A stretch of 57,208 nt of DNA. Source: an uncultured Bacteroidales bacterium. Lineage in GTDB: Bacteria > Bacteroidota > Bacteroidia > Bacteroidales > UBA932. Location: contig CASFSL010000010.1 of NCBI GenBank assembly GCA_949297365.1, positions 1-57,208 on the forward strand. Direction: 5' to 3'. The notes under the pieces are model-generated. The model searched no databases and was not told the origin of the DNA. It saw only the letters and a list, made by a program, of their open reading frames with translations. Of this stretch, positions 1 to 57,208 are shown piece after piece (within the stretch, counting starts at the first letter, position 1; each line of letters begins with the position of its first letter). A program made the translations under genes and the position numbers.

Positions 1-545
1 AGGGAGTCCAGCAGGGCGTGGAACTGAGGGCCGTGGTTCTGGTGGCGGAGGTGGCAGAGTTCGTGGAGGATGACGTAGTCCTGCAGGTGTCCGGGCAGGA
101 GGATCAGGCGCATGTTGAGGTTGATGTTGCCTTTGGAAGAGCAGGAGCCCCAGTTGGTGACGTTGTTCTTGATAGCCACCCGGCCTTTGAAACCGAAGCC
201 GTGACGTGCGGCTGCCTCTCTGAGTTTCGGCTCGAGCAGAGCCCGTGCCTTCTCCCTCATTCTTTCGAGTTCTGCGGGATCACCCGGTACAGCGGCTGTC
301 TTTCCGGTCTGTACTGCTTCCTGCTGCCTTAGCGCCTGTCTTTTCATGGTGTCAGTGACCCATTGCCGCTTGGACATCAGGAATCTCTCTGCGACAGCAT
401 AAGGCATCAGCCACGGCACCGAGACCACGACTCCCCGTCGCGGCGACACGCTTATCCGCAGCCGTGCCGTGCCTTTGCGCCTGATCATGATGACTTCCCC
501 TATTTCAGGAATCCTTACTGTTTTCCCCGTATGCATGTCGGACAT
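1..545 (-). CDS. YgjP/DUF45-type zinc metallopeptidase domain protein (3' end cut by window edge)
   Basis: The reverse strand reads open from position 545 to the window edge, about 181 codons, so the C-terminus lies outside. The visible protein has a basic N-terminal half and then the hallmark of the YgjP/SprT-like metallopeptidase family: a WGSCS segment near residue 131, an N.N.N.RL stretch, and the zinc site [11 protein letters not shown], which carries the HExxH-like pair and a third His. Family members are small cytosolic or SprT-like zinc proteases of poorly known substrate. An in-frame ATG at 536 is an alternative start. The gene is divergent from rpsO, with a shared 126 bp spacer. Family assignment is secure from the zinc motif; the substrate is unknown. 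Confidence 0.85.
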
Positions 546-606
546 ATTTGATAAGATATTGGAAGAAAATTGTCTGCAAAAGTAGCGGAATTTGATTTTA
601 ATTGCA

Positions 607-614
607 TATCTTTG
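607..614 (+). promoter_or_regulatory. rpsO promoter -7 box (TAnnTTTG)
   Basis: TATCTTTG matches the Bacteroidota -7 consensus exactly and lies 58 bases before the rpsO ATG. I see no convincing TTTG at the usual 19-21 base distance upstream, so the -33 element is weak. Confidence 0.6.
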
Positions 615-671
615 CAACCCCGATTTTGGGAAAGAATTATAAGTTTAACTGATTTTTTAATTTAAAGGTTT

Positions 672-947
672 ATGGCAGAGTATCTTGCAGCAGACAAGAA
701 GCAGGAGATTTTCGCTAAATACGGGAAGTCTAATACGGACACCGGCTCGGCAGAGAGTCAGATTGCTCTATTTTCCTACCGTATCGCTCACCTGACAGAA
801 CACCTTCGCAACAACAAGAAGGACTTCGGCACCCAGCGCGCCCTGCTCCGTCTTGTAGGTAAGAGGCGCCGCCTCCTGGATTACCTGAAGGAAAAGGATA
901 TTGAGAGATACAGGGAGATTGTCAAAGCTCTCAACTTGCGTAAGTAA
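672..947 (+). CDS. rpsO: 30S ribosomal protein S15
   Basis: This 91-residue protein has the full length of bacterial S15 and its signatures: DTGSAESQIALFSYRI near residues 22-37, the LTEHLRNNKKDF segment, and the RRRLLDYL stretch before the C-terminus. S15 binds the central domain of 16S rRNA early in 30S assembly. The gene is followed by a hairpin terminator and then pnp, the classic rpsO-pnp order. In enterobacteria the pair is autoregulated and post-transcriptionally coupled; here the terminator at 969-1004 suggests that at least part of pnp expression is uncoupled. The identification is essentially certain. Confidence 0.98.
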   Translation: MAEYLAADKKQEIFAKYGKSNTDTGSAESQIALFSYRIAHLTEHLRNNKKDFGTQRALLRLVGKRRRLLDYLKEKDIERYREIVKALNLRK

Positions 948-968
948 GTTTTGGCGTTCGGAAGAAAC

Positions 969-1004
969 GGGGTTGTCTTTTAAGATACGGCAGCCCCTTT
1001 TTTC
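969..1004 (+). terminator. Terminator after rpsO
   Basis: GGGGTTG (969-975) pairs with CAGCCCC (991-997) with one G-T wobble and is followed by six T residues. Confidence 0.75.
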
Positions 1005-1052
1005 TTAGATGCAGACAGCTCTCATAACGGCAGACATCATTTAGAAGGAATT

Positions 1053-3308
1053 ATGAATATAGTTAAGAAGACCATCACAATGGGTGATGGAACGATCGTT
1101 GAGATCGAGACCGGTAAGTTGGCCAAGCAGGCCGCCGGTTCTGTAGTCGTTAAGGTCGGCGGCATGATGCTGCTGGCCACAGTCACATGTGCCAAGGACG
1201 CGAAGGAGGATGTGGATTTCATGCCTCTGTCAGTGGAGTATAAGGAAAAATACGCCGCCGCAGGCCGTTATCCTGGCGGATTCCTCAAGAGAGAGGGCCG
1301 TGCCTCGGATTCGGAGATTCTGGTGGCCCGTCTGGTGGACAGGGCGCTGCGTCCGTTGTTTCCCGATGATTTTCACGCTGAGGTATTCGTCAATGTGATT
1401 ATGATATCGGCAGATAAGGTCAATATGCCTGACAGCTATGCGGGTCTTGCTGCCTCTGCGGCTCTGGCCGTAAGCGATATTCCCTGGCACGGGCCTATCT
1501 CCGAGGTGAGGGTTGCCCGTATCGACGGACAGTTCGTGATAAACCCTACGTTTGACGTGGTGGACAAGGCCGACATGGAGCTTATAGTCGCAGCTACAGA
1601 GGAAAATATAATGATGGTCGAGGGAGAGATGAAGGAGGTGAGCGAGAAGGAGATGCTCGACGCTATCAAGTTTGCCCACGAGGCTATCAAGGAGCAGTGC
1701 CGTGTGCAGAAGGAGATGATGGTGGAGACCGGAAAGGTGGAGAAGAAGGCTTACTGCCACGAGGAGAACGACGAGGATCTCCGCAAGGCGGTTCACGACT
1801 ACTGCTACGACAAATGCTACGCCATCGCCAAGAGCGGTCTGGCAAAGCACGAGCGTGAGGATGCTTTCGATGCTCTGAAAGAGGAGTTCATGGAGACCAT
1901 TCCCGAGGAGGAGAGGGAGGACAAGACCATGATGGTCAACAGATATTACGGTGCGGTGGAGAAAGAGGCCATGCGTCGCATGATTATCGATGAGGGTGTT
2001 CGTCTGGACGGCCGCAGCACTACTCAGATCCGCCCGATATGGTGCGAGGTGGGCTATCTGCCCGGAGCGCACGGCTCGGCCATTTTCACCCGAGGCGAGA
2101 CTCAGTCCCTGTCGACTGTCACCCTCGGAACCAAAATGGACATGAAAGAACTGGACGAGGTACTGGTACAGGGTACGCAGCAGTTTGTCCTTCACTATAA
2201 CTTCCCTCCTTTCGCAACGGGAGAGGCCAAGCCTCAGAGAGGTGTGGGCCGCCGCGAGATTGGTCACGGCAACCTGGCCTGGAGGGCTTTGAAGCCTGTA
2301 GTGCCTGTAGGAGACGAGAATCCCTACGCTGTCCGCGTGGTGTCCGATATCCTCGAGTCCAACGGTTCGTCATCCATGGCTACAGTCTGCGCGGGTACCC
2401 TCGCCCTTATGGACTGCGGTGTCAAGATTAAGAAGCCGGTGTCCGGTATTGCAATGGGTCTTATCTCCGACGAGAAGACCGGCAAGTTCGTGGTGCTCTC
2501 CGATATCCTCGGAGATGAGGACCACCTCGGCGACATGGACTTCAAGGTGACGGGAACCAAGGACGGCATTACTGCTACCCAGATGGATATCAAGGTGGAC
2601 GGACTTCCCTACGAGGTGCTGGAGCAGGCTCTGGCCCAGGCTAAGGAGGGACGCGCGCATATCATGGGTGAGATGATGAAGACCATCTCCGAGCCCCGTG
2701 CCGAGTATCGCCCCAATGTACCCCGTATCGTTCAGATTATCATCCCCGGAGAGTTTATCGGAGCTGTTATCGGTACTGGTGGAAAGGTTATTCAGGATAT
2801 TCAGAAGACAACCGGCACCACTATTACTATCACTGAGGAGGGAGACAAGGGTATCGTGGACATCTTCGGCGAAAACAAGGATGCCATGGACGCCGCACTG
2901 GCCCGCATCAAAGCCATCACAACCGTTCCCGAGGTAGGTGAGGTTTACCACGGTAAGGTGGTGTCTATCCTGGAATTCGGTGCATTTGTGGAGATATTGC
3001 CCGGCAAGGAGGGTCTGCTGCACATTTCCGAGTTGGATTACAAGAAGGTGGACAAGGTGGAGGATGTGCTTCATGTCGGAGACGAGGTGGATGTCAAGCT
3101 CCTTGAGATAGACGAGAAGACCGGCAAGATGCGTCTTTCCCGCAGGGCCTTGCTGCCCGCTCCGGAGGGATGGGTAGAGCATGAGCGTAAACCCCGTCTC
3201 AATGGCGGCAATGGCGGCAATGGCGGCGGCCGCGGAGGCCGTGACCGCGACCGAGGAGATCGCGGAAGAGGTCCCCGCCGCGACGGAGACAAGGGCCCCC
3301 GCCGCTAA
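1053..3308 (+). CDS. pnp: Polyribonucleotide nucleotidyltransferase (PNPase)
   Basis: This 751-residue enzyme carries out phosphorolytic 3'-5' RNA degradation and belongs to the RNA turnover machinery. Two RNase PH folds are visible: the first at about 1-145, and the second around 325-545 with [19 protein letters not shown] near residue 432 and the acidic [15 protein letters not shown] catalytic region. A helical domain lies between them. A KH domain with the IGTGGKVI loop sits at about 558-620 and an S1 domain ([15 protein letters not shown]) at about 629-700. The last roughly 40 residues are a Gly/Arg/Asp-rich RGG-like tail, which is longer than in E. coli and could add RNA contacts. The start at 1053 follows the rpsO terminator. 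A strong terminator lies 50 bases downstream. Confidence 0.98.
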
Positions 3309-3359
3309 TCCGGACATGATTTGGCACCGTAGCAGTTTTTACTGTTGACACAATAATCA

Positions 3360-3396
3360 GCGTGTGTTTCCCCTTTTGGAGACACACGCTTTTTTG
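3360..3396 (+). terminator. Terminator after pnp
   Basis: A perfect 8 bp stem, GCGTGTGT (3360-3367) with ACACACGC (3382-3389), is followed by six T residues. Confidence 0.9.
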
Positions 3397-4264
3397 ATTC
3401 CATGCTTCCGGACAGTCCCCCTCCATCCTTATCTCGTGTCAGTAGATTTTCAGTGAGGTATGCATACTGTTACTGTAAAATTACGGACCAATAGGGAAAA
3501 GCCTGTTGATTTCAAGCGAGCCAGACTTTATGCGTGATGTGTACCTCACGTCCAACAAAGTGGGCTTGCAGAAATACCTGATAATCAGATACTATTAAAA
3601 AAGGCATCTGCTGGACTTGTGAAGATATGGGGCTGGAAGGCCGTTTGGTGGCGAAATATGCCGGGTCCAGCAAGTTGCCAAAACGTATGTCCTTGATAAT
3701 AAGTGAGATGAATTTTGGTGATATGCTGGACATTGCAAAATGGCTGCGCATGAGACGCAAGTGCCCGGGACGCGATCTCCTCCTCACGGTCCGTCTGCCG
3801 CACCGGCACTGAATCGCGGGAAATGCTGCCGTTGCGGTGGTGGCCGGATGGTGGTGTGGGGCCGGATGAAGAATCTGCCACGGAGCAGCCTGTCGAGGGG
3901 AAGTGATGGAATACTGGCTCTGATAGTCTGGCATTTTCATGTCGCGGGGCTTTATACGCCGATATATGACGCTTACTGTAAGTCAGTTAGAATACGTATG
4001 CGTGTTCCATGAGTGATGTCCCGGTTTCAGAAGCTGCAATCGGGCATCCGGATATGTGTTCAGCTTGCAGCCGTTTGTAGGGAGGCTCCTTGTTTTTCAG
4101 GTCAGAAAGAGCACCGTTCCAAATTTCTGCGGTAAGATTCGGCTCATGACCGATGACCGTAAGATTTTGGTCTCGGTTCTCCTAAAACGTTCTTGTGGAC
4201 CTTTGGGAACGTGAACCACAAGGCAGGGCGTGTGCTTCGTGATTGGCGCAAAATGGGTGCGTGA
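3397..4264. other. Long gap between convergent genes, repeat-bearing, no gene seen
   Basis: About 870 bases separate the pnp terminator from the palindrome at the end of the radical SAM gene. The open frames here (up to 142 codons on the minus strand) have no recognisable motif, and the longest lies over the repeat at 3550-3731. A 7 bp inverted repeat, CTTGTGG (4192-4198) with CCACAAG (4216-4222), is present. I see no RNA gene. Confidence 0.6.
3550..3731. repeat. Two-hairpin GTCCAGCA element, copy 1
   Basis: Four alternating 8-mers bound two potential stem-loops: GTCCAACA at 3550 with TGCTGGAC at 3609, then GTCCAGCA at 3665 with TGCTGGAC at 3724. The start-to-start spacing within each pair is 59 bases. 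A diverged homologue at 14238-14409 has the same order and the same 59-base spacing, and shares stretches such as GCATCTGCTGGAC and TTTTGGCNA/TTGCTGGAC (read on the minus strand). The fixed architecture in sequence that otherwise differs suggests selection on structure or a shared mobile origin. Confidence 0.75.
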
Positions 4265-4308
4265 CGGAAAAGTGCTCTGGGTTTGTAGGAAACCGGGTCA
4301 CTTTTCCG
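4265..4308. repeat. 44-base palindromic repeat, copy A (overlaps a stop codon)
   Basis: CGGAAAAGTG (4265-4274) and CACTTTTCCG (4299-4308) are perfect 10-base inverted arms around a 24-base centre. Three other copies in the window (13962, 14171, 56828) have the same 10-24-10 geometry. The right arm supplies the TGA stop (4300-4298) and last codons of the minus-strand radical SAM gene. Confidence 0.8.
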
Positions 4309-5248
4309 GAGTGGCTGGAGAGGATGGGCGGTAGAGGCGGCCTTGGAAGGTGTCGCGCTCTTCGAGGTGTTGCTCCAGCAGGCGGATAAGCTCGGTGTTG
4401 CGGAGCAGGCCCCAGGGAGTGGAATTGACGAAGCGTGGCGGGACCTCGCCGGCAAATCGCTCGATGTACAGGTCCGGGCGCAGACGTTCCAGCAGGTCGG
4501 TCATGAAGTCCAGGTACCCGTCTAGGGTGAATGTGACGAAGTCCGACGGGCACGAGGCGAACTCACGCTCCATGGCCGTGCCGCGTACTATCTGGAGCTG
4601 GTGGAACTTGACCGAGTGCAGCGGCAGCTTATTAATAATAGGTGCGTAGGCCAGCATGTCCTCTATGGATTCTCCGGGCAGGCCGAAGATGAAGTGCGCA
4701 CCCTGAGTCAGTCCGCGTGCAGCGGTCATCTCAACGGCCCGGACCGCGTCAGCGAAGGTGTGGCCTCGGTTGATACGCCGTAGAGTCTGGTCATAGCACG
4801 ATTCGATGCCGTATTCGATTATGACGATATGTCCCCTGCCGGCCAGTGAGGCGAGGTAGTCCAGTTTCTCAGCATCCACGCAGTCCGGCCGCGTGCCGAT
4901 GACGATACCTGCCACCTGGGGATGGGACAGGGCCTCCTCGTAGACGGAGCGCAGTCTGTCCAACGGGGCATAGGTGTTGGAGTAGGGCTGGAAGTAAGCG
5001 AGGAACTTCTCCGCTTTCCGGTAGCGGACCCGGTGGAACTTTATACCCTCGTCTATCTGCTCGTGGATAGGGATGCCGGCAGTGCTGTAGCCGGGATGGA
5101 AGGCGGCATTGTCGCAGTAGGTGCAACCGCCCGTACCGGCCCTACCGTCGCGGTTGGGGCAGGTGAAGCCGGCGTCCACCACGACTTTCTGCAGCCGCTC
5201 ACCGTAAGTCTTCTTGAAATATCCTATGTACGAGTTGTATCTGCCCAC
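4298..5248 (-). CDS. Radical SAM protein, YhcC/TIGR01212-type
   Basis: This 316-residue protein shows the radical SAM cluster motif in the spaced form of the YhcC family, CPNRDGRAGTGGCTYC near residues 30-45, followed by FQPYSNTYAP and the IGTRPDC and EYGIES strands of the SAM barrel. GLPGES at about residue 190 matches the family. Members bind a 4Fe-4S cluster and S-adenosylmethionine; their substrate is not established, although tRNA or cofactor modification has been suggested for relatives. The last codons and the stop lie inside the palindromic repeat at 4265-4308, so insertion or drift of that repeat may have set the C-terminus. A YhcH-family gene lies 9 bases upstream on the same strand, consistent with co-transcription. 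Confidence 0.9.
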   Translation of the reverse strand: MGRYNSYIGYFKKTYGERLQKVVVDAGFTCPNRDGRAGTGGCTYCDNAAFHPGYSTAGIPIHEQIDEGIKFHRVRYRKAEKFLAYFQPYSNTYAPLDRLRSVYEEALSHPQVAGIVIGTRPDCVDAEKLDYLASLAGRGHIVIIEYGIESCYDQTLRRINRGHTFADAVRAVEMTAARGLTQGAHFIFGLPGESIEDMLAYAPIINKLPLHSVKFHQLQIVRGTAMEREFASCPSDFVTFTLDGYLDFMTDLLERLRPDLYIERFAGEVPPRFVNSTPWGLLRNTELIRLLEQHLEERDTFQGRLYRPSSPATPEK

Positions 5249-5257
5249 GGCTCTCCC

Positions 5258-5698
5258 TTACAGACGGACTTTGAAGACAGCCTTACGTACAGTACCGGTG
5301 CCCATGAGCGGTGCATGGCAGTCTTGGGGGAAGCAGATGACTAAGTTGTCGTCTGAATAGCTGATGAAGGCTTCGGGACTCTCTTTCATGATGGCGGTGT
5401 CGGTGGCTTCGTCATAGTTGACTCCGACGCCGAGACATTTTGCCCTGTCCCGGAAACCCATGATCTCGGTTCCATCAAGGATGACATGGATGTCAATGAA
5501 CGAGTCGTGCGCTTCCAGCGGAGCCTCTTCCCGTGCTTCCGACATCGAGACGGAGCACCATATGTTGTCATCTTCTATAATGTGTCTGCCTTCCTCCAGA
5601 GTATGCAGGTCATGGCTCTTTATGAATTCGTATACCTTGCCGAATCTCTCGTGCAGGGTGATGTATCTTTCAAAGCTCTTAAGCGAATCGAGTATCAT
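5258..5698 (-). CDS. YhcH/YjgK/YiaL family protein (DUF386)
   Basis: This 146-residue protein has the length and segments of the YhcH/YjgK/YiaL cupin family: LEEGRHII.DDN near residues 35-45, AHDSFIDIHVILDGTE (63-78) with conserved His and acidic residues, the GVNYDEATDTA turn, and a C-terminal CFPQDCHAPLMG strand whose His completes the likely metal site. Relatives include NanQ, an enzyme that helps anomerise sialic acid, and proteins of sugar catabolism loci. No sugar genes flank it here, so the substrate cannot be inferred. It sits 12 bases downstream of the DUF4105 gene and 9 bases upstream of the radical SAM gene, on one strand, so the three may form a transcription unit. Confidence 0.85.
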   Translation of the reverse strand: MILDSLKSFERYITLHERFGKVYEFIKSHDLHTLEEGRHIIEDDNIWCSVSMSEAREEAPLEAHDSFIDIHVILDGTEIMGFRDRAKCLGVGVNYDEATDTAIMKESPEAFISYSDDNLVICFPQDCHAPLMGTGTVRKAVFKVRL

Positions 5699-5710
5699 AT
5701 ATCGTGAGTT

Positions 5711-6859
5711 TCAATATTTTCTATAGATGGATCTGCGGCTGAACGCGATAAGCGCGAGCAGCAGGATGATGACGGCCACTGCCGGGTGGAATGTCTGGGG
5801 GATAATCCAGGAGAATACCAGACCGAGGACAGCTATTGCTGTGAGCAGGTCCACGCTCAGATTCTTGGTGACTCCGTCAGGCAGTACTGCAGGAATGAGG
5901 AAAAGCGGATTCATCCAGATGAGATTCCAGTTGTTTGCTGTCCATATGTGATTTGTAGCCAGCCACATGAGGGTAAGGATGACTCCACCTGCGCCAAGTA
6001 TTGCGTACAGTGTGTTCGAGAAGATATTTATAAATTTCCATTTATGTGAGGTCTTGAGGAAAAATATCAGGTAGAACAGAAACAACAGTGTGAATACTGT
6101 GAACGGGCTGGTGGCTTTGGATAGTATCGTCATGAACTTACCCGGACCAGGCGCCGGTTCCACAATGGAGAGGCACTCTGTCATTAGCGGTATGTCTTCC
6201 AGTGACTTGTTGGCGTAGAGTGCCAGGTTTTCGGAAAGCCGGTCAGGCAGGAACTCTGCTTCTCTGGCGGTGATTTCCCGGTCCACTCTGGCTCCGAGCA
6301 GCAGGTCTATGCCGAACATCATCCAGCGTTTGTCCCCGACCATTCGGGTCAGCTCGTCCCGGTAGGTCTCTCCGGTCAGGGTGTCACGGAAAGAAAATTC
6401 CCCTTTTTCAAATATATCCCGGATACGGGTGGCGCAATTGTCCTGCAGGAAGTCGTAGCGGTAGTAACGGTTCTCCTCCCGGGCATTGTCCATCAGAAAT
6501 ATCCACAATCGGTTTTTTTGTTCCTGAGTGAGATTCATCGGCTGCTCGATGATGCCTCGGCCGGCTTTCTCGTAGGATTGTTGGAAGTTCTGGAAATAGT
6601 TGATTGATAGACAGTAGTTGAGGTCTCCGCGGAGAAATTTCAGGAGAAAATGCGGTTCCTCGAAACTGTAGGTTCCGTAGTTGAATACCAGGTCACGTCC
6701 GGATGAGTGATCCTTGATGCGGATGGCGGAATGTCCGAATGCGGAGGCGGGGTCATTGCCCGGAGAGCAGGTCAGCAACGAGACTGAAAGGGAGTCCCGT
6801 GCCTGCATGCAGGCAGTCATCATGACTGTCAGAATCGTCAGTATAAGCTGTTTCATCAT
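5711..6859 (-). CDS. DUF4105 / Lnb-type N-terminal periplasmic domain membrane protein
   Basis: The best start is the ATG at 6859 (or 6856), giving about 382 residues that begin with a signal peptide, MMKQLILTILTVMMTACM, with a possible lipobox cysteine. The open frame extends further upstream, but that part would run through the divergent promoter. The first ~200 mature residues match DUF4105: LLTCSPG, AFGHSAIRIKD, FNYGTYSF and the DNCATRIRD motif, whose Cys/His pair resembles a papain- or NlpC-like active site. The C-terminal third has about four hydrophobic helices (for example FTLLFLFYLIFFL and an ILGAGGVILTLMWLA stretch), so the enzyme-like domain is probably periplasmic and anchored in the inner membrane. 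Function in this branch is unknown. It is divergent from an NlpC/P60 endopeptidase gene. Confidence 0.8.
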   Translation of the reverse strand: MMKQLILTILTVMMTACMQARDSLSVSLLTCSPGNDPASAFGHSAIRIKDHSSGRDLVFNYGTYSFEEPHFLLKFLRGDLNYCLSINYFQNFQQSYEKAGRGIIEQPMNLTQEQKNRLWIFLMDNAREENRYYRYDFLQDNCATRIRDIFEKGEFSFRDTLTGETYRDELTRMVGDKRWMMFGIDLLLGARVDREITAREAEFLPDRLSENLALYANKSLEDIPLMTECLSIVEPAPGPGKFMTILSKATSPFTVFTLLFLFYLIFFLKTSHKWKFINIFSNTLYAILGAGGVILTLMWLATNHIWTANNWNLIWMNPLFLIPAVLPDGVTKNLSVDLLTAIAVLGLVFSWIIPQTFHPAVAVIILLLALIAFSRRSIYRKY

Positions 6860-6889
6860 AATTAATTTCAAAAATATAAAAATCTCGTT

Positions 6890-6897
6890 TATATTTG
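6890..6897 (+). promoter_or_regulatory. -7 box directly before the NlpC/P60 start codon
   Basis: TATATTTG matches the -7 consensus and ends only 5 bases before the ATG at 6903. If used, transcription would begin at or next to the start codon, giving a leaderless or near-leaderless message. Confidence 0.55.
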
Positions 6898-6902
6898 CAG
6901 GA

Positions 6903-7892
6903 ATGAATAAACTTTTGTTCACAATCATGCTTCTGGTCCTGTGCGCCGTGTCCTGCGTTGCGTCGGAGAAGAGCATGGCCCTGATCTCCGTATCTGTGAC
7001 GGACATGAAATCGGCCCCTGATTATCAGTCAGAGACGATTTCACAGGCCCTTATGGGGACTCCTGTCGAGGTGACTGGAAAAGAAGGCTACTGGTATTCG
7101 ATAGTCACGCCAGAAGGCTACAGGGGCTGGACGACCGAGCTCAATCTGGCTCTTGTGTCAGAGGAACGTTTTAATCAATGGAAATCGACGGTCAGATTCA
7201 TCGTTACGGATTATTTCGCGGTGGTCAGGGAAGTCCCGCATGACTCAGCCCAGGTTATTTCGGACTGTGTGATGGGCAACATCGTGGAACTCGGTGAGCA
7301 CGGCTCGGATGAGGGCACGTATGTGCCGGTAAGGCTGCCGGACGGCAGGACCGGTTATATTCATAAGGACAGTCTGGAGATGCTGGAACTGTGGCTGAAG
7401 TCGGTGGAGCACTCTTCCGGTGAGGATATCGTCCGGACAGCCAGGATGTTCACAGGTTTCCCGTATCTCTGGGGCGGTCTGTCTCCCAAAGGGCTGGACT
7501 GTAGCGGACTCGTAAAACTGAGTTACTTCATGAACGGCCTGATACTGCTCAGGGACGCTCGTCAGCAGATAGATACGGGGGTTGCGCTGGACTGCAATGA
7601 CATAAAAGGCAATCTCAAGGCCGGGGATCTGGTATTTTTCGGAAGACCGGCCGACGGACAGAGGCCCCGCAGTGTAACCCATGTCGGTATTTATATGGGA
7701 GACGGCATGATGATACACTCGTCCTTGCGTGTGAGGACCAACAGCCTGTTGCCGGGCCGGTCTGACTCCTATACGAGCAAGCGGATTGTAGGGGCAGTGA
7801 GGATTCTTGGCTGTAAGGACACAGAGCCAGGGATAGTCACGCTTATCCGGCATCCATGGTATTTCAATCAGAATCAACAACAAATAAAATAA
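6903..7892 (+). CDS. SH3-NlpC/P60 cell-wall endopeptidase (YkfC-like)
   Basis: I chose the ATG at 6903 because it opens a signal peptide (MNKLLFTIMLLVLCAVSC); the longer frame upstream would read through the divergent DUF4105 start. The mature protein has two SH3-like regions (about residues 25-85, with GYRGWTTELNL, and 90-155, with GRTGYIHKDSLE) and a C-terminal NlpC/P60 domain. The catalytic Cys is in LDCSGLVKLSY, and the His in THVGIYMGDGMMIHSS. This architecture resembles YkfC-type gamma-D-glutamyl-diamino acid endopeptidases, which trim peptidoglycan peptides during recycling or remodelling. The protein should be periplasmic or lipid-anchored. It is followed 7 bases later by a small gene and then guaB. 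Confidence 0.9.
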   Translation: MNKLLFTIMLLVLCAVSCVASEKSMALISVSVTDMKSAPDYQSETISQALMGTPVEVTGKEGYWYSIVTPEGYRGWTTELNLALVSEERFNQWKSTVRFIVTDYFAVVREVPHDSAQVISDCVMGNIVELGEHGSDEGTYVPVRLPDGRTGYIHKDSLEMLELWLKSVEHSSGEDIVRTARMFTGFPYLWGGLSPKGLDCSGLVKLSYFMNGLILLRDARQQIDTGVALDCNDIKGNLKAGDLVFFGRPADGQRPRSVTHVGIYMGDGMMIHSSLRVRTNSLLPGRSDSYTSKRIVGAVRILGCKDTEPGIVTLIRHPWYFNQNQQQIK

Positions 7893-7899
7893 TAGTGCT

Positions 7900-8184
7900 A
7901 TGAATTTAAGAGTTATTAAGAAGGATGTCAATTATCTGATAGATGAATTTCTTTCAGACGCATTTATCAGCATGAGCTTTACAGATGACAAGGAAAAGTC
8001 AGGGAAAATAGTGGGTCTTGCCAATGACGCCCTGGATCTCCGCGATGAGACTCTTACAAAGATAAGCCATCCCGAGGGGGACAAGAAAACATATTACCGC
8101 AATCTTATGGACGGTCTTCTGAGTTCTCTGGATGTCATGTACGACAAGTTGAGCGAGGCTGTCTCCAAGAAGTCAGACAAATAA
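7900..8184 (+). CDS. Small conserved-looking helical protein, unknown function
   Basis: This 94-residue protein has no signal peptide and is rich in charged residues and predicted helix (for example VIKKDVNYLIDEFLSDAFI and the C-terminal SSLDVMYDKLSEAVSKK). I do not recognise a named domain. The coding potential is supported by its tight fit between the NlpC/P60 gene (7 bases upstream) and guaB (12 bases downstream), by GC-rich third positions like its neighbours, and by its start and stop lying exactly in the gaps. Proteins of this size and composition are seen near guaB in some Bacteroidales, from memory only. The function is unknown. Confidence 0.7.
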   Translation: MNLRVIKKDVNYLIDEFLSDAFISMSFTDDKEKSGKIVGLANDALDLRDETLTKISHPEGDKKTYYRNLMDGLLSSLDVMYDKLSEAVSKKSDK

Positions 8185-8196
8185 GGAGACAGGGAT

Positions 8197-9666
8197 ATGC
8201 AGATTTATACCAATTCGCCGATCATCGAGGGACTGACGTTCGATGACGTGCTTCTTATACCCGCACACTCCGATGTCCTTCCGCGTGAAGTGGATGTTAC
8301 CACTAAACTGACCAGGGAGATAACCCTGCACACGCCTATCGTGTCCGCCGCCATGGATACGGTGACTGAGGCCGACCTGGCCATAGCCATTGCCCGTGAG
8401 GGCGGTATCGGAGTAATACACAAAAATATGCCCATCAATGTGCAGATGGAGCAGGTGCGCAAGGTCAAGAGGGCCGAGAACGGCATGATCTACGATCCCG
8501 TGACCATCCGCGACAACGCCACCGTGGGAGACGCTCTTAAGATAATGAGCGAGAACCATATCGGCGGCATACCGGTAGTGGATGCCCAGGGAATGCTCTG
8601 CGGTATCGTCACCAACAGGGATCTCCGTTTCCAGGACAATCCCAAGACCCCCATCAGTGAAGTGATGACCAAGGAGAACCTGATCACCACTACTGACGGC
8701 AGCAATCTTAAGGAGGCCACCGACCTTTTGAGAAGATACAAGATCGAGAAGCTGCTTGTGGTGGACAAGAACGGCAAGCTGGCCGGCCTGATCACCTACA
8801 AGGACATCATGAAGATCAAGGACAATCCTATCGCCAGCAAGGACTCCAAGGGCCGTCTGCTCGTGGCGGCAGCCGTAGGCATCAACTCGGAGACGATAGA
8901 CAAGGTGGAGATGCTGATGAGCGTGGAGCCGGACGCACTGGTGTTCGATACGGCTCACGGTCATTCGGAGGGTGTGCTGAGGGTGCTGAGGACTGTCCGT
9001 CAGAAATTCCCCGACCTGCAGATTATAGCCGGAAATATCGCTACCGGCGAGGCTGCCGCAGCGTTGAAAGAGTGCGGAGTGGATGCCGTCAAGGTAGGTA
9101 TCGGCCCGGGCTCCATCTGTACGACCCGCATCATCGCCGGAGTGGGTGTGCCCCAGCTTTCGGCTGTCATGATGGCCGCCGAGGCCCTCAAGGGTTCAGG
9201 CATTCCGATTATCGCCGACGGAGGTATCCGCTATTCGGGTGATATCGTCAAGGCTCTGGCCGCCGGCGCGGACACCATCATGGCCGGCTCGCTTTTCGCC
9301 GGAGTCGAGGAGTCGCCCGGAGAGACCATCATCCTCAACGGCCGTAAGTTCAAGTCCTACCGCGGTATGGGTTCTCTTGAAGCCATGCAGCTCGGTTCCA
9401 AGGACCGTTATTTCCAGGATATGGAAGAGGACATCAAGAAACTCGTACCGGAGGGTATCGTGGCCCAGGTTCCTTACAAGGGTACTCTGTCCGAGGTGGT
9501 GTACCAGCTCATAGGCGGTCTCCGCGCAGGTATGGGTTACTGCGGAGCGCACAATCTTGCGGAGCTCAAGAAAGCCCGCTTCGTGCGCATCACGGCGGCA
9601 GGTATGGCCGAGAGCCATCCTCACGACGTTACCATCACACGCGAGGCTCCCAACTACAGCAGATAA
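8197..9666 (+). CDS. guaB: Inosine-5'-monophosphate dehydrogenase
   Basis: This 489-residue enzyme converts IMP to XMP with NAD+, the committed step to GMP. The barrel core is interrupted by two CBS domains at about residues 95-210 ([16 protein letters not shown] and [17 protein letters not shown]), which in relatives bind adenine or guanine nucleotides and tune activity. The active-site loop [11 protein letters not shown] holds the catalytic Cys at 308, with [11 protein letters not shown] and the flexible-flap region following. Length and motif order are fully typical of bacterial GuaB. It sits in a co-directional run with 12 and 15 base gaps on each side, leading into envelope foldase genes. 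Confidence 0.98.
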
Positions 9667-9681
9667 GGATTACTGGAAACG

Positions 9682-10530
9682 ATGAGAAAGGCTCTCCTGA
9701 TCATAACGTTTCTTGCGGCAATATCGTCCTGCCGGCTCTATGACAGACTATTCAAAGGGGATGTCGTTGCGAGGGCCGGCAGGGACGTTTTGTATGAGAG
9801 CGATGTGGAGGCCTTGAACATCACCGGCTTCTCTGCTGAGGACAGTGCCCGGATAGTGGAGCGTTACATCATGTCCTGGGCCAAGAACAGGCTGTTGCTG
9901 GACATGGCCGAGAGCCAGCTTTCGAAAGCCGACAGGGATGTGGAGGCGCAGCTGGAGGAATACCGTCAGCAGCTTCTGGTTTACAGGTATGAGCAGAAAT
10001 ATGTGGAACAGCGTCTGGATACGGTGGTCTCCGAGCAGGAGTATCTGGATTTCTATGAGGCCAATCCGGCCAGTTTCACGACTCATGTCCCGCTTATGAA
10101 GGGCCGGTACATCAAGATGAGCGACAATTCCCCCAATCTCAATCCGGTCAAGTCTCTTTACCGTTCCAGGATTGAGGAAGACATGGACAGACTGGAGCAA
10201 TTGTGCTATACATCAGCGGAGAAATATTATTTTTTCGAAGACTGGGTGGGGCTTGACGCAGTCGTGGAAGGAACGGGCCTGGATGTGCAGGAACTGGCCA
10301 GAGTGTTGGAAAACAGATCTTACCTGGAGAAGGATTTTCTTGGCTATACTTACCTGATATTAGTGGATGACTATGTCCCTGCGGGGAGTCTGGCCCCATA
10401 TGAATACTGCAGGGAGAGGATAAGAAACCACATTCTCAACAGAAGAAAGCAGGCACTCGTGACCAGTTTGGAACGAAATCTGCTTAATGACGCTATAGTT
10501 TCCGAAAAGTTTGTTATTTATACCAGATAG
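9682..10530 (+). CDS. SurA-N-like periplasmic chaperone lipoprotein without a visible PPIase domain
   Basis: The protein (282 residues) starts with a lipoprotein signal whose lipobox is AAISSC, cysteine at residue 17. The mature part is helical, with VARAGRDVLYESDVEAL resembling the N-terminal segment of SurA-like foldases, a long helical stretch (ADRDVEAQLEEYRQQLLVYRYEQ cut here by positions 94-116), and a C-terminal REDIRNHILN-like region (actual RERIRNHILNRRKQA). I see no complete parvulin signature. It lies 3 bases upstream of a two-parvulin foldase gene, so the likely role is chaperoning of outer-membrane proteins together with that neighbour. The assignment to the SurA/PpiC chaperone superfamily is an inference from context and weak similarity. 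Confidence 0.65.
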   Translation: MRKALLIITFLAAISSCRLYDRLFKGDVVARAGRDVLYESDVEALNITGFSAEDSARIVERYIMSWAKNRLLLDMAESQLSKADRDVEAQLEEYRQQLLVYRYEQKYVEQRLDTVVSEQEYLDFYEANPASFTTHVPLMKGRYIKMSDNSPNLNPVKSLYRSRIEEDMDRLEQLCYTSAEKYYFFEDWVGLDAVVEGTGLDVQELARVLENRSYLEKDFLGYTYLILVDDYVPAGSLAPYEYCRERIRNHILNRRKQALVTSLERNLLNDAIVSEKFVIYTR

Positions 10531-10533
10531 TAT

Positions 10534-11922
10534 ATGAAGATAAAGGAGATATTGACAGCGGCCCTGTTGTCGGCGGCAGTCCTGATGATGTCGGGAAAGG
10601 CAGTGTCTGCCCAGAAATACGAGGGTGGACTTATTGACAAGACCGTCGCTTTGGTCGGCAACAGTGTGATCCTGCTTTCTCAGGTTGAGTCGGAGGCCAT
10701 ATATATGCAGACCATGGGCTATGTCACTGACCGGAACCTGCGGTGCGAGGTGCTGGAGAACATCATGGTGACCAAACTGTTCTATACGCAGGCGGTGCTG
10801 GACAGTCTGGCGGTCAATCCTGATATGGTGGACGCCATGCTCAACCAGAGGGTGGATGAGGTTCTTACAAAACTGGGCGGAGAAAAGGCGGCCGAGGAAT
10901 ATTTCAAAAAACCTCTTCATGTGCTGCGGGAAGAGTGGAGAGAACAGATACTGGAACAGAATCTTGCAAGCGAGATGAGGAGGACTATTGCCGGCAAGGT
11001 CGGTGATGTGACACCGAAGGAAGTGGAGCGTTTTTACAAGCGTACATCCAAGGACAGTCTGCCTGTCATTCCTACCCAGTATAAGATCAGTGAGATTACG
11101 TTGTATCCCAATGTGGAACGGGCTGAGCTGGCGGCGCGGGAGAGATTGCTGGAGTTCCGCCAGAGAGTTATGGACGGGGAGAAATTCTCCCTGCTGGCTA
11201 CGCTTTATTCCGAGGATCCCGGAAGTGCCATGCGCGGCGGAGAGCTGGGCATGTCATCCAAGTCCTTATTCTGGCCCGAATTCAGTGATGCGGCTATGTC
11301 CTTGAAGCCGGGGCAGGTCTCTTCAATAGTCAAGACCCCTAACGGCTACCACCTCATCCAGCTGATAGCCAGGGATGGAGATATGTTCAACGCAAGACAT
11401 ATCCTTCTGAAACCGAGATATACGGCGGAGGACAGGGATTCGGCATTTATCCGTCTGGATTCCATACGCAATGCGGTCCTGGCGGACAGTATAACTTTTG
11501 AGCAGGCCGCCAAGAAATTCTCCCAGGATCCGCTGACCAGGACCAATGGCGGACTTGTCCCGGATGTGGAGACCGGAGCACCGTTTATAGACATTGACAA
11601 GCTCAAGCCGGAGGAATACAATGTTCTTAAGAATATGAAGCCGGGAGAGATATCCCGTCCGATCGAGTCTACGGACAATGAGAGCAGGGCGGGAATGGCT
11701 GCGGGCAATACGGCTTATAAGATAATCCGTCTGGATGAGATAAGGGAGGCTCATACGCCTACTTTCAATCAGGATTTCGACATCCTGCTCAATATGGCCA
11801 CCAACCAGAAGGCCGAAGAAGCTGTGGAGGCGTTTGTCAACGATAAGATAGGTACAATATATATCGTGATAGATCCTCTTTTCCAGAAATGTGTATTTCA
11901 GCGGGACGGATGGGTGAAATGA
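10534..11922 (+). CDS. Periplasmic SurA/PpiC-type peptidyl-prolyl isomerase
   Basis: This 462-residue protein has a cleavable signal peptide ending near AVSA-QK (residue 26) and the SurA N-terminal chaperone region (DKTVALVGNSVILLSQVE). Two parvulin domains follow: the first near 170-275, with LATLYSEDPGSAMRGGELG and the TPNGYHLIQL strand, and the second near 280-395, with NARHILLKPRYTAED, the KFSQDP motif and NGGLVPDVE. SurA proteins escort unfolded barrel proteins across the periplasm. The gene follows a related lipoprotein by 3 bases and overlaps the OstA-like gene by 4 bases (ATGA), which implies translational coupling. Confidence 0.92.
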   Translation: MKIKEILTAALLSAAVLMMSGKAVSAQKYEGGLIDKTVALVGNSVILLSQVESEAIYMQTMGYVTDRNLRCEVLENIMVTKLFYTQAVLDSLAVNPDMVDAMLNQRVDEVLTKLGGEKAAEEYFKKPLHVLREEWREQILEQNLASEMRRTIAGKVGDVTPKEVERFYKRTSKDSLPVIPTQYKISEITLYPNVERAELAARERLLEFRQRVMDGEKFSLLATLYSEDPGSAMRGGELGMSSKSLFWPEFSDAAMSLKPGQVSSIVKTPNGYHLIQLIARDGDMFNARHILLKPRYTAEDRDSAFIRLDSIRNAVLADSITFEQAAKKFSQDPLTRTNGGLVPDVETGAPFIDIDKLKPEEYNVLKNMKPGEISRPIESTDNESRAGMAAGNTAYKIIRLDEIREAHTPTFNQDFDILLNMATNQKAEEAVEAFVNDKIGTIYIVIDPLFQKCVFQRDGWVK

Positions 11923-13928
11923 GGCGGATTCTGAGTTTGGCGTTTTTTCTGACACTGTGGTTCGCAGTGTCGTACGGCCAGGAAAGCCGGGACAGCCTGG
12001 TACGTCTGCTATCGGCGGACAAGGCCCGTCTGGTGGAGATGAACGGCAAGGCTTACCGCAAGGTGGTGGGTGATGCGGTGTTTTTCCACAACAACACGTA
12101 TCTGAAGTGTGACAGCGCGTACTGGAATGTGGACGACGAGTACATAGATGCCATAGGCTCTGTCCGGATAGAACAGGAGAACACAGTTCTTACCGGGGAC
12201 AGTATCCGTTATGTGATAGCGGAGAACACGGCCAAGTTCCGAGGTCATCTGGTGGAACTGGTGGACAGAGACAGCAACGTTCTAAGAACCAATTATCTGG
12301 ATTACAATACGAAAGACAGTATCGCTTTCTTTTACCGTGGCGGAGCGATGAAGGACGGGGACGGCAATGTGATAGAGAGTCTTACGGGACGCTATCAGTC
12401 CAGGATAGAGCAGTTTGATTTCATCGGTCAGGTGGAGATGTTCTCGGACTCACTGTTCTTCGTATGCGATACGCTTTATTATTATGCGGACAGGGACCTG
12501 GCCGAGTTCTACGGACATACGGGGGGCTGGTATGACCTCAATCATATATCCTCCGGCGCGGGCTGGTACGACAGGTCTTCGGAAAAGTTTTTCTTTACGC
12601 GGGATGTATACGGACTTACGGAGGATTACGAACTTTGGTGTGACTCGCTGAATTATGACAGGTATGCGGAGTATGCCCTGCTGCTGGGCAATGTTCAGCT
12701 GCTGGATACGGTGGACAATGCCATAACCCTCGCAGGCGAGCTGCGGTACTGGAACGAGCCGCGCAGGGCGGAACTTTACCGGGATCCGGCAGTGGTCATG
12801 ATAAACGAGGAGGAGGGTGGAGTCAGGGACTCTATCTTCCTTGCATCCGATACCTTGATTTATTATACCAAGCGGATGTGTGATGTGGACAGTGCGGTGG
12901 TCGCGTCCGCCAAGGAAAGACGGGAGTCCGCTCTGGTGGATCCTCTGGCTCCGAAGACATCCGGCAACGGTGCATCAGGTGGAACGGAACAGGCATCAGG
13001 GTCTCAGTCATCCGGCACACCCGGAGCGACGATGACAAGTGACTCACAGACGGTGACAGATTCACTTACTGCGGCAGATTCTGTTGCTGCCGCTGATTCT
13101 CAGGCAATAACAGACTCTCTTGCAGTAACGGACTCTCTTGCTGAGACAGATTCGTTGGCTGTGACGGATTCTCTTGCTGTCGCTGATTCATTGACGGTGG
13201 CACCTCCTGATACGACGCAGGTGGACTTTGTGGAGGCCTATCATCATGTCAGGATATACAAGAGCGATGTGCAGGTGCTTTGTGATTCCCTGCTCTTCTG
13301 CTCGATAGACTCTATAGCCAGGCTCTTCACTGACCCTGTGCTCTGGTATGAGATAGAGAGCCAGATAACGGCGGACAGTATGCAGTTTCTTATGCGTAAC
13401 GGGACATTGGACAAGGGACTGCTTTTCGCGAACTGTTTTGTAATCTCGGAAGAGGAGCCGGGGCAGTACTATCATCAGATAAAGTCCCCGGAGATGACAG
13501 GCTATTTCAAGGACGGTCAGATAGCCCGCTTTGATGCCCTCGGCGGTGTGACGGCCATGTTCTATGTGGCGGAAGACTCTGTGGTGACGACTATGAATCA
13601 GAAGGAATGCCGTATAATGACCGGCAGGATGAAGGACGGTCAGGTGCAGCGGATACTTTATACCGAGAATATCACCAGTGATGTATATCCCGTGAAGGAC
13701 CTGACCCCTGAGATGATGACGCTCAGAAACTTCAACTGGATGCCGGACAAGCGGCCGGCCACAAGGTTCAGCGTGACGGACAGATACATACATCCGTCCG
13801 GTAGAAAATACACAGTGCCGTCGCCGGATTTCCCGCGTTTCAAATATGCGGAAAAGTATTTCACCGGTTACATGGATCAGGTTATGGCTGAGATAACTGC
13901 CCGCAAGCCACTAATTTGGATTGAATGA
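11919..13928 (+). CDS. OstA/LptD-N-like outer-membrane biogenesis protein
   Basis: The start at 11919 forms an ATGA overlap with the upstream stop and gives a clean signal peptide (MRRILSLAFFLTLWF...SYGQ); a longer frame exists but its N-terminus is implausible. The mature protein of about 650 residues is built of beta-rich, repeating strands such as GDAVFFHNNTYLKCDSAYW, DAIGSVRIEQENTVLTGD and DFIGQVEMFSDSLFF, typical of the OstA/LptA beta-jellyroll. A low-complexity linker (residues about 345-435) includes nine DSxxxx units and splits two OstA-like halves. By family, the protein would bind or guide lipopolysaccharide across the periplasm. The coupling to SurA-like foldases supports a role in outer-membrane assembly. 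The precise role in Bacteroidales is not established. Confidence 0.85.
   Translation: MRRILSLAFFLTLWFAVSYGQESRDSLVRLLSADKARLVEMNGKAYRKVVGDAVFFHNNTYLKCDSAYWNVDDEYIDAIGSVRIEQENTVLTGDSIRYVIAENTAKFRGHLVELVDRDSNVLRTNYLDYNTKDSIAFFYRGGAMKDGDGNVIESLTGRYQSRIEQFDFIGQVEMFSDSLFFVCDTLYYYADRDLAEFYGHTGGWYDLNHISSGAGWYDRSSEKFFFTRDVYGLTEDYELWCDSLNYDRYAEYALLLGNVQLLDTVDNAITLAGELRYWNEPRRAELYRDPAVVMINEEEGGVRDSIFLASDTLIYYTKRMCDVDSAVVASAKERRESALVDPLAPKTSGNGASGGTEQASGSQSSGTPGATMTSDSQTVTDSLTAADSVAAADSQAITDSLAVTDSLAETDSLAVTDSLAVADSLTVAPPDTTQVDFVEAYHHVRIYKSDVQVLCDSLLFCSIDSIARLFTDPVLWYEIESQITADSMQFLMRNGTLDKGLLFANCFVISEEEPGQYYHQIKSPEMTGYFKDGQIARFDALGGVTAMFYVAEDSVVTTMNQKECRIMTGRMKDGQVQRILYTENITSDVYPVKDLTPEMMTLRNFNWMPDKRPATRFSVTDRYIHPSGRKYTVPSPDFPRFKYAEKYFTGYMDQVMAEITARKPLIWIE
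13041..13202 (+). repeat. Nine degenerate 18-base units encoding DSxxxx hexapeptides
   Basis: In frame within the OstA-like gene, nine consecutive hexapeptides each begin with Asp-Ser (for example DSLAVT, DSLAET, DSLAVA). The nucleotide units differ mostly by synonymous or conservative changes, so the array is old or repeatedly remodelled. Confidence 0.85.
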
Positions 13929-13961
13929 CCTATAAAGGAAGGCCAACTGCGTATATCCCTC

Positions 13962-14005
13962 GGGGAAAGTGCCGTGCTTTCCCGCGAAAATGGTTCACTT
14001 TCCCC
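13962..14005. repeat. 44-base palindromic repeat, copy B
   Basis: GGGGAAAGTG (13962-13971) and CACTTTCCCC (13996-14005) are perfect 10-base inverted arms around a 24-base centre that is nearly identical to that of copy C. Confidence 0.85.
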
Positions 14006-14019
14006 TGTGTGGTGTTCTT

Positions 14020-14126
14020 ATGAAAATCCAGCAGTCGAAAAGACCAGGCCCTCCCACCGCTTCGCGGCGGGCCCCTCCCTCTAGAGCCGAGGGCGGCTAG
14101 TCTTTTCTCGTTGCTGGAATTTTCAT
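14020..14126. repeat. 107-base composite hairpin with nested stems
   Basis: The outer arms, ATGAAAAT.CCAGCA and its complement TGCTGGAATTTTCAT, continue into GAAAAGAC with GTCTTTTC, giving a long imperfect stem. The interior has nested GC-rich stems: CCGC (14057-14060) with GCGG (14064-14067), and CCCTC with GAGGG near 14076 and 14089. The TCCAGCA boundary is shared with the two-hairpin element nearby. It could be a structured RNA, a transposon remnant or a transcription barrier. Confidence 0.7.
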
Positions 14127-14170
14127 AGAGTCTATGCTGTCAGGTTCTTAAAGAGGGTGAATGGGGTGCG

Positions 14171-14214
14171 GGGAAAAGTGCCGGGCTTTCCCGCGAAAAC
14201 GGTTCACTTTCCCC
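14171..14214. repeat. 44-base palindromic repeat, copy C
   Basis: GGGAAAAGTG (14171-14180) and CACTTTCCCC (14205-14214) flank a 24-base centre, the same geometry as the other copies, with one mismatch between arms. Confidence 0.85.
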
Positions 14215-14237
14215 CACGGCATGAGACTTCTGGGGAG

Positions 14238-14409
14238 GTCCAGCAGGGTATGCTTGAGGAAGTGCTTAATATACAGGTGCTTTGAAAAAGAGCATCTGCT
14301 GGACCTGGGGTGAAATGGCAGTTTTATGGTGAAAAACGGGCAGTCCAGCAAATCGCCAAAATATATACGACTAACAATCAATGTGATACATTTGAACAGC
14401 GTGCTGGAC
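14238..14409. repeat. Two-hairpin GTCCAGCA element, copy 2
   Basis: GTCCAGCA at 14238 pairs with TGCTGGAC at 14297, and GTCCAGCA at 14343 with TGCTGGAC at 14402. Both pairs are spaced 59 bases start to start, exactly as in copy 1 (3550-3731). The spacer between the two hairpins is 10 bases shorter than in copy 1. Confidence 0.75.
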
Positions 14410-14595
14410 ATTGTAAAAGTACTTATTAAGCCTGTTTTTTGCGGAACGACACTTTCCCACGTGGTCTGGGAAGGGCAGGATATCAAATGGCGGCATTGAT
14501 GTCATCGGATATTCCGCCCCTTTCTCTTTCTCCGTTTTGATGCTGATTCATGGTGACAGACTCTGTGGAAAGGGTGGATTTTTCAGATATTTTGC

Positions 14596-14603
14596 TACCT
14601 TTG
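14596..14603 (+). promoter_or_regulatory. hut operon promoter -7 box
   Basis: TACCTTTG matches the -7 consensus and lies 30 bases before the hutH ATG. The -33 region is not a clear match. Confidence 0.6.
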
Positions 14604-14633
14604 TAGTTTAAATGCAATTTAAATTACAAAAGT

Positions 14634-16130
14634 ATGATACAGTTTGATATAGATAAGCTGAACCACTCGCTGGACGAGGTCAGGGCTCTGCTTGATCCCC
14701 AGTGCAGGTTACATCTCGGAGAAGAATCCAAAAAGAGAATCGCAAAATGCCGCAACTATCTGGATGAGCGCATGAAGAACCAGAAAGCGCCCATCTACGG
14801 CGTGACCACCGGCTTCGGCTCGCTGTGCAATGTGTCCGTGGACAAGGACCAGCTCTCACAGCTCCAGAAGAACCTGGTGATGTCCCACTCCTGCGGCGTT
14901 GGCGAGGAGGTAAGGCCCGAGATTGTGCGTCTGATGATCGCCCTGAAAGTGAAGTCGCTCTCATACGGCTACTCCGGAGTGAGAGTCGAGACGGTAGAGA
15001 GGCTGGTGGACTTCTTCAACGAGGGCATCACTCCCGTCGTATATCAGCAGGGCTCTCTCGGAGCATCCGGCGACCTGGCTCCTCTGGCCAATATGTGTCT
15101 GCCTCTGCTGGGCCTGGGTGAGTTCGACTACAAGGGCAAAAGGTATCCCGGCAGCGAGCTTGAGAAGATGTTCGGCTGGAAGCCTCTGACCCTGGCGTCC
15201 AAGGAGGGTCTGGCTCTGCTGAACGGCACCCAGTTCATGCTGGCCCACGCCGTATGGTGCATCATCAGGGCAGAGCACATATCCGCAGCCGCCGACAAGA
15301 TAGCCACTGTATCCCTTGAGGCCTTCAACGGCCGCAAGGAGCCGTTCACTCCCGGCGTACATGCTGTACGTCCCCACAAGGGTCAGATGGAGACGGCCCG
15401 CGTCATCCTCGGCTACCTGCAGGGCAGCCAGCTGATCGACGGCCCCGGCAAGGAAGTTCAGGATCCCTATTCGTTCCGCTGCGTGCCTCAGGTACACGGA
15501 GCGTCGAAGGATGCCATCGCATACGTGGAGAGCGTGTTCATGACCGAGGTCAACAGCGCGACCGACAACCCGACCGTTCTGCCTGACGAGGATCAGGTCA
15601 TCTCCGCCGGCAACTTCCACGGTCAGCCTCTGTCCATAACCCTGGATTTCCTGGCTATAGCCCTGGCCGAGCTAGGCTCTATCTCAGAACGCCGTACCTA
15701 TCAGCTCATATCAGGCAAGAGAGGCCTGCCTTCGTTCCTGGTGGCCAAGTCCGGTCTTAACTCCGGCTTCATGATTCCGCAGTATGCCGCCGCTTCAGTA
15801 GTAAGCCAGAACAAGCAGCTCTGCACTCCCTGCGTGGTGGATACCATCGACTCCTCACAGGGTCAGGAGGATCATGTCAGCATGGGTGCCAACGCCGCCA
15901 CCAAGTGTGTGCGCGTGGTCGAGAACGTGGAGAAGATCCTCGGTATCGAGATGCTCAACGCCGCCCAGGCCCTGGAGTTCCGTCACCGCGCCGGTGCCGG
16001 CAAGTCATCACCCGTGATCGAGAAGTTCTTCGAGGATTACCGCAAGGAGGTTCCTTTCATCGAGGAGGATACGGTGATGTACACCAGGATCAAGGACTCA
16101 ATTGATTTTATCAGAAAGGCAGAATTTTAA
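14634..16130 (+). CDS. hutH: Histidine ammonia-lyase
   Basis: This 498-residue enzyme deaminates L-histidine to urocanate, the first step of histidine degradation. The Ala-Ser-Gly triad that cyclises to the MIO electrophile is at residues 144-146 (QQGSLGASGDLAPLANM). Other lyase-family signatures are GVTTGFGSL near residue 56, LLNGTQ, the QDPYSFRC motif and the C-terminal GAGK segment. The length is normal for HutH. It is the first gene of a run hutH-hutI-ftcD; the next enzyme of the pathway, urocanate hydratase (hutU), is not in this window. The stop lies 2 bases before hutI. Confidence 0.97.
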   Translation: MIQFDIDKLNHSLDEVRALLDPQCRLHLGEESKKRIAKCRNYLDERMKNQKAPIYGVTTGFGSLCNVSVDKDQLSQLQKNLVMSHSCGVGEEVRPEIVRLMIALKVKSLSYGYSGVRVETVERLVDFFNEGITPVVYQQGSLGASGDLAPLANMCLPLLGLGEFDYKGKRYPGSELEKMFGWKPLTLASKEGLALLNGTQFMLAHAVWCIIRAEHISAAADKIATVSLEAFNGRKEPFTPGVHAVRPHKGQMETARVILGYLQGSQLIDGPGKEVQDPYSFRCVPQVHGASKDAIAYVESVFMTEVNSATDNPTVLPDEDQVISAGNFHGQPLSITLDFLAIALAELGSISERRTYQLISGKRGLPSFLVAKSGLNSGFMIPQYAAASVVSQNKQLCTPCVVDTIDSSQGQEDHVSMGANAATKCVRVVENVEKILGIEMLNAAQALEFRHRAGAGKSSPVIEKFFEDYRKEVPFIEEDTVMYTRIKDSIDFIRKAEF

Positions 16131-16132
16131 CG

Positions 16133-17398
16133 ATGTCGCTTTTTGTTAAAAATATAAAAAGGCTCGTCGGCGTAAGGCAGGAAGCTCCGCAGTCTCCCCT
16201 GAAAGGCAAGGAGATGGAGACTCTGCCCTGCCTCGACAATGCCTGGCTGCTGACCGAAGGAGACCGGATAAAGGCTTTCGGAGAGATGAGCGGCACTGCC
16301 CCGGAGACTATCGGGGCTATGGAGGACGGTGCGGACGGAGTAATCGACGCCGCAGGCCGGATGGTGTTCCCCTCTTACTGCGACTCGCACACGCATCTGG
16401 TATATGCCGGCAGCCGCGAGATGGAGTTCATGGACAAGCTCCGCGGTCTGTCGTACCAGGAGATAGCCCGCCGGGGAGGCGGTATCCTGAACTCGGTGGA
16501 GCTGCTGCACAATACCCCGGAGGACGACCTTCTGCGTCAGACGCTGGTCAGGGCATGGGAGATCATCTCCCTCGGTACCGGGGCCGTGGAGATCAAGAGC
16601 GGCTACGGCCTGACCGTGGAGGACGAGGTCAAGATGCTCCGCGTGGCCCGCAGGGTGGGCGAGGAGACCCCTCTCAGGGTGCGCACTACATTCCTGGGTG
16701 CCCACGCCGTGCCCGCCAGGTATAAGGGCAACCGCGAGGGCTATGTGGATGAGATCATCCGCGACATCATGCCCGCCGTGGCGGCCGAAGGACTGGCCGA
16801 CTATGTGGACATCTTCGTGGAGGAGGGCTTTTTCACAGTGGAGGATGCCAGCCGTATATTCGATGCGGCCGCCAGGTACGGTATGCAGCCGAAGGTACAC
16901 GCCAACCAGATGAGTTTTTCCGGCGGAGTACAGGTCGGAGTCAAGTACGGTGCGGCCTCTGTGGACCATCTGGAGTTCACCGGCCCCGAGGAGTTCAGGG
17001 TCCTGCAGGACAGCGGCACCATAGCGACCCTCCTTCCGGGCGCGACATTCTTCCTGGACATGGATTATCCCAAGGCCAAGCAGATGCTGGAGTACGACCT
17101 TCCGCTCGCCATAGCCTCCAACTACAACCCGGGCTCATGCCCTTCCGGGGACATGAAGTTCATGATGGCCCTGGCCATGATCAAGATGCGCCTGACGCCC
17201 GAGACGGTGCTCAACGCCGCCACGGTCAACGGCTCGTTCGCCATGGGGACAGCCGCCGAGTACGGTTCGATAACCCCCGGCAAGAAGGCCTCGTTCTTCA
17301 TTACCAAGGAGATACCTTCCTATGAGTTCGTGCCGTATTCATTTACCTCGCAGCTTATAGAAGAGATAGTATTGAATGGAAAAATAATTAATAGATAA
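16133..17398 (+). CDS. hutI: Imidazolonepropionase
   Basis: This 421-residue amidohydrolase opens the ring of imidazolone-propionate to N-formimino-L-glutamate. The metal-binding HxH is in CDSHTHLVYAGSRE near residue 84, followed by the family segment GGGILNSVE, the TTFLGAHAVP strand, the HANQMS and VDHLEF metal and substrate residues, and NPGSCPSGDMKFMM near the C-terminus. Length and order match HutI. It needs the product of hutU, which must be encoded elsewhere. It follows hutH by 2 bases and precedes ftcD by 3 bases, so the three genes are surely co-transcribed. Confidence 0.97.
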   Translation: MSLFVKNIKRLVGVRQEAPQSPLKGKEMETLPCLDNAWLLTEGDRIKAFGEMSGTAPETIGAMEDGADGVIDAAGRMVFPSYCDSHTHLVYAGSREMEFMDKLRGLSYQEIARRGGGILNSVELLHNTPEDDLLRQTLVRAWEIISLGTGAVEIKSGYGLTVEDEVKMLRVARRVGEETPLRVRTTFLGAHAVPARYKGNREGYVDEIIRDIMPAVAAEGLADYVDIFVEEGFFTVEDASRIFDAAARYGMQPKVHANQMSFSGGVQVGVKYGAASVDHLEFTGPEEFRVLQDSGTIATLLPGATFFLDMDYPKAKQMLEYDLPLAIASNYNPGSCPSGDMKFMMALAMIKMRLTPETVLNAATVNGSFAMGTAAEYGSITPGKKASFFITKEIPSYEFVPYSFTSQLIEEIVLNGKIINR

Positions 17399-17401
17399 AT
17401 C

Positions 17402-19099
17402 ATGACAAGAAAATTGATCGAATGTGTCCCCAACTTCAGCGAGGGACGTGACATGCAGATTATCAAGCAGATTACAGACGCTGCCGAGAGCGTTGAGGGC
17501 GTAAGGCTTCTCGACGTGGATCCGGGTGCGGCCACCAACCGTACCGTAGTCACTTTCGTGGGCGAGCCCGAGAAGGTGATGGAGGCGGCTTTCCGCGCAG
17601 TCAAGAAGGCTTCGGAAGTCATCGACATGAGGCATCATCACGGAGAGCATCCCCGTATGGGCGCCACTGACGTGTGCCCTCTCGTTCCTATCGCCGGCGT
17701 GACCATGGAGGAGTGCGTGGAGTATGCCCGCAGCCTGGCCAAGAGGATTGGCGAGGAACTCGGCATACCGGTATTCTGCTATGAGAGCGCGGCCTATACT
17801 CCCGAGCGCAGGAACCTGGCTGTATGCCGCAGCGGAGAGTACGAGGGTCTGGCCAAGAGATTCGCCGACGGTGTGAAGCCGGATTTCGGTCCCGCAGTGA
17901 TAGACGACTACACCGCCCGTACCGGTGCTACTGCAGTGGGTGCCAGGGATTTCCTCGTAGCCATCAACTACAACCTCAACACCACTTCTACCCGCAGGGC
18001 CAATTCCATTGCCTTTGACGTGCGTGAGAAAGGCCGCAAGAAGAGGGAGGGCGATCCCATTACCGGCAAGGTGGTCAAGGATGCGGACGGCAACGTGGTA
18101 TGGATTCCCGGAACGCTCAAGGGCTGCAAGGCCATAGGCTGGTATATCGAGGAATACGGCATCGCGCAGGTGTCCATGAACGTGACCAACATCAACGTCA
18201 CTCCTGTACACGTGGCCTTTGACGAGGTCTGCGAGAAGGCCCATGCACGCGGCATCAGGGTGACCGGCTCCGAGATAGTGGGACTTATTCCCAAGAAGGT
18301 GCTCATCGACGCCGGCAAGCATTATCTGGCAAAGCAGAACCGCTCCTGCGGTATTCCCGAGGACGATATCGTGAAGATAGCCGTCAAGTCCATGGGACTG
18401 GACGACCTCAAGCCATTCAATCCCCGCGAGAAGGTCATCGAGTACATCCTCGAGGACAGCGACAAGACGCCCAAGCTGGTGGACCTGACTGTCCGCGGCT
18501 TCGCTGAGGAGACTTCCCGCGAGTCTCCGGCTCCCGGCGGCGGATCGATATCCGCATATATGGGTTCTCTCGGCGCCGCTCTCGGTGCTATGGTGGCCAA
18601 CCTGTCCTCGCACAAGAGGGGCTGGGACGACCAGTGCCCCAAGTTCTCCCAGTGGGCTGAGAAGGGTCAGGACCTGATGTACGAGCTGCTGCACCTGGTG
18701 GACGAGGATACGGCCGCATTCAACCGTATCATGGATGCCATGTCGCTTCCCAAGAAGACCGACGAGGAGAAGGCAGCCCGTGCCGTAGCCATGCAGGAGG
18801 CCACTCTCTATGCCACCGAGGTGCCGTTGAGGACGATGAAGGCCTCATTCAAGGTATTCGGGCTGGTGGAGGCCATGGCTTCCGAGGGTAATCCCAACTC
18901 AGTCTCCGATGCCGGTGTAGGTGCACTGGCAGCCCGTTCGGCCGTGCTCGGTGCATTCCTCAACGTCAAGATCAACGCTTCCGGACTGAAGGACCGCGAA
19001 AAAGCCGACGCTCTTGTAGCAGAGGCCGCTGAGATAGCAGCCGAGGCTGAGAAGCAGGAGAAGAAAGTGCTGGAAATCGTCAATTCAAAGATAAACTGA
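17402..19099 (+). CDS. ftcD: Bifunctional glutamate formimidoyltransferase / formimidoyl-THF cyclodeaminase
   Basis: This 565-residue fusion transfers the formimino group from formiminoglutamate to tetrahydrofolate and then deaminates it to methenyl-THF, feeding the one-carbon pool. The N-terminal transferase (about 1-300) begins with LIECVPNFSEGRD and has the folate and catalytic segments MRHHHGEHPRMGATD and GVKP; VNITNINVTP-like residues follow (actual VTNINVTPVHVAF). The C-terminal cyclodeaminase (about 350-560) shows the family entry SPAPGGGSISAYMGSLGAAL. Many bacteria carry two separate proteins; the fused form is the animal-like arrangement and also occurs in Bacteroidota. The next gene, fabH, begins 2 bases after the stop. 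Confidence 0.97.
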   Translation: MTRKLIECVPNFSEGRDMQIIKQITDAAESVEGVRLLDVDPGAATNRTVVTFVGEPEKVMEAAFRAVKKASEVIDMRHHHGEHPRMGATDVCPLVPIAGVTMEECVEYARSLAKRIGEELGIPVFCYESAAYTPERRNLAVCRSGEYEGLAKRFADGVKPDFGPAVIDDYTARTGATAVGARDFLVAINYNLNTTSTRRANSIAFDVREKGRKKREGDPITGKVVKDADGNVVWIPGTLKGCKAIGWYIEEYGIAQVSMNVTNINVTPVHVAFDEVCEKAHARGIRVTGSEIVGLIPKKVLIDAGKHYLAKQNRSCGIPEDDIVKIAVKSMGLDDLKPFNPREKVIEYILEDSDKTPKLVDLTVRGFAEETSRESPAPGGGSISAYMGSLGAALGAMVANLSSHKRGWDDQCPKFSQWAEKGQDLMYELLHLVDEDTAAFNRIMDAMSLPKKTDEEKAARAVAMQEATLYATEVPLRTMKASFKVFGLVEAMASEGNPNSVSDAGVGALAARSAVLGAFLNVKINASGLKDREKADALVAEAAEIAAEAEKQEKKVLEIVNSKIN

Positions 19100-19100
19100 T

Positions 19101-20057
19101 ATGAAGATCATTGGAACAGGAAGCGCCCGTCCCTCTCTGACAGTGACTAATGCCATGCTGGAGAACTTCCTGGATACGAGTGACGAGTGGATTGTCACCA
19201 GGACCGGTATCCACGAGAGGCGTGTGATATCGTCCGAGAATCTGGAGGATCTGGCTTCCACAGCCGCCACCAAGGCGATGGAGGATGCCGGAGTCACTTC
19301 CGAGCAGATAGACTTCATCATCTGCTCCAATGTGGTGAACGAATATGTTACTCCCGGTCTGGGCTGCATCATCCAGGGCAAGATAGGAGCCACGTGTCCC
19401 ACGATGGACATCAACTGCGCCTGCACCGGATTTCTTTACGCTCTGGATATCGCCGAGGCTTATCTGGCTACCAAGGATATGAAGAATATCCTGATAGTCT
19501 GCGCAGAGGAACCGTCCAGGATGATGAACTGGAAGGACCGTTCCAGCTGCATCCTCTTCGGAGATGCGGCCGGAGCCGTGGTCGTGACCAAGGGCGATGA
19601 CCTCAAGGCCATCCGTCTGTCCACTCACTGTAAGGTGGAGGCCCTGTACCAGAGGCGCAGGCTCCAGCCGACTCCCTTTGTCACCAAGGAGGAGACGGAT
19701 ACTGACGGAGTGTCGATGAACGGCCAGGATGTCTTCAAGCTGGCGGTCTCGTCTTCTATCAAGGACATAGACAAGGTGCTGACCATGGCCGGTATCACCG
19801 CCGATGACATAGACCTGTATGTGCTGCATCAGGCCAATGTACGTATCATCGAGTCCATACGGCATTTCGTCAATCAGGACAAGAGCAAGTTCCCATTCAA
19901 CCTGGACAAGTACGGGAACACATCTTCCGCTTCGATTCCGGCTTTGCTGGACGACCTCAGCAGAGGTAATCAATTAAGAACAGGAGAACTGCTGCTGCTC
20001 AGCGCGTTCGGAGCAGGATTCACCACAGGTGCGTGTGTTCTCCGCTGGTCAAAATAA
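19101..20057 (+). CDS. fabH: 3-oxoacyl-ACP synthase III (KAS III)
   Basis: This 318-residue enzyme condenses an acyl-CoA with malonyl-ACP to start fatty acid synthesis. The Cys-His-Asn triad is visible: Cys108 in NCACTGF, His243 in LHQAN and Asn273 in YGNTSSAS. Further signatures are the SDEWIVTRTGI segment near residue 27 and SCILFGDAAGAVV. It is slightly shorter than E. coli FabH. It begins 2 bases after ftcD, so it probably shares the hut transcript, and it heads a fabH-fabF-fabZ-fabG series. The substrate preference (acetyl-CoA or branched acyl-CoA) cannot be read from the sequence. Confidence 0.95.
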   Translation: MKIIGTGSARPSLTVTNAMLENFLDTSDEWIVTRTGIHERRVISSENLEDLASTAATKAMEDAGVTSEQIDFIICSNVVNEYVTPGLGCIIQGKIGATCPTMDINCACTGFLYALDIAEAYLATKDMKNILIVCAEEPSRMMNWKDRSSCILFGDAAGAVVVTKGDDLKAIRLSTHCKVEALYQRRRLQPTPFVTKEETDTDGVSMNGQDVFKLAVSSSIKDIDKVLTMAGITADDIDLYVLHQANVRIIESIRHFVNQDKSKFPFNLDKYGNTSSASIPALLDDLSRGNQLRTGELLLLSAFGAGFTTGACVLRWSK

Positions 20058-20070
20058 AAACGAATAGAAT

Positions 20071-21336
20071 ATGGAAAAAAGAGTAGTAGTGACAGGAATG
20101 GGAGTTGTGACTCCTGTCGGAAATAATGTAGAGACTTTCTGGAAGAACATCGTGAACGGTGTCTGCGGCATAGACTATATCACCCAGTTCCCCACGGACG
20201 GTCTCTCAGTGAAGATCGCAGGCGAGGTCAAGGACTTCAAGCCGGCCGACTACGGCATCGAGCCCAAGGCGGCCAGGAAGTTCGACCGTTTCAGCCTCTT
20301 CGCTCTCGCCGCAGCCAACCAGGCCGTGGCCATGAGCGGACTCAAGTCTACCGATAACGGGGAGGACGATACTCCCGGAACTGTTCATTCGGACCGTTTC
20401 GGAGTCTATATCGGCTCAGGTATCGGAGGTATGCACTCCTTCGTCAACGAGACGGCCAAGCTGATAAAGGACGGCCCGCAGTGGATATCCCCTCTCTTCA
20501 TCCCTACGATGATAGCCAACATCGCGGCCGGTAACGTGGCCATAGCCCATCATGCGAAGGGCCCCTGTCTGCCTATCGTGACGGCCTGTGCGACAGGTAC
20601 ACACTCGATAGGCGAGGCTTACAGGGCGATTAAGTTCGGCTATGCCGACGCCATCATCGCCGGCGGTACCGAGGCTGCCGTCACACCTCTGGCTATCGGA
20701 GGCTTCTCCAACAGCAAGGCCCTTTCTCCGGCGGAGGATCCCATGGCGGCTTCCCTGCCGTTTGACGCCCGCCGTCAGGGTTTCGTGATAGCCGAGGGCG
20801 CAGGAGTAGTGATACTGGAGGAGTATGAGCACGCCGTGGCCCGCGGGGCGAAGATATATGCCGAGATCTGCGGATACGGCAACACCTGCGACGCTTACCA
20901 TTATACGGCACCCTGTCCGGACGGTTCGACCCCGGCCAAGGCTTTCAGGCAGGCCCTGACCGAGGCGCATTACAGTCCTTCCGACCTGCTGCACATCAAT
21001 ACCCACGGTACCGGAACTCCGTTGAACGACAAGTCGGAGACCGCGGCCATCAAGCTGGCTCTCGGTGAGACCGAGGCCCGCCGCGCCATCCTGTGCTCCA
21101 CCAAGTCCATGACCGGACATGCTCTCGGAGCCGCCGGCGGTATCGAGGCCGTGGCCGCAGTCATGGCCCTGCACGACGGCATCGTGCCTCCTACCATTAA
21201 TTATAAGGAGCCCGATCCCGAGTGCGACCTGGATGTCAATCCCAACACTGCCCGCAAGGCTGAGCTGACCATGGCCCTGTCCTCGTCCCTCGGATTCGGC
21301 GGACACAATGCAGTGCTGGCCTTCAGACGTCTGTAG
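20071..21336 (+). CDS. fabF: 3-oxoacyl-ACP synthase II (KAS II)
   Basis: This 421-residue condensing enzyme elongates acyl-ACP with malonyl-ACP. The Cys-His-His catalytic set is present: Cys173 in TACATGTHSIGEAYR, His312 in NTHGTGTPLND and His350 in SMTGHALGAAGG, with Lys345 alongside. The start MEKRVVVTGMGVVTPVG is standard for FabF. The protein is cytosolic and acts within the type II pathway with the FabZ and FabG encoded next. The gap to fabH is 13 bases and to fabZ 30 bases. Confidence 0.97.
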   Translation: MEKRVVVTGMGVVTPVGNNVETFWKNIVNGVCGIDYITQFPTDGLSVKIAGEVKDFKPADYGIEPKAARKFDRFSLFALAAANQAVAMSGLKSTDNGEDDTPGTVHSDRFGVYIGSGIGGMHSFVNETAKLIKDGPQWISPLFIPTMIANIAAGNVAIAHHAKGPCLPIVTACATGTHSIGEAYRAIKFGYADAIIAGGTEAAVTPLAIGGFSNSKALSPAEDPMAASLPFDARRQGFVIAEGAGVVILEEYEHAVARGAKIYAEICGYGNTCDAYHYTAPCPDGSTPAKAFRQALTEAHYSPSDLLHINTHGTGTPLNDKSETAAIKLALGETEARRAILCSTKSMTGHALGAAGGIEAVAAVMALHDGIVPPTINYKEPDPECDLDVNPNTARKAELTMALSSSLGFGGHNAVLAFRRL

Positions 21337-21366
21337 TAAAGACAAACAACTAAAACCAAACTCAAT

Positions 21367-21798
21367 ATGGATAGAGAAGAGATTAAGAAATTTTTACGCC
21401 ACCGCGAGCCCATGCTGCTCGTGGACGAGATGGAGCTTCAGGAAGACGGAACTGTCATCGGAAAGTATCATGTCAGAGGCGATGAGTTCTTCCTCCAGGG
21501 ACACTTCCCCGGACAGCCCATAGTGCCCGGAGTCATCCTGTGTGAGATTATGGGGCAGTGCAGCTCGCTGCTCATCAGGGACTATCTGGTAGGGCACACC
21601 ACGCTGTTCACCGGCATCGACAAGACCCGATTCAAACATCAGGTCGTGCCGGGCGACACCATAGAGGTTCATGCCCGTATCACCAATCACAGGGCCATGC
21701 TCTTCTGGATAGATGCCAAGGCATACGTAGACGGCAACCTCTGCGTGGAGGCCAGCCTATCGTTTGCCGTTGTACCTAATGATAAAGTAAATGGATAG
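21367..21798 (+). CDS. fabZ: 3-hydroxyacyl-ACP dehydratase FabZ
   Basis: This 143-residue hotdog-fold enzyme dehydrates 3-hydroxyacyl-ACP to trans-2-enoyl-ACP. The catalytic His46 and Glu60 sit in GHFPGQPIVPGVILCEIMGQ, the exact FabZ signature. The protein also has the typical N-terminal HREPMLLVDEM segment. It is not the LpxC-FabZ fusion known from many Bacteroidales, so a second dehydratase may exist elsewhere. The stop overlaps or nearly abuts the fabG start. Confidence 0.95.
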   Translation: MDREEIKKFLRHREPMLLVDEMELQEDGTVIGKYHVRGDEFFLQGHFPGQPIVPGVILCEIMGQCSSLLIRDYLVGHTTLFTGIDKTRFKHQVVPGDTIEVHARITNHRAMLFWIDAKAYVDGNLCVEASLSFAVVPNDKVNG

Positions 21799-21802
21799 TA
21801 TT

Positions 21803-22552
21803 ATGTTAGAAGGATTATTAAAGGGTAAGGTCGCCCTTATTACAGGTGCCGCACGCGGCATAGGCAAGGCCATAGCCATGAAACTGGCCTCGGCCGGAGC
21901 GGACATCGCATTCACCGACCTCAAGGAAGACGACAATTTCAAGAATACGGTAGAGGAGATCAAGGCTCTCGGAGTGGAGTGCCGGGGTTATGCCTCCAAC
22001 GCCGCTGACTTCGAGCAGGCTCACACTACGGTGGACCAGATAGTCAAGGATTTCGGCCATATCGACGTGCTGGTCAACAACGCCGGTATCACCCGCGACG
22101 GTCTGATGATGAGGATGTCGGAGCAGCAGTGGGACAGCGTCATCACGGTCAACCTCAAGAGCGCGTTCAACTTCACCCATGCCCTGACACCCATAATGGC
22201 CCGTCAGAGAGGAGGCAGCATCATCAACATCTCGTCTGTCGTAGGAGTCAACGGCAATGCCGGACAGTGCAACTACTCCGCCTCGAAGGCAGGTCTGATC
22301 GGTCTGGCCAAGTCCATAGCCAAGGAGATGGGCTCCCGCGGCATCCGCGCCAACGCCATCGCTCCGGGCTTCATCATCACTGACATGACCAATGCCCTTC
22401 CCGAGGAGGTGCGTCAGGAGTGGAACAAGAAGATTCCCCTCCGCCGCGGCGGTACTCCCGAGGACATAGCCAACGTGGCTCTCTTCCTCGCATCAGACCT
22501 CTCCTCATACGTGACCGGTCAGGTCATCATCTGCGACGGCGGTATGCTTTAG
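21803..22552 (+). CDS. fabG: 3-oxoacyl-ACP reductase
   Basis: This 249-residue short-chain dehydrogenase uses NADPH to reduce 3-oxoacyl-ACP. It has the GAARGIG nucleotide loop (residues 15-21), NNAG at 92-95, and the Asn117, Ser145, Tyr158 and Lys162 tetrad (the last three in SSVVGVN, NYSASKAGL). I chose the ATG at 21803 because it gives the usual short N-terminus before KVALITG; an in-frame ATG at 21791 would overlap fabZ by 8 bases. A strong terminator follows at 22583-22620, closing the hut-fab run. Confidence 0.95.
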   Translation: MLEGLLKGKVALITGAARGIGKAIAMKLASAGADIAFTDLKEDDNFKNTVEEIKALGVECRGYASNAADFEQAHTTVDQIVKDFGHIDVLVNNAGITRDGLMMRMSEQQWDSVITVNLKSAFNFTHALTPIMARQRGGSIINISSVVGVNGNAGQCNYSASKAGLIGLAKSIAKEMGSRGIRANAIAPGFIITDMTNALPEEVRQEWNKKIPLRRGGTPEDIANVALFLASDLSSYVTGQVIICDGGML

Positions 22553-22582
22553 GCCCGTATATTATTCCGGACAGAACATAAA

Positions 22583-22620
22583 AGTCGGCTGAATCATTGA
22601 TTATCAGCCGGCTTTTTTTT
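22583..22620 (+). terminator. Terminator after fabG
   Basis: AGTCGGCTGA (22583-22592) pairs with TCAGCCGGCT (22604-22613) with one wobble and is followed by a run of eight T residues. Confidence 0.9.
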
Positions 22621-22648
22621 GTTTTTTTAAAATGCTTTTTTACTTTTG
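22618..22648 (+). promoter_or_regulatory. Consensus promoter of the thiol-redox operon, overlapping the fabG terminator
   Basis: TTTG (22618-22621), exactly 19 bases, then TACTTTTG (22641-22648) matches the full Bacteroidota consensus. The -33 element uses the last T residues of the fabG terminator. Confidence 0.8.
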
Positions 22649-22706
22649 CAGTTTAGTGTGAGTTATAAACTGTAGTTTAGATATTAAATCGTTTATTATT
22701 AAGGAA

Positions 22707-24719
22707 ATGAGAAAAAGGTTAATGTTGCTGCTCCTTCTGATGGGGGCATCAATAGTCTCAGTAGCCGCGCAGGAGACCCATGCGCAGTGGAAGGCTGAGG
22801 TAGAGCAGTTGGAGAAGGATCTGTACCGCGTGTCCATGACAGCGGATATAGACTCCAGCTGGCATATTTACGACACTCTCCGTACGGATTTCGGACCTAC
22901 GGCTACGGTGGCGGAGTTCAATATCGCTGACGGCCGCCGGGCTGAGAAAGTAGGAGGCGTGACCATCTCCAAGGAACCTTATAAATACTACGATGACATC
23001 TATATGATGGAGATCGGGTATTTCGAGGAGAGCGTGACATTCTCACAGGACATCCGCCTGAAAAAGAAAAACGCAGAGGTGGAACTCTACGTGGAGTGGA
23101 TGACCTGCGACGAGAACAACTGTACGACTCCTCAGGAACTGGCCTGGACGGTGAGCCTTCCCGACATGACCGTGACCGAGGTGGATCTGTATGCCGAGGA
23201 TACTATATCGGCTCCTGTGGAGACCGGCACTGAGAGCAAGGGACTCTGGGGCATGATTCTGGAGGCCATTATGTGGGGCTTTGTCGCGTTGCTTACTCCG
23301 TGCGTGTTCCCTATGGTGCCCATGACCGTATCTTACTTCCTCAAAGGTGAGGGAGGTCCTTCCAAAGGACGTATGAGAGCGGCCATGTACGGTATCTTCA
23401 TCGTAGCTCTCTATACCTTGCCGATTGCAATCATCATCCTGGTGACCAGGATTGTCGGAGGAGATGCAGTGACGGCCGACATCTTCAACTGGCTGGCTAC
23501 GCACTGGCTGCCCAACATCATATTCTTCCTGGTGTTCATGGTGTTCGCCGCTTCCTTCTTCGGAGCGTTCGAACTTACCATGCCCTCCAAGCTGGTCAAC
23601 AAGTCCGACTCGAAGGCCGACACCAAGGGATTCGGCGGCATCTTCTTCCTTGCGCTTACCCTTGTGCTCGTGTCATTCTCCTGCACCGGCCCTATCGTAG
23701 GTATGGTGCTTATCAAGTCCACTCAGGGCGAGTTCTGGGCACCTATCCTTACCATGCTGGCGTTCTCTATAGCTTTCGCTCTGCCGTTTACGATATTCGC
23801 TCTCTTCCCCTCGATGCTCAAGAAGCTGCCTAAGAGCGGAGGATGGCTCAATACCGTCAAGGTCGTGATTGCGTTCATAGAGGTGGCCCTCGGCTTCAAG
23901 TTCCTCTCCACAGCCGACCAGACCTATCACTGGGGTCTGCTCGACAGGGAGGTTTACCTGGCTATCTGGATTGTGGTCTTCACCCTGCTGGGTTTCTACC
24001 TGCTGGGCAAGATCAAGTTTGCTCATGATGACGAGGTGAAGCACATAGGCGTGGGCCGTCTGACTCTGGTGATCATAGTATTCTCGTTCGTGGTTTACCT
24101 TATCCCCGGTATGTGGGGTGCGCCTCTGAAGGCCCTTTCCGGCTACCTGCCTCCTCTTACCACTCAGGACTTCGTGCTGGGTCAGGAGCAGGCTCCGGTC
24201 GTGATTCAGTCTTCGGGCACTGAGTCATCCGCTCAGACCGAAACACTTGATATGGGTACACCCAAGTACAGTGACTTCCTGCATCTTCCCCACGGACTGA
24301 AGGGCTTCTTCGAGATCAATGAGGCCAGGGAGTACGCTGAGAAAGTAGGCAAGCCTCTTTTCATAGACTTCACCGGCCACGGCTGCGTCAACTGCCGCGA
24401 GATGGAGGCCCGCGTATGGTCGGACCCTCAGGTGCTCGACATGCTCCGCAATGACTTCGTGGTGCTGGCCATGTACTGCGACGATAAGAAGAGGGCGGAC
24501 GAGAGCGATTGGATCACAGTAGGCAACAGGACGCTGAAGGATATAGGAAAGATCAATTCACATATAGCAACTACTCAATATGGAGTCAACGCGCAGCCTT
24601 GCTACGTGCTTGAGGGCCGTAACGGAGAGCTGCTGGCCGAGCCCAGAAGTTATGATCTGGATGTAGATGCATTTGTACAGTTCCTGAAGAAAGGACTGGA
24701 AAATTACAGCAAGCAATAA
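22707..24719 (+). CDS. dsbD: Thiol:disulfide interchange protein DsbD family
   Basis: This 670-residue protein moves electrons from cytosolic thioredoxin across the inner membrane to periplasmic thiol proteins. It has a signal peptide, an N-terminal DsbD-alpha domain with Cys134 and Cys139 (TCDENNCTTPQE), a central CcdA-like membrane domain of about eight helices (from residue ~183) with the two redox cysteines in LLTPCVFPMVP and SFSCTGPIVG, and a C-terminal thioredoxin domain with HGCVNCREME. All three modules are present. It begins an operon with an Omp28-like lipoprotein, a TlpA-like thioredoxin and a barrel protein, so its electron acceptors are probably those neighbours. Confidence 0.93.
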   Translation: MRKRLMLLLLLMGASIVSVAAQETHAQWKAEVEQLEKDLYRVSMTADIDSSWHIYDTLRTDFGPTATVAEFNIADGRRAEKVGGVTISKEPYKYYDDIYMMEIGYFEESVTFSQDIRLKKKNAEVELYVEWMTCDENNCTTPQELAWTVSLPDMTVTEVDLYAEDTISAPVETGTESKGLWGMILEAIMWGFVALLTPCVFPMVPMTVSYFLKGEGGPSKGRMRAAMYGIFIVALYTLPIAIIILVTRIVGGDAVTADIFNWLATHWLPNIIFFLVFMVFAASFFGAFELTMPSKLVNKSDSKADTKGFGGIFFLALTLVLVSFSCTGPIVGMVLIKSTQGEFWAPILTMLAFSIAFALPFTIFALFPSMLKKLPKSGGWLNTVKVVIAFIEVALGFKFLSTADQTYHWGLLDREVYLAIWIVVFTLLGFYLLGKIKFAHDDEVKHIGVGRLTLVIIVFSFVVYLIPGMWGAPLKALSGYLPPLTTQDFVLGQEQAPVVIQSSGTESSAQTETLDMGTPKYSDFLHLPHGLKGFFEINEAREYAEKVGKPLFIDFTGHGCVNCREMEARVWSDPQVLDMLRNDFVVLAMYCDDKKRADESDWITVGNRTLKDIGKINSHIATTQYGVNAQPCYVLEGRNGELLAEPRSYDLDVDAFVQFLKKGLENYSKQ

Positions 24720-24744
24720 TTAATCAATACTTAATGTTTTAATC

Positions 24745-26214
24745 ATGAAAAGTTTAACAAAAATGTTCCTTTGCTGTGCCGCGTTGGGTACAGCTGTGAT
24801 AGTCTCTTCCTGCGAAGAGAATCAAGGCGGTGATAATCCATTACCACCTATTGATATGGTCGGCAATTCCATATTCCTGCCCAATGCTGCGGATACCGTT
24901 ATTACAGTGACAATGGAATTAGACGATGTCTGGAAGGTGAGAAACTCGAATACGTGGTTTTCCGTTTATCCTCTTAGCGGAGATCCTGGCACTGTTGAAC
25001 TTTCTGTTTCCGTGATGGAGGCAAATACCGAATTGCGCGAGAAGGAAGCCGATTTCATCATCACTGTCGGTGTTGGAGAAAATGAGACAAACACTCAGTA
25101 CTATGTTTTCCAGGACCCGATTCCCGGTTGGAACTTGGAAACATCGACAGCTTCTGTAAGCGGTGAGGCTCAGTCCTACACCTTCTCAGTACAGGGTAAC
25201 CTGGACTTTGAGGCCGTAGTGGCTGAGGGAGTTGACTGGCTGACAATCGACAGCATTACCGAGTCTGACTCTACCAAGTTGGATGACAACACCACGTGGT
25301 CGGCTTACCGTACTTACAACATCAATATGTCTGTAGATGCCAATGACGGAGAGGTGCGTACTGCCGAGATAACTCTCAACGGTGTTGACGGTATCACCAC
25401 CGAAACCATTGAGGTTTCCCAGATGGGCGAGCTCGTTGCAGATTTCAGCCGTGAGTTCCTTCGCCGTTCAGTGGTTCTGAAAATTACAGGAAACTGGTGC
25501 GGTTGGTGCCCCAGCATGAGTCAGGCAGTACATGATGCAATGGAACAATATCCAAATCACATTGAGTTGATAAATATGTATACTGGTTCTCAGGGGCTGA
25601 CATTCAGTGATATTACTACTTTTGAGAGACTTTTTGGAACACGTGGCGGTGCGCCATACTCATGTGTGAATTACTATGCAGAGGTGCCCAATTATAGTTC
25701 GATTTCTGTGACTAGTCAGGCGTTTGTGCGGGTGGCTAATGAAGCCTCAAGTACAGAAGAATTGAAGTCGAATTCAGTTCTGGGTGGAATAGCTTCATTG
25801 GATGGAAATACAGTGACAGCAAAGGTGAATGTTGCCACAAAGGAGGCAGGTTCGTATTATGTTTCTGCATTCCTATTGGAAGACGGAGTAATCGGGCAGC
25901 AGGCCGATTATGCTGGAATTGTGTCAGATACTCGTAACTATGAACACAACGACATTGCGCGTGCTCTTATGACAGAACCGTTTGGAGATGCTTACGAGTT
26001 TTCTGCGGAGGGGAATCAGGTATTGACTTTTAGTGTTGAGGTTCCGTCCTCTGTTCAGAATGAAGACAACTTGCATGTCGTAGTGTTTGTTGCTAAGGAA
26101 GGTACGTTCAGCGGTAGTGTTTCTAACGCAGACTACAGTGATTTCGGCTACGTTGTAGACAATGTCGTGGACATTCCTGTTGGCGGTTTTGCTATTTTTG
26201 AATATGAAAACTAG
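24745..26214 (+). CDS. Omp28-like lipoprotein with BACON-like domains and a CGWC thioredoxin fold
   Basis: This 489-residue protein has a lipobox (VIVSSC, cysteine 23) and two beta-rich repeats of BACON type (about 35-125 and 130-235, each ending in a V.Q-like strand, such as YYVFQDP and IEVSQMG). A thioredoxin-like region follows with CGWC in ITGNWCGWCPSM (residues about 250-261), and then a beta-sandwich typical of the Omp28 family. The lipid anchor and CxxC suggest an envelope, possibly surface-exposed, thiol protein served by the DsbD encoded upstream. The second half, from about 25500, uses more A/T-ending codons than the first half, which may reflect recombination. The role is inferred from domain and context. 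Confidence 0.8.
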   Translation: MKSLTKMFLCCAALGTAVIVSSCEENQGGDNPLPPIDMVGNSIFLPNAADTVITVTMELDDVWKVRNSNTWFSVYPLSGDPGTVELSVSVMEANTELREKEADFIITVGVGENETNTQYYVFQDPIPGWNLETSTASVSGEAQSYTFSVQGNLDFEAVVAEGVDWLTIDSITESDSTKLDDNTTWSAYRTYNINMSVDANDGEVRTAEITLNGVDGITTETIEVSQMGELVADFSREFLRRSVVLKITGNWCGWCPSMSQAVHDAMEQYPNHIELINMYTGSQGLTFSDITTFERLFGTRGGAPYSCVNYYAEVPNYSSISVTSQAFVRVANEASSTEELKSNSVLGGIASLDGNTVTAKVNVATKEAGSYYVSAFLLEDGVIGQQADYAGIVSDTRNYEHNDIARALMTEPFGDAYEFSAEGNQVLTFSVEVPSSVQNEDNLHVVVFVAKEGTFSGSVSNADYSDFGYVVDNVVDIPVGGFAIFEYEN

Positions 26215-26223
26215 TGATTGGAT

Positions 26224-26712
26224 ATGAGACGTTTTCTATTATTTGTAATCTTCTTTTTCGTGCCGTTTGCTGTATGGGCACAGAAGGGTCTTCCCAGTGT
26301 AGAAGTTAAGGATATTGACGGCAATACCGTCAATGTGCAGTCTATTCTGGACGACGGAGTACCCGTAATCCTCTCGTTCTGGTATACTACCTGCAAGCCC
26401 TGCCTGCAGGAGCTCGGAGCCATCAATGATGCTTATGTGGACTGGAGCGAGGAGGCTGACTTCAAGGTCGTGGCCGTGTCCACCGATGACTCCCGTTCCA
26501 GTGCCAAAGTAAAGCCAATGGTAAACGGCCGAGGCTGGACAGACTTCACCATCCTGCTGGATGAGAACAGTGACCTCAAGCGCGCCATGAACGTTCAGAC
26601 TCAGCCGACGGTCTTTGTACTGGACAAGGACGGCAACGTGGTCTACACCCACACCGGCTATACCCCCGGCAGCGAGGAGGAACTCTTTGACCAAATCTTA
26701 AAATTACAGTAA
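26224..26712 (+). CDS. TlpA-like periplasmic thioredoxin family protein
   Basis: This 162-residue protein has a signal peptide (MRRFLLFVIFFFVPFAVWAQ) and an AhpC/TSA-thioredoxin fold with a redox motif, CKPC, in SFWYTTCKPCLQELG (near residue 58). The cis-proline segment TQPTVFVLDKDGNVVY is present. TlpA/ResA-type proteins reduce cysteines of envelope clients. I preferred the ATG at 26224; an in-frame TTG at 26218 exists. The gene lies 9 bases after the Omp28-like gene and 4 bases before the barrel gene, so the four proteins likely form one redox relay. Confidence 0.9.
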   Translation: MRRFLLFVIFFFVPFAVWAQKGLPSVEVKDIDGNTVNVQSILDDGVPVILSFWYTTCKPCLQELGAINDAYVDWSEEADFKVVAVSTDDSRSSAKVKPMVNGRGWTDFTILLDENSDLKRAMNVQTQPTVFVLDKDGNVVYTHTGYTPGSEEELFDQILKLQ

Positions 26713-26716
26713 ACTT

Positions 26717-28303
26717 ATGACGTTCAAAAGATTTACCCTAGCAGTAGGTCTTTTGACTCTGACAGCGGTTGCCTTTGCCCAGGATGAGGACAGAGGCAAC
26801 TTTTCTGCAGGGTTGGAGACCAACACTACATATTACTTCAATGATGAGAAAACAGGAGCAATGGCTCCCGAGGGGCGTATGGGGTCCAATAACTATCTTA
26901 AGATGGACTACACCTGGAAAGGTTTTTCGGCCGGTGTACAGGTGGAAGGTTACTTGCCGCCCCTGCTCGGATACTTCTCTTCGGGAAGTTCACAGTACAA
27001 TATGTTCGGCCGTTATGACTTCTATGCCGGATACAGCGGTCACGGTTGGGATATCCGTCTGGGAAGTCTGTACGAGCAGTTCGGCAGCGGCCTGCTCTTC
27101 CGTACCTACGAGGACCGCACCCTGGGTATCAACAATGCCCTCCAGGGTATCCGTGTAGGTTATACATTCGGTGATTTCTTGACCATCAAGGCTCTGTATG
27201 GTCGGGTGAGGGACATACAGGACTATACCGGAGTATTTGTCTCAGGAGCGGATCTTTCCTTGTCCATCTCTCGCGCAGCCAAGTGGGATGCTTTTGATTG
27301 GACTGTGGAAGGAAGTGTTTTGGACAAATATGAGGTGGTAGAGACTACAAACATTCCGGGAGTCAAGCCACATACCCTCGGTTATTCCGCGAGGATGGCT
27401 TTGGGTTATGCCGGTTTCCGTTTGAGCGGAGAGTACATGAACAGACAGAGCGACCCTGGTATGTATAATATGATGGATACAACCAGAAGCGAGGCCATTC
27501 AGGTAGATTTCGGTTATACTGGATATGGTTTCGGAGCATTGCTCTCCTTCCGTAAGCTGCATAATCCATTCCTCCAGGGATCCCGCTCGTTTGATGGAAT
27601 GTATACCTACATCAATTACGTGCCGGCTTTGACCCAGCAACATACGTATTCCCTAGCAACGCTGAATCCATATACATCTCAAAGGGACGAGATAGGTGGT
27701 CAGGCCGACCTATATTATAATTTCCGCAGAGGTACTGTGATTGGAGGGAAAAAGGGAATGAAGATTCACGCCAATTTCTCCACATATTACGGTAATGTTA
27801 CGAATATGGTATCTGGTGATATGCATAATGAGTTGTTATTCAGAGATTTGACTGTAGATGTGGAGCGTTGGTTCGGTAGTGATTTCAAGATGATACTCTT
27901 CTACAGCTGGCAGACATACAACCATGCTCCAGGTGCTGGAAATGACGAGTCTATGTGGAAGTCACATACAGTAGTAGCGGACTTGACTTATAAGTTTGAC
28001 CGCAAGAACTCGCTCAGACTTGAACTCCAGCATCTTGCTACCAAACAGGATCATAAGAACTGGGCCGCAGCACTGCTGGAGTACAGTTTCGCACCCCGTT
28101 GGAGCGTTTCTGTGCAGGATATGTGGAACTACGGAGATACCAAGACCCACTACATCAACGGAAGTGTGAGCTATTCTTACTCCAAAGTCCGCGCTCAGTT
28201 GAACTTCGGACGTTTCAAGGAAGGTTATCAGTGCTCGGGAGGAGTATGCCGCATGACTCCCGCCTACACCGGTGTCAACCTCTCCCTTATCGTCGCCCTC
28301 TAG
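26717..28303 (+). CDS. Outer-membrane beta-barrel protein, DUF6029-like
   Basis: This 528-residue protein has a signal peptide ending at VAFA-QD (residue 22) and then a long series of alternating amphipathic strands rich in Tyr, Gly and Phe (for example YGRYDFYAGYSGHGWDIRLGS-like turns at 95-117, and GYTFGDFLTIKALYGRV). The C-terminus ends in GVNLSLIVAL, an aromatic-poor but barrel-like last strand. The pattern matches the DUF6029 family often encoded beside TlpA-like and Omp28-like genes in Bacteroidota, as here. It may be a pore or the client of the redox relay. Substrate unknown. A terminator follows at once. Confidence 0.78.
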   Translation: MTFKRFTLAVGLLTLTAVAFAQDEDRGNFSAGLETNTTYYFNDEKTGAMAPEGRMGSNNYLKMDYTWKGFSAGVQVEGYLPPLLGYFSSGSSQYNMFGRYDFYAGYSGHGWDIRLGSLYEQFGSGLLFRTYEDRTLGINNALQGIRVGYTFGDFLTIKALYGRVRDIQDYTGVFVSGADLSLSISRAAKWDAFDWTVEGSVLDKYEVVETTNIPGVKPHTLGYSARMALGYAGFRLSGEYMNRQSDPGMYNMMDTTRSEAIQVDFGYTGYGFGALLSFRKLHNPFLQGSRSFDGMYTYINYVPALTQQHTYSLATLNPYTSQRDEIGGQADLYYNFRRGTVIGGKKGMKIHANFSTYYGNVTNMVSGDMHNELLFRDLTVDVERWFGSDFKMILFYSWQTYNHAPGAGNDESMWKSHTVVADLTYKFDRKNSLRLELQHLATKQDHKNWAAALLEYSFAPRWSVSVQDMWNYGDTKTHYINGSVSYSYSKVRAQLNFGRFKEGYQCSGGVCRMTPAYTGVNLSLIVAL

Positions 28304-28324
28304 GCGTAGGGCTTGCAGATAATG

Positions 28325-28354
28325 AAAAGCTTCGGACATCCCGGAGCTTTTTTA
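28325..28354 (+). terminator. Terminator of the thiol-redox operon
   Basis: AAGCTTCGG (28327-28335) pairs with CCGGAGCTT (28341-28349), loop of five bases, then T residues to 28353. Confidence 0.85.
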
Positions 28355-28952
28355 ATTTTGTAGAGATGCTTACCGGGAAACACCTCTTCGAGTACTAACT
28401 ATATCGTTTTTCTTGAGGACACCCTGTCAAGGCTCGGGGACAAGGCGTGTCTGTCCGACAGATGGTGCCATGACAATACAGAAATTCTGAATCTCATTTA
28501 TGAGTTCGTGTGTTTTTAATGTGTTAGCAAAAGTTACGGGTTTTATTCCAGACCGTCAAGTTCTCATGCAACTTCCACCATGCTGTGTGAATTCCAGTGA
28601 CAAAATCATAATCAAAACTAAAGGAAGGGTGTTGGAGTATCTCCTATGAATCTTGTTACGAAGTATTACGGGCAAGGCTATGATTTTCAATTGCCTGTAA
28701 ATCAGCTAGTCTTGATTTTGGGAGGTGCCGCATAAGCTTTTCAAAACGGGATACGGCACCTTGTAAAATTGTAATAGCTGGATAATGAAGCGATTATGGA
28801 TTGGAATCGGGCCCGGTCGCAATGATTCAGAACATGACGAATTTCATTTTTTACCATTTCTGTAAAATAATGATAGTCAAGACGTAAAATATAGTGGCAA
28901 TGTTGAGTGACTTGATTACATTTGCCTCCGTTAGCCAATAAATTTTCTAAAG
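28355..28952. other. AT-richer gap before the Rpn pseudogene, one clear hairpin, no gene seen
   Basis: About 600 bases hold no frame I can recognise. AGGTGCCG (28723-28730) and CGGCACCT (28754-28761) form a perfect 8 bp stem around 23 bases. A -7 box, TACATTTG, lies at 28917-28924 and probably serves the following gene. Confidence 0.55.
28917..28924 (+). promoter_or_regulatory. -7 box upstream of the Rpn-type gene
   Basis: TACATTTG matches the -7 consensus and lies 28 bases before the ATG at 28953, so the interrupted gene may still be transcribed. Confidence 0.5.
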
Positions 28953-29699
28953 ATGAGTAAGTATTTGGATCCAAAGGCCGACCTTACATTCAAGAAAGTG
29001 TTCGGTGAGCATCGGGACCTGGTTGTGAGTTTCCTGAATGCTCTGTTACCCTTCGATTCACCGGAGGAGGAGATAAAGGAAGTGTAGGAGTACTTAGACC
29101 CGGAGTTGATGCCTCGCAATCCGCTGAAGAAGTACAGCGTGGTGGACCTTCGTTGCCATGACGCGCGCGGCAGGCAGTTCGTGGTGGAGATGCAGATGAT
29201 GTGGACCTCGGCGTTCAAGCAGAGAGTGCTGTTCAATGCCTCGAAGGCGTATGTGAGCCAGTTGGAGACAGGCGACGAGTACGAGCTTCTCCAGCCGGTG
29301 TACTCGCTCAATATCGTGGACGACGTGTACAGCGACAGTCCGAGTTACTATCATGAGTACCGCATAGTGGCGATAGAGGAGACGGACGAGGTGATAGACG
29401 GACTGAGGTTCGTGTTCATAGAGCTGCCTAAATTCGACCCGATGTCATACAGCGATAAGAAGATGCAGGTTCTGTGGCTGCGTTACCTGACGGAGATCAA
29501 CGCCAAGACCCGCGAGGCTCCCAAGGACCTGATGTCGGAGCCCGTGATACGCATGGGCATCCAGCAAGACATTGAACAGGGAGTGAGGCAAGAAAAGCTC
29601 AAGATAGCCAGCAGTTTGAGACTCAAGGGCTTGCCGATGAGCTACATAGCCGAGATTACTGGCCTTGCTCCAGAGGAAAAGCCTAGCCTTAAAGCATAG
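28953..29699 (+). pseudogene. Rpn/PD-(D/E)XK nuclease-family transposase gene with an in-frame TAG
   Basis: From the ATG at 28953 the frame reads MSKYLDPKADLTFKKVFG, the typical start of the Rpn (PF12784-like) recombination-promoting nuclease family, and continues to 29699 except for a single TAG at 29085-29087 after 44 codons. After the stop the frame holds the nuclease core, VVDLRCHDARGRQFVVEMQM (residues about 57-76, acidic D, E-x-Q), and the tail GLPMSYIAEITGL typical of the family. The rest of the reading frame is intact, so this is either a recent pseudogene or a gene with suppressed stop. Other genes here end in TAG (for example at 10530 and 26214), which argues against a reassigned codon. 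An in-frame ATG at 29106 could restart translation, but it would lack the N-terminus. Confidence 0.85.
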
Positions 29700-29858
29700 T
29701 TGTCTGCACGGCGGCAGTAATGACACTTGTGGGGTAAACGGGTTGTCATGATGTCAGGAGTGAGTATGCTATGTTCAGGAAAGAAAAAAAATTTGGCTGA
29801 AATCAAGATTATTATTTTCTTCGCGCCCGGTTTTTAAATAATTAAAATGTTAAGGAAT

Positions 29859-31253
29859 ATGAGAAAAATTGTAATGGCAGTCATGGCGGCTGCATCTGTG
29901 ATTTTTGCCTCATGTGATCAGGGGCGTGATATCGCTGTAAGTGAGTTTACTGTAGATATGGCAAATGACGGAAATACTGTCAGAGTATCTGTGGTACCGT
30001 CTGATGAGTCTGTAAGTTATTGTACGGGTCTTATTATGGAGGATGATTATGCGGCCTTGGGAGAAGACGGTCTCGTCTCTTATATCAATGACCAGGTAGC
30101 CAGTGCGGAGCTTAAGACTGGTCCTTCTACCGAGGTCTATCAGGATCTGCTCTGGCAGACACACTATTATGCGTTTGTAGCCCAGATTAATGACGGTTCT
30201 GTGTACGGAGAACCCGTTGTGGAGAGCGTCAAGACCTACAGGCCCTATGTAGAGTTCGCTCCGGAAGGAACGATAATAGCTCCTTATGCGGTTTCAGACA
30301 ATGGGCGTTGGGTAGTCGGCAACTATCAGGGAGAGACGATGGCTTCGTATATTTATGATGTGCGTCGTGATTCGCTGACTATAGTTGACGGTGTTATGTT
30401 GTATGATATAACCGATGCAGGAGTGGCTTACGGAAAGGATTTTGCCGGTCCCGTGTATTATGAGGACGGTCAGATTAAGACAGTAGCGGCACCGGCTGGC
30501 TCTATGGAGAGTGGATTCTACGGGGTGTCACCGGATGGATCGGTCGCTGTAGGCTATTGTATGACAGAAACACACGATAATGCCGCCATCGTCTATGAGA
30601 ACGGAACTATCGCTAACATCACAGGTACGGATATTAACGGACAGACTCCGGATGGTATTGTGGCAAAGGGAATCGGTGCCAACGGCAATATCGCAGGGTA
30701 TCTGCTGGATTCTGAGCACGGTCAGGAATTCGGCTGTATGTGGAGGGGAACTTCTCACGAGTTTGACCTTTTCGCGGATGAGTATACGGGAGAATGGAAT
30801 GAAGAGTTGTATACATATACGAAGAGATATGGGGATCTTGAGATTGTCATCTCTCCCAGCGGAAGGTATCTGGCTGGGAAACTGCAGATTTCCGAGTCTT
30901 GGGAGCATATGCCTACGCTGGCTTACGTTTATGATTCCGAGGAGGACAGGATGTACGAAATCAGTGATGTCGCATACAATGAGTTTAGACCTTGCGCTGT
31001 GACTTCAACTGGTCTGCTCTTCTTGGCGGATGTTCCTTTCGGAGTGTCCAGCCAGCCCTATGTATGGGATTTCAGTACAGATCAGGTTTCGACTTTCGCG
31101 GACTATGCATCTCAGCAGTACGGATATGCTCCCGAGGGCGTGACTATTCAAGGTTCTGTTCTGGCAACGAGTGATGACGGGACTGTGGTTGTCGGCAACT
31201 ACACCAGTGATACCGCATTCTATACGACGATATACTTCATGTCTGAGGAGTAG
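29859..31253 (+). CDS. Secreted lipoprotein with HAF/propeller-like repeats, unknown function
   Basis: The start at 29859 is preceded by an AAGGA five-mer and opens a lipoprotein signal, MRKIVMAVMAAASVIFASC; an in-frame ATG lies at 29847. After a short beta-rich N-terminal domain (about 25-130) come repeats of the form A.S.NGRWVVGNY, YGVSPDGSVAVGY and GIGANGNIAGYL, which resemble HAF-type propeller repeats. No catalytic motif is visible. The lipid anchor suggests outer-membrane or surface placement. It lies alone between the Rpn pseudogene and the convergent nifJ gene, with a bidirectional terminator after it. Third positions are more A/T-rich than in the fab genes. Confidence 0.7.
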   Translation: MRKIVMAVMAAASVIFASCDQGRDIAVSEFTVDMANDGNTVRVSVVPSDESVSYCTGLIMEDDYAALGEDGLVSYINDQVASAELKTGPSTEVYQDLLWQTHYYAFVAQINDGSVYGEPVVESVKTYRPYVEFAPEGTIIAPYAVSDNGRWVVGNYQGETMASYIYDVRRDSLTIVDGVMLYDITDAGVAYGKDFAGPVYYEDGQIKTVAAPAGSMESGFYGVSPDGSVAVGYCMTETHDNAAIVYENGTIANITGTDINGQTPDGIVAKGIGANGNIAGYLLDSEHGQEFGCMWRGTSHEFDLFADEYTGEWNEELYTYTKRYGDLEIVISPSGRYLAGKLQISESWEHMPTLAYVYDSEEDRMYEISDVAYNEFRPCAVTSTGLLFLADVPFGVSSQPYVWDFSTDQVSTFADYASQQYGYAPEGVTIQGSVLATSDDGTVVVGNYTSDTAFYTTIYFMSEE

Positions 31254-31308
31254 TCGAAGTATAAAAGCGAAGCAGACTGTAGAGTTTGTCGCTTAGGCAA
31301 TATTTAGT

Positions 31309-31347
31309 AAAAATCCCGGCAGGACATCAGTTTCTGCCGGGATTTTT
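31309..31347. terminator. Bidirectional terminator between the lipoprotein gene and nifJ
   Basis: AAAAATCCCGGCAG (31309-31322) pairs with CTGCCGGGATTTTT (31334-31347), with A/T runs on both sides, so it can stop transcription from either direction. Confidence 0.9.
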
Positions 31348-31368
31348 ACTGATTTTAGCTTGCCTGTG

Positions 31369-34300
31369 TTACAGGGCCAGACGCTTGTAGGACTCGTAGC
31401 GGATCTTGGCGTACTGCTCGGTCTTGTCGAAGAGTTCCTGAGCGGTGTCGGGGAAGCTCTTCATCAGCGAACTGTAGCGGACCTCACCTTTGATGAACTC
31501 CTGGAACTTGCTCCAGTCAGGCTCCTTGCTGTCGAGGGTGAAGGGATTCTTGCCTTCCTCGGCGAGAGCGGGGTTGAAGCGGTACAGATGCCAGTAACCG
31601 CACTCTACGGCGAGCTTCTCCTCTCTCTGGCTCTTGCCCATGCCGTTGCGCAGACCGTGGTTGATGCAGGGCGCGTAGGCGATGATCAGTGACGGTCCGT
31701 TGTAGGCCTCGGCTTCCTTGAGCACGTTGAAGTACTGTGTGGGGTTGGCTCCCATGGCCACCTGTGCCACGTACACGTAACCGTAGCTCATGGCCATCAT
31801 GCCCAGGTCTTTCTTGCGTACCTTCTTTCCGGATGTCGCGAACTTGGCGACTGCGCCGGCAGGTGTGGACTTGGATGACTGTCCGCCGGTGTTGGAGTAC
31901 ACCTCGGTGTCAAGCACGAGGACGTTGACATTCTCGCCGGAAGCCAGGACATGGTCCAGTCCGCCGTATCCGATGTCGTATGCCCAACCGTCACCGCCGA
32001 AGATCCACTGGCTGCGTGCGGGAATCCAGTCGCGGTAGTCGTACAGTTTCCTGCAGGCCTCGCACTCGCTTTCCTCCAGCATCGGAACGAGCTTGTCGCA
32101 TATCTCGCGGGTCGCGGCGGCGTTGCCTCTGTCGGCCAGCCACTGCTCGAAGAGTGCCTTGATGTCGGCGGAGCACTTGTTGCACTCCAGACCCTGTTTC
32201 ATGAGCTCGGCGACAGTATTGCGCAGTCTTTCAGAGCCGAGTCTCATTCCGAGACCGAACTCAGCGTTATCCTCGAACAGGGAGTTGTCCCATGCCGGTC
32301 CGCGTCCGTTCTTGTCGGTGCAGTAAGGTGAGGACGGGAATGAGGCACTGTAGATCGAAGAGCATCCGGTGGCGTTTGCAACCATCATGCGGTCTCCGAA
32401 AAGCTGTGTGATGGCCTTAATGTAAGGTGTCTCACCGCATCCGGCGCAGGCACCTGAGAACTCGAACAGAGGCTGCGAGAACTGGGAGTTCTTGAAGTTC
32501 TGTGTCTTGGGGGCGACAGTGTCCTTGTAGCCGACGTTGGTGTGCATGTAGTCGAATATTGCCTGCTGGTCCATCTGTGTGTCGATAGGCCTGAGCTCGA
32601 GGGCTTTCTCCTTTGCGGGACATACGTCTACGCAGTTGCCGCAGCCGGTGCAGTCCATAGGTGATACCTGCATGGTGAAGCGGTAGGCCTTGAATGCGGC
32701 CTTGCCCTCCGCGCTTCTTACACCTTTGGGAGCCTTGGCCAGCTCCTCCTCAGTGGCGAGGAAAGGACGGATGGCGGCGTGAGGACATACGTAGGCGCAC
32801 TGGTTGCACTGGATACATCTCTCGGGATTCCATTCGGGAACATTGACGGCTATGCCGCGTTTCTCAAATGCCGCAGTGCCGGCGGGAATGGTGCCGTCGG
32901 CATGTTCGCCGGTGAAGGCGCTGACGGGAATCTCGTATCCGTTCTGGGCGTTGACCACGTCGGCTACGCTGCGTACCCACTCGGGTGCGAGGCGGTCGAA
33001 GTTGGCCGGACGGAAGCGGGCCACTACGTTGCTCCACTCAGCGGGAACGGTGAGTTCCTCGTACTCGGCTCCGCGGTCCACTGCGGCGTAGTTCATGCTG
33101 ACCACTTTCTCGCCCTTCTTGCCGTAGCTCTTGTCGATGGCTTTCTTCATGAAGGCCACGGCCTGCTCATAGGGGATGATGCCGGTAATCTTGAAGAATG
33201 CGGACTGGAGTATGGTGTTGGTGCGGTTGCCCAGGCCGATCTCCTCGGCTATCTTGGTGGCGTTGATGATGTAGACTTTCAGACCTTTCTCGGCGATGAT
33301 CTGCTTTACGTGGTCTGGAATCCTCTTGAGAGTCTCTTCCATCGACCAGAGGCTGTTGAGCAGGAATGTACCGCCTCTCTTGATGCCTTTGAGCACATCG
33401 TATTTATAAAGGTATGAAGGTACGTGGCAGGCCACGAAGTCGGGAGTGGACACCAGGTAGGGAGATGTGATGGGGCTGTCTCCGAAACGCAGGTGAGAGC
33501 AGGTGTATCCGCCGGACTTCTTGGAATCGTAGTCGAAGTAGCCCTGGCAGTATTTGGATGTATGGTCGCCGATGATCTTGATGGTGTTCTTGTTGGCACC
33601 CACCGTACCGTCGGAGCCGAGGCCGTAGAACTTGCACTCGTAGGTGCCTTTCTTGGCCAGGGAGACTTCCTCGCCTACAGGGAGGGACTTGAAGGTCACG
33701 TCATCAGTGATGCCGATGGTGAAGTCGGCTTTGGGCTGTTTCTGCTTGAGGTTCTTGAAGACGGCGAATATCTGGGCGGGGCTGGTGTCCTTGGAGGACA
33801 GACCGTAGCGTCCGCCGATGATGTAGGGAGCGTCACCGCCCATCTCGGCAAGTGTGGACTTGACATCAAGATAGAGGGGCTCGCCTACGCTGCCGGGCTC
33901 CTTGCAGCGGTCGAGTACTGCGATGCGCTTGACGCTCTTGGGCAGGACTCTGAGGAAATATTTGGCAGAGAAAGGCCTGTAGAGGCGGACAGTGATGACA
34001 CCGACTTTCTCGCCCTTGGCCATGAGGGCGTCAACGACTTCGCGGATAGTCTCGCATACGGAGCCCATGGCGATGATGATGTCCTTGGCGTTGGGATCAC
34101 CGTAGTAGTCGAACGGCAGGTAATGGCGGCCTGTCAGCTCGCTGATCTCACCCATGTAGCGGGCTACGATGTCGGGAACGGCGTCATAGTAGGTGTTGCT
34201 TGCCTCGCGGGCCTGGAAATATACGTCGGGATTCTGGGCGGTGCCTCTGGTCACGGGCTTGTTGGGGTTGAGGGCTCTCTTGCGGAATGCCTCCAGGGCT

Positions 34301-34899
34301 TTCTCGCTGATCATGCTCTTGAGGGCATCGGGGTCGAGCACCTCTATCTTCTGGATCTCGTGTGATGTGCGGAATCCGTCGAAGAAGTGGATGAAGGGCA
34401 CGCTGGACTTGATGGTGGAGAGATGGGCTACGGCTCCGAGGTCCATGGCTTCCTGTACGCTGGACGAGGCCAGCATGGCGAAACCGGTCTGACGGCAGGC
34501 CATCACGTCCTGATGGTCTCCGAAGATGGACAAGGCCTGGGTGGCGAGGGCGCGGGCCGATACATGGAATACCGTAGGCAGCAGCTCGCCGGCGATCTTG
34601 TACATATTGGGAATCATCAGCAGCAATCCCTGTGACGCAGTGAATGTGGTGGTCAGGGCTCCGGCCTGAAGTGAGCCGTGAACAGCACCTGCCGCTCCTC
34701 CCTCACTCTGCATTTCCGTTACTTTTACTGTCTCCCCGAACAGATTCTTCTTGCCGAAGGCGGCCCATTCGTCTACGTATTCGGCCATGGTCGAAGAAGG
34801 TGTGATAGGGTAGATAGCGGCATGTTCACTGAACATATACGCTACATGCGCTGCGGCGTAGTTGCCGTCACATGTGATAAATGTTTTCTCTTTTGCCAT
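31369..34899 (-). CDS. nifJ: Pyruvate:ferredoxin (flavodoxin) oxidoreductase
   Basis: This 1176-residue single-chain enzyme oxidises pyruvate to acetyl-CoA, CO2 and reduced ferredoxin, a central step in strictly anaerobic metabolism. Domains in order are the pyrimidine-binding domain from the N-terminus (YAAAHVAYMFSEHAAIYPIT), the domain II/III region with gamma-type residues, two 4Fe-4S motifs (CIQCNQCAYVC near residue 695 and CTGCGNCVDVC near 748), and the C-terminal thiamine diphosphate domain with SGACAGCGETPY and GGDGWAYDIGYGG (near 970). All modules are complete. fabD lies 41 bases upstream on the same strand. The length is normal for the one-chain form. Confidence 0.97.
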   Translation of the reverse strand: MAKEKTFITCDGNYAAAHVAYMFSEHAAIYPITPSSTMAEYVDEWAAFGKKNLFGETVKVTEMQSEGGAAGAVHGSLQAGALTTTFTASQGLLLMIPNMYKIAGELLPTVFHVSARALATQALSIFGDHQDVMACRQTGFAMLASSSVQEAMDLGAVAHLSTIKSSVPFIHFFDGFRTSHEIQKIEVLDPDALKSMISEKALEAFRKRALNPNKPVTRGTAQNPDVYFQAREASNTYYDAVPDIVARYMGEISELTGRHYLPFDYYGDPNAKDIIIAMGSVCETIREVVDALMAKGEKVGVITVRLYRPFSAKYFLRVLPKSVKRIAVLDRCKEPGSVGEPLYLDVKSTLAEMGGDAPYIIGGRYGLSSKDTSPAQIFAVFKNLKQKQPKADFTIGITDDVTFKSLPVGEEVSLAKKGTYECKFYGLGSDGTVGANKNTIKIIGDHTSKYCQGYFDYDSKKSGGYTCSHLRFGDSPITSPYLVSTPDFVACHVPSYLYKYDVLKGIKRGGTFLLNSLWSMEETLKRIPDHVKQIIAEKGLKVYIINATKIAEEIGLGNRTNTILQSAFFKITGIIPYEQAVAFMKKAIDKSYGKKGEKVVSMNYAAVDRGAEYEELTVPAEWSNVVARFRPANFDRLAPEWVRSVADVVNAQNGYEIPVSAFTGEHADGTIPAGTAAFEKRGIAVNVPEWNPERCIQCNQCAYVCPHAAIRPFLATEEELAKAPKGVRSAEGKAAFKAYRFTMQVSPMDCTGCGNCVDVCPAKEKALELRPIDTQMDQQAIFDYMHTNVGYKDTVAPKTQNFKNSQFSQPLFEFSGACAGCGETPYIKAITQLFGDRMMVANATGCSSIYSASFPSSPYCTDKNGRGPAWDNSLFEDNAEFGLGMRLGSERLRNTVAELMKQGLECNKCSADIKALFEQWLADRGNAAATREICDKLVPMLEESECEACRKLYDYRDWIPARSQWIFGGDGWAYDIGYGGLDHVLASGENVNVLVLDTEVYSNTGGQSSKSTPAGAVAKFATSGKKVRKKDLGMMAMSYGYVYVAQVAMGANPTQYFNVLKEAEAYNGPSLIIAYAPCINHGLRNGMGKSQREEKLAVECGYWHLYRFNPALAEEGKNPFTLDSKEPDWSKFQEFIKGEVRYSSLMKSFPDTAQELFDKTEQYAKIRYESYKRLAL

Positions 34900-34940
34900 T
34901 ATTAGGACGATTTTAGTAGTTATTGTTATTTGTTGTAGTT

Positions 34941-35810
34941 TTATTTATTCGGAAGGCATTTCTTGATAAGTCCCTGCAGGACGGCGCCCGGACCGAGCTC
35001 CACGAACTCAGTTGCTCCGTCGCGGTGCATGTTGAGCACCGTCTGGGTCCATCTTACGGGGGAGGTGAGCTGGCGCAGCAGCTTGTCCTTTATCTCGGCC
35101 GGGTCTGTGGATGGCTGTGCGTCCACGTTCTGGTATACGGGGCAGACGGGAGCCTTTATCTCGGTCCTGCTTATGGCCTCGGCCAGTTCCAGTCTGGCAG
35201 GCTCCATCAGCGGCGAGTGGAACGCTCCTCCTACGGCTAGTCTGAGAGCTCTTTTGGCACCGGCCTCTTTCAGCGTCTCGCAGGCCTTGTCCACGGCTTC
35301 TATCTCGCCTGATATGACGAGCTGGCCGGGACAGTTGTAGTTGGCCGGGACGACGATGCCGTCAGTCTCGGCGCATACCTTTTCCACCAGGTCGTCTGGC
35401 AGGCCGATGATGGCGGCCATGGTCGAGGGCCTGGCCTCGCAGGCTTTCTGCATGGCCATCGCCCTGGCGTATACCAGGCGGAGTCCGTCCTCGAAGGACA
35501 TGGCTCCGGCGGCGACCAGGGCCGAGAACTCTCCGAGGGAGTGTCCGGCGGTCATGTCCGGTCTGAAATTATCTATAGTGGCTGCAGCGGCGACAGAGTG
35601 GATGAACACTGCCGGCTGGGTTACTCTGGTCTGTTTGAGGTCATCGGCCGAGCCGGTGAACATTATGCTGCGGATGTCGAATCCGAGGATGTCGCATGCG
35701 CTGTCAATGAGCTCCTTGGCCTTGGGGCTTGCATCGTACAGATCCTTGCCCATCCCTGTAAATTGTGCTCCCTGTCCGGGAAAAACATAAGCAGTCATAT
35801 TCTTTTTCAA
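34941..35810 (-). CDS. fabD: Malonyl-CoA:ACP transacylase
   Basis: This 289-residue enzyme loads malonate onto acyl carrier protein. It has PGQGAQFTGMGKDLY at the start, the nucleophile Ser91 in GHSLGEFSAL and the QP motif in TQPAVFIHS. A conserved His (in GGAFHSPLM, near residue 200) completes the dyad. The gene sits 41 bases upstream of nifJ and far from the fabHFZG cluster, so fatty acid synthesis is split between two loci in this window. Its start lies beside the tRNA-Arg promoter on the other strand. Confidence 0.96.
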   Translation of the reverse strand: MKKNMTAYVFPGQGAQFTGMGKDLYDASPKAKELIDSACDILGFDIRSIMFTGSADDLKQTRVTQPAVFIHSVAAAATIDNFRPDMTAGHSLGEFSALVAAGAMSFEDGLRLVYARAMAMQKACEARPSTMAAIIGLPDDLVEKVCAETDGIVVPANYNCPGQLVISGEIEAVDKACETLKEAGAKRALRLAVGGAFHSPLMEPARLELAEAISRTEIKAPVCPVYQNVDAQPSTDPAEIKDKLLRQLTSPVRWTQTVLNMHRDGATEFVELGPGAVLQGLIKKCLPNK

Positions 35811-35820
35811 ATTTTATTTG

Positions 35821-35828
35821 TACATTTG
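35821..35828 (+). promoter_or_regulatory. tRNA-Arg promoter -7 box
   Basis: TACATTTG matches the -7 consensus and ends 11 bases before the tRNA. Confidence 0.65.
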
Positions 35829-35839
35829 CATTCCTTTTC

Positions 35840-35911
35840 GCCTCCGTAGTTTAATGGATAGAATGAGAGATTCCGGTTCTCTTGGTTGGGGTTCGATTCC
35901 CCACGGAGGTA
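35840..35911 (+). tRNA. tRNA-Arg (anticodon CCG)
   Basis: The 72-base cloverleaf has acceptor GCCTCCG with CGGAGGT (one G-T pair), an anticodon stem AGAGA with TCTCT around the loop TTCCGGT, and the T arm TGGGG-TTCGATT-CCCCA. The anticodon CCG reads CGG codons. CCA is not encoded. The discriminator base is A. Confidence 0.93.
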
Positions 35912-36478
35912 CTATTCTTCTATTATAATTTCCTTCATTCTTTTTCTTACGATGTAAGTCGATGCGAACTCCGACAGTGAGTAAAGCAGCAGTCCGGCAC
36001 CGAACAGTATGAACAGCCAGTTGCTGGCCTTGCTGGGGAAGAAGAACATTATCACGCCTATAATGACAGTGAGTGCCGGCCCCAGAAAGACAGTCCACGG
36101 TATCCGCACCACTTTTGCTGTCCTGACCAGGTTCACTATGTCGCCCAGACCGAAAATCAGCAGCACCAGTCCGAATACGAACATGATGAAGTTGATGAAG
36201 AACGACGGGAATACCAGCAGCACCAGTCCGAAGGCGATGTCCACTATGGAGTTGAGCATCAGAAGTGATATCTTCTCCTTTTTCCATCTGCCCGTGTAGT
36301 ACAGTATGATGTTCACGATCCCGATGAGCAGGATCAGCGCACCCAGAATGTACATGCAGTAGTTCTTGACCTGCTCGGGCCAGATAACCAGTACCAGGCC
36401 TCCTATCAGGGCTACGATGGCCCTCGCGTATCCGTAAGATCTGTCAAAAAAGACATTTGTCTGCTTCTCTCCGTTCAT
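35912..36478 (-). CDS. HdeD/DUF308 family membrane protein
   Basis: This 188-residue protein has about six hydrophobic helices in the pattern of HdeD-like DUF308 proteins, for example AIVALIGGLVLVIWPEQ (near residue 17) and GALILLIGIVNIILYY, with a repeat-like internal symmetry (two halves each of three helices). The last residues KRMKEIIIEE are charged and cytosolic. Family members sit in the inner membrane; E. coli HdeD is linked to acid resistance, but the function is generally unclear. The stop codon directly abuts the 3' end of the tRNA-Arg on the other strand. A -7 box for this gene lies at 36513-36506. Confidence 0.8.
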   Translation of the reverse strand: MNGEKQTNVFFDRSYGYARAIVALIGGLVLVIWPEQVKNYCMYILGALILLIGIVNIILYYTGRWKKEKISLLMLNSIVDIAFGLVLLVFPSFFINFIMFVFGLVLLIFGLGDIVNLVRTAKVVRIPWTVFLGPALTVIIGVIMFFFPSKASNWLFILFGAGLLLYSLSEFASTYIVRKRMKEIIIEE

Positions 36479-36505
36479 GTCTATTACGGTCTTTGATTTA
36501 ATTTA

Positions 36506-36513
36506 CAAAGATA
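36506..36513 (-). promoter_or_regulatory. -7 box of the DUF308 gene
   Basis: Read on the minus strand, TATCTTTG matches the -7 consensus 28 bases before the start codon. It diverges from the promoter at 36523-36553. Confidence 0.6.
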
Positions 36514-36522
36514 CAAAACGAT

Positions 36523-36553
36523 TTTGAAAACTCATCAAAACAATATACCTTTG
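36523..36553 (+). promoter_or_regulatory. Consensus promoter of the lipoprotein/WG-repeat run
   Basis: TTTG (36523-36526), 19 bases, then TACCTTTG (36546-36553) is a full consensus match, 20 bases before the ATG at 36574. Confidence 0.8.
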
Positions 36554-36573
36554 TAAGCAAATAAGGCAAAACT

Positions 36574-37068
36574 ATGAGGAAAATCTCTCTATTTTTAATT
36601 CTTTGTGCATTTTCAGTTATGTTCACGTCGTGCGGAAGTGCGTCTAAACTGAGCAAGGCCGATACTCCCTGGACCTATGAAATCGAGAGTGTGGGTGTGG
36701 GCGCGGACGGAACTTACGCCATCAGAGTGTGGAGTTATTACAAGAATGCCAAGATGCCGCTGGAGGTGGCCAAGCGCAATGCCGTACACGCCGTGATATT
36801 CAAGGGTGTGCCGGCAGGCAACGGAGCCGCGTCGCAGCCTCCGATGGTCACGGGGCAGCTGAGCGCTTCCGATACGGCGTTTTTCGACAATTTCTTCATG
36901 GCTGACTATCAGAACTATATCAACTCAGTGGCGAACAGCAGTCTTCGGATCATCAAGCTGCGGGCCAGGGAGTATAAAGTCGGTTATGTGGTGTCCGTGG
37001 CCAAAGACAATCTCAGAAAATATCTTGAGGATCAGGGCGTGATAAAGGGCCTCTCATCGGGATTCTAG
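36574..37068 (+). CDS. Small lipoprotein, unknown function
   Basis: This 164-residue protein has a lipoprotein signal with lipobox FTSC, cysteine 20. The mature part starts CGSASKLSKADTPWTYEIES and includes the strand GTYAIRVWSYYKN and the helix EVAKRNAVHAVIFKGVP, and later a strand YKVGYVVSVAKDNLRKYLE. I do not recognise a named domain with certainty; the arrangement (strand, helix, strand) resembles a small alpha-beta domain with an NA-containing helix that is common in envelope lipoproteins of Bacteroidota. It starts a run of four genes with gaps of 32, 10 and 5 bases. Its expression begins at the full-consensus promoter just upstream. Confidence 0.75.
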   Translation: MRKISLFLILCAFSVMFTSCGSASKLSKADTPWTYEIESVGVGADGTYAIRVWSYYKNAKMPLEVAKRNAVHAVIFKGVPAGNGAASQPPMVTGQLSASDTAFFDNFFMADYQNYINSVANSSLRIIKLRAREYKVGYVVSVAKDNLRKYLEDQGVIKGLSSGF

Positions 37069-37100
37069 ACTATCTTTAACATAATTTTAAACTATTTTTT

Positions 37101-38060
37101 ATGAGAAAAACTGTATTGATCTCGTGTCTGGGAGCGGTGTTGTGCTCGGCGACGGCCGCGGCCCAGACGATGATACCTTTCCAGTCCGGCAAGACATGGG
37201 GGTATAAGGATGCTCAGGGGAAAGTAATCGTCGAGGCCAGGTATGCGGATGCAAGCCAGGCCGTGGACGGTTTCGGCCTTGTGAGCCTTTATGACGGTTC
37301 CGGTTACAAGTGGGGAGTAGTGAGCTCGGACGGACGCGAGGTGCTTCCAGTGGAGTATGACTATGTGGATATGTGCAATGACGGCATGGTGGCCGTGTAC
37401 ACCGGGCCGGTGGATGCAGACAGCCTGTATATGACCGGGGGCCAGTGGAGGTTCGTCAGTCTTGCGGATCTTTCGGAGTCTGCCGGATCCTATAATCTGG
37501 TGGGCCCCTATGTGGACGGTCTGGCCTGGGTCAACAGCAAGCCGACTTCCATGAAGCGTCAGATGAGGGTCATGCCTATACTTGACAAGAAAGGCAAACC
37601 CACCGGTGAAGAGAATATCATATTCGGAGTCTCAGCCTCATTTATGCTGGAGGATATGATCATGCCGGATGACTCGGGCAATGTCGTTCTGGAGGATGCA
37701 GAGTGGGTGCTGATAGACCGCAATGGCACTGCGGTTACGGATGCGTCCTCTCCTTATCAGGCTGTCGGGATGTTCGAGAACGGTCTGGCCTGGGTAAAGC
37801 GCGGCGGTCTGTTCGGCTTTATCAACACGAGCGGGGAGGAGGTCATCCCCGTCAAGTACGTGACGGTGCAGGATGCGCCCGGCTCTCATCCTGCGGCACT
37901 GTTGCTTAATCCGGAGACCGGTGCCGTGAGATGGGTCATGAACGAGGCCGGTCAGATAGCCTGGCTCAATGAGAAGGGCGAGGTGGTGATAGACTTTATA
38001 GACTCTGACGGCAGGGTATCCGTGTTTGACACAGTGGACGAAAATATGTGGGATTATTAA
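37101..38060 (+). CDS. WG-repeat secreted protein
   Basis: The protein has 319 residues and a signal peptide ending near AAA-QT (residue 22). It holds WG/F-G repeats such as KTWGYKDAQGKVIVEARYADA, here spanning residues 30-50, KWGVVSSDGREVLPVEYDYV and LFGFINTSGEEVIPVKYVTV, spaced over the chain with a longer insert in the middle. WG repeats form beta-hairpins and are common in surface or secreted proteins of this phylum; they have no fixed catalytic role. The gene sits between a lipoprotein and another secreted protein of unknown function, so the four-gene run may encode one envelope assembly. Confidence 0.85.
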   Translation: MRKTVLISCLGAVLCSATAAAQTMIPFQSGKTWGYKDAQGKVIVEARYADASQAVDGFGLVSLYDGSGYKWGVVSSDGREVLPVEYDYVDMCNDGMVAVYTGPVDADSLYMTGGQWRFVSLADLSESAGSYNLVGPYVDGLAWVNSKPTSMKRQMRVMPILDKKGKPTGEENIIFGVSASFMLEDMIMPDDSGNVVLEDAEWVLIDRNGTAVTDASSPYQAVGMFENGLAWVKRGGLFGFINTSGEEVIPVKYVTVQDAPGSHPAALLLNPETGAVRWVMNEAGQIAWLNEKGEVVIDFIDSDGRVSVFDTVDENMWDY

Positions 38061-38070
38061 AATTTAAGCT

Positions 38071-39348
38071 ATGAAGAGAATTTATATATTGTCGATTCTG
38101 GCGCTGGCCGCCGTTCTGCCTCAGTCAATGTATGCTCAGGATGTGGATTCCGCGATGAGCTACAGGAGGAGTTCCCTGTATTCGTTTATGATCAGTCATC
38201 CGGACAAGAAGATGGACAGCGAGATAGTGGGCGCGTTCATGGCTCTTGAGACTCCGGACAAATACAACAATCATGACCTGAGCGTCAAGTGTATCACCAG
38301 CGACAGCAAGAAAGAGGACCTTCAGCTTGAGGTCGAGGAGTTCTTTGTCCGCAATGACGTGGCCAAGAGACTGGTGTCAAAATGGTTCCTGAGGAACAAG
38401 GAAACAGGCGGTTTCGAGCCTTCTCTCGTGCTTGACCGCGGTCTGTACGACGCTTCGGCCCTGGACGTGGAGGCCGCATCTCAGACCAAGAGGGGTGTGG
38501 ATGCTCTTGCAGACGGAGGTTACGAGTTGATAAACAATACCTTTGTCATAGTCAATGACATTACCTACGTGGATCATGAGGCCAATGCTGATGCGGCTAC
38601 GAACATCATGACTTTTATCGGAGGTATCGCTACGGCCGTTACAGGTGACGAGAACAACATCGTTACCAGTCTGACCACCCTGGGGTCCATGGTCTCCAGC
38701 ATGATTTCCGGCTTTGCCGTGAATACCACGTCTTATCTGTATCAGCTGGACTGGAACGACAGCGTGGCCAATTATTTCTACGACAATTACTATTACGACA
38801 AGCCGGCACTGGACTCCGCGTCGCAGGCCGCGTTCCTCGCCGATGCTGAGATTGCCGCCCGTAAAGCCGCTTTTGAGGCGGATGACTCTACATTCAGACT
38901 TAAATATGTGGGCAGTTATAAGGCACGCAGTGACAATCCTGTGCTCAGGGGACTGTACAATCCCGAGGATGTGTTCCGCAAAGTCTGCGCCCGTGCGATA
39001 GACAAGAACGTGATGAACCTTCAGAAGAACTTCGACCAGTTCAAGGTAAAGGTGCCTATCAGCAGTGTGGATGCCGAGGCCAAGACCGTTACAGCGAAGA
39101 TCGGTATGAAGGAGGGTGTTACCGCCAAGTCGAAATACGAGATACTTGTGCCTGTCTTCGATGAGGCTACCGGGAAGTTCAAGTACAACCGTAAGGGAAC
39201 TCTGAAACCGGATCCCAAGAAGATATGGGACAACCGTTACATGGCCAATGACGAGCAGGCTGTGGGTTCTGATCTGAACGCCACTACATTCAAGATTACC
39301 GGAGGTGTGGGAATCCTTCCGGGAATGCTTATCCGTGAAATAAAGTAA
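38071..39348 (+). CDS. Secreted protein of unknown function
   Basis: This 425-residue protein starts with a signal peptide (MKRIYILSILALAAVLPQS, cleavage near MYA-QD). The mature chain includes SLYSFMISHPDKKMDSEIVGAF near residue 30, a hydrophobic segment near 175-215 (NIMTFIGGIATAVTG and SMVSSMISGFAV) that may be a membrane-interacting or packed helix, and a beta-rich C-terminus with AKTVTAKIGMKEGVTAKSKYEI and GGVGILPGMLIREIK. I do not recognise a family. It is co-directional with its neighbours, with gaps of 10 and 5 bases, and is followed by a patatin-like lipase gene. Confidence 0.7.
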   Translation: MKRIYILSILALAAVLPQSMYAQDVDSAMSYRRSSLYSFMISHPDKKMDSEIVGAFMALETPDKYNNHDLSVKCITSDSKKEDLQLEVEEFFVRNDVAKRLVSKWFLRNKETGGFEPSLVLDRGLYDASALDVEAASQTKRGVDALADGGYELINNTFVIVNDITYVDHEANADAATNIMTFIGGIATAVTGDENNIVTSLTTLGSMVSSMISGFAVNTTSYLYQLDWNDSVANYFYDNYYYDKPALDSASQAAFLADAEIAARKAAFEADDSTFRLKYVGSYKARSDNPVLRGLYNPEDVFRKVCARAIDKNVMNLQKNFDQFKVKVPISSVDAEAKTVTAKIGMKEGVTAKSKYEILVPVFDEATGKFKYNRKGTLKPDPKKIWDNRYMANDEQAVGSDLNATTFKITGGVGILPGMLIREIK

Positions 39349-39353
39349 GACTT

Positions 39354-40274
39354 ATGAAAAAAGCCGGGAAAGTCGCTCTGGTGCTTGCCAGCGGCGGATC
39401 GAGAGGCCTGGCCCATATAGGTGCGATAGAGGTTCTGGAGGAACGGGGATTTGAGATAACCTCCGTCTCCGGAGCCTCTATGGGTGCTTTGGTGGGCGGT
39501 GTCTATGCGGCCGGAGGCCTGGATGCCTTCAAGGAATGGATGAAGACAGTTGACAGGATGAAGGTCTTCAATCTGATGGACTTTACCATAGGCAACGGAG
39601 GTTTCGTCAAGGGTGAGCGTGTGATAGACGAGCTTAAGTCCATCATACCTGACCGGAAGATAGAGGAGTTGCCGATAAGGTTTACGGCGGTTGCGACGGA
39701 TATCCTGCACCGTAGGGAGGTGGTCTTTGACAGCGGCAGTCTTTATGATGCCATCCGTTCCTCCATATCCCTGCCGTCGGTGTTCACGCCCAACAGGATA
39801 GGGGACATGCTCCTGATAGACGGAGGCGTGGTCAACCCGGTGCCGGTCAACAGAGTGCCGAGAACTCCAGGGGATATTCTGGTCACCGTCGATTTGAACG
39901 GGCCTTTTGAGGAAAAGGAGGAGGACGATGAGCCGGAGCGCAGGAAAGGCCGTATGCGTCAGAGGCTGGAGCAGATAGTGGATACGGTCATGGACAAGGT
40001 CCGGAAAGAGGAGGTGGACAGGGAACTGAAGGCCGGTGAGGACGAAGAAAAGGAAGATGATGACAGTGATATGGGCATCGTATCTATCCTGAACCAGTCC
40101 TCCAGCATGATGATACAGACCAATGCGGACCTGACTCTCCAGCTGTATCCGCCGGACGTGCTGGTACGCATCGCCAAGAACGCCTACGGCACCATGGAAT
40201 TCTACAAATACGACGAGATAGTCGCCCTGGGCCGGCAGAAGATGGAGGCCGCCCTGGCTGAGGCGGGCTATTGA
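39354..40274 (+). CDS. Patatin-like phospholipase (RssA-like)
   Basis: This 306-residue serine hydrolase has the oxyanion glycine motif GGSRGLAHIG (14-23), the nucleophile Ser42 in GASMG, and the catalytic Asp in LLIDGGVVNPVP (near residue 160). Cytosolic patatin-like enzymes hydrolyse phospholipid acyl esters. There is no signal peptide. A strongly charged, Glu/Lys/Arg-rich insert (about residues 185-240, EEKEEDDEPERRKGRMRQ and ELKAGEDEEKEDDDSD) interrupts the C-terminal half, a feature not general to RssA; it may be a flexible loop or an interaction segment. A bidirectional terminator follows. Confidence 0.9.
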   Translation: MKKAGKVALVLASGGSRGLAHIGAIEVLEERGFEITSVSGASMGALVGGVYAAGGLDAFKEWMKTVDRMKVFNLMDFTIGNGGFVKGERVIDELKSIIPDRKIEELPIRFTAVATDILHRREVVFDSGSLYDAIRSSISLPSVFTPNRIGDMLLIDGGVVNPVPVNRVPRTPGDILVTVDLNGPFEEKEEDDEPERRKGRMRQRLEQIVDTVMDKVRKEEVDRELKAGEDEEKEDDDSDMGIVSILNQSSSMMIQTNADLTLQLYPPDVLVRIAKNAYGTMEFYKYDEIVALGRQKMEAALAEAGY

Positions 40275-40300
40275 GCAGTATAGTTTCTGTTGTTAAAAAA

Positions 40301-40336
40301 GAAAACCGGCGGGGATATTGTTTCCTGCCGGTTTTC
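40301..40336. terminator. Bidirectional terminator after the patatin gene
   Basis: GAAAACCGGC (40301-40310) pairs with GCCGGTTTTC (40327-40336), with A and T runs on either side. The plus-strand run and the minus-strand carboxyltransferase gene converge here. Confidence 0.88.
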
Positions 40337-40355
40337 TGTGTTTAGTGACGGCACG

Positions 40356-42137
40356 TTACTCGATGAAGCAGAGTACCTGGTTGATTTCCACGTTATCGTT
40401 GTGCTTTACCTCGACCTGGATGAGCTTGCCGGTTACGGGTGAGTATACAGGCTCTATTCCATAATAGGTCTGGATGTAGCAGACAGGTGTACACTCCTCG
40501 AACTTGGTGCCGATGGCGGGAGCGGTGCTGTCGTCAGCGACATTGTATCTCCATATCAGCTTGCCTTTTGCGACAGCCTGGATGGGCATGGCCTTGGGAT
40601 GCTCTGCCATGACTTTCTCGATGTCGAAGGCGGGTACCTCTACCACCTTGCGGGTGACTACCTTGGGTGCTCCGGCTTTCTCGCGGGCTGCCTCAAGCTC
40701 TTTGTTGAAACGGTCCTTGGCCACGCCGCTCTTGTAGTCGCGGTACTGACGCTCGTGCATTGCGAACTCGAAGAGTTCCTCGTCGTCCTGTCCGCGGTCC
40801 CAGCCTTCCTTCTTCATCTCCTCGATGAACCTGGGCAGTTCGTCCGGGAAAGCGTCCTGGGGATTGCCGGTGTAGAACTCCAGTCCCTTCTCCTTGACGA
40901 TGTCCAGAATCTCCGGAGCCAGTTCGCCGGGCAGCTTGCCGGTCTTGCCGAGAATCATGTTCATGGTGTCCTTGTCTATCGTCTTCCATCTGGGCTCGCC
41001 CTTGAGGGTGTGCATCAGGTTCATCAGCGCGGTGTTCTTCACGTACTGGCTGAAAGGAGTTACGAGCGGGGGATAACCGAGCTTGGGCCATACGTACTCG
41101 ACTTCCTGGAAGAGCATCACCATCAGCTCGTTGAGGGAGACTTCCTTCTTGCCCTGATTGCGCAGTGACATGTTGATGGCGCTCTGGAATCCTTTAAGGT
41201 CGGCCATCATGGAGCCCATCATGCCGCCGGGCAGGCCACAGCCTACGAGGAGGGAGGAACTGATGTAGTTGTTCGGCTCGATGAACATGCCGAGGAAGTC
41301 ATCAATGAATGTCTGGGTGAGTCTTCTGGCCTCCATGTAGGCGTCCATATTGATGTCCTTCACGAGGAATCCTGCATCCTTCAGCATGGCTTGGATCGTG
41401 ATAACGTCCGGATGAATCTTGCCCCATGAGAGCGGTTCCATGGCCACGTCCAGATAGTCGGCACCGGCACGGGCTACCTCCAGCATGGAGGCTACCGAGA
41501 AGCCAGGGCCAGAATGGCCGTGGTACTGTACGACGATATGGGGATATTTGTCCTTGATGCATTTTGTCAGACGGCCCAGAAAAGCGGGACGGCCGATACC
41601 TGCCATGTCCTTGAGGCAGATCTCGTCGCAGCCGTATTCCACCACCTTGTCCACGATGTCCATGTAGTATTCGACGGTGTGTACGGGCGAATATGTGATA
41701 CTGAGCGCGACCTGGGATATCATGCCGCCTTCCTTGGCCAGTATTACAGAGTCTTTCAGGTTGCGGTGGTCATTGAGGCCGCAGAAAGAGCGGGAGATAT
41801 TGGTGCCCTGCTTTGCCTTCACCCTATACATAAGGGCCCTGACATCCCTGGGTACCGGATTCATGCGGAGAGCGTTGAGGCCTCTCTCAAGCATGTGTGT
41901 CTGGATGCCGACCTTGTTGAAAGGCGCGGTCCAGGCCCTTACGGCCTTGTTGGGGTTCTCTCCGAAGAGGAGGTTCACCTGCTCGAATGCTCCTCCGTTG
42001 GTCTCCACTCTGTCGAAGCATCCCATCTCTATTATCACCGGCGCAATCTGCACCAACTGGTCTACCCTGGGGACGTATTTGCCCGAGGACTGCCACATAT
42101 CCCTGTATACAAGGGAGAATTTTATTTCACGTGCCAT
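40356..42137 (-). CDS. Carboxyltransferase (oxaloacetate decarboxylase/pyruvate carboxylase type) with a biotinyl-like domain lacking the lysine
   Basis: This 593-residue protein has the carboxyltransferase barrel with YRDMWQSS, FCGLNDHRN, ICLKDMAGI (with the metal/carboxylated Lys) and YHGHSGPGF, and the conserved domain tail around residues 300-450. It resembles the alpha subunit of sodium-pumping oxaloacetate decarboxylase or subunit B of pyruvate carboxylase, which moves carboxyl groups between biotin and pyruvate/oxaloacetate. The C-terminal ~65 residues have the biotinyl-domain frame, with SPVTGKLIQVEVKHNDNVEI aligning to the usual end, but the position of the (E)AMKM biotin motif reads QTYYGIEPV, so the biotinylated lysine is replaced by Tyr. 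Either the enzyme uses a separate carrier, or this domain is structural. No partner subunit lies in the window. Confidence 0.85.
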   Translation of the reverse strand: MAREIKFSLVYRDMWQSSGKYVPRVDQLVQIAPVIIEMGCFDRVETNGGAFEQVNLLFGENPNKAVRAWTAPFNKVGIQTHMLERGLNALRMNPVPRDVRALMYRVKAKQGTNISRSFCGLNDHRNLKDSVILAKEGGMISQVALSITYSPVHTVEYYMDIVDKVVEYGCDEICLKDMAGIGRPAFLGRLTKCIKDKYPHIVVQYHGHSGPGFSVASMLEVARAGADYLDVAMEPLSWGKIHPDVITIQAMLKDAGFLVKDINMDAYMEARRLTQTFIDDFLGMFIEPNNYISSSLLVGCGLPGGMMGSMMADLKGFQSAINMSLRNQGKKEVSLNELMVMLFQEVEYVWPKLGYPPLVTPFSQYVKNTALMNLMHTLKGEPRWKTIDKDTMNMILGKTGKLPGELAPEILDIVKEKGLEFYTGNPQDAFPDELPRFIEEMKKEGWDRGQDDEELFEFAMHERQYRDYKSGVAKDRFNKELEAAREKAGAPKVVTRKVVEVPAFDIEKVMAEHPKAMPIQAVAKGKLIWRYNVADDSTAPAIGTKFEECTPVCYIQTYYGIEPVYSPVTGKLIQVEVKHNDNVEINQVLCFIE

Positions 42138-42218
42138 GAATGGTTAGTTAGTGTTTATTGAAATCGTTAAAAATTTTCTCCAAATATAGAAATTTTGTGT
42201 GAATAAGAAAAGTATTCT

Positions 42219-42226
42219 TATATTTG
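42219..42226 (+). promoter_or_regulatory. tRNA-His promoter -7 box
   Basis: TATATTTG, with a TTTG at 42194-42197 (21-base spacer), lies 29 bases before the tRNA. Confidence 0.65.
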
Positions 42227-42255
42227 CAGTCCCTTTTGAGAGAAAAAGGGTATAT

Positions 42256-42330
42256 GGTGGATGTAGCTCAGTTGGTTAGAGCATTGGTTTGTGGCACCAA
42301 GGGTCGTGGGTTCGAATCCCATCTTCCACC
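42256..42330 (+). tRNA. tRNA-His (anticodon GTG)
   Basis: The cloverleaf has the G at -1 typical of tRNA-His, acceptor GTGGATG with CTTCCAC, the D arm GCTC, the anticodon stem TTGGT with ACCAA around TTGTGGC, and the T arm GTGGG-TTCGAAT-CCCAT. Acceptor position 6-67 appears as U-U, a single mismatch. CCA is not encoded. Confidence 0.93.
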
Positions 42331-42336
42331 CGCCCG

Positions 42337-42362
42337 CAGCCGTCGGAACGTTCCGGCGGCTG
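42337..42362. repeat. 26-base palindrome after tRNA-His
   Basis: CAGCCGTCGGAAC (42337-42349) is followed directly by its complement, GTTCCGGCGGCTG (42350-42362), with one G-T pair. It may be a tRNA terminator, although no T run follows, or an operator for the AraC-type gene 20 bases downstream. Confidence 0.6.
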
Positions 42363-42381
42363 ATTTGTTATTATAGTAGGT

Positions 42382-42951
42382 ATGGATGACAGCAGGCTGT
42401 ATATTAAGAACATGGTGTGTCCGCGGTGTATAATGACCGTAAGGAACATACTTGACCGCTGTGGAGTCGCGCCGCTCAATGTGGAACTTGGCGTAGTGTC
42501 TTTGGAGGCTCCTCCCGCAGATGAAGTAAGGGAAAGAATCCGCAGTATGCTGGAGGAATACGGTTTTGAGTTGCTGGATGACAGTCGGATGCGTTGTGTC
42601 GAGCAGATAAGGGTAGGGGTTATCGAATATGTCCGCAGTCCTGAACTTCAGGAGAGGATGAATATGTCCGGATATCTTCAGGAAAAATGTCATAGGGAAT
42701 ACAGTTTTCTGAGCAAGCTGTTTACGGAGGTCCGCGGAATGACAGTAGAGCGTTTCGGTATCCTGCAGAAAGTGGAACTTGCCAAGGAACTGCTTTTTTA
42801 CGGAGAAATGACGGTGAGTGAGATTGCTGACCGTCTGCATTATTCCAGCACGGCGCACCTGAGCGCTCAGTTCAAGTCCGTGACAGGCTTGTCGCCTACT
42901 CAGTTCCGCAACATGAAGAACCGCAGTCTCACCTCAATTGACCGGATATGA
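42382..42951 (+). CDS. AraC-family regulator with an N-terminal HMA-like CxxC domain
   Basis: This 189-residue protein joins an HMA-like metal domain (residues about 1-65), with MVCPRCIMTVRN carrying Cys13 and Cys16, to an AraC-type helix-turn-helix (about 105-180). The HTH contains FTEVRGMTVERF, ELAKELLFYGEMTVSEIADRL and LSAQFKSVTGLSP. The combination suggests that metal binding to the HMA part controls DNA binding, and Bacteroidota genomes have similar fusions near copper genes. The stop overlaps the following histidine kinase gene (ATGA), so it is translationally coupled to a two-component pair, and a CopA-type ATPase lies 3.6 kb downstream on the same strand. Copper as the ligand is an inference. 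Confidence 0.85.
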   Translation: MDDSRLYIKNMVCPRCIMTVRNILDRCGVAPLNVELGVVSLEAPPADEVRERIRSMLEEYGFELLDDSRMRCVEQIRVGVIEYVRSPELQERMNMSGYLQEKCHREYSFLSKLFTEVRGMTVERFGILQKVELAKELLFYGEMTVSEIADRLHYSSTAHLSAQFKSVTGLSPTQFRNMKNRSLTSIDRI

Positions 42952-44000
42952 GCGCAGAAGCAGGCAGTCGGACCGCACCTCCCGTAAGGATGATTACGCT
43001 GAGGAGAATAGTCGCCTACACCTTTCTGGTGGAGCTCTACAATGTGCTGGTGATTCTGTTGGGGATAGTGTTGCGTTCGGAACCCCAGCTGAATGACAAG
43101 GGATTCTGGGAGATTGTCTCCATATTCGCATATACAGTGATTCCCGAGATAATCATCACCTTTATAATATTTCTGACCGTGTTTTATGTTACCAGACAGA
43201 AGTGGCTGTACTCCAGAAATTTCTATAAGGTGATAGCGGATATTCTCCTTTCTATGGCGGTGGCCTTTGCTGTGTACAGGCTTTTTCTGGTCGTGTTTCA
43301 TGTTTTCAATCCGGCTCTGCGTATCAACTGGGATGAGGCGTTCGCCAATGTGATTCTTATCCTGTTCATAGTGGAGACCATTTACTTTTCATACAATTAC
43401 CGCGTAACCGTCAAGCAGGCCGAGGAGGCCAGGAGCGAGGCTCTTCAGTATAAATACAATGTGCTTAAGACACAGGTCAATCCTCATTTCCTGTTCAATT
43501 CCCTCAACATTCTTTCCTCTCTGGTGTCCATAGACGTGCGCAAGTCGGAGGAGTTCATAGCTTCTCTGTCCCGGATGTACAGGTATGTGATAGACTCGCA
43601 GGACAAGGCGGTGGTTCCCATGGAGGAGGAACTGGAGAGTCTTGAATGCTATGTGTCGATATTGAAGATGCGCTACTGCAATCAGTTTGAGGTCAGGATA
43701 TCAGGGACGGACAATGCTGTAGGAAAGAAGATAGTTCCCATGACCCTGCAGTTGCTGATAGAGAATGTTACAAAGCATAATATAGTCTCGACAAAGTATC
43801 CGATGTCGGTCTCGGTGGACATGTCATCCGATTATGTCTCGGTAAGCAATCCAGTCAGGTCGAGAAATGTCAGCGGAGAGGGAACCGGCAGTACGGGGGT
43901 AGGTCTTAAGTACATATCCGAGCAGTACAGGGCCAACGGCAAGGAGGTGATAATAGAGCGCGGCAGTGATGTTTTTACAGTCAGAATACCGTATTTATAG
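42948..44000 (+). CDS. LytS/YehU-type sensor histidine kinase
   Basis: This 350-residue protein has four predicted helices in the first ~150 residues (YTFLVELYNVLVILLGIVL, IIITFIIFLTVFYVT and others), then a coiled linker and the LytS-type His_kinase block QVNPHFLFNSLN with His180, SEEFIASLSRMYRYVID and MEEELESLECYVSIL. The ATPase part has the N-box ENVTKHN and the GTGSTGVGL segment. LytS-type kinases signal through LytTR regulators, one of which is encoded 14 bases downstream. There is no extracytoplasmic sensor domain beyond the helices, so the signal may be membrane-related or come from a partner. Confidence 0.9.
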   Translation: MSAEAGSRTAPPVRMITLRRIVAYTFLVELYNVLVILLGIVLRSEPQLNDKGFWEIVSIFAYTVIPEIIITFIIFLTVFYVTRQKWLYSRNFYKVIADILLSMAVAFAVYRLFLVVFHVFNPALRINWDEAFANVILILFIVETIYFSYNYRVTVKQAEEARSEALQYKYNVLKTQVNPHFLFNSLNILSSLVSIDVRKSEEFIASLSRMYRYVIDSQDKAVVPMEEELESLECYVSILKMRYCNQFEVRISGTDNAVGKKIVPMTLQLLIENVTKHNIVSTKYPMSVSVDMSSDYVSVSNPVRSRNVSGEGTGSTGVGLKYISEQYRANGKEVIIERGSDVFTVRIPYL

Positions 44001-44014
44001 TTAAATTTGTGCGG

Positions 44015-44791
44015 ATGATAAAATATCTGGTCATAGAAAACGAGTATTTTGCCAGGATGAAGCTGATAAAGCTGGTAGCTGCAGTGAGAAGCGGATACAG
44101 GCCGGCTTTCTGTGTGGAATCCGTGGAGGATGCGGTGGAACTGCTCCGTACAGGGCCGGATATAGATCTTATATTCATGGATGTGGAGCTGGTGGACGGT
44201 AACTGTTTTGATATACTGAAACAGGTCAGAATAGATGTTCCGGTCATCTTTACCACTGCATACAGTGATTTCGCCATCAAGGCCTTTCAGCTAAACAGCG
44301 TGGATTACCTGCTGAAGCCCCTTACACAGGAGGCGGTTGAGAAAGCCATTGATAAGTTCGAGCGTTTCAGACTGCCGGAGACAGTCTGTTCTCCCGCAGC
44401 ATCTCCGCATCCTGCCTGTAAGAGCAGGATACTTATCAGCGAGGGGGACAACTATTTTTACATTCCATGTGAGGATATTTCCATGGCTCGGAGTGAGGAA
44501 CATTATGTGTTCATCCATACATTCTCCGGGAAGAAGCATATTACGGAATATGCCAACCTCAATGTTCTGGAGCAGTCTATTTCTCCGGAGAAGTTTTTCA
44601 GGATATCGAGAGGCATCATCGTGAGCATACACGGCATAGTGTCCGTGAGGAAATATTTCAAAGGCCGGCTGAAGGTTGTCCTGACCGATAAGTCCGAAGT
44701 CATAGTCAGTTCAGGACGCAGGGATGATTTCCTTGCCTGGCTCGGAGGCAAGTCGGATTCGCGCGGTGCATATCCCGGTTCAGGCATCTGA
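44015..44791 (+). CDS. LytTR-family response regulator
   Basis: I chose the ATG at 44015; a GTG at 44009 is in frame. The 258-residue protein has a receiver domain with phosphoacceptor Asp56 in LIFMDVELVDG, TTAYS and the conserved Lys in DYLLKPL, and a C-terminal LytTR DNA-binding domain with IPCEDISMARSEEHYVFIH, EYANLNVLEQSI and FFRISRGIIVSI. LytTR proteins bind direct repeats in promoters. Together with the LytS kinase just upstream it forms a complete two-component system. The lipoprotein gene follows 78 bases later and may be a target. Confidence 0.9.
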   Translation: MIKYLVIENEYFARMKLIKLVAAVRSGYRPAFCVESVEDAVELLRTGPDIDLIFMDVELVDGNCFDILKQVRIDVPVIFTTAYSDFAIKAFQLNSVDYLLKPLTQEAVEKAIDKFERFRLPETVCSPAASPHPACKSRILISEGDNYFYIPCEDISMARSEEHYVFIHTFSGKKHITEYANLNVLEQSISPEKFFRISRGIIVSIHGIVSVRKYFKGRLKVVLTDKSEVIVSSGRRDDFLAWLGGKSDSRGAYPGSGI

Positions 44792-44869
44792 TATCCCGGT
44801 TGGCCTTGATTGTGTTGCCGGAAGCGGGTGTGTTTTCTACATTCGTACAAATTCTTAATACTTTGACTT

Positions 44870-46462
44870 ATGATGAGAAATTCCTTTTTCAGCACACTGG
44901 CCTCGGTTCTGACGGCTGTGTCATTGATGTCTTTCATGCTGCTTTCCTGCAGCAAGCCTGAGCCTGATACTCCTCCGGCAGTGGATGAAGAGACGGGGAT
45001 AGAGAGTGTGAGCCTGTCCCCTTCGGACACTACGGTCAGCGCAGGTGAGAAGTTCTTGCTTAAGGTGAGCCTGACACCGTCTGGGGTAGATGCGGATACA
45101 GTGTCCGGAGTGTGGAGCTCCGATGACCCCGATGTGGCGTCTGTGGACAATGACGGCATGGTTACGGCTGTAGCCGAAGGCAGTACGGTGATAGTGTACA
45201 GCATAGGGGATACCCTGTCCGCAGAATGTACTGTGACTGTGCTTCCGGAAGATGAGCCGATGCCGGATGCCATCGCCCTGTCGGAGGAACTGGTGCGTCT
45301 TTCGGTGGGTGAGACGGCGGATATCAATGTGATTGCAGCCGGCTCGGACAACTGGACTCATCCCGACCTGCTGTGGAGCTCTTCGGACGAGGAGGCAGTG
45401 ACTGTGTCTTCCGACGGCGAGGTTACGGCCAGGGCTTTCGGCTCCGTATGCGTGATGGCTTCTGTCGGAGACCTGTACGCTTACTGCATGGTGATAGTGG
45501 AGGATGCGTCCCAGCCTGTGGAATACGATCCCGCATGGCTGAGTGTTCCGTATCCGTATCTGGAATGGCCGACTACGGCCGACAGGATAAAGGCTGCCGA
45601 GAATGCCTCGACCGAGGATGAGCTTCTGCTCCGCAAGCTTACAAGCGAGAGCGGCGGTATCCTTACCTACGAAATAAGGGATTATTTCGACCACGGTCCG
45701 GCTTCTCCTATGTTCAACAATACTTTCTACGACCTGAATGCACGGGAAGGAGAGCGTTTTGCCTGGGGGTACTGTCTCGGAATCTCCAGTCAGGATATGG
45801 TTGACGGAGTGATGGTGGAGCTTATGGCCGAGCAGGGCTATGTATGGAAGAAGAAAATCGATATGGAAGACGGCAGTTATGCGGCCTGGTATGCCAACGG
45901 GCCTGCGGACAGGTCGGCACTGATATATGTGCAGCCATATAACGATGATCCGGACCGTATGTACGGAGTGATAGAGTACCGTGTGCTTGAGGATGATCCT
46001 CTCAATGACGGCTCTGGGGAAGAACCGGCTGATAAGCCGGAACTGCCTGAGAGATTCATGGATTTCGGGGCATTAATGGAGGATGTGAGGAAGTTTGAGT
46101 CCGGAAACGGTGGAGTGCTTAACGAGGCATGGTGCTATTCTTCGACCAATCTGGCCTATGACATTCCGGTAGATCAATTCGGTACTTATTTTGCCAACTA
46201 TGTGTTCGACGGGCCGACCGAAAAACTGTACTGGATTCAGCTTTTCGGCAAGGAACCGTATCAGTTCTTCAACGAGGACAACTCTACGCTCAGGGCAGAC
46301 TTGGTGGAGAGCATGAATGACGCCGGCTGGTCCGACAGGGGTGACAATATCTGGCTGGATCCCTCCAGAGGCATAACGGTAAAGTTCATATTCTACGATT
46401 ACGATGTGATAACCGGTGATTATTCCTACCCTACTTTCTGTCTGGATTACGAGGTCAGGTAG
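44870..46462 (+). CDS. Lipoprotein with two BIG2-like immunoglobulin domains
   Basis: The frame (530 residues) opens with a lipoprotein signal, lipobox MLLSC (cysteine 27); the start may be the second Met, at 44873. Two BIG2-like domains follow: IESVSLSPSDTTVSAGE to SAECTVTVLP (about 43-128) and DAIALSEELVRLSVGE to YAYCMVIV (about 133-208), each with the WSSDDPDVASVDNDG-type turn. The remaining ~300 residues (for example ESGNGGVLNEAWCYSSTNLAYD) do not match a family I know. Such proteins are often surface-exposed and may bind ligands. It sits between the two-component genes and copA and could belong to either unit. Confidence 0.82.
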   Translation: MMRNSFFSTLASVLTAVSLMSFMLLSCSKPEPDTPPAVDEETGIESVSLSPSDTTVSAGEKFLLKVSLTPSGVDADTVSGVWSSDDPDVASVDNDGMVTAVAEGSTVIVYSIGDTLSAECTVTVLPEDEPMPDAIALSEELVRLSVGETADINVIAAGSDNWTHPDLLWSSSDEEAVTVSSDGEVTARAFGSVCVMASVGDLYAYCMVIVEDASQPVEYDPAWLSVPYPYLEWPTTADRIKAAENASTEDELLLRKLTSESGGILTYEIRDYFDHGPASPMFNNTFYDLNAREGERFAWGYCLGISSQDMVDGVMVELMAEQGYVWKKKIDMEDGSYAAWYANGPADRSALIYVQPYNDDPDRMYGVIEYRVLEDDPLNDGSGEEPADKPELPERFMDFGALMEDVRKFESGNGGVLNEAWCYSSTNLAYDIPVDQFGTYFANYVFDGPTEKLYWIQLFGKEPYQFFNEDNSTLRADLVESMNDAGWSDRGDNIWLDPSRGITVKFIFYDYDVITGDYSYPTFCLDYEVR

Positions 46463-46497
46463 AGACGTAAGATATAAACTTTATCCATAATAATGTA

Positions 46498-46521
46498 ACG
46501 GCCGGGGGTCTCTCCGGCCGT
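46498..46521. promoter_or_regulatory. Palindrome abutting the copA -7 box (operator candidate)
   Basis: ACGGCCGG (46498-46505) and CCGGCCGT (46514-46521) form a perfect inverted repeat with an 8-base centre. It ends on the first base of the -7 box and sits where a -33 element would be. It could be an operator or the hairpin of an upstream terminator lacking a T run. Confidence 0.55.
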
Positions 46522-46528
46522 ATCTTTG
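46521..46528 (+). promoter_or_regulatory. copA promoter -7 box
   Basis: TATCTTTG matches the consensus and ends 22 bases before the copA ATG. Confidence 0.65.
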
Positions 46529-46550
46529 CATAAACTAATCAAAAAGTATT

Positions 46551-48770
46551 ATGCAGAAGAAAGAGATATTTCCTGTGACCGGTCTGGGCTGCGCAGCCTG
46601 TGCAGCCCGGGTAGGGAAGGTGCTCAATGCCCAGAAAGGTGTCGTTGAGGCCAATGTCAACTATGCGTCTGCCACGGCTTTGGTAGAATATGATACGGAC
46701 AGGTGCTCGCCCGAGTCCCTCCGGAAAGCCGTCGAGGAGGCCGGCTACGGTCTGATAACGGACGTGGAGAACGAGGAGGAGGCTGCCGAGGCCGAGCGTC
46801 TCAAGCAGTACCGCGCCCTCAGGCGGCAGACAGCCGGGGCTGTCATCGGTGCGGTACCGGTGTTCGTGCTCAGTATGTTCTTCATGGACCTGCACTGGGG
46901 ACAGTGGGTGACATTCGTCCTGTCCACCGTAGTGCTTTTCGTCTTCGGCCGCCGGTTTTTCATCAATGCCTGGAGACAGCTGCGGCACGGTGCGGTCAAT
47001 ATGGACACTCTGGTGGCCGGCAGTACGGGAGTGGCCTGGCTGTTCAGCGTCTTCAATCTGTTCTTCCCGGACTTCTGGCTTTCCCGAGGCATCGAGCCGC
47101 ATCTGTATTTTGAGGCGGCCAGCGTGATAGTGGCCTTTATCCTCATAGGCCGTCTGCTGGAGGCCAGGGCAAAGCGCAAGACTTCCGGGGCTATCCGTGC
47201 CCTGATGGGCCTTCAGCCCAAGACCGTGACCGTAGTTGCCGCTGACGGCACAGAGAAAGAAGTGCCCGTACAGTGGGCTCAGCCCGGAGATGTCATAGCG
47301 GTCAGACCGGGAGAGCGTGTGGCTGTGGACGGTACGGTGCTCAGCGGCGAGTCGTATGTGGACGAGAGTATGCTCAGCGGTGAGCCGGTACCGGTACACA
47401 AGCAGCCGGATGCCAAGGTCTTCGCCGGCACGATCAACCAGAAAGGGGCGTTCCGCTTCCGGGCCGACAGGACGGGTCGGGACACAGTGCTCTCGCAGAT
47501 TATCCGTATGGTGCAGGACGCTCAGGGCAGCAAGGCTCCTGTGCAGAATATGGTGGACAAGGTGGCCTCGGTCTTCGTGCCGGTCATCATGGGCATTGCG
47601 CTGGTGACATTTGCAGCCTGGTGGATATTCGCCCCTTCGGACGGGTTCATCCACGGTCTGCTATCCATGATAACCGTGCTGATTATCGCCTGCCCCTGCG
47701 CCCTCGGTCTGGCGACTCCGACCGCTCTGATAGTAGGCATCGGGAAAGGTGCGTCCAACGGTATCCTGATCAAGGACGCTGCCAGTCTGGAGGTGGCCCG
47801 TAAGGTGGATACGGTGGTGCTGGACAAGACTGGAACTCTCACCGAAGGCCGTCCCGAGGTGGTGGACCAGTGCTGGGTGCCGGACTCCGGTGCTCTGCGC
47901 TCCGTCCTTTCCGCCCTGGAGTCTCTCTCGGAACATCCGCTGGCCGAGGCGGTTGTGGCAGCTCTCCGCCCGGAACCGGATAAGGAGTCTCAGCCTGTTC
48001 CCGAGATAGTCTCCTTTGAGAACATCCCCGGCAAGGGGGTATGCGGAGTATACGGAGGTATGACATATTTTGCCGGAAATCTGGATCTGCTGCGTTCCAA
48101 TAACATCGAGCCTTCGGATGAACTTCTGGCCCGTGCCGGGGAATGGCTGGCCCAGGCCAGGACGGTGATATGGTTCGCAGACAGTACCAGGGCTCTGGCG
48201 GCGGTTGCGGTTACAGACAGGATAAAGCCTACCTCGGCGGAGGCCGTGGCGAAGCTGCATCACATGGGCATCCGCACCGTAATGCTTACCGGGGACAATG
48301 AGGCATCGGCAGCTGCTGTGGCCCGTCAGACAGGCATAGATGAGTTCCGCGCCGGTGTTCTGCCGCAGGACAAGGCGGCATTTGTCAAAAAACTGCAGGA
48401 CGAGGGGCACAAGGTGGCCATGATAGGCGACGGCATCAATGACAGCGCGGCCCTGGCCCGGGCCGACCTGAGCATAGCCATGGGCGGAGGCAGCGACATC
48501 GCCATGGATGCGGCCATGATCACCATCCTCTCCTCTGACCTTATGAAGGTGCCCGATGCGATACGTCTTTCCCACCTGACGGTCCGTACCATCCGTCAGA
48601 ACCTCTTCTGGGCCTTTATCTACAATATCATAGCAGTGCCGGTGGCCGCCGGAGTGCTCTATCCGATAAACGGCTTCCTGCTCAATCCGATGATCGGCGG
48701 GGCCGCTATGGCCCTCAGCAGCGTGAGCGTCGTGACCAACAGTCTCCGCCTCAGAGGACGGAAATTGTAG
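46551..48770 (+). CDS. copA: Copper-type P1B ATPase with an N-terminal HMA domain
   Basis: This 739-residue pump exports a heavy metal, most likely Cu(I), from the cytosol using ATP. It has one HMA domain with Cys14 and Cys17 (GLGCAACAARV), helices MA-MB and the transmembrane core, the CPC motif at 381-383 (IIACPCALGLATPT), and the phosphorylation Asp425 in DKTGTLTEG. The actuator TGES-like loop (VLSGESYVDESMLSGE), the HP-type SEHPLAEAV and the GDGINDSAALARADLSIAMG hinge are all visible. The CPC and GxxCxxC pattern points to a Cu(I) pump; silver is also possible. The promoter carries a palindrome, and an HMA-AraC regulator is encoded upstream. Confidence 0.95.
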   Translation: MQKKEIFPVTGLGCAACAARVGKVLNAQKGVVEANVNYASATALVEYDTDRCSPESLRKAVEEAGYGLITDVENEEEAAEAERLKQYRALRRQTAGAVIGAVPVFVLSMFFMDLHWGQWVTFVLSTVVLFVFGRRFFINAWRQLRHGAVNMDTLVAGSTGVAWLFSVFNLFFPDFWLSRGIEPHLYFEAASVIVAFILIGRLLEARAKRKTSGAIRALMGLQPKTVTVVAADGTEKEVPVQWAQPGDVIAVRPGERVAVDGTVLSGESYVDESMLSGEPVPVHKQPDAKVFAGTINQKGAFRFRADRTGRDTVLSQIIRMVQDAQGSKAPVQNMVDKVASVFVPVIMGIALVTFAAWWIFAPSDGFIHGLLSMITVLIIACPCALGLATPTALIVGIGKGASNGILIKDAASLEVARKVDTVVLDKTGTLTEGRPEVVDQCWVPDSGALRSVLSALESLSEHPLAEAVVAALRPEPDKESQPVPEIVSFENIPGKGVCGVYGGMTYFAGNLDLLRSNNIEPSDELLARAGEWLAQARTVIWFADSTRALAAVAVTDRIKPTSAEAVAKLHHMGIRTVMLTGDNEASAAAVARQTGIDEFRAGVLPQDKAAFVKKLQDEGHKVAMIGDGINDSAALARADLSIAMGGGSDIAMDAAMITILSSDLMKVPDAIRLSHLTVRTIRQNLFWAFIYNIIAVPVAAGVLYPINGFLLNPMIGGAAMALSSVSVVTNSLRLRGRKL

Positions 48771-48789
48771 GAGATTGCCGGATTTATTG

Positions 48790-48797
48790 TATTTTTG
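48790..48797 (+). promoter_or_regulatory. -7 box of the first Stealth gene
   Basis: TATTTTTG matches the consensus and lies 16 bases before the ATG at 48814. Confidence 0.6.
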
Positions 48798-48813
48798 TGT
48801 CCAAACTGATAAT

Positions 48814-49746
48814 ATGGAAATTGATTTAGTATATCTTTGGGTGAACGGCAATGACCCGCAGTGGAGGGCAAAACGTAGTGCTCGCATAGGAGTTCCGGAA
48901 AGAAAATCTGATGTGAATTGTGAAGGACGGTATGCGGATAATGATGAGTTGAAATACAGTCTACGTTCGGTGGAGAAGTATGCGCCATGGATACATAGAA
49001 TCTTTATAGTTACAGATAACCAGGTACCTGAGTGGCTTGATACATCTAACCCAGGTATTAGAATTGTCGATCATACTGAAATAATGCCGGCTGAAAGTCT
49101 GCCTTGTTTCAATTCAACTCTGATTGAGCATTTTATTTGCAGGATCCCAGGGTTGTCAGAGCATTTTCTTTATGCCAATGACGATACCTTTATCAATAAA
49201 CCTGTCACTCCAGATATCTTTTTCGCTGAGGACGGATTCCCTGTGATACGCTTTATCCGCAGCCCGTTTAGAGATTTGTATCTATCATTTAGAAAAAAAG
49301 TACTGGGAATACCATTAGGAAATTATATTCAAATTGTAAGAAATTCCGCTGAACTGGTGAAAAAACGATACGGTATTTATTACAATGGGAGAGCGCATCA
49401 TAATATAGACTCTTATCTTAAAAGCGACTACCTGCGTACTGGAAAAATATTCGGGCAGGAAATACAGGCGATGCTGCACAATCGTGTTCGCAGTGCAAAA
49501 GATGTTCACAGAAGCATTTATGCCTATACGGCCTTGGCTGAGAAGCGCGGTCATCTGGTATATGTCACTCAGAGGACCTCGTTCAGATTCCTGATATATA
49601 ACAAGAGTCATTACGGCAAGATGAGAAGATATGATCCTGTGTTTTTCTGCATGAATGATTCGGAACATGCGAGTGACAGCGACAGGCAGAGGATGAAAGC
49701 GTTTCTGGCGAAACTTTTTCCGGAGAAGTCACAGTTTGAAAAGTAA
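48814..49746 (+). CDS. Stealth-family hexose-phosphate transferase
   Basis: The ATG at 48814 sits just after a -7 box and starts the Stealth CR1 motif, IDLVYLWVNGNDP; the longer frame upstream is not supported. The 310-residue protein also has CR2 segments YADNDELKYSLRSVEKYAPW, IHRIFIVTDNQVPEWLD and FLYANDDTFINKPVTP, and ends with CMNDSEHASDSDRQRM. Stealth proteins join sugar phosphates by phosphodiester bonds, as in microbial capsules and eukaryotic GlcNAc-1-phosphotransferase. It faces, end to end, the minus-strand glycan genes that include a second Stealth protein. The donor and acceptor sugars cannot be read from the sequence. Codon use is more A/T-rich than in copA, which hints at acquisition. 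Confidence 0.9.
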   Translation: MEIDLVYLWVNGNDPQWRAKRSARIGVPERKSDVNCEGRYADNDELKYSLRSVEKYAPWIHRIFIVTDNQVPEWLDTSNPGIRIVDHTEIMPAESLPCFNSTLIEHFICRIPGLSEHFLYANDDTFINKPVTPDIFFAEDGFPVIRFIRSPFRDLYLSFRKKVLGIPLGNYIQIVRNSAELVKKRYGIYYNGRAHHNIDSYLKSDYLRTGKIFGQEIQAMLHNRVRSAKDVHRSIYAYTALAEKRGHLVYVTQRTSFRFLIYNKSHYGKMRRYDPVFFCMNDSEHASDSDRQRMKAFLAKLFPEKSQFEK

Positions 49747-49806
49747 GGTCCGGTCTTTCGAGTACAGTCAGATTCGGCATATTCGCGGTGCCGGTATAAG
49801 AATCTG

Positions 49807-50709
49807 TCAATGCTGCTGATGGAGTAGCCCGTAAATCTTTGCGGCAAAAAAGGCATCGTGAAGTCCCAGACCTATGTTATAGGACAGAATCCGCTCGCAG
49901 TCATTTTCCCGGCCGGGGTTCTGATGCAGCAGCACTCTGCTGAACTCATCGAACTGCCTGAACTCTGAAAAATATCTGAAGCCCTCCACATGCCCGCGGT
50001 CATCCGCAAACACCTTGTCAAAAAACAGATCGCAGTTCTGGAAGCCTCTGGTATGCACCGGTATTACTGTAACCCCCGGCTTGAACAATCCGTTTCTTGG
50101 GCAGATCGGTCCGTCTGCATGAGTGATGCAGGATATTACCACGTCCGCACCGTCAATCAGGTCTTCTGCATTGTCGCAGATTTCAAATGACAACCCTCTG
50201 TGTCTGAACTCCTCCATGAAACGTTCCGCCTGATCCTTGTAACGCAACAGCCTTATCACACACTTGCTTCCGTCTAGACAGGGGGCCAGACATTCCATCG
50301 TCGCATGTCCGGTGCTTCCCAACCCCATAAGCGCATAAACCCTGGCAGTGCTGCATTCAAATGTCTTCGCGGCCAGTGCTGCCACCGCTCCCGTCCGCAT
50401 GGCGGTAATCCAATCGGCATCTATATGGGCCAGCAGCTCTCCTGTGGATGAGCGGTAAAGCCACAGGTCGCTTTTCAATGAAGGATTGTTGCCCTTGATC
50501 CTGGATACTACTTTCACACTGAACCGGTCGTAGGTCTCCGGCAGAAGACAGGGCATGGTGTTGAAGAAATCTATCTCCCTGAGGTGAATGCTGATTTTCG
50601 GAGGCAGGGTGCTCTCATATTTGAGCCTGAACGACTCTGTCACCCAACCGACACATTGTTCAGGGCTGATGCCCAGGGCCATTATATCCTGCGTTGATAT
50701 ATGTTCCAT
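49807..50709 (-). CDS. Ornithine cyclodeaminase/mu-crystallin family protein
   Basis: I placed the start at 50709, 4 bases after the stop of the fusion gene; a longer frame would overlap that gene. The ~300-residue protein shows the family features KVVSRIKGNNPSLKSDLWLY, LLAHIDADWITAMRTGAVAALAA (near residue 110-132), the nucleotide loop VYALMGLGSTGHATME and EDLIDGADVVISCITHADG. Relatives are NAD(P)H-dependent imine reductases or amino-acid cyclodeaminases, including ones that make unusual amino acids. In this island it may make, or reduce, the amino compound that is activated and transferred to a glycan. The precise substrate is unknown. Confidence 0.85.
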   Translation of the reverse strand: MEHISTQDIMALGISPEQCVGWVTESFRLKYESTLPPKISIHLREIDFFNTMPCLLPETYDRFSVKVVSRIKGNNPSLKSDLWLYRSSTGELLAHIDADWITAMRTGAVAALAAKTFECSTARVYALMGLGSTGHATMECLAPCLDGSKCVIRLLRYKDQAERFMEEFRHRGLSFEICDNAEDLIDGADVVISCITHADGPICPRNGLFKPGVTVIPVHTRGFQNCDLFFDKVFADDRGHVEGFRYFSEFRQFDEFSRVLLHQNPGRENDCERILSYNIGLGLHDAFFAAKIYGLLHQQH

Positions 50710-50713
50710 GACT

Positions 50714-52531
50714 TTACTTCGTTTTTCCTGAGATATCCTCCAGAGCCTTGACCAGTCTGTCATTATCCGCAGAATTCCTTATCGCAATACGCACATAGTT
50801 CTTTCCTTCGACACCCTTTTTGGTACTGCAGTCCTTAATCAGTATATCATAGGAATTGAGCAGCCGTTCAGTCAATTCCATGGCCCCCATATCCAGAACC
50901 TCGCATAGAAAATAGTTGGCCTGTGAAGGCACAACCCTTAAAAAAGGAATCTTTTCCAGACATTCCGCAAATCTTTTCCTTTCGGAGACGAATTGCCCGC
51001 ACGCCCTGTCATAATCATTCTCGTATTTGCTGAAAATCTGCATGAAGAACTCGGCAAATGAATTGATGTTCCAGATAGATACCGCTGTCTTCAGGGTTGC
51101 CACGAACTCCCTGTCTCCGGAAGCCAGCACTCCCAGTCTCAAACCAGGCACTCCGTAGGACTTGGAAATGCTTTTGACCACCATCAGGGACGGATAGGCT
51201 GAGAGTGTCTCATCGTTCAGCAGCGAATTGCTTCTGCCACCTTCACTGAAATCCACGAAAGACTCATCCACAATCAGGCGGATAGCCTTGTCCTCTGCCC
51301 ATTTACACAGTCTCAGAATATCCTTTACCGGAATAAAATTGCCGGAAGGATTGTCCGGATTGATGACCAGCAGACATCCTATCCCCTTATCCTCAAAATA
51401 ATTCATCAGATCATCTGCCGAATAGCTGAAATCCCTGTTCCCGGGATGGAAAAGCACCGGGTCGGAATGCGTCCGATTGGGGTATTCCTCAAAAGTGGGC
51501 AAGCTCACTCCGATTCTGCAGTCAGAGCATTCCATAACAGCCTTGATAAGTTCGGCGGCTCCGTTTCCTACGCAGACATATCCGCTGTCCAGACCGAAAA
51601 ACCTTTCTGCCAGCATGGAATTGACCTTCATCCCGGACGGATATTCTCTGAGAAGAGTGCCGAAATTTGCAGCCATCTCATTCTCCATCCTCTGCGTCGG
51701 GAAATAAGGATTCACCAGATAACAGAAGTCCAGCATGTCCGGAAACCTCCAATAGCCTCCGTACCTGCCATAGTACTTGGACAGCCTGGTCCGGTCTTCC
51801 GCAAACAGGGCTTCCGCAATGTCCAGATCCTGTATGTCGTCTATCTCGTACCACTTCTCTCCGTCGAGCATCAAAGCCTTGAGCTGCGGATTGTCCAGCA
51901 GGGATATGACCTTCAGCACCTGCTCGTAATATTCGTTATTGCCCAACGACTTGCAGTAGGCCTCCAGGAAAGGCACATATTTGCCACGGGAAAATGACTT
52001 GCTGAACTTATAGATGTTCACTGTCTTGTAATATTTGTCGGCCTCCCCGAAGTCGAAAGCCTTTTTGGAGATAAAATTCACTATCGTATTGTCCTCGCCC
52101 AGCTTCACCACCGTGCCGTCCATCCAGCTCTCGTACTTGTCCACCAGAGCCAGATCGGGATAATCATTGTCGAGGATTCTCTCCAGAATACCGTCTTCAA
52201 ATACCAGATCCGATTCCAGAAGTATCGTGTCGTCTTCCATCAGCAGGTCCTTTGCCAACGAGAGGGAGTAGATGTTGTTCGTCTTGTCATATATCGTATT
52301 CCGGATGAAACCGATCTCCACGCCCGGAAATCTCCCGGAAAGGTGCTCTATAAGATGATCCGCCTTATATCCTACGACAAGCGTGATCTTATTGATCCCA
52401 TTGCTTATAATCTGGCTGATCATCCTGTCTATTATCGGCACGCCGCCCAGGCGGACCATGCACTTGGTGTCATTGGCCGTCAACTTCCCGAGCCGTCTGC
52501 CCATTCCTGCCGCCAATATGATTGCTTGCAT
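50714..52531 (-). CDS. Nucleotidyltransferase-aminotransferase fusion (LicC-like + class I/II PLP enzyme)
   Basis: This 605-residue protein has two modules. Residues 1 to about 240 form a LicC-like nucleotidyltransferase (MQAIILAAGMGRRLGKLT, LGGVPIIDRM, acidic ESDLVFED and YEIDDIQDLDIAEAL). Residues about 265-600 form a PLP aminotransferase of fold type I (HisC/CobD-like), with NPDNPSGNFIP (391-401), the Asp of VDESFVDFSE (Asp422) and the PLP lysine Lys457 in SISKSYGVPGLRLG. By the functions of the separate families, the protein may make an amino phospho-alcohol and activate it as a CDP derivative. LicD encoded next to it would transfer such a donor. The known PntC-AEPT phosphonate fusion uses a class V aminotransferase and so is not the same. 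Confidence 0.88.
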   Translation of the reverse strand: MQAIILAAGMGRRLGKLTANDTKCMVRLGGVPIIDRMISQIISNGINKITLVVGYKADHLIEHLSGRFPGVEIGFIRNTIYDKTNNIYSLSLAKDLLMEDDTILLESDLVFEDGILERILDNDYPDLALVDKYESWMDGTVVKLGEDNTIVNFISKKAFDFGEADKYYKTVNIYKFSKSFSRGKYVPFLEAYCKSLGNNEYYEQVLKVISLLDNPQLKALMLDGEKWYEIDDIQDLDIAEALFAEDRTRLSKYYGRYGGYWRFPDMLDFCYLVNPYFPTQRMENEMAANFGTLLREYPSGMKVNSMLAERFFGLDSGYVCVGNGAAELIKAVMECSDCRIGVSLPTFEEYPNRTHSDPVLFHPGNRDFSYSADDLMNYFEDKGIGCLLVINPDNPSGNFIPVKDILRLCKWAEDKAIRLIVDESFVDFSEGGRSNSLLNDETLSAYPSLMVVKSISKSYGVPGLRLGVLASGDREFVATLKTAVSIWNINSFAEFFMQIFSKYENDYDRACGQFVSERKRFAECLEKIPFLRVVPSQANYFLCEVLDMGAMELTERLLNSYDILIKDCSTKKGVEGKNYVRIAIRNSADNDRLVKALEDISGKTK

Positions 52532-52541
52532 AAATATGAGT

Positions 52542-53366
52542 TTAAGGTATTACTGTCTCAACCGAATGAATATGAAGTTTGTCCAGATCCGGCAACTTCT
52601 CATAGTCCCCGTAAATTTTCCTCAGATAACTGTCCCAGTCCCTGGGGCAATTGAACTCCATCCCTTCAAAACTGATGGTAGTCAGCGGAAAAATATCCTT
52701 GTTGTCCCTTTTCCCCAAAAAGCCGTGTCCCATCGCCAGATAACTGTGGCAGAAGGGCAGAAAGGGCAGGTTCAGCAACCGGAACGCCATGTGCAGGACA
52801 TAGTGGTTCAAATAATAAAAAAGGGTACATACGGGCTTTAAGACCGAATAAGGATTTTTACTGGAAAGACTGACATTCCATACTTTCAGTCTCCATGTAA
52901 TGGTGGCGAACATTTTCAGTATCCTCTCGGTATAGAATACGTCGATAAAGATTCCCCTGTACTTGAAGCGCCGGTCCTTACCCGTATATTCCGCCATGAA
53001 GGTACTTTCGTCCCTTACTTTCGCAAACGTCATGAAATAGTTGCTGTCCGTGGCGTGAGTCTGCAGCCTGTATTTACCCTTCAGTTCCTTCTTGGCATAC
53101 TTCAGGAACTTAAGGTAATCCGTCCATCTCATCTCTATATCCACGTCATCGTCCCAGGGGATGAAGCCTCCATGCCTTACAGCACCGAGCAGGGTGCCTG
53201 AACATAGATAATACCGTATGCCGTGCCGGGTACAAAGGTCATGCACTTCTTTCAATATTTCCAGTGCGCGCAGCTGGTGTCTCCTCAACAGCGACCCGTC
53301 CGGGTTGAACCTGCGTCTCAATTCATCCTGCACTCCGGCATCAAGAATTCCGTTGACTTTTTCCAT
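52542..53366 (-). CDS. LicD-family phosphotransferase
   Basis: This 274-residue protein carries the LicD hallmark LCSGTLLGAVRHGGFIPWDDDVDIEM (residues 54-79), in which the acidic DDDVD (72-76) binds metal. LicD enzymes transfer phosphocholine or a related CDP-linked group to cell-surface sugars. It lies 3 bases after the second Stealth gene and 10 bases before the nucleotidyltransferase-aminotransferase gene, in one transcription unit. It probably uses the CDP donor made by that fusion. No CDP-choline synthesis or choline transport genes are visible, so the transferred group need not be choline. Confidence 0.92.
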   Translation of the reverse strand: MEKVNGILDAGVQDELRRRFNPDGSLLRRHQLRALEILKEVHDLCTRHGIRYYLCSGTLLGAVRHGGFIPWDDDVDIEMRWTDYLKFLKYAKKELKGKYRLQTHATDSNYFMTFAKVRDESTFMAEYTGKDRRFKYRGIFIDVFYTERILKMFATITWRLKVWNVSLSSKNPYSVLKPVCTLFYYLNHYVLHMAFRLLNLPFLPFCHSYLAMGHGFLGKRDNKDIFPLTTISFEGMEFNCPRDWDSYLRKIYGDYEKLPDLDKLHIHSVETVIP

Positions 53367-53369
53367 CTG

Positions 53370-54362
53370 CTAAAGCTCAAAACTGGATTTCTCGGGCAGG
53401 ATGTGCTCAAATGCGTTCCTGATGTTCTCCATCACCTGTCCGTAATTGCGTATATGCACGTTGTCGTTCAGGCATACCAGGGAATAGGACTGGCTGTATA
53501 TCGCCCGGGCCGCCTGTTTCGGGCGTATCATGAGGGGAAACATCTTGGTGTCCCGATAGGTGTTGTACGGCTCGAAATTGCCCCTGCATATCTGCCATGT
53601 GCGGAAAAGCTCGGGGGTGTAGTCGCTTGGAGACCGGAACTTGTTGACGGATGCCGCAGTCAGTTCCTTCCCGGCGACATGCCACACCTCCTCAAAAGTG
53701 GTCTTCAGATAGGGCTGCGCGTTGTGCGGAGTCCGCAGGGTGATGAACTTTCCGTAAGGCTTCAGGATGTAGTTCCAGCGGGCTCTTGAGCCGTAGCTCT
53801 TGTCAAACCATTTGTCATGGTCCCGGGCCAGTACCTCTTTCTTGTCAAAGTTGCGGTTGATGATCCCGATACTGTTTCTGAGTGTCCTGTACCACTGTGA
53901 CCAGGATGGGTTGTATAGAAATGCGGCAATGTCGCATGGCAGGCCGTTTTTGAAAAAACGCTCTGTGCCGACCGTGTCTATGATATGAACATCGTCATTG
54001 AAGTAGACAAAATGCTCTGCAAGGTCCGGAATTCTGTGCAGATAGTATTCGATGACTACTGAATTGAAAGTGGGTAGAAACTGCTCCGGGATATAGTCCT
54101 TGTGTTCCACCAGATGAATCTTCGGATTGCTCTCGTCGAGCCATTCCGGTTTCTGCCCGCATGTCACAAAGTGTATTTTGCGTACCCAGGGGGCAAATTT
54201 CTCTACTCCGCGGAACCAGTATCTCAAAAGGCCGTAATCGCGGAAACGGGCTTCCGAGACCCCGTTTTTGGTGTTTCCCCGGTTTCCGGAATATTTCGCG
54301 AAATCCGCCTGCCACTTCGGGTCGTTCATGTCCACCCACGTGATTACAAAATCGATGTCCAT
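53370..54362 (-). CDS. Second Stealth-family hexose-phosphate transferase
   Basis: This 330-residue protein has the Stealth CR1 start MDIDFVITWVDMNDPKW and CR2 residues FRDYGLLRYWFRGVEKFAPW, KIHFVTCGQKPEWLDESNP and VYFNDDVHIIDTVG, then the CR3/CR4-type ARDHDKWFDKSYGS region and the CLNDNVHIRNYGQVM tail. It differs clearly from the first Stealth protein, so the two probably act on different sugars. It leads the minus-strand unit, with a promoter -7 box at 54407-54400, divergent from the acyltransferase gene. Confidence 0.92.
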   Translation of the reverse strand: MDIDFVITWVDMNDPKWQADFAKYSGNRGNTKNGVSEARFRDYGLLRYWFRGVEKFAPWVRKIHFVTCGQKPEWLDESNPKIHLVEHKDYIPEQFLPTFNSVVIEYYLHRIPDLAEHFVYFNDDVHIIDTVGTERFFKNGLPCDIAAFLYNPSWSQWYRTLRNSIGIINRNFDKKEVLARDHDKWFDKSYGSRARWNYILKPYGKFITLRTPHNAQPYLKTTFEEVWHVAGKELTAASVNKFRSPSDYTPELFRTWQICRGNFEPYNTYRDTKMFPLMIRPKQAARAIYSQSYSLVCLNDNVHIRNYGQVMENIRNAFEHILPEKSSFEL

Positions 54363-54399
54363 TCTTATGTTAAGCGAGTAAGTTCTTATTTTAAATCCG

Positions 54400-54407
54400 C
54401 AAAGTTA
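54400..54407 (-). promoter_or_regulatory. -7 box of the glycan-island minus-strand unit
   Basis: Read on the minus strand, TAACTTTG matches the consensus, about 38 bases before the Stealth start codon. Confidence 0.6.
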
Positions 54408-54439
54408 AGTTTTTTGTGTGTATTACGGGAAAATTTCGA

Positions 54440-54447
54440 TAATTTTG
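54440..54447 (+). promoter_or_regulatory. -7 box of the acyltransferase gene
   Basis: TAATTTTG matches the consensus and lies 34 bases before the ATG at 54482. Confidence 0.55.
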
Positions 54448-54481
54448 TCTTCATATACGTTTTCGTGTACTTCGTTCCATC

Positions 54482-55390
54482 ATGACAGTAGAAAGAAAAT
54501 ACAAAATACTTACCTGCATCTTTACCGGATTTGCCTGTCTTCCGCTGGGCGTGCTGTATCTGTTCGGAGATCTGGCGTACCTTGTAGTTTATTATATAGC
54601 CAGGTACCGCAGAAAGACGGTCAGACACAACCTTGAGCTTGTTTTCGGGACATCTGACAGAAAACGGATCATACGTATAGAGAAAAAGTTCTACCGTCAC
54701 CTGTGTGACTGTATAGTGGAGACTGTAAAGTTGCTGCACATCTCGGACGAGGAAGTGGACCGCAGGGTGGATGTGACCAACGGGGAGCTTATTGACGGAA
54801 TCATCAGGTCCGGCCGTTCTGTGGTGCTGTTTCTGGGACATTACGGCAACTGGGAATGGGTACAGGCCATTATCCATCATTTCCATGAACCCCTGACAGG
54901 AGGCCAGATATACATGCCGTTGCGCAACAAAGTCATGAACAAGGTGATGCTGAGGGTCAGGTCCAGGTTCGGCCTGGAATGTATTCCGCAGGACAAGGCT
55001 GTGCGCCGGCTTCTGGGCATTGAGCGCAGTGGCGGGAAATTCGTCATAGGCTTTATCTCCGACCAGCGGCCTGCTGGGAAGGTGCTGCATCACTGGACGG
55101 ATTTCCTGGGTCAGGACACTCCTTATTCGGTCGGAGGAGAGACTATCGGTGACCATGTGGGTGCCGAATATGTCTACCTTGATGTCGAGAAGACTTCCCG
55201 CGGACACTACCGTCTGACTTTTGTCCCTGTCGTTCCGGACCCGTCGGATGACGGTCAGTTCCCGTACACGAGAGAGTTCATGAAGATGCTGGAGAAGACT
55301 ATTTATCGGGAGCCGGCCTACTGGCTGTGGTCGCACAAGCGTTGGAAACGCCACAGAGACCGGTCTGCCGCTCCGGCTCCTGTGCAGTAA
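54482..55390 (+). CDS. LpxL/HtrB-like lysophospholipid or lipid A acyltransferase
   Basis: This 302-residue protein has an N-terminal membrane anchor (LGVLYLFGDLAYLVVYYIA) and the LpxL-family active site, FLGHYGNWEWVQ with His120 and the acidic partner Glu. Further segments RSGRSVVLFLG, ISDQRPAGKVLHHWTDFLGQDT (about residues 192-213) and AEYVYLDVEK match late lipid A acyltransferases and related acyltransferases of Bacteroidota. It adds an acyl chain to a lipid A precursor or lysophospholipid in the inner membrane. It is divergent from the glycan-phosphate genes, so envelope lipid and glycan modification are neighbours. Confidence 0.88.
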   Translation: MTVERKYKILTCIFTGFACLPLGVLYLFGDLAYLVVYYIARYRRKTVRHNLELVFGTSDRKRIIRIEKKFYRHLCDCIVETVKLLHISDEEVDRRVDVTNGELIDGIIRSGRSVVLFLGHYGNWEWVQAIIHHFHEPLTGGQIYMPLRNKVMNKVMLRVRSRFGLECIPQDKAVRRLLGIERSGGKFVIGFISDQRPAGKVLHHWTDFLGQDTPYSVGGETIGDHVGAEYVYLDVEKTSRGHYRLTFVPVVPDPSDDGQFPYTREFMKMLEKTIYREPAYWLWSHKRWKRHRDRSAAPAPVQ

Positions 55391-55472
55391 TGCGGGGACA
55401 GATGTCACAACGCCGGAGTCAGGCCATTTATATCAGATTGTTTGATAATACTGAACTAAATAGATTTGAATT

Positions 55473-56522
55473 ATGAAAAAAGTTGTTTTGACATTGGCTG
55501 CGCTGTCTGCGCTGGCGGTGACGGCTGTGGCTCAGGATGTGGATGATTTCGATCTGTTCAAGGCTGCACGTGAACGCGAGATGTCCGATTATCAGTCCAG
55601 ACGGGCCGAGGAATACGCTCATTTCAAAGCTGCGTATTATGGGGCCTTCGAACAGTTCTTGAAACTGTATCAGCAGTATCTTGAAGATGATGAGGCTGTG
55701 ATAGACCTGATGTCCTCCGATGACGGCATCAAGGTGGAGCCGGCAATGCTGGCCGTGCAGCCGAAGGCAGTGACTACTGCGGCCGACCAGAAGCAGATAC
55801 TGGCAGAGAGTATGAAGAATATCCGGCATCTCAGGCCGGAGGACCTGATACCGGTGCTGTCAGACAAGCAGGACACTGTGGAGCGGATGCAGGAGGCCGC
55901 CGAGACTCTGGAGGAGATAGTCAAGGATATGGCGACCGTGGCTGTAGAGGAGAATGATGAGCCGGTGAATGTTACGACTAAGGTCGTGCTGGAGCCGTAT
56001 GACCCTGAGTATTTCTCCAATTTGCCTTCGCTGGAGGAACTCTCCGGCAACGATGCTTCCGGCTCCTCTGAAGCCGGGACTCCCGTCGGGACATCTTCTG
56101 CGACTGCCTCCGAAAGTTCAGCCGGACTGAGTTCCTCTGTTCCCAGTGGAAAGCCTACGGAGTATGTGCGCATATCTTCTCCTTTCGGCACCCGTGTTCA
56201 TCCCATTACCCGTAAGAAGCATACCCACAAGGGTATAGACCTGGCCGCACCGAAGATGACTCCGATATACGCCACGGCTGACGGAGAGGTGACTTTCTCC
56301 GGACGCAACGGCGGCTACGGCAACTTCGTCAAGATCAATCACCGCAATGGCTACAAGACCGCTTATGCCCACATGCACAAGATAGCGGTCAAGAAAGGTG
56401 CGGATGTCCACAAGGGCGACCTTATCGGCTACGTCGGGACCACCGGCTCCAGCACCGGCAACCACCTCCATTACGAGGTCTACTATCAGGACAAGTTGGT
56501 AGATCCCGCTACGACACTATAG
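55473..56522 (+). CDS. Secreted M23-family metallopeptidase
   Basis: The 349-residue protein has a signal peptide (cleavage near VAQDV, residue 20), an N-terminal coiled-coil-like stretch (about residues 25-140), a Ser/Gly-rich linker (195-230), and a C-terminal LytM/M23 domain (about 235-345). The zinc site is formed by HKGIDLAAPK and the HLHYEVY segment, with GYKTAYAHMHK between. M23 enzymes cut peptidoglycan cross-bridges; coiled-coil members of the EnvC type instead activate amidases, but here both zinc histidines are intact, so catalysis is possible. The gene ends 114 bases before a sigma-54-like promoter. Confidence 0.9.
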   Translation: MKKVVLTLAALSALAVTAVAQDVDDFDLFKAAREREMSDYQSRRAEEYAHFKAAYYGAFEQFLKLYQQYLEDDEAVIDLMSSDDGIKVEPAMLAVQPKAVTTAADQKQILAESMKNIRHLRPEDLIPVLSDKQDTVERMQEAAETLEEIVKDMATVAVEENDEPVNVTTKVVLEPYDPEYFSNLPSLEELSGNDASGSSEAGTPVGTSSATASESSAGLSSSVPSGKPTEYVRISSPFGTRVHPITRKKHTHKGIDLAAPKMTPIYATADGEVTFSGRNGGYGNFVKINHRNGYKTAYAHMHKIAVKKGADVHKGDLIGYVGTTGSSTGNHLHYEVYYQDKLVDPATTL

Positions 56523-56635
56523 CCGGTCCGCTATCGCGTTGTGGTTGCCTGCTGTCTCGCCGGGCCCTGCCCGCTATCCATTGTAACCTGATTGTCACTA
56601 AGATAAAACCGTTCCGTAACTTCATCCCGGATTTG

Positions 56636-56652
56636 TGGCACGCAGTTTGCAA
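56636..56652 (+). promoter_or_regulatory. Sigma-54 (-24/-12) promoter
   Basis: TGGCACG (56636-56642), CAGT, then TTGC (56647-56650) followed by AA matches the sigma-54 consensus TGGCACG-N4-TTGCW at every defined position, with the GG and GC 12 bases apart. I found no second match in the window. TCCGTAA (56613-56619) and TTACGGA (56660-56666) form an inverted repeat around it. The start of transcription would be near 56662. Confidence 0.7.
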
Positions 56653-56682
56653 GTTCTCATTACGGATAGTTTTTTCATAGGT

Positions 56683-56703
56683 TAAGTATTAGGTTAAGTA
56701 ATA
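56683..56703. repeat. Direct repeat GGTTAAGTA with a 3-base spacer
   Basis: GGTTAAGTA occurs twice, separated by TTA, within the predicted small RNA. It may be part of its target or structure. Confidence 0.6.
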
Positions 56704-56738
56704 AAGGCTGACGGGTTCTCCGCCGGCCTTTATTATTT
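56700..56738 (+). terminator. Terminator-like hairpin of the predicted small RNA
   Basis: AATAAAGGCTG (56700-56710) pairs with CGGCCTTTATT (56724-56734) with one G-T pair. Only a short T-rich tail follows. Confidence 0.65.
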
Positions 56739-56827
56739 CCATTCTCTCTATTTCCACGTTTGACTTTTGTGTCCTAGGCACCCGTCTCTCCAGCGTGTCC
56801 TTCCCCTATGGGGCAGCATCGGATCCC

Positions 56828-56871
56828 CGGGAAAGTGAACCAGTCTGCCTCGTTTTCGGTACACTTTCCCC
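56828..56871. repeat. 44-base palindromic repeat, copy D
   Basis: CGGGAAAGTG (56828-56837) and CACTTTCCCC (56862-56871) have the same 10-24-10 geometry as the other three copies. The centre resembles theirs in reverse orientation. Confidence 0.8.
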
Positions 56872-56943
56872 TGCGGTCTTCCATGCAGCAGCCTCTACAA
56901 ACCCCTCTCGCAGCACCAGTCTTTATCCCGCACCGGGATAACT

Positions 56944-57126
56944 TGTCACTATACATTTTCGTTATATTGCATTTTGCTGATTGTCAAGATGTTCTGCTCT
57001 TGCAAGAATGTTAGATGCTCCGATTTTCCTCAAAATACGGCATTTTGGGATGCTCCTTACATTTTGTGATTTTGCCAACATCGGGATTTACAGGTATTTC
57101 TGACCTAACGAAAATGTATAGTGGCA
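56944..57126. repeat. 183-base element with near-perfect terminal inverted repeats
   Basis: CACTATACATTTTCGTTA (56947-56964) and TAACGAAAATGTATAGTG (57106-57123) are perfect 18-base inverted repeats; three flanking bases extend them with one mismatch. The interior of about 140 bases has no gene motif. It is MITE-like, or a pair of inverted sites. Confidence 0.6.
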
Positions 57127-57208
57127 TTTGGCACTGTGTCGTGATACGTCGCGGGACTTTTACTCCGCACCGTGAGTGCCCGGCTTTGAGGATTGTGTCT
57201 GGCAGACA

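Follow-up and report, generated by a model that had tools for sequence, protein, structure and literature searches.

A stand-alone small-RNA gene with a sigma-54 promoter, FopS-like and repressing a SusC transporter, probably occupies positions 56636-56740 of the window (the whole stretch of 57,208 nucleotides analysed, corresponding to contig 10 in a draft genome of 2.28 Mb), to judge from sequence and comparison. The interpretation of a sigma-54-driven sRNA, put forward in a preliminary description of this DNA, is supported by what follows, with a qualification as to its novelty. That description spoke of a new regulatory RNA, if real; an sRNA candidate it is, but one that looks related to the known FopS sRNAs, being one of four FopS-like paralogues in its genome and a member of a family found across the Bacteroidales. 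Coordinates of the features are collected in Table 1.

Table 1. Features of the candidate sRNA gene, its upstream neighbour and two further promoter-like loci (positions are those of the window unless another locus is named).
Feature	Position	Strand	Remarks
M23 peptidase gene, upstream neighbour	55473..56522	+	PF01551, 1.7e-35
Putative sigma-54 promoter TGGCACGCAGTTTGC	56636..56650	+	-24 TGGCAC 56636-56641; -12 TTGC 56647-56650
Predicted sRNA, ~75-80 nt	56662..56740	+	begins 12 nt past the -12 C; no variation from 56663
Seed GATAGTTTTTTCATAGGTTAAGTATTAGGTTAAGT	56665..56699	+	identical in 15/15 close copies; complements a start-codon region (..TTAACCTATGAAAAAAC..)
Direct repeat TAGGTTAAGTAT / TAGGTTAAGTAA	56678..56701	+	12 nt each, 56678-56689 / 56690-56701; seen in 15/15 close copies
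Hairpin resembling a Rho-independent terminator	56696..56738	+	arms 56696-56714 / 56720-56738; covariation in relatives
Intergenic TGGCAC-N5-TTGC, ABC permease	L011 301-1692 (G000:C38)		
Intergenic TGGCAC-N5-TTGC, RND adaptor	L183 1501-2676 (G000:C4)		

The full -24/-12 match claimed in the preliminary description is borne out, as TGGCACG-N4-TTGC has a single exact occurrence in the window, TGGCACGCAGTTTGC on the plus strand, with the GG and GC at fixed spacing inside TGGCAC-N5-TTGC. Matches with up to two mismatches number 14 in the window, against 15.0 expected, which is chance level. Conservation was assessed in 15 close copies from the genus, the best similarity matches (L013-L027) of a DNA search, own genome included, anchored by an expression for seed plus repeat (56665-56699) that was present in all 15 loci tried; the neighbouring genes were inspected in two of these loci. 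In the -24 element T-G-G-C-A is common to 15/15 and its C to 14, while in the -12 region T-T-T-G is common to 15/15 and its C to 13. At the spacer positions 10, 12, 12, 14 and 15 of the 15 copies agree. The invariance of the promoter bases while most of the spacer varies counts against a chance motif, and the sigma-54 promoter is, on this pattern, under selection in the close genus copies. Among the 12 positions between the -12 element and 56663, eight are shared by 7-9 copies and four by 13-14, with 9, 7 and 8 copies agreeing at 56660-56662; from 56663 through 56699 all 15 are identical, and the invariant block thus opens one base past the start predicted from the distance to the -12 C. The -24/-12 bases, the direct repeat and the hairpin are kept together in relatives.

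Attention had also been drawn to an inverted pair flanking the promoter, TCCGTAA (56613) and TTACGGA (56660). The pair is present, but not conserved: both arms occur in 2/15 close copies, the window's own and that of one 99% identical relative, and the pair, rejected as a functional element, is probably due to chance. Repeated sequence of other kinds lies toward the end of the window, where a MITE-like element of 183 bp with 21-nt inverted ends (95% complementary) occupies 56944-57126. The closest relative (L014, 93.7%) likewise has it beside the sRNA, and a 73-nt, 91.8% match to it is found elsewhere in the genome (L356). Between the sRNA and this element an inverted repeat, GGGAAAGTGAACC / GGTACACTTTCCC, spans 56829-56870.

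No open reading frame of at least 80 aa is found between the M23 gene and the window end. Both the direct repeat that the preliminary description placed in the transcript and the hairpin that it placed downstream of the promoter are real, and a covariance-model match for the RNA extends over 56664-56739. Folding of 56600-56745 gives z = -3.2, with none of 200 shuffles as stable, and in the window fold, in which DNA upstream of the start is included, the seed is unpaired except for its first bases. A strict terminator scan flagged the minus strand and gave no plus-strand flag at the hairpin, the latter because the T-run after the hairpin is short. Across the family a hairpin with at least five T at its end is seen in 131 of 158 copies, compared with 205 of 2,000 random 72-mers. 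Compensatory change was followed in two subsets chosen for homogeneity: in one (14 copies) 92.9% of cells are paired and 11 of 13 pairs have changed on both sides, and in the other (18 copies) the values are 95.6% and 8 of 14. The respective covariation scores, 0.877 and 0.580, were attained in 0/500 shuffles, as were the cell counts, and slid controls gave at most 0.205; the plain count of pairs with both sides altered was equalled by 27/500 and 28/500 shuffles. A consensus fold of the mixed 32-sequence alignment returned no pairs, the hairpins being spread by MAFFT.

Covariance models R1 and R2, built from relatives' copies, locate four sRNA paralogues in the genome, on contigs C10 (the window), C39, C40 and C16, and a -24/-12 site is present at 4/4, that on C16 reading TGGCACGGGAATTGT. 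Neighbours of the paralogues include an acyltransferase gene and a nitroreductase gene, and one paralogue lies between genes for a UvrD helicase and a UDP-sugar dehydrogenase. This recurrence bears directly on another reading, in which the hairpin merely terminates the M23 peptidase gene, with the -24/-12 match being either chance or an unrelated DNA motif. Lying on the same strand as the M23 gene and beginning 174 nt past its stop codon, the hairpin could serve as its terminator; nevertheless, the unit of promoter, seed and hairpin adjoins other genes elsewhere in the genome, the RNA is present in 56/59 genomes of the window's taxonomic family, and the contrast between invariant promoter bases and a mostly variable spacer would be unaccounted for. 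The terminator reading, already largely refuted, is exceedingly improbable. A DNA search of the 59 genomes, own included, matched 33, with many matches spanning promoter plus seed.

The sRNA gene having been taken as such, the distribution of its promoter types is pertinent. Within the window's family 136 places were found, seven of which were left out (G255:C4, G024:C16, G024:C6, G031:C31:235151, G267:C17, G273:C17 and G006:C44), and the 130 rows counted include one additional, partial match (L284:57-108). The sigma-54 type accounts for 92/130 classified copies, in 14/18 genera and in 49/56 genomes with copies; 37 genomes have this type exclusively and 7/56 have copies none of which is of it. 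The sole sigma-54 call in one genus (g167, L285) also passes the test for the alternative TAnnTTTG box and may be false. In other Bacteroidales families the sigma-54 type is found in 0/33 copies (27 genomes), these being the copies inside best-match loci of an order-wide scan, with nine having a full TAnnTTTG box, eight a relaxed one and 16 neither. A scan blind to the promoter, in which a species-genome collection was searched by pattern for the RNA core, has among the 123 matches listed 58 with the sigma-54 type, the site being at the proper distance, 41 with full and 11 with relaxed TAnnTTTG, two doubtful for sigma-54, five with neither and six not classifiable. As 52 of 20,000 random 60-mers pass the sigma-54 test (82 of 20,000 for TAnnTTTG), the 58 among those listed are beyond chance. 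When non-identical copies from all sources are taken together (158), 95 have the sigma-54 type only, 41 full TAnnTTTG only, two both and 20 neither; the TAnnTTTG distance range allowed is wider in the count by taxon than in this one, and the 82 of 20,000 pertains to the narrower range. An A at -24, beyond the GG and G required for assignment to the sigma-54 class, is present in 97/97 copies of that class.

Some copies have individual features. Five loci (L041, L065, L089, L152 and L167) have a conserved leader, GTGCGAAAGCAC, between an upstream box resembling TACCTTTG/TACATTTG and the seed; the leader is possibly a small hairpin, and RNAs of this subgroup may have a longer 5′ end. Pairs of copies 0.1-1.8 kb apart, in L229 (1501, 1694), L036 (416, 1535), L126 (4318, 4466) and L329 (356, 2098), suggest local duplication of the sRNA gene. 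A FopS-like core is also found on five IMG/VR viral contigs (L399, L400, L401, L402 and L403), upstream of which no sigma-54 site was seen by eye; searches of phage and plasmid records gave no match.

The preliminary description proposed looking for rpoN and an enhancer-binding protein, and counted absence of rpoN as refuting; both are encoded in the genome. The rpoN gene (G000:C15) is full, with PF04552 at 2.4e-54 and TIGR02395 at 430 bits. Four strong AAA+ enhancer-binding proteins (E below 1e-65) comprise, by Pfam, two with receiver-AAA-HTH layout, one AAA-HTH and one receiver-AAA with no recognised HTH. The last of these layouts is seen at L392 3758-4915 (G000:C44), a receiver-AAA+ sigma-54 activator lacking a recognised DNA-binding domain, which may work from solution. 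There is one RRM protein, which passes the NF058537 'RNA-binding regulator' model (103.9 versus 100 bits). Elsewhere, TGGCAY-N5-TTGC occurs 13 times in the genome, against five for the reversed control, and 11 occurrences are outside the sRNA genes, seven of them within open reading frames and four not. Two of these four are intergenic TGGCAC-N5-TTGC sites, one ~50 nt 5′ of an ABC permease gene (MacB/FtsX domains) and one at a like distance from the gene of an RND efflux adaptor, possible further members of a sigma-54 regulon. This permease presumably belongs to the ABC antimicrobial-peptide permeases. Such permeases are among the groups reported as enriched for sigma-54 in Bacteroidia, according to the accessible part of PMC12316311. 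The other two of the four are identical TGGCATAAGAGTTGC sites, ~11 kb apart and outside long open reading frames (L184 and L185, G000:C9), and possibly sit in a repeat.

Whether the -24/-12-like bases are instead read by another regulator, or by sigma-ABfr, has to be weighed against this background. The TAnnTTTG box of other members of the RNA family is in keeping with such a reading, as is the finding that no dominant motif, of the sort expected for an activator binding site, is shared by 106 dereplicated upstream regions. It is nonetheless very unlikely, given the fit of both bases and spacing to the sigma-54 consensus, the presence of rpoN, the division of the 158 copies between the two promoter types, with both in two and neither in 20, and the recurrence of the same intergenic motif ahead of the permease and efflux adaptor genes.

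The kind of RNA is a known one. In B. thetaiotaomicron, the accessible sections of PMC11697453 describe 14 copies of FopS, with sigma-ABfr promoters and induction by bile salts, the RNAs being bound by RbpB, binding at translation starts and repressing SusC translation. The window RNA resembles FopS (RF04319) in being one of several copies of an RNA of ~65-80 nt with a 5′ seed containing UUUUUCAU..AGGUUAA followed by a terminator hairpin, in matching the model over its full length, in the class of target, SusC start codons (here predicted), and in the presence of an RRM protein in the genome. It is unlike FopS in having four copies and sigma-54 sites rather than the 14 copies and sigma-ABfr promoters of that account (PMC11697453, in part), in falling far under the Rfam cut-off, and in a seed with two GGTTAAGT repeats. 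GibS of B. thetaiotaomicron has an R1 seed in common with FopS and, as far as the accessible text of PMC7366714 goes, no sigma-ABfr promoter; it differs in its length of ~145 nt, its second seed, R2, and a promoter of the type named motif 2, with elements at -10 and -30 in place of -24/-12 (same source). The Rfam FopS model aligns with the window RNA over positions 1-71 of 71 at 20.3 bits (E 0.43; gathering cut-off 56), which, with unrelated families scoring 16-17 bits, alone proves nothing. Relatives within the family score 31-33 bits in 3/17 loci, and RNAs of other Bacteroidales families, located with the covariance model, 54.9 bits (E 2.7e-5; the highest among the relatives scanned) and 43 bits (E 0.005), so intermediates toward FopS exist. 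The window RNA looks like a relative of FopS, and is termed FopS-like and not filed as FopS itself. Two more distant parallels can be named. The Qrr sRNAs of Vibrio are several paralogues under sigma-54 and an NtrC-type activator; the likeness is on paper only, with phylum, RNA-binding partner and targets all different, and no homology is claimed. In Escherichia coli the sigma-E sRNAs MicA and RybB act at translation starts to reduce the making of outer-membrane proteins; here the logic is similar, while sigma class, RNA family and chaperone differ.

From the perspective of a target, TTAACCTATGAAAAA was searched for in the genome with up to two mismatches and found at six places, namely the four sRNA genes and two more. 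The pattern reversed, as a control, has three, and with the number of non-sRNA matches at chance level only location supports a target. One of the two is at the exact start codon of a SusC gene, in a locus with the order sugar permease, SusC, SusD, SusE and two alpha-amylases; of four full-length SusC genes in the genome, one bears the match. The predicted duplex has 13 bp, one mismatch and 10 bp (23 bp in all) at -22.7 kcal/mol, a strength reached by 2/500 letter-shuffled seeds and by 9/349 other start regions. Among the three SusC starts checked the second, at -19.6, is matched by 26/349 control starts and 4/500 shuffles, and the third, at -9.7, by 329/349 control starts. Other signal-peptide genes pair equally well, so energy alone cannot single out SusC. 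TTAACnT immediately 5′ of the ATG occurs at 0/349 control starts.

With one mismatch allowed, 14/19 genomes of the genus (12 exact) have the site in its SusC form, each time at a gene that is SusC-like and shares the N-terminus; a further two matches lie elsewhere, and the reversed control gave four in total. Search matches are lacking at SusC in 5/19 genus genomes, one of them 99% complete. Conservation of the 15-mer searched for follows from how the matches were chosen, and more relevant is that bases +9 to +14, beyond it, agree in 14/14, in comparison with an average of 9.5/14 over positions -40 to -9. Part of this conservation may reflect the protein, the target being coding sequence from +1 to +14. 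The predicted 23-bp pairing with one SusC translation start is kept in most genomes of the genus examined. The adjacent M23 gene was also tried as a target and rejected: its start pairs at -16.9 with the window seed and at best, with one of the four seeds, at -23.9, and the leader lacks conservation in those relatives for which a start could be located.

A different type of reading grants the sRNA and its sigma-54 promoter, and has as main targets other exported-protein mRNAs starting ATGAAAAA, or a titrated protein (e.g. the RRM protein), the SusC match being a side effect. Most of the nine control starts that pair at SusC strength look, by their N-termini, like those of exported proteins or lipoproteins, and the seed core is retained in other Bacteroidales families, both of which accord with it. 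One of the nine is, however, the M23 start with its unconserved leader, the SusC site is by contrast retained in most of the genus, and six of the nine tested FopS targets given in the accessible sections of PMC11697453 are SusC homologues. Such a reading is on balance rather unlikely, and SusC is retained below as the candidate target.

As features of the sequence, the promoter, the seed, the covarying hairpin, the paralogues, the susC site, rpoN, the activators and the RRM gene are all present, and a scheme drawing on them can be put forward conditionally. Transcription of the sRNA by sigma-54 RNA polymerase would take place only while an enhancer-binding protein is active, with that activator opening the sRNA promoter. 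The seed would then pair with the translation start of the mRNA for at least one SusC-type outer-membrane transporter and block initiation, and the RRM protein would probably modulate the pairing of sRNA and susC as RbpB does in Bacteroides. What the activator might respond to is more speculative; envelope stress is suggested because two intergenic sites of sigma-54 type precede export genes and because FopS in Bacteroides answers bile salts. Taken to its full extent, with a multicopy sRNA of FopS type having moved in one family of uncultured Bacteroidales from a housekeeping to a sigma-54 promoter, such that one or more enhancer-binding proteins turn on export genes (the ABC permease and the RND adaptor) and, by way of the sRNAs, turn off SusC import pores at the start codon, the scheme would be an envelope-protecting circuit, a tentative possibility that we regard as less than even. 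If true, it would parallel in Bacteroidota the logic of sigma-E with MicA and RybB, but employ sigma-54 as its sigma factor and an RRM protein in place of Hfq.

As far as the literature searched goes (under Bacteroides, Bacteroidetes, Bacteroidota and Cryptobacteroides), no report of a sigma-54-driven sRNA in Bacteroidota was found, and the accessible part of PMC12316311, which deals with sigma-54 in Bacteroidia, has no mention of 'sRNA' or 'small RNA'. Within that scope, what is new is a FopS-like sRNA under sigma-54 in one family together with a conserved site at the SusC of a starch locus, the RNA kind itself being known. With sigma-54 at most copies in one family and at none of the 33 elsewhere, the promoter switch can be placed and tested. 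A direct candidate target, the starch-locus SusC, is named together with a testable site. Sigma-54 would gain a post-transcriptional arm in Bacteroidota, and, with the RNA family present under strict filters in 70/198 sampled Bacteroidales genomes, the question touches a large share of gut communities.
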